The translations under genes and the position numbers were made by a program. This document shows positions 1 through 38,405 of a DNA stretch of 38,405 nucleotides, in pieces (the first letter of the stretch is position 1; each line of letters begins with the position of its first letter). The stretch is from an uncultured Cellvibrionales bacterium. Its GTDB lineage: Bacteria > Pseudomonadota > Gammaproteobacteria > Pseudomonadales > GM7GCV1. A model generated the notes under the pieces. It saw only the letters and a program-made list of their open reading frames with translations. It was not told the DNA's origin and did no database searches. The stretch lies in NCBI GenBank assembly GCA_913063225.1, contig CAJXYP010000022.1, forward strand, positions 1 to 38,405, given 5' to 3'.

Positions 1-468
1 AGCGAGAAATACTCCCAGGGGCCGAGTTTGACGGCGATCATCGCCAGCGGTTAGACAAAGGTTTGGGTGATCGCGCAACGCCAAGTTGCCGTTTGGAACA
101 AAGGTCCAAGCTTGTAAATCGGAATCTGCGCATTCTAATATCAGAATATTTGCGCCAGCAGCAGCAGATTCTGCCGCTAAACAGCGATTGTAGGCGGGTA
201 TAGCAATATGGTCGGTTTCGTCATCAACCCACTTAAAAAGTTGGTCGATATTGTCTTCTCCATACTTACAAGTATGAACGCGTAAAGCCTCGTCTGGCCG
301 AGCATTAACGCCGAATCCTGCGACATCTAGGCAGTAGCCGCGGGGTTCGTCCATAGGCACTGCGGTTCGTATATAACCGCCGTCGGCGATCGCTAGGTCA
401 GGTATTAACACTGCAAATAGAATAAAATTTGAAACGGCGCAACCGGCCAAAGACTTGGAATGACGCAT
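1..468 (-). CDS. Secreted ricin-type beta-trefoil lectin protein, C-terminus cut by window edge
   Basis: The frame is open from an ATG at 468 to the left edge, so at least 156 residues are present and the C-terminus is missing. A GGGGGGAG ribosome site lies about 8 bases before the ATG. The N-terminus (MRHSKSLAGC, then a hydrophobic stretch ending PDLAIA) reads as a signal peptide. The mature part has ricin-B-type features: CLDVAG near the start of one repeat, and the QxW-like LQAWTF followed by LALRDHPNLCLTAGD, which begins the next lectin subdomain. Such domains usually bind sugars. Whether a catalytic domain follows is not visible. It lies 86 bases downstream of the DMT transporter on the same strand. 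The fold assignment is fairly firm; the ligand is unknown. Confidence 0.75.
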   Translation of the reverse strand, partial: MRHSKSLAGCAVSNFILFAVLIPDLAIADGGYIRTAVPMDEPRGYCLDVAGFGVNARPDEALRVHTCKYGEDNIDQLFKWVDDETDHIAIPAYNRCLAAESAAAGANILILECADSDLQAWTFVPNGNLALRDHPNLCLTAGDDRRQTRPLGVFLA

Positions 469-554
469 TGAAATTTCTCCCCCCGGAAAGTGTTTTGAAG
501 TATACCTGCTTTGCCAAAATTTCGGCTAGAGGGCGCAAACAAGCAGCAACGGGC

Positions 555-1412
555 TTAGCGGTTTTTAGATTTTTCCAAAACGATCAGGGCAATTCCTCCC
601 AATATCGCCAGGCTAGCGAGAGCAAGCCGCAAGCTTATGGGTTCCTGTAGAAAGATAATTCCTCCCAGTGCGGCTAGTAGCGGAACGCTAAGCTGCACAG
701 TTGCCGCGGTGGTTGATTTTAGAGCCGGTAGTGCGGCATACCAAATGCTATAGCCCATGCCCGAGGCTAGAGCTCCGGATGCTATTGCGTAAAGGATACC
801 GGTGGCATTGATGGAAATCCCACCTAACATAAAGATTGGGAGTAGGACGGCGAGGGGCGCTGCCCGAAGAAAATTTCCCGCGGTAATCTGGGTGGGGTCT
901 CCATTGTTCTTATTCTGGCTCTTGCCGCGCAATGAATAGACGCCCCAAGCAATGCCAGCGCCAAACATAAGTAATGAACCTTGCAAGGGAGGTGCGGATA
1001 AACCGGGTAGCAAAAGGACAACTAGCCCGGCAACCGCCAGTGCAAGGCCAATAATCTGAAATTTTCCGAGAAACTCTCCTTTGTATAAACCGTAGCCAAT
1101 CATGGTCGATTGAACGGCGCCAAACAGAATTAGTGCGCCGGTTGCTGTTGGCAGACTGATATAGGCAAAGGAAAAACCTGCAGCGTAAATTAGCAAAGCT
1201 ATAGCAGATCCCCAGTCGCCTCTGCCGCTTTGTTTTTTGGAAGAGATACTCACCAAAAACCAAAGCATCAATGCACCGGAGATCAGCCGGATCGCAGTAA
1301 AGCTGGCGGCGTCTATACCGCTATCACGCAACGCCAGGCGGCCCAATATGGAATTGGCGGCGAACGCGATCATGGCTAAAGAGGTGAGAGCTAGTATGCG
1401 GGCAGGATGCAT
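555..1412 (-). CDS. DMT-superfamily (EamA) permease
   Basis: This 285-residue, very hydrophobic protein has about ten predicted membrane helices arranged as two EamA repeats, the usual size and layout for drug/metabolite transporters of the inner membrane. The first helix contains LGRLALRDSG followed by a RLISGALMLW segment, and the second half has the SVPLLAALGGIIFLQEP segment typical of the C-terminal EamA repeat. The C-terminus is short and basic (EKSKNR). Family members export amino acids, nucleosides or other small metabolites; the substrate cannot be told from sequence. The ATG at 1412 has no strong ribosome site. The gene is divergent from the amidohydrolase at 1681. Confidence 0.88.
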   Translation of the reverse strand: MHPARILALTSLAMIAFAANSILGRLALRDSGIDAASFTAIRLISGALMLWFLVSISSKKQSGRGDWGSAIALLIYAAGFSFAYISLPTATGALILFGAVQSTMIGYGLYKGEFLGKFQIIGLALAVAGLVVLLLPGLSAPPLQGSLLMFGAGIAWGVYSLRGKSQNKNNGDPTQITAGNFLRAAPLAVLLPIFMLGGISINATGILYAIASGALASGMGYSIWYAALPALKSTTAATVQLSVPLLAALGGIIFLQEPISLRLALASLAILGGIALIVLEKSKNR

Positions 1413-1567
1413 GATTTGTTGGGAATTCAGCTCTGTGGGTGAGTCTGGAGTAAAAACTGAAATGCTCCGACAGGCAACTGGATTTTTCTGATTCTGGGTT
1501 GCTAGGTGAAACTAGATCTATAAATAGAGGATCGCAAAGCGGTAAATTCCCTTTTAAGCGCTGCTCG

Positions 1568-1594
1568 GATTACAAAACTCGATCTTTTGTAATC
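1568..1594. promoter_or_regulatory. Perfect 10-bp inverted repeat, probable operator
   Basis: GATTACAAAA (1568-1577) and TTTTGTAATC (1585-1594) are exact inverted repeats separated by 7 bases. They lie in the divergent gap between the DMT permease and the amidohydrolase. No T-run follows on either strand, so a terminator is unlikely. The size and symmetry fit a dimeric repressor site of TetR or similar type, but no regulator gene is adjacent, so this is inference. Confidence 0.5.
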
Positions 1595-1680
1595 TAAGTG
1601 TCAATTTCGTTCTTCTCTGGTTAATATTCGACGGCTGTTTAGCTCCACTATGAGCTAGGGTCAACTTCTTAGGGGGAAGT

Positions 1681-3375
1681 ATGCAAATCAAAAGTCTTCA
1701 AACAACGTCGTTATTAATTCTATTTGGTGTATTGCTGGGTTGTTCAGAGCCTTCAGTGGATAGAGACATGCCAGAGCTAGAGATGGCTGCGGCTAATTCG
1801 ATGGCGCCTGAGAGCATGGCAGATTGGGTACTTACCAATGGCCAAATTTTAACCGTCGATGCAGCCTTTAGTAGTGTCGAAGCCATGGCTATTAAAGATG
1901 GTCTAATTCTCGCCACCGGTTCCAACGAAGAAATGATGGAATATGCCGGGCAGGATTCCGAAGTTACTGATCTGGACGGACAAACCATAGTTCCCGGCTT
2001 GATAGACAACCATATGCATTTTGTTCGTGGGACCAAGCACTGGTACCGACTGGTCCGCTGGGATGGTGTTAAATCCAGAGCGGAAGGCCTGGAAATGATC
2101 AAAGAGCGCGCAGCGCAACTTCCAGAAGGCGAATGGTTGATGGTAATGGGTGGCTTTATCTTTGATCAGTTCCAAGATAACTCCGACGTTTTTAGCAGAC
2201 AAGAACTGGATGAAGTATTGCCCGATAGACCGCTCTATATACAGGAAGGCTATGGTCGAGCATTTGTGAATAGCGCTGCCCTTGAAGTGGCAGGTGTTAC
2301 TAATGCAACAGACCACCAGGGTTTGATACGGGATGAACAGGGTGAGCTGACTGGCGAACTGAGAGGCGGTGGTGCCTATGGTCTGGTAGATCGGTATATT
2401 CCAGAACCCTCAGAGGCCACATGGGATAACAGCGTCAAGCTCACTATCGATAGCCTGCTGAGCAAGGGGCTGACGGGGGTCTACGATGTCGGCGGTAATA
2501 CGGTAACGCCTGCCTTTTACGAATCGATTGGCCGCATCGCTGATGCCGACGAACTAAAAATGCGCGTTTATTATTCTTTGAACGAGCAAAACAGCGCCAG
2601 CAGCAGCGCTGAAGAAATCATGATGGAAATGCGTAATAACACGCCCGACATGGAAGGGCTGCGATTTGCACAATTCGGCTACGGTGAAACCGTTTATCGT
2701 CCTATGCGAGCCAATCCCTTTATAGTCTCTGATGAAGACCGGGAGCATTTCAAAAACATCGCAATTACCGCTGTCGAGAATGGTTGGCAGACAAATGAGC
2801 ATTCCAGTCGGGAAGTGAAAATATCAGGCATGCTGGATATTCTGGAGGAGGTTGCCGACAGCCATCCAGCCATGTTGGATATGCGCTTTACCATAGCCCA
2901 CACCAACGGTGTCCAGCCAGTATCTATAGAGCGCGCCAAGGCCTTGGGAATGGTGTTTGCGGTACATAGTTCACGACGACAATCAGGTCAATCGGGTTCC
3001 GAAAATCCCGCCAGCCAACCGCCAGCCCAAGTGATAAATGACATGGGCGGCATCTGGGGATTGGGTTCAGACGCCACGACCGTGGGCAGTCCAAACCCTT
3101 TCCATACCATTGGATGGGTAGTTAGTGGCCGAAACATCGCAGGAAATATAACTCAGCCCTTTACGGTGTCGCGAGAGGATGCACTCACCGCACACACACG
3201 TACCAACGCCTATATTCTATTCCGTGAAGATGATCTAGGCAGTTTGGAAGCAGGTAAGCAAGCTGATTTTGTAGTGCTGGACCGTGATTATATGACCGTG
3301 CCTGAAGAAGAGATTGAAGATCTATTCTCGGTGATGACAGTTGTTGAGGGCGAAGTGGTTTATGCCGCGGACTAA
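1681..3375 (+). CDS. Amidohydrolase family lipoprotein (YtcJ-like)
   Basis: 564 residues. A short hydrophobic N-terminus ends in a lipobox (VLLGC, Cys21), predicting a lipid-anchored exported protein. The rest is a metal-dependent amidohydrolase of the Amidohydro_3/YtcJ type: an N-terminal beta segment (ILTVDAAFSSVEAMAIKDG), the metal-binding HxH motif (NHMHF, H111 and H113), later His sites in NEHSS and IAHTNG, and the GLGSDAT motif carrying the catalytic Asp. The C-terminal QADFVVLDRDYMTVPEEEI is typical. Family members hydrolyse amide or ester bonds, usually in the cytoplasm, so the lipoprotein signal is notable. A GGGGGAAGT stretch before the ATG is the ribosome site. Two DUF6152-like genes follow at short spacing, suggesting one operon. 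Confidence 0.9.
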   Translation: MQIKSLQTTSLLILFGVLLGCSEPSVDRDMPELEMAAANSMAPESMADWVLTNGQILTVDAAFSSVEAMAIKDGLILATGSNEEMMEYAGQDSEVTDLDGQTIVPGLIDNHMHFVRGTKHWYRLVRWDGVKSRAEGLEMIKERAAQLPEGEWLMVMGGFIFDQFQDNSDVFSRQELDEVLPDRPLYIQEGYGRAFVNSAALEVAGVTNATDHQGLIRDEQGELTGELRGGGAYGLVDRYIPEPSEATWDNSVKLTIDSLLSKGLTGVYDVGGNTVTPAFYESIGRIADADELKMRVYYSLNEQNSASSSAEEIMMEMRNNTPDMEGLRFAQFGYGETVYRPMRANPFIVSDEDREHFKNIAITAVENGWQTNEHSSREVKISGMLDILEEVADSHPAMLDMRFTIAHTNGVQPVSIERAKALGMVFAVHSSRRQSGQSGSENPASQPPAQVINDMGGIWGLGSDATTVGSPNPFHTIGWVVSGRNIAGNITQPFTVSREDALTAHTRTNAYILFREDDLGSLEAGKQADFVVLDRDYMTVPEEEIEDLFSVMTVVEGEVVYAAD

Positions 3376-3412
3376 TACTTATTTGCAAATAAAGAGACCT
3401 TTGGGTGTAAAA

Positions 3413-4450
3413 ATGTATAGATGTCTACCTTCTTTCTTAGTGGTTCTGATGTTCTCCTTTGGAGTTCAAGCACACCATTCCATGACGCACTTTGAAGACG
3501 CCGTCACAGAAATGGAGGGAGTGCTGTTAGATATACATTGGCGCAATCCGCATGTGTATTTCTTCCTTGAAACCGAAGAAGCCAACGGTGAGAAAAAAGT
3601 CTGGGAAATGGAAGCGGGCACCATTTATATGATCGGCCGTGCCGGCGTAACTCGTGATCTGTTTACTGTAGGTGAAAGAGTCAGAGTTGCAGGTAACAAA
3701 TCAGCAGTGTTTGAGGGTAAGTTTTGGGTAGAGAACATTCTCACTGAAGAGGGTAGCGAAATATTGGTAGTTCAAAACGGAGCTGCTCGATGGGCCGATG
3801 AGCTTATCGGAGGCAGAAGTAGTTGGACAGGCGAAGCCTTTATTAAAGATGAAGTTGCCAGCAGTGGGAGTGGCATATTTCGTGTCTGGAGCCCGCCGAT
3901 GCGAGGCAGTATAGAGCCAAGGCTAACCGGTGCACCAGCTAATCGGCTTGCGAATATTGCCACTGACGAATCCAAAGCTGCGATAGAAACTTGGGACCCC
4001 TTCGCCTTTGACGACACATGCACACTACCTGGACTGCCGCGTGTAAATCATGGGCCGCATCCTCACCAGTTCAGTCAGGATGGTGAGAATATCCTGCTTA
4101 CTAGTGAAGAATTTTATGTCACCAGAACTATCCATATGAACTCCGGTGTTGATGCTACTGAGCAGCCCTTCAGCCCACTAGGTTACTCGACAGGCCATTG
4201 GGAGAACGACAACACTCTTGTTGTTGAAACCTCGCGCATTAATTTTCCTTACCTGGACTTGGGTGGTTACGGACAGAGCGAACAGGTCAGCATTACCGAA
4301 CGCTATGTTCTAGATGAAGCAGATAATCGCTTGGATTACGAGGTGGTTATTCAGGATCCGATAATGCTCAACGAGCCCTACATCAAGACGGGTGTTTGGA
4401 CGGATATTGGCGAAGCTATTAACGAATCCTACGACTGCGTTCCCAAGTAA
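3413..4450 (+). CDS. DUF6152-like exported protein, copy 1
   Basis: 345 residues from the ATG at 3413. A longer frame begins with TTG at 3341 but lies inside the previous gene and precedes a good signal peptide, so it was rejected. The signal peptide MYRCLPSFLVVLMFSFGVQA gives a VQA cleavage site, so the mature protein would begin His-His-Ser. The next 100 residues match the DUF6152 pattern as I remember it (EMEGVLLDIHWRNPHVYF, then a VWEMEAG segment and VGERVRVAGN). The remaining C-terminal part has a CTLPGLP segment, a TIHM segment and a final Cys near the end (YDCVPK), both Cys being shared with the neighbouring copy. Function is unknown. It is 37 bases after the amidohydrolase and probably co-transcribed with it. 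Confidence 0.85.
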   Translation: MYRCLPSFLVVLMFSFGVQAHHSMTHFEDAVTEMEGVLLDIHWRNPHVYFFLETEEANGEKKVWEMEAGTIYMIGRAGVTRDLFTVGERVRVAGNKSAVFEGKFWVENILTEEGSEILVVQNGAARWADELIGGRSSWTGEAFIKDEVASSGSGIFRVWSPPMRGSIEPRLTGAPANRLANIATDESKAAIETWDPFAFDDTCTLPGLPRVNHGPHPHQFSQDGENILLTSEEFYVTRTIHMNSGVDATEQPFSPLGYSTGHWENDNTLVVETSRINFPYLDLGGYGQSEQVSITERYVLDEADNRLDYEVVIQDPIMLNEPYIKTGVWTDIGEAINESYDCVPK

Positions 4451-4539
4451 CTCGAGAGCACCAGAGCGCCTAAAAGAGCGGATACTAGGACAGATACCGG
4501 AACAAATCCCGAAACAGACAGGGGATCATAGGAGAACAG

Positions 4540-5583
4540 ATGAATATTCGACCCATTTTACAGATTGTCTTACTTCTAACTCTGGCGGTTTCTGCTCAAG
4601 CACATCATTCTCAAACTGAGTTCGATCGAAGCACAATCATTGAAATGGAAGGCGAGATTGTCGCGGCCTACTGGCGCAATCCCCATGTGAATTTCACGCT
4701 CAAAACCTTTGATGAGAATGGCAACGAAGAGATCTGGGAGATGGAAACCGCTGCCTGGAATTATCTCTCGCGGATAGGCATTCCCAAAGATGCTATTGAG
4801 GTCGGAGATATCGTCAGAGTTGCCGTATTTCAATCTACCAAAAGACCCCGCCAACTTTCGTTGAATAATGTGCTGTTAGAAAGCGGCATTGAAATTGTTT
4901 TTAACGGCGACGGTTTCAGTGGCAATGGACAGTCTCGTTGGTCCGACAGATTTTATGGCATTGAAGGTGGAGAGGCGGCTATTCAGCCCATCGCAGCGGC
5001 TTCAACTGCAGACTTGGGGCTATTCCAGGTTTGGGCAATTGCCGGCGGTAGACGGGTTCCTTTGGACGGGGATCTACCTTTGACAGAACAAGCAAGAGCG
5101 GCTCAAGCTGCTTGGGACCCCATAACGCAAGACCCACTATTGCGATGTATGTCTCCCGGCATGCCTCCCACTATGGGCAACCCTTATCCAATGCAGTTTA
5201 GTGAGCAAGGCGGCAATATTATTTTGGCACTCGAGGAATTCGACAATGTTCGAACTATTCACATGTCGGCTGATGCTGAACCTGGTGAACCGAGCTCATT
5301 GGGGCATTCTATGGGACGCTGGCAGGACGGTAGCCTGTGGGTGGAAACCGATAACATCAACTACCCCTACTTCAATCGGGTGGGTGTCGCGCAAAGTACA
5401 GAAGTAACTACCTCAGAGCGATTTACGCTTAGTGACGATGGTCTGCGACTCGACTATGAACTGAGTATCACCGACCCCAATACCTTCACAGAGCCGGTGA
5501 CCTGGGGCACTTATTATGTTGCCGGGAGCGGTGAAGTAATTAAACCCTACGAGTGCACTGTGGAGCGGTACGTGCCGCGTTAG
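4540..5583 (+). CDS. DUF6152-like exported protein, copy 2
   Basis: 347 residues and a tandem paralogue of the gene just upstream. The ATG is preceded by AGGAGA at good spacing. The signal peptide ends SAQA and the mature protein would start His-His-Ser, as in copy 1. Shared blocks include MEGEI, YWRNPHVNF, EIWEMET, VGDIVRVAVF, MQFSEQGGNIIL, VRTIHMS and a conserved pair of Cys (LLRCMSPG and the late YECTVE). No catalytic motif is recognised. The coding end overlaps the stop of the opposite-strand YceI gene by four bases, so the genes are convergent with no room for a terminator. Likely periplasmic; function unknown. Confidence 0.87.
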   Translation: MNIRPILQIVLLLTLAVSAQAHHSQTEFDRSTIIEMEGEIVAAYWRNPHVNFTLKTFDENGNEEIWEMETAAWNYLSRIGIPKDAIEVGDIVRVAVFQSTKRPRQLSLNNVLLESGIEIVFNGDGFSGNGQSRWSDRFYGIEGGEAAIQPIAAASTADLGLFQVWAIAGGRRVPLDGDLPLTEQARAAQAAWDPITQDPLLRCMSPGMPPTMGNPYPMQFSEQGGNIILALEEFDNVRTIHMSADAEPGEPSSLGHSMGRWQDGSLWVETDNINYPYFNRVGVAQSTEVTTSERFTLSDDGLRLDYELSITDPNTFTEPVTWGTYYVAGSGEVIKPYECTVERYVPR

Positions 5584-6173
5584 TCTTCCTGAGGCGCTCT
5601 AGCTTCAACAGAGATCATCAATCTAACTTCGGGGAAAAACCCCCGGTCAAGGTCTGCGTCTAAACCAAAATCACTGCGATCTATGGTTGCAGATGCATCC
5701 GCGCCGCAGGTCTCAGCGCCAGTCCGGTAATGGGGCTGGCATTTGAATCTATTGATATTCAGGTTTACCGGCAGGCTAACGCCATGCAGAGTCAGCATAC
5801 CTTCCACCGCTGTGGGTGAGCCGTTTTCGAAGTTGACTAAGCGGCCTTCATAGGTGGCGGTTGGTATGTTTTCTACATCCAAAATATGACCGATCGCTTC
5901 AGCGTTCATGCCTTCATGCCCAAAATCGATACTGCCCATTTCCATGCGGATATCAACAGTTCCGGTGCGAGCCGCTCTATCCATAACAATACTGCCGGAA
6001 GTTGAATTTACTTTGCCGCGCCAAATCGACAATCCGCCAAAGTGGTCAGCTTCAAAAGAAGGGTAGGTATGGGATGAGTCAATCTCATAGGTAATGGGTT
6101 CAGCGACAGCTAAGCCGGAAAAGCAAATAGATAGACTCAGTAGAACTACAGACTTCAGATATGTTGGATACAT
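5580..6173 (-). CDS. YceI family periplasmic protein
   Basis: 197 residues from the ATG at 6173, which has a GGGGG ribosome site five bases upstream. A TTG at 6185 would add four residues and is less likely. The signal peptide ends GLAVA, followed by EPITYEIDSSHTYPSFEADH, the usual YceI start. GGLSIWRGKV, the SIDFGHEGMN segment, the IPTATYEG segment and LTLHGVSLPVNLNI complete the lipocalin-like barrel. YceI proteins bind long isoprenoid or fatty lipids in the periplasm. Two Cys (RFKCQPH, ETCGAD) may form a disulfide and occur in the same place in the broken paralogue at 10887-11489. The ligand is unknown. Confidence 0.92.
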   Translation of the reverse strand: MYPTYLKSVVLLSLSICFSGLAVAEPITYEIDSSHTYPSFEADHFGGLSIWRGKVNSTSGSIVMDRAARTGTVDIRMEMGSIDFGHEGMNAEAIGHILDVENIPTATYEGRLVNFENGSPTAVEGMLTLHGVSLPVNLNINRFKCQPHYRTGAETCGADASATIDRSDFGLDADLDRGFFPEVRLMISVEARAPQED

Positions 6174-6264
6174 TTTGGCCCCCAAAAGGTCTATATGTTA
6201 CAGGAATATTATGCGGGATTTGCCCCTGGAATCTATTTAAGAATTATTATCCTAAACAGAGCCG

Positions 6265-7470
6265 TTATTTTGTAGTGCGAAGCACTACAAACTTATCGTT
6301 AGATGCGAGGGTTTCGCAATTACCAAAAAGATCTTTCAGGCGTCTGTAATAACCTAGATGCAGGTTCGCTACGATCTGCAGCTGACCATTGGTTCTTAGT
6401 ACGCGTCTCGACTCTTTAAACATCTCTAGGGCAATGCCGGGATTCCTGGCGCCAGCGTCATGAAAGGGTGGGTTGTTCAGGATTAAATCTTGAGATTCAT
6501 CCGCTATTCCATCTAGGCAATGAGTTGCGAGAGCTTGATATTGATCGGTAGGGTCAGTTGAGAGAGAAAGTCTAATGCCTTCCTTCACAGATTCGATAGC
6601 TGCGGAGGACTCGTCAACAAAGGTGACTTTCGAGTCCGGAGATCGCTTGGCTGCGGCTATGCCTAGGGCTCCAGTTCCGCAGCCCAGATCTAGAATGTCC
6701 ACTTCAGACTCGGAAACTTGCATTGCCTTAAGCAAAAACTGCGTACCGTAGTCGAGGCTTCCGTGGCAAAAAACTCCTGGATAGGAGGCAAGGGTTAAGT
6801 CATCAGGGGTTTTACTTATATGAGCGCTGACGGTAAATACTTTCGCTGGCACTGGCCCTATCTCGGCCTTGTAAGCCTCAGCGGAGGCAAAAATAAGTCG
6901 GGCTTTCTTCTTCGCCAGAGAGCTGGTGGTCTGGCCTATATATTTTTCAAAAAGTGCCAAAGTGGAATTGTGTACAGTTTTAACCATGCCTGCACCGATA
7001 ATCTGAGTATCGGCGGTAACCCGCGTTTGAATTCGACTTAGGCTGTCTTCAAGCTGCGCTAGGCTCTTTGGGATTTTGACAATAACTAGATCGTAGGTTG
7101 ATTCCTCGGCTAGCTCAGAGAACCCGATGCTGCTTATGAGGTTAATATTTTTTGTATCAATCTCATTCTCAGCGGCATTTGCAGCGATTGCTGAATGAGC
7201 GACGGCTGAATCTGATACAACGGTTATTTTAGAATTTTGTGAGCTTTGGTCTTTACTTAAACTCAGACTCAAGCCGAGACTCATTGCCCCAAAGGCGTCC
7301 CCAAGCACTAGAATTCTATTTCTTTGCTGGTCGGCAGGCGCATCTTCGAGATGTGATAAAACGTACTCATCTGCCGCGTCCCATGCGCGCAACTTTTGCT
7401 GCGGATCTATCGGGAATCTATAGAGGTTAAGAACCCCACTGGGTGTTTCGAAGTTAATTTCTGGTGGCAT
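6265..7470 (-). CDS. rlmG: 23S rRNA (guanine-N2) methyltransferase RlmG
   Basis: 401 residues from the ATG at 7470. RlmG modifies G1835 of 23S rRNA in the cytoplasm. The protein has the two-domain layout of RlmG/RsmC: a degenerate N-terminal domain and a C-terminal catalytic Rossmann domain. Visible motifs are the SAM-binding DLGCGTGALG (about residues 261-270) and the NPPF motif (333-336) for exocyclic amine methylation. The end, LGYYRRLKDLFGNC followed by KFVVLRTTK, matches RlmG rather than RsmC, as do RFP and AWDAADEY near the start. A TTG at 7488 in the same frame is an alternative start, but the ATG gives the usual distance to RFP. No strong ribosome site is visible for either. Confidence 0.9.
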   Translation of the reverse strand: MPPEINFETPSGVLNLYRFPIDPQQKLRAWDAADEYVLSHLEDAPADQQRNRILVLGDAFGAMSLGLSLSLSKDQSSQNSKITVVSDSAVAHSAIAANAAENEIDTKNINLISSIGFSELAEESTYDLVIVKIPKSLAQLEDSLSRIQTRVTADTQIIGAGMVKTVHNSTLALFEKYIGQTTSSLAKKKARLIFASAEAYKAEIGPVPAKVFTVSAHISKTPDDLTLASYPGVFCHGSLDYGTQFLLKAMQVSESEVDILDLGCGTGALGIAAAKRSPDSKVTFVDESSAAIESVKEGIRLSLSTDPTDQYQALATHCLDGIADESQDLILNNPPFHDAGARNPGIALEMFKESRRVLRTNGQLQIVANLHLGYYRRLKDLFGNCETLASNDKFVVLRTTK

Positions 7471-7488
7471 TTGAATTACTGATGGCAA

Positions 7489-7510
7489 GACTCTCGGCGG
7501 CCCGAGAGTC
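7489..7510. other. 9-bp perfect hairpin just upstream of rlmG
   Basis: GACTCTCGG and CCGAGAGTC pair perfectly around a 4-base loop. The hairpin sits 19 bases before the rlmG ATG on the transcribed strand. No T-run follows closely on either strand, so it is a poor terminator; it could be a leader hairpin or an operator. A second 7-bp inverted repeat lies at 7593-7613, just past the stop of the small gene at 7617. Confidence 0.45.
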
Positions 7511-7616
7511 TATAGGATTCAGCAAAGAGAATCTCTAGCTGGTGTTCACCCCAGTATTAATTGAAGAATCAAATAGAACGCCTATTCAAGAACTGAATCA
7601 AGAATGGATTCAGAAA

Positions 7617-7721
7617 CTATCCTATAAACATAGAAACCGCGATTAGCAGAACGGCAAAAACTATGTCCGCCAAAACCACTAGTCCAACATTTTGTAGTGC
7701 AAGTCTATCTTCTGTAACCAT
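7617..7721 (-). CDS. 34-residue single-pass membrane protein
   Basis: This short frame begins at an ATG at 7721 with a strong AGGAG ribosome site seven bases upstream and ends TAG at 7617. The protein begins MVTEDRLALQN, then has one uninterrupted hydrophobic segment (VGLVVLADIVFAVLLIAVS) and ends MFIG. That fits a single transmembrane helix with a short charged N-terminus. No family is recognised. It lies between rlmG and the TonB receptor, on the rlmG strand, with a small hairpin (7593-7613) after its stop. The ribosome site and the clean hydrophobic block support it; the short length keeps confidence moderate. Confidence 0.55.
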   Translation of the reverse strand: MVTEDRLALQNVGLVVLADIVFAVLLIAVSMFIG

Positions 7722-8061
7722 GAAACTTCTCCTAAATAAGCAATCAATTAAGCATCTTCGACGGAGCTATATATGCGCCGAAACCTGTTCGATTTTGATG
7801 ATTATTAGGTTGGCAACATTGCAACTGAGCATGGTTGACTTAGGTCAATTTGGAATCGATGGCCTTAGTGATTAGAGGGTATCTCGCCGAGGCCTGTAGG
7901 TATAAATATCGACAATATTGCCACTTATTACCGATTAGTAATAGAAAGTGTCAATTTAATCCACATTATTTCAATAGATGTATGGTGTGGCGCGGCGGTA
8001 AAAAAAATATTATAAACAACGGCCGTACTTAGGTTTAATTAGATTCAAAGGGGAAGAAAAT
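7722..8061. other. Divergent intergenic region upstream of the TonB receptor
   Basis: No gene is supported here. The stretch is AT-rich and must hold the promoter of the receptor at 8062. A short inverted repeat, TATTAC (7926-7931) with GTAATA (7938-7943), could be an operator. No Fur-like site and no convincing -35/-10 pair was found. Confidence 0.5.
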
Positions 8062-10758
8062 ATGAATTATATCAATAATATAGTGGTAGGTTTTCTGGGG
8101 GCGGCTCTTGCGCTGATAAGCCCAGTCGGAGCAATCGCTCAAAATGGTACTGGCGCAACGATTGAAGAAGTGCTGGTGACTGGACGAAAACGTGAAGAAA
8201 GTTTGACGGATGTACCGGTATCAATCTCGGTATTTAACGCAACACTATTAGCCGACGCAGGCATCGACCAACAAGATGACCTATTCGCGGCAACTCCAGG
8301 TTTGGATTACGGCAACTGGAACGGCACGCGAACCGATAACAATCCAGGCGTGCGCGGCGTTCAATCTGAACTGCGCGCTTCAAACCAACAGAAGGTGGCT
8401 TCTTTTATCGATGGTATGCCGATGAACGGCAACACCGGTACGCTGTCATTTTCTGGCATTGACGCGGTGGAAGTATATAGAGGGCCGCAAAGCGCAGCCT
8501 TCGGTCGATCTACCTTTGCGGGCGCGGTCAACTATGTAACTTCCGATGCTGCAGAAGAATTTGAAGGTAAAGTTAGCCTAAAAGGAACTGATCTAGGTGG
8601 TCAGGAACTTGGACTATTGATTACAGGTCCACTTGGCGACAACCTTGGCTATCGCATTTCCTATGTGACCGGCGAAGATAGCGGTCCTGATGAATGGCAA
8701 ACCACTGAGGGAATCGATCAGAGCAACCAAGATACTGAACGATTTTCTGCCAAACTAAATTTTGAATTTACCGATACTGCATATGGTGAGATTACATTTA
8801 GCCGTCTCGACGCATTAGATATGCCGGGCGCTTCTTGGATCGTTGATCCATCTACCTGTGGACCCGGTTCTGGCGTATTGCTAAACAATATGGGTTCTAG
8901 ACCTGAATTGCCTGCTGGCGAATGGGATTGTGAAGTTGAAGCACCGACTGGTGGCTTACCTCGAAATACTGGATTGTACGACCAATTTATCGGACAGTAT
9001 GCCGCCAATAACGCCGCCTATACCGCTGCTTTTGGTATGGCTGATGCCGATATGAGTGGTGATGTGTCTCTTGATGAATTCCTAGCGCAAACAGATAACT
9101 CTGGAGCTACCTATGGGCAACTGCTTCAGGCCATGAGCGTGGTACCAGGATGGAAATCAGATGTGGATCGCATTCAGGGTGAAATGAACTTTGAAGTCGG
9201 TGACAACCTTCTGCAATTTATGGGCATGACGGTCAATGAAACGTGGCATCGATGGAATGATAATGACGCTGGCAACAGTCTGGCTGTATTTGGTATGGGC
9301 ATGCTTGGCCCAAATACTATGAGTATGGCGGCTGTCGGTAGCATTGAAGAGCTCTATGGGGAAGTTCGTTGGATATCTCCAGAAGATCAGCGCTTACGCT
9401 ATACCCTTAGTGCCACTTACTACGAATATGATAACAACCTTCAGACCTCAAACGCCCTTGGCGCACGAGAATTAGGTTTAACTATTGCATCTGGTCTAAA
9501 TGCAGGGAACCCAGTCAATCCACAAGATGGTATTACTATCTCTGAGCTTGCCACGAACACGGGTATTGGTTTAAACATGAACTATGACCTAACCGATCGC
9601 ACAACGCTTTCTCTTGAAGGTCGTTATCAGGTTGATGAGATCTGCGGTAATGACGCAGCGGGTGCAAATGTTGAAGCATGTTCAGAAACCAAATCATTCG
9701 CGCCACGTATCGGTATAAATACCACCATTAGCGATAGCATGAGCATTTATGCACAGTATTCCATCGGTTCTAACCCAGCCGGCGTAAATATTGCCTATCA
9801 AGATCCTGGCAATATCCAGGCTCTTGGGATTGCGAATGGTTCTATTGCAGTACCAGTGGGTGTTGGTGCCGTAAACGAAGGTGTTCTATACAACGGCGTA
9901 GGTGGTAATCCGCCCCCAGTTGTAGACTATGATGAGAATACTTTCCCCACCTTTGACGAAGAAACACTTACTAACATTGAAGTGGGCGTTAAGGGTAACT
10001 TTGCTGATCGCAGAGGTGCATATACTGCAGCCGCATACTTTATGATTTATGAAGATATTATCGGTGCAGAAAACCTCGATTGGAATGATGATGAAGTGGG
10101 TGCTGGTGGCTGGAACGAAGGCAACTGGAGTCAATTCGAAGGTGAGCGCACTTGGATCAATCAGGGCGATGCAGAAATGTATGGTGTTGAGCTAACCCTA
10201 GACTATGCGTTAGACGAAACTTGGCAGGTAGGTGGATACGTTACCCTAAGTGCAGCGGACTATACGGATTACTGCTCTATTCAGGCACCACGGTATCGGC
10301 TTGCTGTTCCAGGCCCTTTCTTCTTCGACTTGTTAACTCCAGCAGCTGATGGCGTATTAAGCACTTGTGCCGTTGCTGACGGGAACCAATTGTCGCAGCA
10401 CTCGCCCTTTACGGCTAACTTCAATGTAAGTGCGCAACTGCCAGAAACTATGGGTTTCAATGGTAATCTTAGATTGGACATTCGTCACAAAGGATCGCAC
10501 TTTGAAGATCACATGAACCTGCTAGAGCGTGCTGCGGTAACTACTATGAATCTCTCGGCTAATTTGAGATCTGAAAGCTGGAACGTTAGAGCTTTTGTTA
10601 ACAACCTGACGGACAATGATGAGCCAGCACGTGTTACGGGAGGCCGAGCTTTTTCAGACAACGCCAACCCTACGGTAGCAGCTGGTCAAGTTCAGTCTTG
10701 GGCAATAATTCCTACTCGACCACGAGAAATTGGTTTGCAGGTTGAGTACAACTTCTAA
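8062..10758 (+). CDS. TonB-dependent outer-membrane receptor with EF-hand-like loop
   Basis: 898 residues. The ATG follows an AAGGGGAAG ribosome site. A signal peptide ends at GAIA (about residue 26). Next come the IEEVLVTGRKREESL segment and DVPVSISVF, typical of the large receptor class that takes up carbohydrates, lipids or aromatics. The plug domain shows VRGVQSEL and VEVYRGPQSAAFGRSTFAGAVNY. The beta-barrel follows and ends in the usual aromatic residue (VEYNF). Residues 328-339 (DADMSGDVSLDE) fit a calcium-binding EF-hand loop, unusual for this family. An intrinsic terminator follows directly. The substrate is unknown; neighbouring exported hydrolases may process it. Confidence 0.93.
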   Translation: MNYINNIVVGFLGAALALISPVGAIAQNGTGATIEEVLVTGRKREESLTDVPVSISVFNATLLADAGIDQQDDLFAATPGLDYGNWNGTRTDNNPGVRGVQSELRASNQQKVASFIDGMPMNGNTGTLSFSGIDAVEVYRGPQSAAFGRSTFAGAVNYVTSDAAEEFEGKVSLKGTDLGGQELGLLITGPLGDNLGYRISYVTGEDSGPDEWQTTEGIDQSNQDTERFSAKLNFEFTDTAYGEITFSRLDALDMPGASWIVDPSTCGPGSGVLLNNMGSRPELPAGEWDCEVEAPTGGLPRNTGLYDQFIGQYAANNAAYTAAFGMADADMSGDVSLDEFLAQTDNSGATYGQLLQAMSVVPGWKSDVDRIQGEMNFEVGDNLLQFMGMTVNETWHRWNDNDAGNSLAVFGMGMLGPNTMSMAAVGSIEELYGEVRWISPEDQRLRYTLSATYYEYDNNLQTSNALGARELGLTIASGLNAGNPVNPQDGITISELATNTGIGLNMNYDLTDRTTLSLEGRYQVDEICGNDAAGANVEACSETKSFAPRIGINTTISDSMSIYAQYSIGSNPAGVNIAYQDPGNIQALGIANGSIAVPVGVGAVNEGVLYNGVGGNPPPVVDYDENTFPTFDEETLTNIEVGVKGNFADRRGAYTAAAYFMIYEDIIGAENLDWNDDEVGAGGWNEGNWSQFEGERTWINQGDAEMYGVELTLDYALDETWQVGGYVTLSAADYTDYCSIQAPRYRLAVPGPFFFDLLTPAADGVLSTCAVADGNQLSQHSPFTANFNVSAQLPETMGFNGNLRLDIRHKGSHFEDHMNLLERAAVTTMNLSANLRSESWNVRAFVNNLTDNDEPARVTGGRAFSDNANPTVAAGQVQSWAIIPTRPREIGLQVEYNF

Positions 10759-10779
10759 TAAATAGTAGAAATAATCTTA

Positions 10780-10809
10780 AAATGCCCGAGTTTGCTCGGG
10801 CATTTTTTT
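10780..10809 (+). terminator. Intrinsic terminator of the TonB receptor
   Basis: AATGCCCGAG pairs with CTCGGGCATT around the loop TTTG, followed by a run of seven T. It lies 22 bases after the receptor stop. Confidence 0.92.
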
Positions 10810-10886
10810 GCCTGTAATTTGAGAGTCTTAATCTGAGATGTATATCGGCGATCTGCCCGATTGGGCATATCGCCTAATTCACGCGG

Positions 10887-11489
10887 TTATTCGGGTGCTG
10901 GCACCACAGCTTCAACAGAGATAAGCAAATTTACAAAGGGCAGAAAAACACCATCTAAGCCATAGGTCAGTCCGCAGGTCGAACGGTCAAAATTGGCAGC
11001 GGCATCGGCACCGCAAACTTCTCGGCCATGGCGAAAATGGGGTTTGCACAGCAATCTGCTGATGGTCAAATCCAGTTCGTTGGTGACGCCGTGCATAGTT
11101 AAATTGCCCCTCACCATAGTCGGATTACCGTCTACAAAATCTGAAAGTTCGCCGGTGTAGGTTGCGGTAGGAAATTACTCGGCAAAACCACATGATCTTT
11201 GGCGCTATTAGTCATAGCCTCAAAACCGAAGTCGATAGAATGCATATCCATTTCCGTATTTACCGAACCGGTCTCTGCTTCTCTATCCATGACTATTGTG
11301 CCCTGAGTAGCCGTAATCTTGCCGCGCCAGATCGAAAAGTCCGCCTTGATGATCGCCCTCAAAAGCAGGGTAAGAATGAGCTGGATCGATGACGTAGGTT
11401 ACTGGCTCAGCAAATGCCACGCCCGCCACAAAGAAACGTATAAGTAATAGCAGAGTTGGTTTCAGATTAACAAATCTTAGCGTAGCCAC
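10887..11489 (-). pseudogene. YceI family gene broken by two frameshifts
   Basis: Three minus-strand frames together spell one complete YceI protein. The first (from 11489) gives a signal peptide ending GVAFA and the start EPVTYVIDPAHSYPAF. The reading then moves to SIWRGKITATQGTIVMDR, which needs one extra base at the A run 11335-11338 to be removed. It moves again to PTATYTGELSDF, which needs one base added near 11170-11171. The last part carries LTMHGVTNELDLTI and CGADAAANFDRS. Overall it is a paralogue of the intact YceI at 5580-6173, with the same two Cys. Both breaks fall in short homopolymers, so real decay and sequencing error are both possible. As it stands, no full product can be made. 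Confidence 0.85.
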
Positions 11490-11573
11490 CTAAGTGAGTG
11501 GTAGCGATTGCTAGGCACTTGTGGCAGATTAAGATTGGCTGTGCCAAGTGACTAAAAATAGGGGGTGATAGTG

Positions 11574-12698
11574 ATGTTGATTGATCGAATTAGGTGGGCC
11601 GCTTTAGTGACATTTGTTTTTCTTGCCGGGTGCGGTTCAGTCGGGGGCAATATCATCACCGGTGAGGGCATTCCCAACCCTAATCCTGTAGCGGCCAACC
11701 AATGGGGTGAATTGCCCGCTGGTCGCGTCTGGGGACATACGGCCGGTATTGATATCGACCCTACCGATGGACATATATGGGCCTACGAGCGCTGCAGTGC
11801 TGGTGGCGGTAGCCGCGCTGGAGAAGGGCCGGTCAACTGTGACACGGTTTCAGTGGACCCTATTTTCAAATTTGATCGTCATACCGGCGAAGTCTTAGCT
11901 AATTTTGGCGCGGGTTTATTTATGACGCCCCACGGTATTCATGTCGACCATGATGGCAACGTCTGGGTTACGGACTTTGTTAACAACGCCGATGGCACTA
12001 AAGGCCAGCAGGTACATAAGTTTAGCCCCGCTGGCGAATTATTGATGAGCCTGGGTACACCCGGTCAGACCGGAAATGATGGAGCGTATTTCTATCAACC
12101 AAACGACGTTATCGTCGCCGCAGACGGTAGCATTTTTGTATCAGACGGCCACGGCGGGCAGGGTATGACAACGGTTGCTGCTTTAGAAGCCGGCAGAGAA
12201 GCGGGCCGGACGGGCCGTATTATGAAGTTCGCTGCTGACGGCACGTTTATCAAGCAGTGGGGGCAGTTAGGCACGGCTCACGGCGAGTTTCGCACTCCCC
12301 ATGCTATGGAAATAGACTCTCAAGGGCGTCTCTGGGTAGCGGATCGCGGCAACCATCGATTAGAAATATTTGACCTTGAAGGCAACTATCTGGAGTCTCG
12401 TTATAGCTACGGTCGCATCAGCGGGATATTCATCACCGACGACGATATGGTGTACGCCATTGATTCTGAATCCGGCCCTATCAACCACATTAATTGGATA
12501 GCCGGTGTTCGCATTGGCCCCTTAAACGAAGACCGAATAGTTGGCTTTATACCCGGTTATCCGGTTGAGTCTCGTGGTTATCAGTCCACCGCTGGCGAAG
12601 GCGTGGCTGTGGATGCGGACGGCACAGTTTTCGTTGCGGAAGGGCCAAGTTCCATACCCACTGCTAAAGGCTCATTTACTAGATATAGCGCAGACTAA
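11574..12698 (+). CDS. NHL-repeat beta-propeller lipoprotein
   Basis: 374 residues from the ATG at 11574, preceded by GGGGG at eight bases; a GTG at 11565 is an in-frame alternative. The N-terminus has a lipobox (FLAGC, Cys20), so the product is probably anchored to a membrane facing the periplasm or outside. Repeated blades are seen: GIDIDPTDGHIWAYE, PHGIHVDHDGNVWVTD, PNDVIVAADGSIFVSD, PHAMEIDSQGRLWVADRGN and VAVDADGTVFVAEG. This matches six-bladed NHL propellers, which include peptidyl-hydroxyglycine amidating lyase-like proteins; the enzyme activity is not certain. It is followed by two metallo-beta-lactamase-fold genes on the same strand and probably belongs with them. Confidence 0.85.
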   Translation: MLIDRIRWAALVTFVFLAGCGSVGGNIITGEGIPNPNPVAANQWGELPAGRVWGHTAGIDIDPTDGHIWAYERCSAGGGSRAGEGPVNCDTVSVDPIFKFDRHTGEVLANFGAGLFMTPHGIHVDHDGNVWVTDFVNNADGTKGQQVHKFSPAGELLMSLGTPGQTGNDGAYFYQPNDVIVAADGSIFVSDGHGGQGMTTVAALEAGREAGRTGRIMKFAADGTFIKQWGQLGTAHGEFRTPHAMEIDSQGRLWVADRGNHRLEIFDLEGNYLESRYSYGRISGIFITDDDMVYAIDSESGPINHINWIAGVRIGPLNEDRIVGFIPGYPVESRGYQSTAGEGVAVDADGTVFVAEGPSSIPTAKGSFTRYSAD

Positions 12699-12776
12699 CT
12701 GCATTCAATATCTGCGGCAGGGCAGAATTTTTTGTGTTGGCCTTAGTCTTTGAATTGGTTAAGAAAAGGGTGTTCT

Positions 12777-13673
12777 ATGAAAATATTAGTTCTTTTAGCA
12801 ATGCTTGTTTCGGCACTAGCCACATCGGTTTCTGCGCAGGTACAACCCAATATGGGGACTCAAAACTGGGATGATTTTGTAGTCGCTAGCCCGGAACATG
12901 TGGCGGGTAATATCTACAAAGTGGTCGGTGGCGTTATTGTGAACATGGCATTTTCCGTTGGTGAAGATGGCATTATTTTGGTGGACAGTAACTTCCAGGA
13001 TTTAACCGGTCAGATCATTGCCGCAATACGCGAAGTATCAGATAAGCCGATCCGGTTTTTGATCGACACACATTCCCACGCCGATCACGCCGATGGCAAT
13101 GTTAGTTTTGGTGAGACCGGAACTATTATCGTTGCGCATGACGCAGTGCGAGCGCAACTTGCAAATCCTCCCCGTGGCGAAGCTGCTGCAGCGCTGGCGC
13201 TGCCTGTTGTCACCTTTCCCGAGCAGGTGAATTTTCATTTTAATGGTGAGGAAGTGGAAGCTTTCCATGTTGCTGCCGGGCATACGGACGGTGACATTAT
13301 GGTTTATTTTAAGGGCTCCGACGTCATCCATATGGGTGACGTTTTTGTAGGCCATTATCCAATTATAGATACCAGCAGAGACGGTCATATACTGGGCGTG
13401 ATTGAGTCCCTTAACGTAGCAATAGAAAAGGTTAGCGACAATACCAAGATCATTCCGGGCCACGGTGACGTTGCTGTTCGAGAAGATGTAATCGAATTTC
13501 GAGATATGTTGTTGGGTATCTATGGCAGTGTGAATAGTCTAGTTGCGGAAGGAAAATCCCTTCAGCAAGTAATCGCTGCAAGACCAACGTCCAACTATGA
13601 TGCGAAGTGGGCCGGTCCGCAGGGATCCAGAGGTATTATCTCTGCTGCTTATAATGCCGCTCGGGGCGAGTAG
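12777..13673 (+). CDS. Secreted metallo-beta-lactamase-fold hydrolase, full zinc site
   Basis: 298 residues from the ATG at 12777, with AAGGG upstream; the longer frame from 12750 lacks a ribosome site and precedes the signal peptide. The signal peptide ends SVSA. Zinc-binding residues are complete: HSHADH (H99, H101, D103, H104), GHTDGD (H169), GDVF (D188) and PGHG (H229). These proteins hydrolyse esters, thioesters, lactones or beta-lactams; this one more likely acts on a metabolite than on antibiotics, but the sequence does not settle it. A second MBL gene begins 42 bases downstream, so the two are probably one unit. Confidence 0.88.
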   Translation: MKILVLLAMLVSALATSVSAQVQPNMGTQNWDDFVVASPEHVAGNIYKVVGGVIVNMAFSVGEDGIILVDSNFQDLTGQIIAAIREVSDKPIRFLIDTHSHADHADGNVSFGETGTIIVAHDAVRAQLANPPRGEAAAALALPVVTFPEQVNFHFNGEEVEAFHVAAGHTDGDIMVYFKGSDVIHMGDVFVGHYPIIDTSRDGHILGVIESLNVAIEKVSDNTKIIPGHGDVAVREDVIEFRDMLLGIYGSVNSLVAEGKSLQQVIAARPTSNYDAKWAGPQGSRGIISAAYNAARGE

Positions 13674-13715
13674 GAGTTACGGACCCTATATTTTAAGTTT
13701 AGAGGAGCAAGATTA

Positions 13716-14573
13716 ATGTACCTCCGAATCATCAGTACAACCTGTATTGCGCTCGCAACCGCGTTTTGGTTTCAACTCGCCTCAGCGCAGCCAGAACCCC
13801 GGCTAAGCGGCGGCAATGACTTGCGCACCATGGCGCGTGACCCTTTTCAGGTATTCGACAATCTCTACTTTGTCGGTATCGGCGAGGTGGGTAGTTATGT
13901 AATAGAAACTAGCGATGGTTTGATACTGCTCGATACCCTCTGGGATAACCCGGGCTACACCGAATATCTACTTGGCAACATACGCGAGGTCGGTCTCTAC
14001 CCTATGGATATCAAGTACGTCATTATCCTTCAGGGTCACCGCGATCATTACGGCGGCGCACCGGCTCTGCAAAAGATAATCGACGCCCGGTTCGGCACGG
14101 CAGAAGAAGATAGAAAATTGATGGTCGAAGACTTCGGCGAGTGGGCGCCCCGAATCGATTTTATTATTGAAGAAGGTGACAGCCTGATCTTAGGCGATAC
14201 AAGGCTGGACTTTGAAAATACTCCCGGACATACGCCGGGTACTACATCTATCCGTTTTTCAGTATTTGATAACGGCACTGAGCATCTGGCCTATTTGCAT
14301 GGCGGCCCCCTGCTTCGCACCAAAGACCCTGGAGCAGGACAGGTTTTTATTGAAGACCTGTGGCGTATTAAGCAAATTCCCGGGATAGAAGTGCAGATTG
14401 CCAATCACTTTGATATCGCCGCACGCGGTGCTCCCGATTTGTTTGAGCGAGCGGAATTGCTGGCAAGCCGACAGCCCGGTGAGCCACACCCCTGGGTTGA
14501 TCCCGGACACTTTCAGCGCTGGTTAACCGAGCTAGCCGAGGATACGCGGGCGTATTTGGCAGAGCCAGATTAG
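13716..14573 (+). CDS. Secreted metallo-beta-lactamase-fold hydrolase with Gln in the HxHxDH motif
   Basis: 285 residues; AGGAG lies just upstream of the ATG. The signal peptide ends QLASA. The protein resembles subclass B3 in layout: a loop ILQGHRDHYGG, then TPGHTPGTTS (H172) and IANHFD (H231). The first metal motif reads Gln106-Gly-His108-Arg-Asp110-His111, so the usual first His is Gln, as known for GOB-type B3 enzymes, which keep activity with one or two zinc ions. The rest of the metal site is present. The true substrate is unknown; B3-like housekeeping relatives are common. It ends 22 bases before a sulfatase remnant. Confidence 0.85.
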   Translation: MYLRIISTTCIALATAFWFQLASAQPEPRLSGGNDLRTMARDPFQVFDNLYFVGIGEVGSYVIETSDGLILLDTLWDNPGYTEYLLGNIREVGLYPMDIKYVIILQGHRDHYGGAPALQKIIDARFGTAEEDRKLMVEDFGEWAPRIDFIIEEGDSLILGDTRLDFENTPGHTPGTTSIRFSVFDNGTEHLAYLHGGPLLRTKDPGAGQVFIEDLWRIKQIPGIEVQIANHFDIAARGAPDLFERAELLASRQPGEPHPWVDPGHFQRWLTELAEDTRAYLAEPD

Positions 14574-14595
14574 GGAGTAATGCAGGAGGCAACCG

Positions 14596-14887
14596 ATGTG
14601 GAAAATAATTAGCCCGGTATTGGCTCTATGCGGATGTTTTCTCCGGAAGCTTTCAGGGCACAGCCGATGCCGATGCCGATTACGCGATGCGAAATCATGG
14701 CTATAAATTGCTTCGGCATCGCGGCGTAGAGGAATTCTACAATCTGATAGATGATCCATATGAGCATAACAACCTGCTAAATGGAACATTGGCTGCAAAC
14801 CAACAGGATCAGTATCAGTTACTCAGTCAGCACATTAGCGAGCTTAGAGTGAGCGAAGCGTCAGAAGGTCGTTACAGGCCCGAGTAG
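14596..14887 (+). pseudogene. Internally deleted sulfatase remnant
   Basis: A ribosome site AGGAGG and ATG at 14596 begin a signal-like sequence (MWKIISPVLALCGCF) that then shifts frame and stops after about 36 codons. In another frame, from about 14609 to the stop at 14887, the sequence reads as a sulfatase C-terminus: ADADADYAMRNHGYKLLRHR, then EEFYNLIDDPYEHNNLL. That EFYDL-xxDPxExxNL block is the usual end of sulfatases. The start and tail of one gene therefore seem to remain, with the catalytic middle, including the Cys/Ser-x-Pro-x-Arg site, deleted. It follows the MBL gene by 22 bases and could once have been the last gene of that unit. Confidence 0.7.
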
Positions 14888-14908
14888 TGCTATGCGCCTT
14901 GGTTCAGC

Positions 14909-15550
14909 TTAAGCGAGCTTAGTTAGTACCCGCTTAATCTCGGCCGCCATCTTCTGTGGGTTTTGGTAGTCGAGCTCAATGTGAACAATACGATCATTGG
15001 CAATCACGGCAAGAGACGGAAAAGAATTTAGGCCCATTTGCCGTGCCTCCTGAATTTCCGCTTCAAGTCGCCCGCTAACTTTGGTTTCATGCATGGCACT
15101 TATAAAGCTAGCCCGGTGCATGCCAACCTGTTCTGCACACAGAGCCAATGTCTCTATATCAGAGGCGTTTTTGGCCTCTAGGTAGTACGCAGTCTCGATA
15201 GCTGCGGTTATTTCCGATTCTAGGCCCTTATTGCGTGCTACAAGGCAAGCACGACACGCAGGGTAAGTAGAACGCCTAGGCTGGCAATTCGTCCAAAAAT
15301 CGTAGTTAAATTCAGTTCCTAGCTGTGATTCGATGCGCTGCCAAGTGGATTTAAGCATTGCCTGAATTTCTGTTGGCATAGGGTCATTAGAATCACTAGC
15401 CAAGCCACCTAGAAGAGGTCGGATAGTTATTTCGCCAGTTTCGAGTAAGGGGCCTAATTCCTGTTGCAGGACTTTCCAGGTTGGCTGAAAGCCCCAGCAC
15501 CAGCTGCACATTGGGTCATAACAGTAGATTAATTGGGGAGCCGTATTCAT
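14909..15550 (-). CDS. DsbA/FrnE-like thioredoxin-fold oxidoreductase
   Basis: 213 residues, no signal peptide, so probably cytoplasmic. The active site is CSWC (Cys15, Cys18) in the YDPMCSWCWGF segment, with the DsbA-like helical insertion after it and the cis-Pro segment near LNSFPSLAVI. This matches the FrnE/DsbA-like branch rather than periplasmic DsbA. Its ATG lies inside the 3' end of yehS (35-base overlap), so the two are translationally coupled. Possible roles are redox repair or isomerisation of small substrates. The start has no strong ribosome site, which fits coupling. Confidence 0.87.
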   Translation of the reverse strand: MNTAPQLIYCYDPMCSWCWGFQPTWKVLQQELGPLLETGEITIRPLLGGLASDSNDPMPTEIQAMLKSTWQRIESQLGTEFNYDFWTNCQPRRSTYPACRACLVARNKGLESEITAAIETAYYLEAKNASDIETLALCAEQVGMHRASFISAMHETKVSGRLEAEIQEARQMGLNSFPSLAVIANDRIVHIELDYQNPQKMAAEIKRVLTKLA

Positions 15551-16121
15551 TTTGGATTACAGAGTCTGGTTCACTCTTTTCTCCCCAGTCAAACTGTGTC
15601 TTATCAGTTTTTGTTTTGGCTCCCTTCTCGGCTTCTGTCTCTGCTTTTGCTTTTTCTTCCAATTTGGCACGATGCTTTAATTGCACACCCATCAAGAAGT
15701 TGCGCAGAATTTGATCCTTACATTCCCGATAGTGTTTGTTTCCGGGCTTGCGGAAAAAAGCGCTTAGTTCGTGCTGACTTACCTCAAAAGGGACGAGGCG
15801 TAATATCTCAATAATATCGTCCGACTTCAGATTCAGCGCGATTTTCAGTTTCATGAAAATCATATTATTGGTCAGCTTCTTCTCGGGGACGGGTTGATCT
15901 CCTTCACGCTTACCACGACTGTAATTGATAAAACCATTCAGGAAAGTAGCTAAGGTTTTGTCATTACATTTTTCATAGCCGGATTCGTCTTCTTTCTTTA
16001 GCCAGCTAATTACCTGTTCCTTGGTAACGACGCTATCCGCCTTGGCAAATATCCCAACGATCTTCGCATTAGTGAAATCGAAGACGTAGCGTAGGCGTCG
16101 CAAAATATCGTTATTGGTCAT
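15516..16121 (-). CDS. yehS: DUF1456 family protein YehS
   Basis: 201 residues. It has two tandem DUF1456 repeats: the first starts MTNNDILRRLRYVFDF, the second LTNNMIFMKLKIALNL, each followed by a segment ending in a similar C-x(4)-L-x-NFL/FL helix (CNDKTLATFLNG and CKDQILRNFLMG). This is the length and layout of YehS of gammaproteobacteria, whose function is unknown. The C-terminus is a charged tail rich in Lys and Glu (KAKAETEAEKGAKT). The last 35 bases overlap the DsbA-like gene. The gene is divergent from the remnant at 16191. Confidence 0.88.
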   Translation of the reverse strand: MTNNDILRRLRYVFDFTNAKIVGIFAKADSVVTKEQVISWLKKEDESGYEKCNDKTLATFLNGFINYSRGKREGDQPVPEKKLTNNMIFMKLKIALNLKSDDIIEILRLVPFEVSQHELSAFFRKPGNKHYRECKDQILRNFLMGVQLKHRAKLEEKAKAETEAEKGAKTKTDKTQFDWGEKSEPDSVIQNEYGSPINLLL

Positions 16122-16190
16122 AGTTTATAGTTCAAAGTTCAAGGGAGTTTATGGTTTCAAATATGCTTAGCCGACAATGATAACCGTCTT

Positions 16191-17076
16191 ATGCACAAAA
16201 GCCCCAAAAACCTTAGGGTTCGAGGCCTGTTGTATCCCGACCATGAATCCATGACAGTTGAAGAAACCCAACTCAAGCAGGAAATTCAAACATGGCACCC
16301 CGATACTGAACCGGATGGTTTTGATTTTTATGAAGTCGAGGGTGATCTGTCGTGGGGATTGAACCTGGATGGCGAGGAGGGAGAAGGAGACTTCACTCAT
16401 CCAGACGGAACGCCCGGCATTGATAATCAGGTATACCAATCTGTCGGATGTGTTCTTGGTTTTCGAGGCCCCGACGGAGTCGAGTATATTTTTCAAGAAA
16501 AGGCGATATTTGACAAAGTCTACAATCGCCTGATGATTGAAACTACCGACGTTGATAATTTGCAAAACGATGCAAGCGTCACCGTTAACCTCTATCGAAG
16601 AATGGACCGCCGATTAACTAACGCAACGGGCAGTCAGGTTGTTGCGGGTGGTACTCAGCGAATAGACCGTCGCTGGGGGCAGAGCCTGATTCGGCAGATG
16701 CAAGGCAGTATTGTTGATTCTGTAGTGACCACTGAGCCAATCAGTGAGCTTACTATTCCTTGGCAAAACTTAGACGTGCCCTCTATTCATAGTATTCGTG
16801 ATGCCAGATTCCAGTTGTCCCTAACGGAAGAGAATGCCAGTGGGATATTAGGTGGCTTCGCCGATGTGGATACCTGGTATTACCAGTTAATTCGTAATGA
16901 CTCGGCCCATCACCTTAGTTAGTAATGGTCAGAGCTCCGGCATATCGTTGCATAAAGCACTGCGTCGTCTCGCCGATGCGCATCCTGATGCAGACACCGG
17001 TGAGAACACCATATCAATGGCTTTAGATGTGCAGATGACTCAGGTATTTATTGTTGAGCCGAACCAAACGAATTAA
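16191..17076 (+). pseudogene. Frameshifted C-terminal part of a large uncharacterised protein
   Basis: The frame from 16191 gives 243 residues ending with a stop at 16920-16922. The next 155 bases in another frame continue smoothly: SNGQSSGISLHKALRRLAD, DADTGENTISMALDV and MTQVFIVEP, with a stop at 17074-17076. The join falls in TTAGTTAGTAATGG, consistent with four inserted bases. No ribosome site precedes the ATG at 16191, and no signal peptide is present. The text (SWGLNLDGEEGEGDF, GIDNQVYQSVGCVLGFRGPD, VDTWYYQLIRNDSAHHLS) reads like the end of a much longer exported protein; I do not recognise a named family. Most likely a decayed fragment. Confidence 0.6.
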
Positions 17077-17121
17077 CTTTTGGGGTTTCAATTCTTTGAG
17101 CCCGCCCAACGCCAGAACCAA

Positions 17122-19392
17122 CTAAAACCCATACTCAAATCCCAGGGCAGCCGTACGTGCTTTGTTAGGTCTTGCACCGTAAGGTTGTCGGCCAAGAATA
17201 TCCTCTTCTGCCGTCATATTTTCTAGCCGGGCAAATAGTCGAAGCTGCTCGTTCATATAGTAATGAGCTGACAGATCAAAGCTGAGAGTGCTATCAGTCC
17301 TCTCGAATACTTCACAGGATGCTCGAACGCAAACTTCGTCAACATAGCTAGTACTCAGGTAGGCAGCCCAGCCCTGATTCTCCATACCAAGCGTCAGGCT
17401 GTATTGTTGTTCGGGGATGTAAGGAAGTGGATCTCCTTTGGATACGTCGCCGAAGAAATCCGTATCTGCGATGTCCGTATCAAATTGACCGTCGATATAA
17501 GTATAACTAAAGGAGACAGGAAATGACGTGGTCCCAGCAGAAGACAAGTGAGCGGCTAGATCCGTTGAATATAGCAGTTCGATACCCTGTACCGTTGCAG
17601 CCTCGCCGTTAAATGCGTCGCCAATAGTGCAGCCGGTGCCAGACGAAGCCGTGCATTCGCCTATCAAGTTTGTATAGTCGCTTAGAAAATAAATCACTTC
17701 AGCCCGAGTTGTATCGTCAGAATATCTAGCGCCCAGCTCGTAGTTCGTGGCTTGCTCTTCCTTAGCGCCTGGTGAATTTGAAGGTGCGGTAAAACCTTTG
17801 TGTGCACCGGCAATTAAGGCCAGTTGATCGTTGGCGGCGTACTGAATACCAAAGCCGGGCAGAACTACTTGGATATCGTTACTGCGTTCACTGCGAAGAT
17901 TAGAGTCTGCGCGACTTGCCGGGTCTGTGGTACTTCCTGTGCGAGTTTCCCAGCGTGTGCGCTGCTGACTAATATCTTCAAATCTAAGCCCCGGAGATAC
18001 AACCCAGTTACCAAATGAGATCTTGTCGTAGATATGCAGAGCCAATGCATCCGCTTGTTGAAGTCGGTTGCCGGCGTTGCCGAGTAGACCTAGATCGTTC
18101 AGCACAAGTTCACCGGCAAGTTGTTGGAATGTGTCGTTTTGTTGCAGACGATCCTCTTCATCATAATGCAGTCGCAATCCCAACCGGACTTCATGAGATA
18201 CATTGCCAGCCACAGTTGACCAGTCAACACTCAATTGCACGCCGCGTGAGACATATTCTCTAGCGTTGGACCTAAGTTGAATACTACCGACGGCTGTATC
18301 CGAGCTTCCGTCAAGGATCTGCTGCAAGTCTGCGGCTGTGAGCGCGCCGATACTGTCGCTAGTATTCACAGCGCTAACGACATTCGACCAACTGGTGCCA
18401 GAAAAATCTTGCGCCGAGGTACTGCCATCCAAATCAAACTTTTCGGTTTTGTACCAGTTACGCTGGTGGTCGTTGTTATAAGCCGTAGCAGTTATGGACA
18501 GATTGTCTGAATAGGCAAAGGAATATCTGAGGATCTGTTGCTCGTGAAGAGTACTAATATTGTCCAGCTCAGAAACGCCGTAACGGCGGAATGCGTCATC
18601 GCGAAAATCAGCATCCGTAAGCCCCAAATAGCTTTGCTCAGAATCTTGATCCGCGTATTGAAGCTTTAATTCAAAACTGTGTCGTGAATCTTGTGATGTA
18701 TATGCCAACTTGGCAGTGAAGTCTTCAATCGCCAGACCGGTATGTGCATTACTGCGGTCAATGTCTTGGAAGCCGTCTGAATTCCATTGGTGCGTCTCAA
18801 CTAAAAATCCAAAGCCGTTCTCGAACTGGCCTCCGTAAGTGCCGTGAAGGCGAAAGGTATTATCCTGGCCACCTTCAAAAAGAATATTGCCGCTACTCGT
18901 ACTCGAAGGTATTGGTGTCGAGATCATATTCATGGCGCCACCAATAGTATACGGCCCCTGGGTTATTGCTGCCGGGCCTTTGAGTATTTCAACTGCATTC
19001 ATTCTGCCCACGGTCGGGAAGTAATATGCCGATGGCGCGGAATAGGGTGCCGGAGATATAAGCACATTGTCTTCTAGTAAGGTGATTCGGCCACTACGTT
19101 CAGTGGATACGCCTCGAATGCTGATGTTGGGTCGTAATCCAAAGCCATCTTCAACTTGTAAAGACACACCAGGTACCTGCCGTAAGATTCTTTGAATATC
19201 TGAATACTCGAAGGTCTTCAACTGAGCTTGCCCAAGATACTGAGCCGCTCCGGGAATCTGTTGTCCGATAAGTTGCTCGCCAACAATGGTAGTTTCTTCG
19301 ATAATTAGATTGCCTGCCTCATCGGCCATTAAAAATGATCCGAACAACAGAGTGATGCATCCGCAGATGCTTTTTATGACAGTGTTTTTCAT
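17122..19392 (-). CDS. Fur-regulated TonB-dependent receptor, FecA-like
   Basis: 756 residues. The signal peptide ends FLMA, followed by LIIEETTIVGEQLIGQ as TonB-interacting start. The plug domain has IRGVSTERSGRITLLEDNV and VEILKGPAAITQGPYTIGGAMNM; the barrel ends in LGFEYGF with a terminal Phe. The sequence resembles FecA-type iron-chelate receptors. A Fur-type operator and promoter are directly upstream, which supports an iron role. No siderophore synthesis or ABC permease genes are nearby, so this is a stand-alone receptor, perhaps for a foreign siderophore or ferric citrate. The ATG has an AAGG site about nine bases upstream. Confidence 0.92.
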   Translation of the reverse strand: MKNTVIKSICGCITLLFGSFLMADEAGNLIIEETTIVGEQLIGQQIPGAAQYLGQAQLKTFEYSDIQRILRQVPGVSLQVEDGFGLRPNISIRGVSTERSGRITLLEDNVLISPAPYSAPSAYYFPTVGRMNAVEILKGPAAITQGPYTIGGAMNMISTPIPSSTSSGNILFEGGQDNTFRLHGTYGGQFENGFGFLVETHQWNSDGFQDIDRSNAHTGLAIEDFTAKLAYTSQDSRHSFELKLQYADQDSEQSYLGLTDADFRDDAFRRYGVSELDNISTLHEQQILRYSFAYSDNLSITATAYNNDHQRNWYKTEKFDLDGSTSAQDFSGTSWSNVVSAVNTSDSIGALTAADLQQILDGSSDTAVGSIQLRSNAREYVSRGVQLSVDWSTVAGNVSHEVRLGLRLHYDEEDRLQQNDTFQQLAGELVLNDLGLLGNAGNRLQQADALALHIYDKISFGNWVVSPGLRFEDISQQRTRWETRTGSTTDPASRADSNLRSERSNDIQVVLPGFGIQYAANDQLALIAGAHKGFTAPSNSPGAKEEQATNYELGARYSDDTTRAEVIYFLSDYTNLIGECTASSGTGCTIGDAFNGEAATVQGIELLYSTDLAAHLSSAGTTSFPVSFSYTYIDGQFDTDIADTDFFGDVSKGDPLPYIPEQQYSLTLGMENQGWAAYLSTSYVDEVCVRASCEVFERTDSTLSFDLSAHYYMNEQLRLFARLENMTAEEDILGRQPYGARPNKARTAALGFEYGF

Positions 19393-19432
19393 TAAGTAGC
19401 CTTCATTCGAGTGTTAAGTAGTCTAGGCGCGC

Positions 19433-19461
19433 ATACTATTACGAATGAGAATCGTTATCAA
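19433..19461 (-). promoter_or_regulatory. Promoter of the FecA-like receptor
   Basis: On the minus strand, TTGATA (19456-19461) is followed after exactly 17 bases by TAGTAT (19433-19438). These match sigma-70 boxes at 5/6 and 4/6 positions. The first Fur-like site covers the -35 box and spacer, so repressor binding would block polymerase. Confidence 0.7.
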
Positions 19462-19491
19462 ATTAAATGAGAGTAATTCTCATTTAATTTG
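19444..19491. promoter_or_regulatory. Double Fur operator
   Basis: Site 1 (19444-19462) contains TGAGAATCGTTATCA, a 7-1-7 Fur-like sequence with two changes from consensus. Site 2 is a perfect palindrome with 14-base arms, CAAATTAAATGAGA (19459-19472) and its reverse complement (19478-19491), around five bases; it contains ATGAGA and TCTCAT half sites. The two sites overlap and cover the receptor promoter. This is the usual arrangement for tight iron repression. Confidence 0.8.
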
Positions 19492-19861
19492 ATATTAATA
19501 TTCGTTAACCTGCTATTGAATGTTTTGGTCGCACCAGGGTCAGGTTTTATTGAGCTCAAACTCCTAGATCCCAAATTCTAAAATATTCTTTCGCCCATGC
19601 CGGCAATACTTCTGTTACTCAAATAGTCTTCGGTGCCAATTCCGTTACAAGGGTGTAGCTGTTTATATTATTGGGCCCTGATTTCTTGGTAGATGAGAGA
19701 GATAGGTACGGAAAAACGCCTGCGGTATTAGTCATTGATTCGTCACCGAGTTACCACGGTTATCTTAGATCCAATGTTCAGTTCGCCTTCACCGAAGGAT
19801 GCTCATATAACAATCATCTCGCGGGACGTTCCCGATATGGTGTGACCCCCATGCAATTTTT
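19492..19861. other. Long gap with no supported gene
   Basis: Between the Fur operators and the next open frame I see no RNA gene, terminator or ribosome site. A 64-codon frame from 19671 has no ribosome site and no recognised family. Confidence 0.5.
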
Positions 19862-20194
19862 GTGAAAGATACACAAACGCTGAAACAACGATTTCTCGCG
19901 GCCGGTATGCCTCTTCTCTATTTTTTTGAGGACCCTCAAGACAGATTTCGTAGCGGTTACGACTTGGCTTTAATCACTGTACTTGAGGGAGAAAAAAGTA
20001 TTTTATGTGTATTATCCGAATTGCCGTCCGGTTCGGAATCAGTAATTCGGTTTAAGGTGGACTATGGGGTTTTGGAGATTTTTACTGTAACCAACCTAGG
20101 TGTCCCGAGCGATAAAATCAACACACCCATTGGCGAAGCTATTCATCGAGGGCTTAGGAGCGCGGAGCATATAGAAACGGTTGAGTACGACTAA
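19862..20194 (+). CDS. Hypothetical protein, 110 residues
   Basis: Begins with GTG at 19862; an ATG 15 codons later is an alternative. No clear ribosome site is seen for either. The protein is soluble, with a predicted alternation of strands (YDLALITVLEGEKSILCVLSE, VDYGVLEIFTVTNL) and an acidic end. No family is recognised. It lies downstream of an untranslated stretch and 22 bases before another weak frame. It could be a small real gene or a fragment. Confidence 0.45.
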   Translation: MKDTQTLKQRFLAAGMPLLYFFEDPQDRFRSGYDLALITVLEGEKSILCVLSELPSGSESVIRFKVDYGVLEIFTVTNLGVPSDKINTPIGEAIHRGLRSAEHIETVEYD

Positions 20195-20216
20195 TTAGAG
20201 GCTGCATAGCCGTGTA

Positions 20217-20486
20217 ATGAGGGTTTCTGAAAATGAATTAGCGGAATCGCAAGTGGCGGCTGCTGAATCCAGAGCTTATGAGCAGAATATTGCCGCTCAG
20301 AGTGGTCGATTCAAGCAGCAGCGAAGCCTGGAGAGGGCCGAAGCCGAACGCCCAGCCCCAATGTGCCCCGAGTGGTTGAAGCAAATCGTTGTGCACTTCG
20401 CGGCCATGGCACTGAGCATTGTCAACGCGTGGCTATATCAGAGGGTGGAAATTGCGCAAAGAAAAAGTAATTTTGCCTATGTATGA
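20217..20486 (+). CDS. Hypothetical protein, 89 residues, possible membrane helix
   Basis: The ATG at 20217 has only a distant AGAGG. The N-terminal half is rich in Ala, Glu, Gln and Arg and probably helical; the second half has one hydrophobic stretch (IVVHFAAMALSIVNAWLY) that could be a membrane helix, followed by a basic end. No family is recognised. It follows the previous frame by 22 bases and may share its transcript. It could equally be a remnant; confidence is low. Confidence 0.35.
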   Translation: MRVSENELAESQVAAAESRAYEQNIAAQSGRFKQQRSLERAEAERPAPMCPEWLKQIVVHFAAMALSIVNAWLYQRVEIAQRKSNFAYV

Positions 20487-20572
20487 CTTAGCTCAGATTG
20501 CTATATCGCTGGTTCGTCCCACGAGCAAACCAACCACCGTATTTGGTGGTGCGGCTATAACTTTATGATTCT

Positions 20573-20606
20573 AAAAAACTCCCCAAAGCCTTATGGATGG
20601 GGCTTT
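20573..20606 (-). terminator. Terminator of the alpha/beta hydrolase gene
   Basis: Read on the minus strand, AAAGCC (20601-20606) pairs with GGCTTT (20585-20590) around a 10-base loop; CCCC/GGGG is an alternative pairing. A run of six T follows within a few bases (20573-20578). It is 33 bases past the stop of the hydrolase. Confidence 0.6.
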
Positions 20607-20638
20607 AATATGCGAGGGCCTCTCTCTAATTATAAGAT

Positions 20639-21565
20639 CTACTGGTCAAATTGATAGCTTAGAAAATCTACCATCCGGCCAACAGTCACAGGTGTTGAAA
20701 AACCGCGTGCGTGGACTCCATCTGGCGCCAACACATATTCAATAGTTTTTGCACCTCGGCGTGCGAGAAGTGCGCTAAATAGCCTGCCGGATTGCCCTCT
20801 GGCAATAACCGGATCTATTGCTCCGTGCATAATAAGAAAGGACGGTAGTTCGGTTTCTTCAGATAAACGATCAAGATAGGCAAGCGGACTTGCCTGTGCT
20901 GCGAGTTCGGGGTTTTCGCCAATAGTCGCGCCGATAAATAGGGACTCGGCTGATTCGGCCTCTGCAGCTGGCTGGGAATTGCGTTCTACGCCCGTCAATT
21001 CCATATCCGCATCCATATTAGAAAAATCGATAGGCGGAAACCAGACCACACTGGCCGTCAATCGGGTTTCTTCGCTATCTGACAAAGCTATTCCGGCCAT
21101 TGCTGATAAATACCCCCCGGCGGAGCCACCAAAAGAGGCCACCCGATTTCCATCGTACCCGTAGTCTGCTCCTTTCTCCCTTACAAATGCAAAGGCGTTC
21201 TGGAGATCTTCAAGCTGAGCTGGCCAAACAGCTTGACCGCTTAGCTGATAATTGATTGAAGCCATGGCGATGCCTGCATCTATCAATTCTTGAAGCCCAG
21301 CGGGATTGGCTTTGTCTCCAGCGCGAAAACCACCACCGTGCAAATACACTACTATTGGTGGATTATTTACTCCTTCGGGTAGGTAAATATCAAGGAGGTT
21401 TCGCTCAGAAACATTCGCGTACCTAAGGTCTAAATAAGCGACGGCATTGTCCGGAACAACCCGTTCAGAATTTCTTCCACCTGCGGGCCCCGGCTGCTGG
21501 GCAAAAGCCTGCGTACAGAAGCAAGTAACTATCAACAAAATAGGTATGAGTAGATTGTTTTTCAC
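20639..21565 (-). CDS. Secreted alpha/beta-hydrolase, esterase/lipase type
   Basis: 308 residues if started at the GTG at 21565, which has GGGGG before it and begins a standard signal peptide (MKNNLLIPILLIVTCFCTQAFA). An ATG at 21583 would add six residues without a ribosome site. The fold has the oxyanion HGGG motif (76-79), nucleophile elbow GGSAGG (Ser148), and Asp251 and His285 as the likely remaining triad (GAIDPV and DGVHARG). This matches the hormone-sensitive-lipase/BD-FAE-like family acting on short esters. The protein is exported, probably periplasmic or outer-membrane associated. A terminator follows; no clear partner gene lies next to it. Confidence 0.85.
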   Translation of the reverse strand: MKNNLLIPILLIVTCFCTQAFAQQPGPAGGRNSERVVPDNAVAYLDLRYANVSERNLLDIYLPEGVNNPPIVVYLHGGGFRAGDKANPAGLQELIDAGIAMASINYQLSGQAVWPAQLEDLQNAFAFVREKGADYGYDGNRVASFGGSAGGYLSAMAGIALSDSEETRLTASVVWFPPIDFSNMDADMELTGVERNSQPAAEAESAESLFIGATIGENPELAAQASPLAYLDRLSEETELPSFLIMHGAIDPVIARGQSGRLFSALLARRGAKTIEYVLAPDGVHARGFSTPVTVGRMVDFLSYQFDQ

Positions 21566-21647
21566 GGTGACTGCCCCCAGCATTATCTTAAGATTGGAAG
21601 CCTAGCAGAATAATCTATAGGTAGCGATAGAAAGGCTTTCGCTAGAC

Positions 21648-21681
21648 AAAAGCCCCGAAAACCTTCCGGCTCGGGGCTTTT
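21648..21681 (-). terminator. Terminator after the tRNA
   Basis: AAAAGCCCCGA (21648-21658) pairs with TCGGGGCTTTT (21671-21681). Read on the minus strand the hairpin ends in TTTT and lies directly after the tRNA. Confidence 0.8.
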
Positions 21682-21684
21682 ATA

Positions 21685-21761
21685 TGGTGGGCCTTCCCAG
21701 ACTTGAACTGGGGACCTGCCGATTATGAGTCGGATGCTCTAACCAGCTGAGCTAAAGGCCC
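21685..21761 (-). tRNA. tRNA with CAU anticodon (tRNA-Ile2 or tRNA-Met)
   Basis: 77 bases with encoded CCA. The acceptor stem GGGCCTT/AAGGCCC, D-stem GCTC/GAGC and T-stem CCCAG/CTGGG pair fully. The anticodon loop is CTCATAA. CGACTCATAATCG and the TTCAAGT loop resemble the lysidine-modified tRNA-Ile2 more than elongator Met, but the call needs comparison. One pair of the anticodon stem (T-C) is mismatched. Confidence 0.9.
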
Positions 21762-21780
21762 TTATTTAAACTTGTCTTTT

Positions 21781-21874
21781 ATTGCGGTAGCTGCGTTGTG
21801 CTGAAGTATCTCATTCAGTCACGTACTTGATGTACGTTCCTTCAGTCGATCTTTGCACGCCGCACTACCCCAAT
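21781..21874. repeat. About 94-bp imperfect palindrome, REP/ERIC-like
   Basis: The outer arms ATTGCGGTAG (21781-21790) and CTACCCCAAT (21865-21874) pair with one mismatch. Further pairing follows inward (TGCG..GTGC with GCAC..CGCA), ending in ACGTAC/GTACGT around TTGAT. It has no coding potential. The layout is like dispersed palindromic elements of gammaproteobacteria. Confidence 0.6.
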
Positions 21875-21984
21875 AAAATCCGGCGTTTAAACCGGACTCG
21901 TCTTTTTGTTATTGAACAAAAATTCAGAACTAAATTTTAACTTGTTCGGTGCTTAAACCGGAGAATTTCTTTTGTTTTTTTCAA
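21875..21984. other. AT-rich gap with short direct repeats
   Basis: No gene is supported. TTAAACCGGA occurs twice (21887-21896 and 21953-21962), and TCCGG/CCGGA forms a short inverted repeat at 21879-21896. These lie between the palindrome and the next terminator. Confidence 0.45.
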
Positions 21985-22012
21985 TAAAAAACGGCGCCTA
22001 AATAGGCGCCGT
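21985..22012 (-). terminator. Terminator of the 121-residue periplasmic protein gene
   Basis: ACGGCGCCTA (21991-22000) pairs with TAGGCGCCGT (22003-22012). On the minus strand a T run follows immediately. It is 64 bases past the stop at 22076. Confidence 0.88.
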
Positions 22013-22075
22013 GGATTATAGATGTTCTTCTTTGTTTCGTCTAACCCTTGGTGTATTTCAAGGGTTTAATGGCAA

Positions 22076-22441
22076 CTATGCGTCTGGGTTGGCGTCTCTA
22101 TATGCTTGAACTTCGTCGTTAAATTCATCGCCAGCATCATTGCGATCATCCAGAAGCGCTTTGGCTTGGTCTGATGATGCATCCTTTTCTTCAGAGGACA
22201 TGCTTTTGTAAGCAATGGTTTGTCTGTAGTCGGCGTGACAGTCTAGGTAGGTATCAGCTGCAGCGATATAGGCTTTAACTTCTTCGCTATTTGCGACTAT
22301 TTGATCCATTGTGGCGGTTGCGCCATCAGTCATTGCTGGTTTAGTGGGCATATCTTCGCAATCCTGAGCTAGTGCCGTCGAAGAAATTCCCATAAGAATA
22401 GAAATTTGAAGAGCTATTTGTAGATGCTTTTTGTTAATCAC
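22076..22441 (-). CDS. Small helical periplasmic protein of unknown function
   Basis: 121 residues. It starts at GTG 22441 with a strong AAGGGG site five bases upstream. The signal peptide ends TALA, giving a mature protein that begins QDCEDMPTKP. The rest is acidic and predicted helical, with two Cys (DCED and LDCHAD) that may form a disulfide. No enzyme motif is seen and I do not recognise the family. It has its own terminator and lies between the tRNA and rpoD, both on the same strand, so it is probably a single-gene unit. Confidence 0.8.
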   Translation of the reverse strand: MINKKHLQIALQISILMGISSTALAQDCEDMPTKPAMTDGATATMDQIVANSEEVKAYIAAADTYLDCHADYRQTIAYKSMSSEEKDASSDQAKALLDDRNDAGDEFNDEVQAYRDANPDA

Positions 22442-22571
22442 GTGATCCCCTTATCTCGTATATATTAGTTTAGGGTGCGCAGCATAAAGGTCATAAGGGT
22501 CCACATCAATATTCCAGCGCCAGATTTGCAAAATGTTACATTTTTCTGCACGTTATTAGCGAATGGGACCT

Positions 22572-22601
22572 AAAAAAGGCGCTTAGATAAGCGCCTTTTT
22601 T
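22572..22601. terminator. Strong bidirectional terminator after rpoD
   Basis: AAAAAAGGCGCTTA (22572-22585) and TAAGCGCCTTTTTT (22588-22601) pair along all 14 bases. The T/A tails make it work on both strands; here it ends the rpoD transcript. Confidence 0.92.
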
Positions 22602-22642
22602 AAGCTTTTGCTATTCAGCCGCTTAGCTACTGAACTCTTAAC

Positions 22643-24475
22643 CTATTCGTCGAGAAAGCTGCGCAGATGTTCCGAACGGGTCGGGTGTCTGAGTTTTCTT
22701 AGGGCCTTAGCTTCGATCTGACGAATACGCTCCCGGGTTACGTCGAATTGCTTGCCGACTTCTTCAAGAGTGTGGTCTGTATTCATATCGATACCAAATC
22801 GCATACGCAGCACCTTGGCTTCGCGGGCGGTTAGGCTTCCCAGTACGTCTCTGGTGGCTTCCGTAAGGCTTTCACCTGTGGCGGACTCAACTGGAGAGGT
22901 AATGTTGTTGTCTTCGATAAAGTCGCCTAGGTGTGAATCTTCATCATCGCCAATAGGAGTTTCCATCGAGATGGGCTCTTTAGCGATTTTCAGCACTTTA
23001 CGGATTTTATCTTCCGGCATTTCCATTTTTACTGCCAGCTCTTCAGGAGTTGGGTCACGTCCAAACTCTTGCAGAAGCGAACGGGAAATACGGTTCAGCT
23101 TATTAATGGTTTCGATCATATGCACTGGAATACGGATAGTGCGGGCCTGATCCGCGATAGATCGCGTAATGGCCTGTCGGATCCACCAAGTAGCGTAGGT
23201 CGAGAATTTATAACCGCGACGGTATTCAAACTTATCTACCGCTTTCATAAGACCGATGTTGCCTTCTTGAATCAAATCCAGGAACTGCAAACCGCGGTTG
23301 GTATATTTTTTCGCAATGGAGATAACCAGGCGCAGGTTAGCCTCAACCATTTCTTTCTTGGCGCGGCGCATACGGGCTTCGCCAAGAGAGATGTTGCGGT
23401 TAACGTCCTTAATGTCAGCAATGCTTAATCCGGACGAGGTTTCTACCTGTCCAAGCATGCGCTGAGCTAGTTGAATATCAGGTTCTGCCGACTTCACAAG
23501 CTCAACCCAAGGCGCTTTGGCGCTAATGTTTTGAACCCAGGTCAGATCAGATTCATGACCTGGGAAGGTTTTTATAAAGGTAGATCGCGGCATTTTTGCC
23601 TTACGCACGCACATGTTCATAACGTTACGTTCGTGCAGTCGTACCTGAATAATGGTGTCACGTACTGAGTTGACCATTGGGTCAAAAACGCGCGGAGTGA
23701 GTTTAAGAAACTTAAACAGTTCGCCGGTTTCTTCCAATGCAGCAATGGCTTGCTTGCTGGTGCGGCCATACTTTTCAACCGCCTTAATAGACTTTTTATG
23801 AGCCTTTTTGATCTCGCCAAAGCGTACTTTTGCTTCTTCGGGATCCGGGCCTGTTGGCTTCTCGTCTTCTTCGTCTTCTTTGGTGGTTTCACCAGCGGCG
23901 ATACGAGCTTCCAGCAGTTGAGCTTGTTCTAATGCAGAAGGAACATGCTCGGCTGGGTTTAGATAACCAGAGATAACATCCGCGAGGCGGCGTTCTTCAG
24001 TAACCACTTTTTCGTACTCAACTAGCACGCTGTCAACAGCGCCAGGCCAGAAGGTGAGGGCGTAAAGCATTTCCCGTACACCGTCTTCGATACGTTTGGC
24101 GATTTCGATTTCGCCTTCACGGGTCAGTAGTTCAACGGTACCCATTTCGCGCATATACATGCGCACCGGGTCGGTAGTTCGGTGAACTTCCGACTCAACG
24201 GCAGCAAGCGCAGCGGCAGCTTCAGCAGCGGCGACGTCATCTGTTTCTGATTCTTGCTCTTGGCTAAGAATCAGCAGAGTGTCTGCATCTGGAGTCTGCT
24301 CAAATACACGGATGCCCATGTCGTTGATCATTTGAATGATGTCTTCAACTTGATCCTGTTCAGAGATTCCCTCTGGCAGGTGATCATTGACTTCGGCGTA
24401 GGTTAGATAACCCTGTTCGCGACCAAGAGCTATAAGCTCTTTAATACGCGATTGTTCTGGAACGAGTTCAGCCAT
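22643..24475 (-). CDS. rpoD: RNA polymerase sigma-70 factor RpoD
   Basis: 610 residues from the ATG at 24475, aligning with the start of E. coli RpoD ([17 protein letters not shown] close to the N-terminus). A longer frame from 24523 starts inside a TATAAT sequence and was rejected. Region 1.1 is followed by 1.2 ([19 protein letters not shown]), a non-conserved acidic domain, region 2 ([18 protein letters not shown], the -10 binding [10 protein letters not shown]), region 3, and region 4 with the helix-turn-helix [17 protein letters not shown] that reads the -35 box. It directs polymerase to housekeeping promoters. It is the last gene of the rpsU-yqeY-dnaG-rpoD unit, with a strong terminator after it. 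Confidence 0.98.
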
Positions 24476-24521
24476 AGTAACTGTGAAATTCTCAGGTTGT
24501 GGGTGTAAAAAAAGGCGTCGC

Positions 24522-24549
24522 ATTATAGCCCAGAGAGTTCTCTTGGGCT
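24522..24549 (-). promoter_or_regulatory. Candidate rpoD promoter -10 box beside a hairpin
   Basis: On the minus strand TATAAT (24527-24522) matches the -10 consensus perfectly, about 50 bases before the rpoD start. The -35 is not clear: the nearest candidate TTGGTA is 21 bases away. An imperfect hairpin, AGCCCA/TGGGCT (24527-24549), overlaps it. E. coli also has an internal rpoD promoter in this place, so the idea is plausible. Confidence 0.45.
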
Positions 24550-24573
24550 ACCAATAAATGGGGTAAAAATTGC

Positions 24574-26439
24574 TTAGTTCAAGGTCCTCAATTGTGCCAT
24601 TAGCTCGCGCATTTCGGTTTTTTGTTCTGGGCTCTGCTGATCGTGGGGGATTCGCCCCAAAATTTGCATCTGTTCGCGAAGTTTTCCGCCGGTCTGGCGC
24701 GATGTCCAGCGCGCCAATGTGTCCTCAAAGTCAGCGGCGGCGGCCTTTAGGGAATGATTGTCTACTAAACGACGGCTAGCTAGCTCGGTAAGTCGTTTGG
24801 CCTGCGCAGATTCCCTAGCCATCCAATAACCTAGTATGGAACTTAGCGTTATTTCGCCCTTACCCTGCAGGTAAAGGTATAAATCCAAAAATAATTGCTC
24901 GTCTTCGTCCTTGGCACCAATTTGCTCAATACCCTTAATTTCTGTGGCAAGTTTCGGATATTGCAGCAGTAAACTAATTAAATGCGCAGGTAGTGAAACA
25001 CTGGTTTTGGAGCGCGGGCGTTTGGGTAATTTTCGTGGCGTAGATTGTTCAGATGCTTCAGATGCGGATTCAGCTGATGCATCAGATATTGAATCAGAGC
25101 CTGTTTGTTCTGGCTCCCGTTCTGATTCAGCAGCCGCGACAATCGGCTTTTCCACGACAATGGCCGGTGGTGTATCTGCCGCCACACCGGTTCGGGTCAG
25201 CAGTTCTTGTTCCATCAGCGTGCGGAATGCGCCGCGGGGTAATTGATTTATCAGTGGCATGGCTTGAGCATGGGCTCGGGCGCGGCTATCTGGATCCGGT
25301 AACTCGGAACCAGCACCCGCCAGTTCCATCATAAAGCTGGAAAGGGGTGTGGCTTCTTGAAGGCGTTTATCAAATCCTTCTTTGCCTTCTGCCAGAACTA
25401 CGGAATCTGGGTCTTCGCCTTGGGGCAGAAAAAGAAATTTAACCTGTCGGCCGTCCATCATTAGAGGCAATGCCGCGTGAAGCGCTCGCTCTGCCGCACG
25501 CGATCCTGCTTCGTCGCCATCAAAGCAGAAAATAATGCGTCCTACATAGCGAAATAGTTTTTCTAAGTGAGCTGGTCCGACAGATGTCCCCAGCGTAGCT
25601 GCAGAGTTATTAACTCCTTGCTGTGCCAGTGCAATAACATCCATATATCCTTCAACCACTATTATCTCTTCGAAATGACCTTTTTTCTGAAGGGCTTCGT
25701 ATAGGCCGTAAAGTTCGCGGCTTTTGTGGAAAACCGGAGTCTCAGGGGAGTTTAGGTACTTGGGTTTTTCATCACCAAATACGCGTCCGCCAAAACCGAT
25801 GGTGCGGCCTCGGGTATCGCGGATTGGAAAAATTATGCGATCGCGAAAACGGTCGTAGTGGGAATCCCTGTCCTCTTTTTTAATTACCAGTCCGGCTTGT
25901 TCGAGAAGGACTAAATCTTCAGTGGATTGACCTACCTTCTTGATCAGGTTGTCCCAGCCTGGTGGGGCTACTCCCAAGCCAAAGTCTCGTGCAATTTCTC
26001 CGCTTAGGCCACGGTTTTTAAGGTATTCGATGGCAACACAGCTGGTTCGCAGCTGTTTGCGATAGAACTCGTCTGCGAGTTTAAGTTTAGCCAATAGGTT
26101 GGTGCGAAGAGAGGCGGCACCATCACTCTCGGTGCTAGCTTCTTTTGGTACTTCTAAGCCAACTTCACCGGCGAGTTGCTCAACGGATTCAGGAAAGCTG
26201 AGATTGGCAAAGTCCATAGCGAAGCCGATTACGTTGCCACCGGCACCACAGCCAAAACAGTAATAGAACTGCTTCTGAGGGTTTACTGAAAAAGAGGGAG
26301 TTTTCTCGTCGTGAAAAGGGCAGCAGGCTTGGTAGTTTTTGCCCGCCTTTTTAAGTGGTACGCGCTTATGAATGTAGTCAACGATATCTACCCGAGACAG
26401 CAGATCGTCAACAAAATTTTGTGGAATACGCCCAGCCAT
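24574..26439 (-). CDS. dnaG: DNA primase DnaG
   Basis: 621 residues. It makes RNA primers for replication with DnaB helicase. The N-terminal zinc-binding domain has C40, H43, C61 and C64 (CCPFHDEKTPSF, YYCFGCGAGGN), the same positions as E. coli. The catalytic TOPRIM domain shows VVEGYMDVIAL and the FDGDEAG motif with metal-binding acids. A Ser/Glu-rich linker (about residues 425-455) precedes the C-terminal helicase-binding domain. It begins 16 bases after yqeY and leads into rpoD. Confidence 0.97.
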   Translation of the reverse strand: MAGRIPQNFVDDLLSRVDIVDYIHKRVPLKKAGKNYQACCPFHDEKTPSFSVNPQKQFYYCFGCGAGGNVIGFAMDFANLSFPESVEQLAGEVGLEVPKEASTESDGAASLRTNLLAKLKLADEFYRKQLRTSCVAIEYLKNRGLSGEIARDFGLGVAPPGWDNLIKKVGQSTEDLVLLEQAGLVIKKEDRDSHYDRFRDRIIFPIRDTRGRTIGFGGRVFGDEKPKYLNSPETPVFHKSRELYGLYEALQKKGHFEEIIVVEGYMDVIALAQQGVNNSAATLGTSVGPAHLEKLFRYVGRIIFCFDGDEAGSRAAERALHAALPLMMDGRQVKFLFLPQGEDPDSVVLAEGKEGFDKRLQEATPLSSFMMELAGAGSELPDPDSRARAHAQAMPLINQLPRGAFRTLMEQELLTRTGVAADTPPAIVVEKPIVAAAESEREPEQTGSDSISDASAESASEASEQSTPRKLPKRPRSKTSVSLPAHLISLLLQYPKLATEIKGIEQIGAKDEDEQLFLDLYLYLQGKGEITLSSILGYWMARESAQAKRLTELASRRLVDNHSLKAAAADFEDTLARWTSRQTGGKLREQMQILGRIPHDQQSPEQKTEMRELMAQLRTLN

Positions 26440-26455
26440 TAGACAGCTACAGGTT

Positions 26456-26908
26456 TTACGAAAGTCGCGCTTTTACTAATTGGCTTACCTGGCCCATATC
26501 CCCACGGCCTTGAACCTGAGGGCGAACCAGGCCAATTACCTGTCCCATCTGCTGCATGGAAGTGGCACCTGTCTGCTCAACCGCAGCATCGACAATGGCA
26601 CCAATTTCGGCTTCGGTAAGCGCGGTGGGTAAGAAGTCTTCGATTACGGTAATTTCAAAGTCTTCTTGGTCTGCCAAATCCATCCGCTCAGCGTCTTTGA
26701 ATTGTTTTGAAGAGTCTCGGCGCTGCTTAACCATTTTGTCCATAATTTGCAGTACGCGGGCATCATCCAGCTCGATGCGCTCGTCAACTTCAATGCGCTT
26801 AATATCCGCGAGAATCAAACGAATAGTGCCCAGGCGGCCTTTGTCTTTGGCTCGCATAGCATCTTTCATCGCTTCGGTGATTTGGGATTTTAATGTGGCG
26901 TCAGACAT
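26456..26908 (-). CDS. yqeY: GatB/YqeY domain protein
   Basis: 150 residues, a stand-alone YqeY: helical N-terminal domain (ITEAMKDAMRAKDKGRLGTIRLILADIKR), middle helices, and the C-terminal tail domain (GATSMQQMGQVIGLVRPQVQGRGDMG) that in GatB helps bind tRNA. Its exact role is unknown. The ATG has AAGGA upstream. It lies between rpsU and dnaG, as in many pseudomonads. Confidence 0.93.
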   Translation of the reverse strand: MSDATLKSQITEAMKDAMRAKDKGRLGTIRLILADIKRIEVDERIELDDARVLQIMDKMVKQRRDSSKQFKDAERMDLADQEDFEITVIEDFLPTALTEAEIGAIVDAAVEQTGATSMQQMGQVIGLVRPQVQGRGDMGQVSQLVKARLS

Positions 26909-26984
26909 GGGGTTTCCTTAAATAAATATTAAGCAGCTTCAGGCGAAGAGGAAGTGTATATCTCAACGTTTCCTCAGGCTAGAA

Positions 26985-27014
26985 ACAAATACGCCGGCTA
27001 GTAGCCGGCGTATT
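26985..27014 (-). terminator. Terminator-like hairpin between rpsU and yqeY
   Basis: AATACGCCGGCTA (26988-27000) pairs with TAGCCGGCGTATT (27002-27014), read on the minus strand before a short T-rich tail. E. coli has a partial terminator after rpsU that lowers dnaG expression; this hairpin sits in the same place and may do the same. Confidence 0.7.
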
Positions 27015-27050
27015 CGAGGTAATCTTTATTGGCTTTCTATTAGCCAAGAA

Positions 27051-27266
27051 TCAGTACATACGTACAAATTTACGTGATTCTCTAGATAATTTCTTTTGAT
27101 GGCGTTTAACCGCAGAAGCAGCTTTACGCTTACGAGCCCAAGTGGGTTTTTCGTAAAATTCGCGCTTGCGTACTTCAGCCAGTACACCAGCTTTTTCGCA
27201 AGAACGCTTAAAGCGACGTAGTGCTACGTCAAAGGGTTCGTTTTCTTTAAGGCGAACGTGTGGCAT
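27051..27266 (-). CDS. rpsU: 30S ribosomal protein bS21
   Basis: 71 residues, the usual length. It has the typical N-terminus ([21 protein letters not shown]), a single Cys (SCEKAG) and a very basic second half ([20 protein letters not shown]). It is part of the 30S platform and aids initiation. AGGAA precedes the ATG. First gene of the macromolecular synthesis operon, transcribed from a clear promoter at 27306-27334. Confidence 0.97.
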
Positions 27267-27305
27267 TCAATTTCCTAAATTATTCGTCGGTTTTCGAGGG
27301 CGGCC

Positions 27306-27334
27306 ATTTTAATCAGATGTCATAGGCATTGCAA
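27306..27334 (-). promoter_or_regulatory. Promoter of the rpsU operon
   Basis: On the minus strand TTGCAA (27329-27334) and TAAAAT (27306-27311) are 17 bases apart, matching sigma-70 boxes at 4/6 and 5/6 positions. Transcription would start near 27299, about 33 bases before the rpsU ATG. Confidence 0.65.
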
Positions 27335-27541
27335 AGGATTTGTCCGCTATTTTCCCTACAAAGTGATATTGGCTGAAACGCCTGCTATTTCCTAGGGCTG
27401 GTGAGGGACTGGTGAGAGTCTTGAGATTGACTTAAGAGTTTCTTAGCATCAGGAAATCAATCTATTAGAGGCATACCTCTGATAAAATCGCCCAGCACCG
27501 CTATAAAGCAATCCTAGGTTGAAAGAAAAAGTGAACTTCAG

Positions 27542-28591
27542 TTGAAAATTTTGGGCATAGAAACCTCCTGTGATGAAACTGGCGTAGCCATTTATGACAC
27601 AGAGCGCGGCATCTTGGCTGATCAGCTGTATAGCCAGGTAGAGATGCATGCGGAATTCGGTGGAGTGGTGCCGGAACTGGCCTCCCGCGACCATATTCGT
27701 AAATTATTGCCCTTGGTGGATTTGGCGCTTAAAGAAGCTAATTGTTCAGCCAAAGACCTAGACGCGGTTGCCTATACCTATGGGCCCGGGCTAGTTGGCG
27801 CACTTTTGGTGGGCTCAACACTTGCTTCTACATTAGCTTGGACCTGGGGGATTCCCGCAATTCCGGTGCACCATATGGAAGGTCATATGCTAGCGCCGAT
27901 GTTGGAAGAGGAAGCGCCAAACTTTCCCTTTGTCGCCTTGCTGGTTTCTGGCGGGCATACCCAGTTGGTAGATGTACTAGGCGTGGGCCAGTACAAATTG
28001 CTTGGCGAGTCACTTGATGATGCCGCTGGTGAAGCCTTTGATAAAACCGCCAAGCTATTAAAGCTTGGTTATCCCGGTGGCCCTTCTGTCGCCCGCGCGT
28101 CGGAGCGGGGACAAGCCGATAGATTTCGTTTTCCTCGACCTATGACCGATCGTCCAGGGTTGGATTTTAGTTTTAGTGGTTTAAAAACCCATACGATGAC
28201 GCTGGCTAATTCCCAGCGGGATGAGAGTGGAAATATTGATGATCAAACTGTCTTTGATATCGCTGCAGGGTTCCAAGAAGCGGTCGTAGATACGCTACTA
28301 ATTAAATGTCGTCGCGCACTGGAGCAAACGGGTCACAAACAGCTGATATTGGCTGGTGGCGTCGCGGCAAACGTTCGATTACGGGAAAAACTCGCCATTG
28401 AAGCAGAGAAGAAGGGCTGGGTTTTACACTACCCAAGACCGGAGTTTTGTACTGATAATGGAGCGATGATTGCTTATGTCGGGTCTCTGCGAGCTGAATC
28501 TGCGCTGAGGGAGCAAATCAACAGCTACGAGATAGAAGTCGTGCCAAGGTTCCCTATTGACCAGCTAACTGCCGTGGAGACTGTCTCATGA
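27542..28591 (+). CDS. tsaD: tRNA threonylcarbamoyladenosine synthase subunit TsaD
   Basis: 349 residues. It starts with TTG at 27542, giving [16 protein letters not shown], the usual N-terminus; the nearby GTG frame hits a stop. TsaD transfers threonylcarbamoyl to A37 of ANN-decoding tRNAs with TsaB and TsaE. The metal-binding HMEGH (H111, H115) is present, as are the ASKH-fold motifs ([37 protein letters not shown]). It is the first gene of a tsaD-folB-folK unit, divergent from rpsU. plsY, which often lies between tsaD and folB in pseudomonads, is absent. Confidence 0.97.
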
Positions 28592-28953
28592 GCGACAAAG
28601 TAATTATTCGTGGCCTTAAGGCGCCGACAATTATTGGCTTGCTGGATTGGGAGCGTGAAGTTCGACAAGAGCTTATTTTGGATATCGACCTGTTAATGGA
28701 TACCAAGCCGGCTGGTAACACAGATGATGTCAAAATGACGGTGAATTATGCGGCAGTTTCAGAATGGCTCATTGGTGAATGTGAGCGCAGCACTTTTAAG
28801 CTAATAGAAGCTTTGGCGGCGCACTTAACGGACTCTGTTTTCAAGAACTTCGCACTAGTCGATTCCTTGAAGCTAACCATTAAGAAACCCGGTGCGGTTG
28901 CGCAAGCAGAATATGTCGGAGTTGAAATAGCACGACAGCGGCTGGCAGATTAA
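28588..28953 (+). CDS. folB: Dihydroneopterin aldolase FolB
   Basis: 121 residues. The ATG overlaps the tsaD stop by four bases (ATGA), so translation is coupled. It cleaves dihydroneopterin to 6-hydroxymethyl-dihydropterin in folate synthesis. Family features are [31 protein letters not shown] and the C-terminal [20 protein letters not shown], with Lys of the KKPGA stretch as the catalytic base. Confidence 0.95.
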
Positions 28954-29435
28954 TGCAGGTATTTCTTGGACTCGGCAGTAACCTATATGCCGAAAAGCAC
29001 TTGGATTTGGCTATCCAGGAACTCACGGGAATATACGGAGAGTTACGCCAATCAAAGCGCTATAAAACGGCAGCTATCGGCTTTAAGGGCCCAGATTTTT
29101 TGAATATGGTGGTCGCCTTCAATACTACCCACCGTGTTGCTGAGGTGACGATAGAAACCCAAAGGGTAGAGCGAACAGTAGGCCGGATAAGAGAGGCAGA
29201 AAGCAGCACCGGCTCACGCGCAATAGATATCGATTTATTACTCTTCGAAAGAATTACTACTAAGGAACCTTTGCCAGAACCACGTGCGGATATTCGTGAT
29301 TACGCCTATGCTGCCTTGCCCTTGGCGGATTTAAATCCGGATTGGAGACATGTCCTGATTAACGAACTAACGCTATCTGAATATATTCAGACGCATAGCT
29401 TTGAAAATCAGCCAATTGAACCGCTAGCTGATTAA
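28953..29435 (+). CDS. folK: HPPK, 6-hydroxymethyl-dihydropterin pyrophosphokinase FolK
   Basis: 160 residues. It starts one base inside the folB stop (TAATG). It transfers pyrophosphate from ATP to hydroxymethyl-dihydropterin, the next step after FolB. LGLGSNLYAEKHL and SRAIDIDLLLF (the two metal-binding Asp) are the family motifs; the usual RPRTLDLD reads GSRAIDID. The 3' end overlaps holA on the opposite strand by 12 bases. Confidence 0.94.
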   Translation: MQVFLGLGSNLYAEKHLDLAIQELTGIYGELRQSKRYKTAAIGFKGPDFLNMVVAFNTTHRVAEVTIETQRVERTVGRIREAESSTGSRAIDIDLLLFERITTKEPLPEPRADIRDYAYAALPLADLNPDWRHVLINELTLSEYIQTHSFENQPIEPLAD

Positions 29436-30467
29436 ACCGGTTTTTTGAACTTCGTTATTCCGAACTGGATGCCCACAAAAAGTCAGCACCATATTCTCCA
29501 TTTCCAGCCATGCATCACCTGTTTTGGCGCCCTTAGAAATCTGGTCTACTAATCGCGCTTGGCGTAGTAGAAGGTTTAGACGGCCGGGTTTTAAGCGCTG
29601 AAGTGCCGACCGCACTAGTTGTTGACGGTTTTTCCAAACACCGGCTTTTTGGCAGGCTGTATCCATAGATTGGCCTGCGGCTAGGCCATCACTAACCTGA
29701 ATTAATATTCGTACTTCGCGGCAGATGGCCCACAGAATCGACAGCGTATCGTTGCCTTCTTCACGCAACCCCCGGAGCGTTCGGGTTACTTCGTCAGCGT
29801 CGCCTGAGAGTATGCGATCGAGGAGCGTAAAAACATCATAGCGGGCGCTGTCGGCAACTGCGGCAGACATAGCTTGGGCATCTACTTCATCGCCATCCAA
29901 AAGCAGTTTTAGTTTTTCGATTTCTTGCTTAGCCGCCAGTAGATTGCCTTCTACGCGCTCGGCCAACACGGCTATAGCTTGGCGGTTAGCTTTGATGCCA
30001 GCCTGACTAAGGCGCTCTGAGAGCCAGTACGGCAGTTCTTTGGGCTTGATGGGCCAGATGTGCACGTGTACACCAGCACTATCGATGCTTTTCACCCACT
30101 TTGATCGAAGTTGATTGCGGTCCAATTTTCCACAGTCCACTAGAATCAGCATATCCTCTGGAGGATTTTCGCAAATTTTTGTGAGTACTTTAGACCCTTC
30201 GGTTCCGACCTTGCCGTTTTTGATTCGGATCTCTAAAACACGCTTGTCGGAGAATAGTGACATGGCTTGGGTTTCGCTAACCACGTGATCCCAATTTAGG
30301 CTTTCTGCATCAAATACCTGACGGTCAGCGTATCCGGCGGCCAAGGCTTTGCCACGAATTAGATCACAGCATTCAAGGGATAGAAGGGGCTCGTCGCCGC
30401 TAATTAGGTAGATAGGCGCAATGCTGCGCCCAAGTGCTTGTTCTAGCTGCTCAGCCTTGAGCGGCAT
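29424..30467 (-). CDS. holA: DNA polymerase III delta subunit HolA
   Basis: 347 residues, the usual length. It opens the sliding clamp in the clamp loader. The N-terminus (MPLKAEQLEQALGRSIAPIYLISGDEPLLSLE) and WPIKPKELPYWLSERLSQAG are characteristic. It starts 17 bases inside lptE and so is probably coupled to it, the order lptE-holA being common after leuS. The end is convergent with folK with no terminator between them. Confidence 0.95.
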   Translation of the reverse strand: MPLKAEQLEQALGRSIAPIYLISGDEPLLSLECCDLIRGKALAAGYADRQVFDAESLNWDHVVSETQAMSLFSDKRVLEIRIKNGKVGTEGSKVLTKICENPPEDMLILVDCGKLDRNQLRSKWVKSIDSAGVHVHIWPIKPKELPYWLSERLSQAGIKANRQAIAVLAERVEGNLLAAKQEIEKLKLLLDGDEVDAQAMSAAVADSARYDVFTLLDRILSGDADEVTRTLRGLREEGNDTLSILWAICREVRILIQVSDGLAAGQSMDTACQKAGVWKNRQQLVRSALQRLKPGRLNLLLRQARLVDQISKGAKTGDAWLEMENMVLTFCGHPVRNNEVQKTGLIS

Positions 30468-30966
30468 CTTGACGACCCGCTAAATCATTAGCGTTATTAA
30501 TGGAGAAACGTTCGAGATGGCGAAGCAGTTGTTGAACTATGTCTGCGTTAATCTCATTTTCCAGAAAAGTTTTTTCTCGTTCGGTGGAGCCGGGATTAAA
30601 ATCATCTTCATCCAAATCACGCCATACCAACGCGGTACCAGTCTCTACGCGGCCGCCATTGATATCACTGATTCGGTACTGCACGCGTTTTTCCATGCGC
30701 AACTGGCCGGTATGTAGGCTTTCTGTAACACTCTGAATACGTTCAAATTGGACCTCGTTGACTATACTAAGCATATATTCTGGGCCTTCTTCAGATGTCT
30801 GAACAAAGGCCCTTTCTAAGGTTCGAGCAAGTCCTGGGCTAACGGCACCCTCGTATTCGAGCGTGCTTATTTCAAGCACTGCGTCTAAGGCTGCCCCCCG
30901 AACTTGCCACCCGCAGCCAGCAGCTAGGAGTGATAAGAAAATGATGGTCAATTGAAATAGTTTCAT
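30451..30966 (-). CDS. lptE: LPS assembly lipoprotein LptE
   Basis: 171 residues. The lipobox (LLAAGC, Cys18) and the following GWQVRGAA are typical. LptE plugs LptD in the outer membrane and helps place lipopolysaccharide on the surface. Later segments RMEKRVQYRISD and ADIVQQLLRHLERF fit the family. It lies 28 bases after leuS and overlaps holA. Confidence 0.93.
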   Translation of the reverse strand: MKLFQLTIIFLSLLAAGCGWQVRGAALDAVLEISTLEYEGAVSPGLARTLERAFVQTSEEGPEYMLSIVNEVQFERIQSVTESLHTGQLRMEKRVQYRISDINGGRVETGTALVWRDLDEDDFNPGSTEREKTFLENEINADIVQQLLRHLERFSINNANDLAGRQDAAQG

Positions 30967-30994
30967 CGTTGCCGCATCAGTAAGTGGATATGTT

Positions 30995-33646
30995 TTAGGA
31001 AACGACCAGGTTCAATAACCTGCCCGGCACCAAGATTACTTTACGCAGGGTTTTGTCCTCGGTAAATCGTTTTACACCTTCGTCTGCCAAAGCGATTTCT
31101 CTTGCCGTTTCTTGGTCGACGTCTGGACTAACCCTAATTTTTCCTCGCAGCTTGCCATTTACCTGCACCATCAATTCAATTTCATTTTGAACCAAAGCAG
31201 AATCATCAACTTCTGGCCAAGGGGCGTCTAGAATCTCGTCGCCCAGACCCAATTCAGACCATAGGTGGTGGCTGATATGCGGTGCAACCGGATAAAGAAG
31301 TCTTAGTAGAATAGAAAGCGCTTCACAGATAACCGATTCTGAATTATTGCCGGGAGTTTTGGTAGAAGTCAGCAGGTTCATCAAACTCATTGCGGAAGAG
31401 ACTACGGTGTTGAACTGATTCCGCTCGTAATCAAAATTGGCCTTTTTGAGAATCCTATGAACTTCCATACGGACGGCCGAAGCATCTGAATCAAGGCTTT
31501 CGATAGCAGTAGCTAACAATTTGCCTTTGGCATCAAGCTGATCTGAATAGCTCAGGCCGGTATGTTCTGCACAGTACGCCCAGAGACGGTTTACAAATCG
31601 AGACGCGCCCTGAACACCTTCGTCAGACCATTCTAGAGTTTGTTCCGGAGGCGCTGCGAACATAGTAAAGAGCCGAACCGTATCCGCGCCATACTTGTCG
31701 ATAGCGGACTGCGGATCAACACCATTATTTTTTGACTTCGACATCTTGGTCATGCCGTTGACCATCAGTTCTTTGCCGTCGGACTTTCGCTTGGCCGATA
31801 CGATCAAACTTTTCTCGTTTCGCTCTACCGATGCATCTGCTGGATTAACCCATTCTTTGTGACCTTCTTCGTCCAAGTAGTAATAGGAATTGGCCAAGAC
31901 CATGCCCTGACAAAGCAGACGTTTAAAGGGTTCGTCGCAATTGACCAGGCCTTCATCGCGCATTAGTTTATTGAAAAACCGTGCGTACAAGAGATGCAGA
32001 ATGGCGTGTTCAATGCCTCCTACATATTGATCCACAGGCAGCCAGTAATTGGCTTTCTCCGGGTCGAGCATACCCTGCTCAAAGTCTGGGCAGGTATAGC
32101 GAGCAAAGTACCAGGAGGATTCCATAAAGGTATCGAAGGTATCGGTTTCATGCTCGGCAGGCTGGCCCTTATATTCAGTTTTGCGCCATTCCGGATCGGA
32201 TTTGATTGGCGACTGAACACCATCCATTTCAACATCTTCAGGCAAAACTACTGGTAGTTTGTCTTCCGGTACCGGAATTTCCCTACCCTCAGAAAACAGA
32301 ATAGGAATAGGTGCGCCCCAATAACGCTGCCGGGATACGCCCCAGTCGCGCAATCGGTAGTTGGTTTGTACCTTGCCTTTGCCAAGACTTTCCAGTTTCT
32401 CTGCAATGGCTGCAAAAGCTTTGTCAAAATCCAATCCATCCCATTCGAGATCGGAATCAACGGAGCCGTTGGAGTTGATAAGTAGGCCTTTGTTTGTATA
32501 GGCCTGACTATCAATCTCTGCAGAGGATCCATCAGAGGGAGCAATTACTTGCTTGATGGGTAGCTTATATTTTTGCGCAAATTCATAGTCGCGCTGGTCG
32601 TGGGCAGGAACCGCCATCACAGCGCCAGAGCCGTAGTCCATCAATACGTAGTTCGCCACCCATACTGGAACCATGGCGCCGGTTATAGGGTGAATGCAGG
32701 TTAAACCTGTGTCAATACCGCGTTTTTCCATAGTCGCCATATCGGCTTCAGCGGTGCTTTGCTCGGCGCAGCTAAATATGAAATCTGCAAGATCGCTGTT
32801 ATCGGAACTTAGGGATTCGGCAACCGGGTGGGTTGCGGCGATGCTGACGTAAGTCACGCCCATCAGGGTGTCCGGGCGGGTGGTATAAACCGGAAGGCTC
32901 TTTATTCCGCTGAGGCCCTCTATGCCACTGATACTTTCACTAAGGTCAAAGTTGATTTCCTGACCGCGACTTTTACCAATCCAGTTGGCTTGCATAGCAC
33001 GCACTTGTTCTGGCCATTCAGTCAGCTGATCCAAATCCGCTAGCAACTCTTCGGCGTAGTCCGTAATACGGATTGACCATTGAGGGATTTCTTTTCGCAC
33101 TACGGGCGTATCACAACGCCAGCAGCAGCCCTCAACAACCTGTTCATTGGCGAGAACGGTTTCGTCTTTTGGACACCAGTTCACGGCTGATACTTTGCGA
33201 TAGGCTAGGCCTTTATCTACCAAACGGGTAAAGAACCACTGCTCCCAGCGGTAGTAATCGGGGTCGCAAGTGCGCAGCTCACGGCTCCAGTCCAGTCCAA
33301 AACCCAGTGCTTCAAGCTGGCCTTTCATATAGGCAATATTTAGTTCGGTCCATTTTGCCGGCGCAGTTTTATTTTGGATAGCGGCATTTTCTGCGGGCAA
33401 TCCAAAGGCATCCCAACCCATCGGATGCAGTACATTTTTTCCGAGCATGCGCTGATATCGAGAGATTACATCGGTAATGGTGTAGTTGCGCACGTGGCCC
33501 ATATGCAGCTTGCCGCTGGGATAGGGGAACATGGCTAGGCAGTAGTATTTCTCCCGGGTGGTATCTTCTGTGACTTCAAAGGTTTTCTGCTGCTGCCAAT
33601 ATTTCTGCGCCGCGCTCTCAATGGCGCGAGGATCATAGTCCTGCAT
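30995..33646 (-). CDS. leuS: Leucyl-tRNA synthetase
   Basis: 883 residues. It charges tRNA-Leu. Class I motifs are present: [11 protein letters not shown] (HIGH) near the N-terminus and KMSKSKNNG (KMSKS). The CP1 editing insertion is present ([23 protein letters not shown]), as are the zinc-binding-like CCWRCDTP segment and the C-terminal tRNA-binding domain. It starts at the usual [17 protein letters not shown]. It heads a leuS-lptE-holA unit. Confidence 0.97.
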
Positions 33647-33741
33647 TGTTTTCTTCGCTCGGCTTATGTTGATTAGGGAAATGCTGTTTTAGGATCAGCA
33701 TTATCCTAGAAAATAGGCGTCCTGTGTTGAAGGCGGAGCTA

Positions 33742-34359
33742 TTAAATTTCGGAAGTGAGTGGCGCTGCTAGCAAGTCTTCGATTGCCGCAATAATATCTT
33801 CTTCCGTAAATTGGTCCCGGGGATCAGTTCCCGTAAGGCGCACATGTTCAGAACCTGAGGTGTTATAGATAGTTACCGCGGGAATACTTTGCAGACCAAA
33901 GAAGTTAAATACATCAAACATATCTTGTTGAAGTTGATAGTTTTCAAAATCAGCGCCGACGACAGTTAAAAAGTCTAATGCTGATATATAGGCGTCTTCA
34001 TTAGTGAAGTCATCGATATTTACCGATACAAAACGAACTTTGTCTCGCGGGTAGTGATTTGAAAGCTCTACCATCGCGGGAAAGCGCTCTATGCAAGGAA
34101 TACACCAGGTTGCCCAAAAATCCATCACGACAATTTGGCCGCCGATATTGGACATTTGCAGGTCCCAATCAAGAAAATCCAGGGGTATTAAGTCGATACC
34201 TGACTCTTTGGCAGCTTCAGCTATGATTCCTTCGGCGCTCCCGCCAATAGCCGTTCCGGAATCCGAACTCTCCGAGCAAGCAGATATAAGAAAGACTGAA
34301 AGGACTAGGGTGCTAAGCCTAAGGAGATCTTTATGCGTCGAGGCTAAATCAAAAGTCAT
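33742..34359 (-). CDS. TlpA-type thioredoxin-fold lipoprotein
   Basis: 205 residues. The lipobox (LISAC, Cys28) puts it outside the cytoplasm. The thioredoxin fold has WATWCIPC (Cys86, Cys89), a TlpA/ResA-like active site, and a cis-Pro segment SIPAVTIY. Such proteins reduce disulfides in the periplasm, for example in cytochrome c maturation or protein repair. It is between lnt and leuS on the same strand; no cytochrome genes are near, so its partner is unknown. Confidence 0.88.
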   Translation of the reverse strand: MTFDLASTHKDLLRLSTLVLSVFLISACSESSDSGTAIGGSAEGIIAEAAKESGIDLIPLDFLDWDLQMSNIGGQIVVMDFWATWCIPCIERFPAMVELSNHYPRDKVRFVSVNIDDFTNEDAYISALDFLTVVGADFENYQLQQDMFDVFNFFGLQSIPAVTIYNTSGSEHVRLTGTDPRDQFTEEDIIAAIEDLLAAPLTSEI

Positions 34360-34433
34360 ATTTGTATTTAAACCGGGAAGCTAAAATAGGAATGCCTGAG
34401 GTTAGGCCCGATTTTGAGAAAGGGGAAGCTTAG

Positions 34434-35996
34434 CTAAGTATTCTTAATATTTATCAGTAAGTCTTTAATGCGGTTATTTATGCGGCTTATTATTTTTCGT
34501 GGATTCAGGGTTATGGTCAAAATCAGCAAACATAGAATTGCCATGGGGCTTTGTCCCCAGCGACTAAATGGAGTCATTCCGGATTGCGGCTCCAGACTTC
34601 CGGTTAAGACGGTTGCTGAAAATTGCTCTGCACGTGCAATTATCCGACCCCTGTGGTCGATCAAGCCGGTGATGCCATTGTTGGTGCCCCGCATAACGGG
34701 TTTGCTGGTTTCCAATGCGCGAACTTGCGCTAGTTGAAAATGTTGATGCGGCCCAATGGAGTCGCCAAACCAGGTATCGCTGCTAACGGTCATCAATAGG
34801 TTGGCAGATTGGCTATCTAAGCCGACCTGATGCCCGTAGGCAATCTCGTAACAGACGGCGACTGCGATATTTAGGTCACCGGAACGCAGGTGTTCCTGTT
34901 CAGCGTCACCGCGAGAAATTACTGACATGGGTAAATCAAAGAATTCGATTATCCCGCGTAATTGATTTTCAAAAGGCACGTATTCGCCAAAGGGCACCAG
35001 CCGACGTTTACTGTATTCGCCTTCAGCACTACCCAAGCCGATAACATTATTCAGGAACCTTTTATCGTAAGGGTCGAAAACCAAGCGGCCCGAAAGCAAA
35101 GAGGTGTCCGGGCCGGTGTATTCAGATAACTCCAGCAGCAGCTCATCTTGCCCGAGCGTTGTTAGGGGAAGGGCGGCTTCAGGCCAAACCAGAATATCGG
35201 CATTCCAGTGAGGTTCGCTTAGATCGATAATTTTTTGCAAATTGGATTCGCGCAGAGCTGGATCCCATTTGTCCTGTAAAGGGATATTCGGCTGAATTAG
35301 GGCAACTTGAACCGGTTCAAGGGATTCGGTCCAATCTATTCGGGAAAGCAGTGGGCTGCTAACGAGTAACAGGATCGAAATAATACAGGCTGTGCGCAGG
35401 GATTTATTTTTGCATTTGTCTCGCAGGCTTAGGGCAAGGGTGGCGCATATGCCCGCTTGCAGAAAGCCAATCCCTAGCGCTCCAACTAAGGGAGCCCAGC
35501 CTGATAGTGGAGAATTTAAATGCCCCTGCCCGATATAGAGCCATGGGAAGCCGGTCAGAAACCAACTACGTATCCATTCAACTATGAGCCAGAGAGCGGC
35601 AAAGCAAAGAATCTGCAGGCTGGCTTTAGCCTGTTGTCGGGGAGGAAATATCGAGGTTAGTAGTACCCAGGGCAGAGCAAATATAGCGGCTAGAAAGACC
35701 ACAAACAGCGTCATCATGGTTAAGGCGAGAGCAACAGGCGCTTCGCCATAGTCGTGGATGCTGACGTAAATCCAAGAAACTCCCACGCCAAAGAGCCCTA
35801 TGCCAAATAATAGCGCGGTGAAGAATATGGATTTGCGGCTGGCGGGTTTTAATATCAGCCAGGCAAATATAGATACGCCAGCAAAGCTAAGGATCAGCAG
35901 ATTGAATGGAGCAATGGAGAAGGGTATAAGTGCACCGGCAACAAGAGCGGCGCTACCTTTTACAATACCTTTGTAGATACTGGTTTGGGCTGTCAT
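34434..35996 (-). CDS. lnt: Apolipoprotein N-acyltransferase Lnt
   Basis: 520 residues: about six membrane helices, then a periplasmic nitrilase-like domain with Glu (WPEAALP), Lys (KRRLVPFGEYVPF) and Cys (VAVCYEI), the catalytic triad, and a final helix. It adds the third acyl chain to lipoproteins in the inner membrane, needed for the Lol pathway. It follows corC in the usual phoH-ybeY-corC-lnt order. Confidence 0.96.
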   Translation of the reverse strand: MTAQTSIYKGIVKGSAALVAGALIPFSIAPFNLLILSFAGVSIFAWLILKPASRKSIFFTALLFGIGLFGVGVSWIYVSIHDYGEAPVALALTMMTLFVVFLAAIFALPWVLLTSIFPPRQQAKASLQILCFAALWLIVEWIRSWFLTGFPWLYIGQGHLNSPLSGWAPLVGALGIGFLQAGICATLALSLRDKCKNKSLRTACIISILLLVSSPLLSRIDWTESLEPVQVALIQPNIPLQDKWDPALRESNLQKIIDLSEPHWNADILVWPEAALPLTTLGQDELLLELSEYTGPDTSLLSGRLVFDPYDKRFLNNVIGLGSAEGEYSKRRLVPFGEYVPFENQLRGIIEFFDLPMSVISRGDAEQEHLRSGDLNIAVAVCYEIAYGHQVGLDSQSANLLMTVSSDTWFGDSIGPHQHFQLAQVRALETSKPVMRGTNNGITGLIDHRGRIIARAEQFSATVLTGSLEPQSGMTPFSRWGQSPMAILCLLILTITLNPRKIISRINNRIKDLLINIKNT

Positions 35997-36034
35997 CTGC
36001 GAGCCATCATCTTCGAGCTGTCAAAGCTGCGGAG

Positions 36035-36871
36035 CTAGTCCGCTCTGACGTGCAGCTTAAGCAGGTCTATTTTACGATCATCAGCCTTAATTACTTCAAA
36101 CCTTAGGGAGTCTACGGCGACTTTTTCACCGACTTCAGGCAGGTGTCCCAATATGTTGGTAACGAATCCGCCAATGGTATCAAAGCCTTCTTCACTTAAA
36201 CCCGTTTCAAATTCTTCATTGAAGTCTTCGATTTCGGTTTGAGCTTCAACTAACCAATGAATTTCATCCAAGCGACGAATTTGCGGCAGTTCTTCTTCGT
36301 CGGTCTCATCTTCGATTTCGCCGACAATTTCTTCAAGAATATCTTCGATGGTGAGTAATCCGGATACGCTTCCGTATTCATCAACCACCATCGCCATGTG
36401 ATAACGCTGTTCGCGAAATTCTCGCAGCAGCACGCCAAGGCGCTTGCTTTCGGGAACGATGCTGGCGGGGCGAACCATGGAACAGATGTCTAAATCTTCA
36501 ACACTATCTAATACGAGTGGTAAAAGATCTTTGGCGAGTAAAATACCAATAATGTCTTCGGAGGATTCACCTACTACGGGAAATCGAGAGTGACCGGATT
36601 CAATTATTTGTTCTAGTACTTGTGTGAGCTTTGCGTCGGACTGAATAAGCTCCATTTGCGAGCGCGGGATCATAATTTCGCGCGCTTGGGTTTCTCCCAC
36701 CCGCAAGGCTCCTTCCATGATTTCTAAGGCGTCGCGATCTATTACTTTGGAATCGTGAGACTTTTGCAGGATAGCCGACAGCTGCTCCCGATTATCGGGC
36801 GTCGGTGACAGGAGATTGACCAGTCGGTCTAGCCAACTGGCCTGTGTCGATGGAGGTTTATCGTCGCTCAT
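36035..36871 (-). CDS. corC: CorC/YbeX CBS-domain protein
   Basis: 278 residues. A short N-terminal segment (SWLDRLVNLL) is followed by two CBS domains (REIMIPRSQMELIQ; DIIGILLAKDLLPLV and VVDEYGSVSGLLTIEDILEEIVGEI) and the C-terminal CorC/HlyC domain. It has a role in magnesium/cobalt efflux or ribosome-linked stress; the mechanism is not settled. It lies in the phoH-ybeY-corC-lnt order. Confidence 0.95.
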   Translation of the reverse strand: MSDDKPPSTQASWLDRLVNLLSPTPDNREQLSAILQKSHDSKVIDRDALEIMEGALRVGETQAREIMIPRSQMELIQSDAKLTQVLEQIIESGHSRFPVVGESSEDIIGILLAKDLLPLVLDSVEDLDICSMVRPASIVPESKRLGVLLREFREQRYHMAMVVDEYGSVSGLLTIEDILEEIVGEIEDETDEEELPQIRRLDEIHWLVEAQTEIEDFNEEFETGLSEEGFDTIGGFVTNILGHLPEVGEKVAVDSLRFEVIKADDRKIDLLKLHVRAD

Positions 36872-36909
36872 ATGTTCTGTTTTTATCCTAAAATATGGTC
36901 TGATTTATA

Positions 36910-37386
36910 TCAATAGGGGTTAGCAAACCCTAATTGGTCGAGAATGGCAATCTCAAGGCCTTCCATTTGTGCAGCATCCTTGTCAGTTTCATGATCGTAA
37001 TCAAGCAAATGTAAAACGCCATGCACGGTTAAATGGGCCCAATGGGCAATGGTTTCTTTATTCTGTTCGCGAGCCTCTCGCTCAACGATAGGGGCGCATA
37101 GGACAATATCGCCAAGGGGATTGTCGTCTGTTAATTCGACTAGAAACGCTGGCAGCGTCTGTGGAAAACTTAAAACGTTAGTGCCGGTATTTTTGTTTCT
37201 ATAATTTTTATTCAACTCGATGATTTCTTCTTCATCGACCACACGAATGCATAGATTTATCAGTTCCAACGACGGAACGTCCAAGTGCTCTAAAACAGTA
37301 GTTGCCCACAGAATAAATTTAGTTTCTGTCGGCAGGCTAGTTTGTTCTGAAGCAATTTGAACCTGAAGTTCGATTGTAGGTTCCAT
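36910..37386 (-). CDS. ybeY: Endoribonuclease YbeY
   Basis: 158 residues. The zinc-binding HGVLHLLDYDH motif (H122, H126, H132) is present, with NVLSFP and LGDIVLCAP before it. It matures the 3' end of 16S rRNA and helps ribosome quality control. It starts eight bases after phoH ends. Confidence 0.96.
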   Translation of the reverse strand: MEPTIELQVQIASEQTSLPTETKFILWATTVLEHLDVPSLELINLCIRVVDEEEIIELNKNYRNKNTGTNVLSFPQTLPAFLVELTDDNPLGDIVLCAPIVEREAREQNKETIAHWAHLTVHGVLHLLDYDHETDKDAAQMEGLEIAILDQLGFANPY

Positions 37387-37394
37387 CTGATTGA

Positions 37395-38405
37395 TCAGTC
37401 TTGCTCGAACTTATCGTAGGCTTCAACTATGCGCTGAACCAGCGGATGTCGAACAACGTCTTTCGATGTAAATTTGGTGGTACTTATGCCATCCACTCCT
37501 TCTAGGACCCTTGAGGCGTGAATCAATCCGGATGGTAAGTTCTTGGGAAGATCTATCTGGGTGATGTCTCCGGTGATGATGGCAGTAGAACCAAAACCAA
37601 TACGGGTAAGGAACATTTTCATTTGTTCCTTTGTGGTGTTTTGCGCTTCATCCAATATCACGTAAGAGTGATTGAGTGTGCGACCACGCATAAAGGCTAA
37701 GGGTGCCACCTCGATAATATTGCGCTCTATCAACCGGGCGACGGTTTCAAATCCCATCATTTCGTACAGGGCGTCGTAAAGCGGGCGCAGATAGGGGTCA
37801 ACCTTTTGCGTTAAATCACCGGGCAAAAAGCCCAGTTTCTCTCCGGCTTCAACCGCGGGTCTAACCAAAAGTATGCGTTCGACATTGTCACGCATATAGG
37901 CTTCAACAGCACATGCCACAGCCAAATAGGTCTTGCCTGTTCCAGCCGGACCGACACCAAAGTTGATGTCGTGATTACGGATACGCTCCACATAGCGTTT
38001 TTGATTGGCGCCCTGGGGTCGAACAAGTTCCTTCTTTGTACGAATGCTAATTTCGCCGGGTTTGCCTTTGTCGGTTAGCTCGGGCGCGGTTACTTCAGGT
38101 TCGCTTAATTCGGACAATGCGGAGCTTTGAAGTTGGAGGTGCACTTGGTCGGGAGTTAGTGGTTTTTCAGAATTTGTCATTTGATATAGGATTTTTACCA
38201 GCTTGGTGCTTGATTCAATGTTGTTGTTTTCGCCCTCAAATATAAAGCGATTGGCGCGGTTACTGATGTGTACATCCAGTCGCTCTTCAATTTGCCGTAG
38301 ATGTTTGTTGAATTGCCCGCAGAGGCTGGCAAGACGACGGGCATCGTTTGGCTCTAAAACGATTTCTTTTTGCGCCAAGTCTTTTTTAAGGTCAGGGGCT
38401 AGGGT
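37395..38405 (-). CDS. ybeZ: PhoH family ATPase (YbeZ), start outside the window
   Basis: The frame remains open to the right edge, past a TTG at 38378 that has no ribosome site, so the true start is probably outside. The protein has Walker A GPAGTGKT (143-150 from that TTG) and Walker B VILDEAQNTT. It partners with YbeY, probably as an RNA-acting ATPase. The N-terminal FEGENNN segment fits a KH-like domain. First visible gene of the phoH-ybeY-corC-lnt unit; miaB would be the usual upstream gene but is not visible here. Confidence 0.93.
   Translation of the reverse strand, partial: TLAPDLKKDLAQKEIVLEPNDARRLASLCGQFNKHLRQIEERLDVHISNRANRFIFEGENNNIESSTKLVKILYQMTNSEKPLTPDQVHLQLQSSALSELSEPEVTAPELTDKGKPGEISIRTKKELVRPQGANQKRYVERIRNHDINFGVGPAGTGKTYLAVACAVEAYMRDNVERILLVRPAVEAGEKLGFLPGDLTQKVDPYLRPLYDALYEMMGFETVARLIERNIIEVAPLAFMRGRTLNHSYVILDEAQNTTKEQMKMFLTRIGFGSTAIITGDITQIDLPKNLPSGLIHASRVLEGVDGISTTKFTSKDVVRHPLVQRIVEAYDKFEQD

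Follow-up and report, generated by a model that had tools for sequence, protein, structure and literature searches.

The window analysed here is a 38,405-nucleotide stretch of DNA from an uncultured Cellvibrionales bacterium, and the genes considered lie between its positions 1681 and 14573 (Table 1). Every gene listed in a preliminary description of the sequence, including a broken copy of YceI, was found in its place. This broken copy and the intact YceI gene share 69% DNA identity over 131 bases, and the genome holds five YceI matches, the broken copy included. The NHL, MBL1 and MBL2 genes are separated by short gaps and likely form one transcription unit headed by NHL. Assignment of MBL2 to the subclass B3 β-lactamases was rejected, as its scores against NCBIfam bla_subclass_B3 (107.3 bits, cut-off 240) and CAR_gen_B3 (Table 1) fall below the cut-offs.

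Table 1. Genes and predicted features between positions 1681 and 14573 of the window
Feature	Position	Strand	Basis or remark
Amidohydro_3 lipoprotein	1681-3375	+	Pfam 242 bits; lipobox read by eye
DUF6152 paralogue a	3413-4450	+	PF19649 54 bits, cut-off 27; signal peptide, N domain and C domain
Paralogue a, predicted mature start HH	3473	+	row 2 of alignment A1
DUF6152 paralogue b	4540-5583	+	PF19649 64.4 bits, cut-off 27; signal peptide
Paralogue b, predicted mature start HH	4603	+	
Paralogue b, predicted OB domain with predicted N-terminal His-His	4603-4902	+	model m7f9438f9f1b4
Paralogue b, invariant His28 of NPH motif; candidate third metal ligand	4684-4686	+	99/99 in alignment A3
Paralogue b, predicted calycin (FABP-like) C domain, residues 137-310	5011-5532	+	VIA-align
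YceI protein, probably bystander	5580-6185	-	Pfam 97 bits
RlmG-like methyltransferase, bystander	6265-7488	-	PRK15001 242 bits, below cut-off 468
TonB receptor	8062-10758	+	unlinked to the other genes of the set in relatives read
Broken YceI copy	~10890-11470	-	pieces in different frames, with stops
NHL lipoprotein	11565-12698	+	Pfam NHL
Exported MBL-fold protein 1 (MBL1)	12774-13673	+	Lactamase_B; nearest NCBIfam SoxH_rel_PQQ_2, 97.5 bits, below cut-off 280
Exported MBL-fold protein 2 (MBL2), like subclass B3	13716-14573	+	nearest NCBIfam CAR_gen_B3, 135.6 bits, below cut-off 500

By a crude signal-peptide and lipobox heuristic, eight of the nine intact genes look exported, which bears out the earlier remark that nearly every gene here is exported or outer membrane. 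In 37 stretches around DUF6152 genes, 143 of the 391 genes other than DUF6152 (37%) also score as exported. Among 164 nine-gene windows, 19 contain seven or more exported genes; they come from seven of the 37 stretches, including the present one, which reaches eight. Because export is this common in comparable surroundings, the export density of the locus is unexceptional. Nor is the lipobox of the amidohydrolase especially odd, as had been thought: the corresponding position reads VAC, LGC and FSC in three readable orthologues, and in a fourth, partly masked, the sequence ends in AC.

The preliminary description proposed that these genes form one receptor-coupled module for the uptake and hydrolysis of a substrate, and a comparison of gene neighbourhoods had been set beforehand as the test. 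Relatives of the TonB, NHL, MBL1 and MBL2 genes were traced in eight or nine genomes each, and their surroundings were read in three (G002, G416 and G417). In G417, which has long contigs, the orthologues or best homologues of NHL, MBL1, MBL2 and TonB lie on C20, C6, C23 and C9, respectively, and no other gene of the set was found by tblastn (E 1e-6) within 12–17 kb around each, apart from DUF6152 and a weak homologue of NHL next to TonB. The TonB, NHL and MBL2 orthologues of G002 are likewise on separate contigs, although these are merely 3.8–13 kb long, making the scattering there weaker evidence. The TonB orthologue (84% identity, G002:C61) is adjoined by a 60% paralogue. The NHL orthologues (81% in G417:C20, 74% in G002:C145) both lack the MBL neighbours seen here, and in G002 a different amidohydrolase follows NHL. 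The sole hint of linkage comes from G416, where an MBL2 orthologue and a 38% homologue of MBL1 are ~6 kb apart. Thus, homologues of the receptor, NHL, MBL1 and MBL2 do not cluster in the genomes examined. A single-substrate module could call on the exported look of the genes, the shared strand and close spacing of NHL, MBL1 and MBL2, the pair in G416 and the recurrence of the amidohydrolase beside DUF6152 (below). Yet relatives of TonB, NHL, MBL1 and MBL2 stand apart from one another and from the amidohydrolase in G417 (likewise, on short contigs, in G002), NHL precedes a different amidohydrolase in G002, and export-rich runs are common around DUF6152 genes; we regard such a module as highly improbable.

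Orthologues of the amidohydrolase were found at loci L052–L054 (76–84% identity), L055 (61%) and L058 (59%). Three of five testable loci (L052, L053 and L054) have a DUF6152 gene no more than ~1 kb from the amidohydrolase; in L052 it is the first in a run of three DUF6152 genes on one strand, and two of these share 75% and 62% identity with the pair described here. No DUF6152 gene was seen near the orthologue in L058, from a DUF6152-rich genome, where the contig ends inside the gene and 10 kb were read on the other side, or near a 35% relative in another such genome (L057), where the closest C domain is 5.5 kb away. Apart from the link between amidohydrolase and DUF6152, which recurs, the 13-kb set mostly reflects chance clustering of exported genes, as had been allowed for.

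Within the own genome, four of ten Amidohydro_3 genes lie within 1.5 kb of a DUF6152 gene, against 0.84 expected (P 0.007, post hoc), a modest enrichment that is not clear in G002 (1/7). Aldo/keto reductases are similarly placed in both genomes (4/9 against 0.71 expected in the own genome, P 0.004; 4/8 in G002, approximate P 0.002; both post hoc). The 80 immediate neighbours of DUF6152 genes match 127 Pfam families, the most frequent being aldo/keto reductase (4), Amidohydro_3 (3) and TonB (3). We considered and rejected a single partner gene for DUF6152, as none of these 80 neighbours is universal apart from the C domain described below. Since most neighbours are unrelated to one another, a catabolic role is weakly supported. 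Exported enzymes adjoin DUF6152, a placement consistent with chemistry outside the cytoplasm and in line with the hydrolysis first proposed there; support for a part in it does not extend to the receptor or to the NHL and MBL genes.

The two DUF6152 genes account for two of 59 matches to an exported family whose expansion has reached dozens of genes here and at least 150 matches elsewhere. In the own genome (2.26 Mb), 57 of the 59 matches to the Pfam profile (PF19649) exceed the cut-off, and because two genes are each split into two matches, the number of genes is ~57. None was found in 14 control genomes. Two genomes of the same genus have 58 (G002) and 21 (G001) matches and two of the sister genus have one and two, whereas the other 13 of the 18 genomes compared have none. 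Among eight genomes reached via relatives of the amidohydrolase, DUF6152 occurs in five (47, 51, 58 in G002, 100 and at least 150 matches) and is lacking in three. The count of at least 150, in G420, refers to the best 150 of 159 candidates scored, and a search around that genome found the family in 12 of 19 genomes, with 4 to at least 150 matches. In a survey of the phylum that scored at most the best 12 candidates per genome (the own genome reaching at least 12), 356 of 398 genomes lack DUF6152 and the highest count outside the own genome is 8. Sequence comparison indicates constraint on both genes (paralogue a, against its orthologue in L052, pN 0.127 and pS 0.766; paralogue b, pN 0.244 and pS 0.81). 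The family is not named in the main texts of the open-access PMC papers searched.

Two consecutive histidines immediately follow a signal-peptide-like stretch in 54 of the 59 own matches. The preceding residue is Ala in 47 of these and Ser, Gly or Thr in seven, giving an AxA-like site, and cleavage before HH is predicted from this –3,–1 pattern as judged by eye. The five exceptions comprise three fragments that lack the N-terminus, one copy that reads RH and one that lacks both HH and the downstream NPH motif. The crude export heuristic is positive for 51 of the 61 ORFs in the DUF6152 set, which includes fragments and separate C-domain ORFs. HMMs for the N and C domains were built from own-genome copies; in the stretches read from elsewhere they recovered 50 N-domain ORFs, every one of which carries HH and retains the histidine of NPH (as NSH in one case). 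Three alignments were made: A1, with 37 long own copies; A2, with 11 of the 17 short HH-bearing own copies (four broken-gene stubs and two copies of 151 aa omitted); and A3, with 99 N domains all selected for an HH start, leaving out one foreign row of 73 residues and own rows shorter than 95 residues. In A3, H1, H2, P27, H28 and G68 are invariant (99/99) at a mean column identity of 27%. For H1 and H2 this invariance follows from the selection of rows, so the unselected counts (54/59 and 50/50) are the ones to consider. A second conserved potential metal ligand is thus present, with H2 and H28 in all 99 HH-selected copies. The near-universal double-histidine start suggests that DUF6152 may represent a class of proteins, so far unstudied, that bind metals and ligands.

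Structure prediction for the mature chain of paralogue b (pLDDT 87) indicates an OB domain, a five-stranded barrel, followed by an FABP-like calycin domain, an up-and-down β-barrel. Because nearly all entries that VIA-align listed for the whole model were calycins, the N domain was also modelled alone (pLDDT 92); it then aligned with PriB (4apv; Z 9.1, rmsd 2.5, 81 residues aligned) and with SSBs (Z 8–9), the best Foldseek E value being 1.6e-3. The C domain aligned with FABP7 (8ivl; Z 10.1, rmsd 2.5 Å) over 113 residues with 9% identity, somewhat above the best Z of 7–8 stated to be typical of models without a clear match. Most of the calycins matched are FABPs, and several carry bound ligands; one is the luciferase NanoLuc. 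A GxW motif on the first strand is a mark of the calycin superfamily. At the corresponding GxW-like site, Trp is present in 34 of the 37 long paralogues and Gly two residues before it in 25, with Q replacing this Gly in paralogue b, and a pair of Cys is conserved in the C domain (36/37 and 35/37). In sequence searches, the C domain is covered by no Pfam family, only PF19649 matched the two proteins in Pfam at E up to 0.1, NCBIfam gave one marginal match in a single member of the 37, and no PDB entry was related (best E 0.12 for the N domain and 0.25).

Both proteins of the window have the two domains fused. We read 20 short stretches of G420 and the acidobacterium G419, picked among the matches listed; of the 13 N domains read in G419 (51 matches), two are fused to a C domain and ten lie near one. 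In the own genome, 15 of the 59 N-domain hits, fragments included, have no C domain within 700 bp by our HMMs, or 14 if the L037 pair is allowed, which has overlapping ORFs and is missed by a distance measured from domain to domain. The HHSHGNY subgroup is paired with another domain.

Taking these data together, we tentatively propose, with a probability of roughly 0.45, that DUF6152 proteins are exported metalloproteins of the N-terminal-histidine kind which also possess a pocket for small molecules and have diversified to suit many ligands. The proposal draws on computed copy number, invariant residues, predicted folds, domain pairing, constraint and the enrichment of two enzyme families; the exact cleavage, the metal, the ligand, diversification by ligand and catalysis we infer. 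H1, H2 and H28 of the NPH motif would hold a transition metal, most likely copper or nickel. The putative calycin barrel, fused in the present pair and usually encoded by a separate neighbouring gene in the sampled acidobacterium, would hold a small and probably hydrophobic molecule. Every paralogue would serve a different molecule, through binding or metal-dependent chemistry, after which exported enzymes, for instance Tat-type aldo/keto reductases or lipoprotein amidohydrolases, may act on it.

A rather unlikely alternative is that the proteins solely bind, as periplasmic or surface carriers or sensors, with HH and NPH serving structure or partner docking. Calycins are typically binding proteins, most of the calycins matched here fit that pattern, large sets of divergent paralogues suit ligand discrimination, and no catalytic family is matched by the pair in Pfam or by the 37 long paralogues in NCBIfam. 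However, the invariance of H1, H2 and H28 at such low overall identity seems to exceed structural need, and the 15 of 59 own N-domain hits without a nearby calycin domain also speak against it. It is more doubtful still that the family sequesters or delivers metal and has expanded for metal supply. CusF, with its OB fold, also carries metal in the periplasm. N-terminal-histidine precedents exist in DUF4198, DUF6702 and the anglerases, according to the available part of PMC12537917. Metal buffering would nevertheless leave unexplained the dozens to 150 divergent copies, mostly with a calycin domain, and the 25 most frequent of the 127 neighbour families include none for metal transport. Finally, HH might be a sorting or processing signal used during secretion, with no metal site. 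Its position directly at the predicted cleavage site, amid variable adjacent residues, would suit such a signal, but H28, far downstream in the chain, is just as invariant, and the sole full-length own copy with neither HH nor RH (C6:35616) also lacks NPH; we judge this very unlikely.

If the metalloprotein reading is correct and HH...NPH binds metal, N-terminal-histidine metalloproteins gain a large group; should the bound molecule differ from one calycin domain to the next, these genomes would hold a large and unread stock of proteins that recognise small molecules, or act on them chemically, outside the cytoplasm. A family without annotated function that occupies dozens of genes in 2.26 Mb, and at least 150 matches in 3.3 Mb, must matter to the lifestyle of its hosts. 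A bolder version, which we consider improbable, is that DUF6152 constitutes a new class of extracytoplasmic metalloenzyme, in which a bis-His site on the OB domain would oxidise calycin-held small molecules, the 50–150 versions in some marine and soil bacteria forming a combinatorial oxidation system. Such a system would be a bacterial counterpart, outside the cytoplasm, of a large cytochrome P450 repertoire.

Several known systems invite comparison. CusF is a periplasmic OB-fold metal protein and in that respect resembles the N domain, for which an OB fold is predicted; it gave no match to the pair at E up to 0.1 and is absent among the 50 VIA-align rows listed for the N domain. Unlike SSB and PriB, the N domain is exported; an HH extension precedes its strand 1, and its strand 2 opens with NPH. 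The C domain has the predicted barrel of the FABP/CRABP calycins and their conserved Trp at a GxW-like start, but differs in its 9% identity, export, coupling to an OB domain, conserved Cys pair and lack of a Pfam family. In LPMOs and CopC (PMC10952591, PMC7529816), an N-terminal and an internal histidine are the defining ligands of the histidine brace. DUF6152 has a predicted N-terminal histidine and an internal one, on a predicted OB fold unlike theirs; the pair gave no LPMO or CopC family match in Pfam (E up to 0.1), and CopC is not among the matches listed by VIA-align.

The closest parallels are found in PMC12537917, as far as its available text goes. DUF4198 binds Ni via its N-terminal His and a nearby His, and sequestration or transport has been proposed for the N-terminal His in DUF6702 and the anglerases. 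The main text of that paper does not mention DUF6152, OB-fold or calycin. Like DUF6152, the proteins described there (DUF4198, DUF6702, Ang-1 and Ang-2) are bacterial and exported, and their signal peptide is removed just ahead of a conserved His (a cleavage that is predicted in DUF6152). A second conserved His lies near the N-terminus in both DUF4198 (His18) and DUF6152 (H28), and TonB receptors, reported near DUF4198, are also among the neighbours of DUF6152. DUF6152 differs from DUF4198 in a predicted OB fold, as opposed to a 13-strand β-sandwich, and it stands apart from these N-terminal-His metalloproteins in having two consecutive histidines at its predicted mature start, a predicted calycin partner and dozens to at least 150 copies per expanded genome.

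DUF6152 (PF19649), a family with a Pfam name already but no function, is represented in the window by two paralogues, a and b. The 2.26-Mb home genome contains 59 matches, 57 of them above the curated cut-off, with two split genes each counted as two matches; no match was seen in 14 control genomes. In a search of 18 genomes of relatives, matches occurred in five (59 in the home genome itself, 58 and 21 in the same genus, 2 and 1 in a sister genus) and were absent from the other 13. A phylum survey of 398 genomes, the home genome included, found the family in 42. Most of the 398 had no match and most of the remainder had one, the highest number beside the home genome being 8, with no more than 12 candidates per genome scored. 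We also counted matches in eight genomes reached through loci of the neighboring amidohydrolase. Three had none, and the others had 58 (G415, apparently the same-genus genome G002 again), 47 in 1.6 Mb (G416), 100 in 2.6 Mb (G417), 51 in 6.7 Mb (G419, titled Bryobacterales, Acidobacteria) and at least 150 in 3.3 Mb (G420, titled Rhodospirillaceae). Around G420, 12 of 19 genomes, with G420 and G416 among them, carried between 4 and at least 150 matches, and seven carried none. Hence, several lineages hold very large expansions of DUF6152. Several home copies are broken by in-frame stops or split frames (stretches L046, L048, L050 and L035), as expected under birth and death of copies; assembly errors are another possible source.

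The window's pair lies in a 13-kb run of genes (1681–14573) that the preliminary description had proposed to be a receptor-coupled exported module for uptake and hydrolysis. These genes were confirmed, and by a crude heuristic eight of the nine intact ones look exported. Runs rich in exported genes are common within the stretches read from the home genome: 143 of 391 non-DUF6152 genes (37%) in 37 stretches scored as exported, and nine-gene windows with at least seven exported genes numbered 19 of 164, spread over seven of the 37, figures that describe stretches picked around DUF6152 genes and give no genome-wide rate. Coupling to the receptor did not hold up. In G417, the nearest relatives of the TonB receptor (54%, contig C9), the NHL lipoprotein (81%, C20), MBL1 (∼60% over two frames, C6) and MBL2 (69%, C23) are scattered over separate contigs, and tblastn of the 12–17 kb around each detected no other window genes except a DUF6152 gene and a weak NHL homologue beside the TonB relative. 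The G002 orthologues of TonB (84%), NHL (74%) and MBL2 (83%) are likewise on different contigs, which are short (3.8–13 kb), and there NHL is followed by another amidohydrolase. The sole hint of linkage comes from G416, where ∼6 kb separate MBL2 (63%) from a 38% MBL1 homologue. Three paralogues (53–60%) of the window's TonB receptor were seen on one contig (L097 and L098, G000:C21).

What survives of the module is the adjacency of amidohydrolase and DUF6152, which recurs at three of five loci from genomes bearing DUF6152, whereas the receptor, NHL and MBL genes do not cluster in G417 or, on its short contigs, in G002. A contig scan gave amidohydrolase orthologues of 76–84% in L052 (Porticoccaceae), L053 (TMED78) and L054 (Arenicellaceae), of 61% in L055 (Flavobacteriaceae) and of 59% in L058 (Rhodospirillaceae), where the contig end cuts the gene; lineage names are the submitters'. 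In L052, three DUF6152 genes directly follow the amidohydrolase; the first shares 75% identity with paralogue a, and the third shares 62% with b. L053 and L054 have different DUF6152 paralogues, placed 0.6–0.8 kb upstream on the same strand. The genome of L055 has no DUF6152 match. At L058, the 10 kb read on one side of the amidohydrolase contain no match, in a genome with at least 150, and near the 35% relative in L057 (genome with 51) the nearest match is a C domain only, 5.5 kb away. Of 10 Amidohydro_3 matches in the home genome, four have a DUF6152 neighbor at 1.5 kb or less, where random placement would give 0.84 (P = 0.007 in a post hoc test); in G002, the count is 1 of 7. Comparison of the window pair with L052 reveals constraint, with pN values of 0.127 and 0.244, pS values of 0.77 and 0.81, and synonymous sites near saturation.

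Immediate neighbors of DUF6152 are mostly unlike one another (80 proteins, 127 Pfam families). Aldo/keto reductases are enriched within 1.5 kb in the home genome (4 of 9; 0.71 expected, P = 0.004) and near DUF6152 in G002 (4 of 8; P = 0.002, approximate binomial), enrichments that, coming from one genus, are not independent. Such reductases, some with Tat-type signals, adjoin DUF6152 at four loci (L017, L027, L033 and L043); of three linked reductases scanned, one scored above the Pfam Tat cut-off, one below, and one had no match. Five related proteins also clustered among the stretches, one at the start of the window and the others in L020, L021, L033 and L038. By eye, the window member resembles a ricin-type lectin, a type that was matched twice in the set of 80 immediate neighbors.

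Table. Coordinates of features in the window and in other stretches
Feature	Location	Strand	Remark
Member of five-protein cluster	window:1-468	-	
Amidohydrolase (Amidohydro_3 lipoprotein)	window:1681-3375		
DUF6152 paralogue a	window:3413-4450		
DUF6152 paralogue b	window:4540-5583		
TonB receptor	window:8062-10758		
NHL lipoprotein	window:11565-12698		
MBL1, exported MBL-fold	window:12774-13673		nearest models: quinoprotein relay metallohydrolases (SoxH_rel_PQQ_2), below cut-off
MBL2, exported MBL-fold	window:13716-14573		score leans to subclass B3 beta-lactamases (CAR family), well below curated cut-off
Second TonB-receptor-like protein	window:17122-19392		
HHSHGNY-type DUF6152 subgroup (HHSHSNY / HHSHANF elsewhere)	L017:6575-7685; L043:5881-6944; L027:5272-6189		
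DUF6152 with C-terminal extension of ∼180–200 residues	L022:10567-12114; L039:8666-10243		

The N domain begins, in its predicted mature form, with two histidines (H1 and H2) and carries a third in an NPH motif (H28). In 54 of 59 home matches, a signal-peptide-like stretch ends immediately ahead of His-His, which is preceded by Ala in 47 and otherwise by Ser, Gly or Thr; cleavage would fall before the pair. The remaining five comprise three fragments without an N-terminus, one with RH, and one (C6:35616) lacking both His-His and the NPH histidine, a single case of joint loss that is compatible with one site. The DUF6152 set comprises 61 ORFs, fragments and separate C-domain ORFs included, and the crude heuristic scored 51 of them as exported. 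Among stretches from other genomes, His-His and the NPH histidine occur in all 50 N-domain ORFs found by HMM, one of which reads NSH. In an alignment of 99 N domains, 50 from the home genome and 49 from other genomes and every one picked for having His-His, residues H1, H2, P27, H28 and G68 are invariant, against a mean column identity of 27%.

AlphaFold2 modeled mature paralogue b, aligned with 37 paralogues, at pLDDT 87 and pTM 0.80. Residues 138–310 superimpose on the fatty-acid-binding protein 8ivl (VIA-align Z 10.1, rmsd 2.5, 113 residues, 9% identity), and Foldseek matched CRABP-II (E ∼1e-3, probability 1.00), its top-ranked rows being lysyl-tRNA synthetases with poor TM-scores. A GxW motif with a conserved Trp is a mark of calycins. 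At this site, Trp is present in 34 and Gly in 25 of the 37 paralogues, with b itself having Q for Gly, and a Cys pair of the C domain is kept in 36 and 35 of 37. Modeled alone, the N domain (pLDDT 92; mean of 87 for residues 1–10) adopts a predicted OB fold, resembling PriB 4apv (Z 9.1) and SSBs (Z 8–9), with a best Foldseek E of 1.6e-3. Z values of 9–10 exceed the stated VIA-align background of 7–8 by a modest margin only. No sequence relative with a meaningful E-value was found in the PDB, and Pfam models left the C domain uncovered in the proteins scanned.

The N and C domains belong together. Of the 59 N-domain ORFs in the home genome, 39 are matched by the C-domain HMM as well. For five others (six with an overlapping pair missed by the distance rule), a separate ORF on the same strand supplies the C domain at a distance of no more than 700 bp, leaving 15 (or 14) without one. 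Among 13 N domains read in the acidobacterium G419, ten have a separate adjoining C-domain ORF and two are fused; for 24 read in G420, the numbers are 13 fused, six with a neighboring C domain and five without, two of these near a stretch end. By eye, many separate C ORFs open with a signal-peptide-like stretch of their own. Fusion in one lineage and neighboring genes in another are a classic sign of joint function. The HHSHGNY subgroup adjoins, or is fused to, a different domain of ∼200 residues with no Pfam match above cut-off. One of the two proteins with a C-terminal extension was scanned and weakly resembled DUF1554, with an E of 0.045 that falls short of the cut-off.

DUF6152 is named in none of the open-access papers searched, nor in the main text of the signal-strapping paper (PMC12537917), and the literature searched yielded no account of the expansion, of the double histidine or of the pairing between OB and calycin domains. 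Copy number, conserved residues, folds, domain pairing and constraint are computed results, whereas we infer the cleavage site, metal, ligand and chemistry. An N-terminal histidine can chelate a transition metal through its amine and ring. The H1 amine and ring, together with H2 and H28, would form a candidate three-histidine metal site, and the calycin domain may present a small molecule. On the likeliest reading, DUF6152 proteins would be a diversified set of exported, metal-loaded proteins that bind small molecules, some of them perhaps enzymes. A proven case of such metal binding is DUF4198, in which nickel is bound by the N-terminal histidine and a nearby histidine (PMC12537917).
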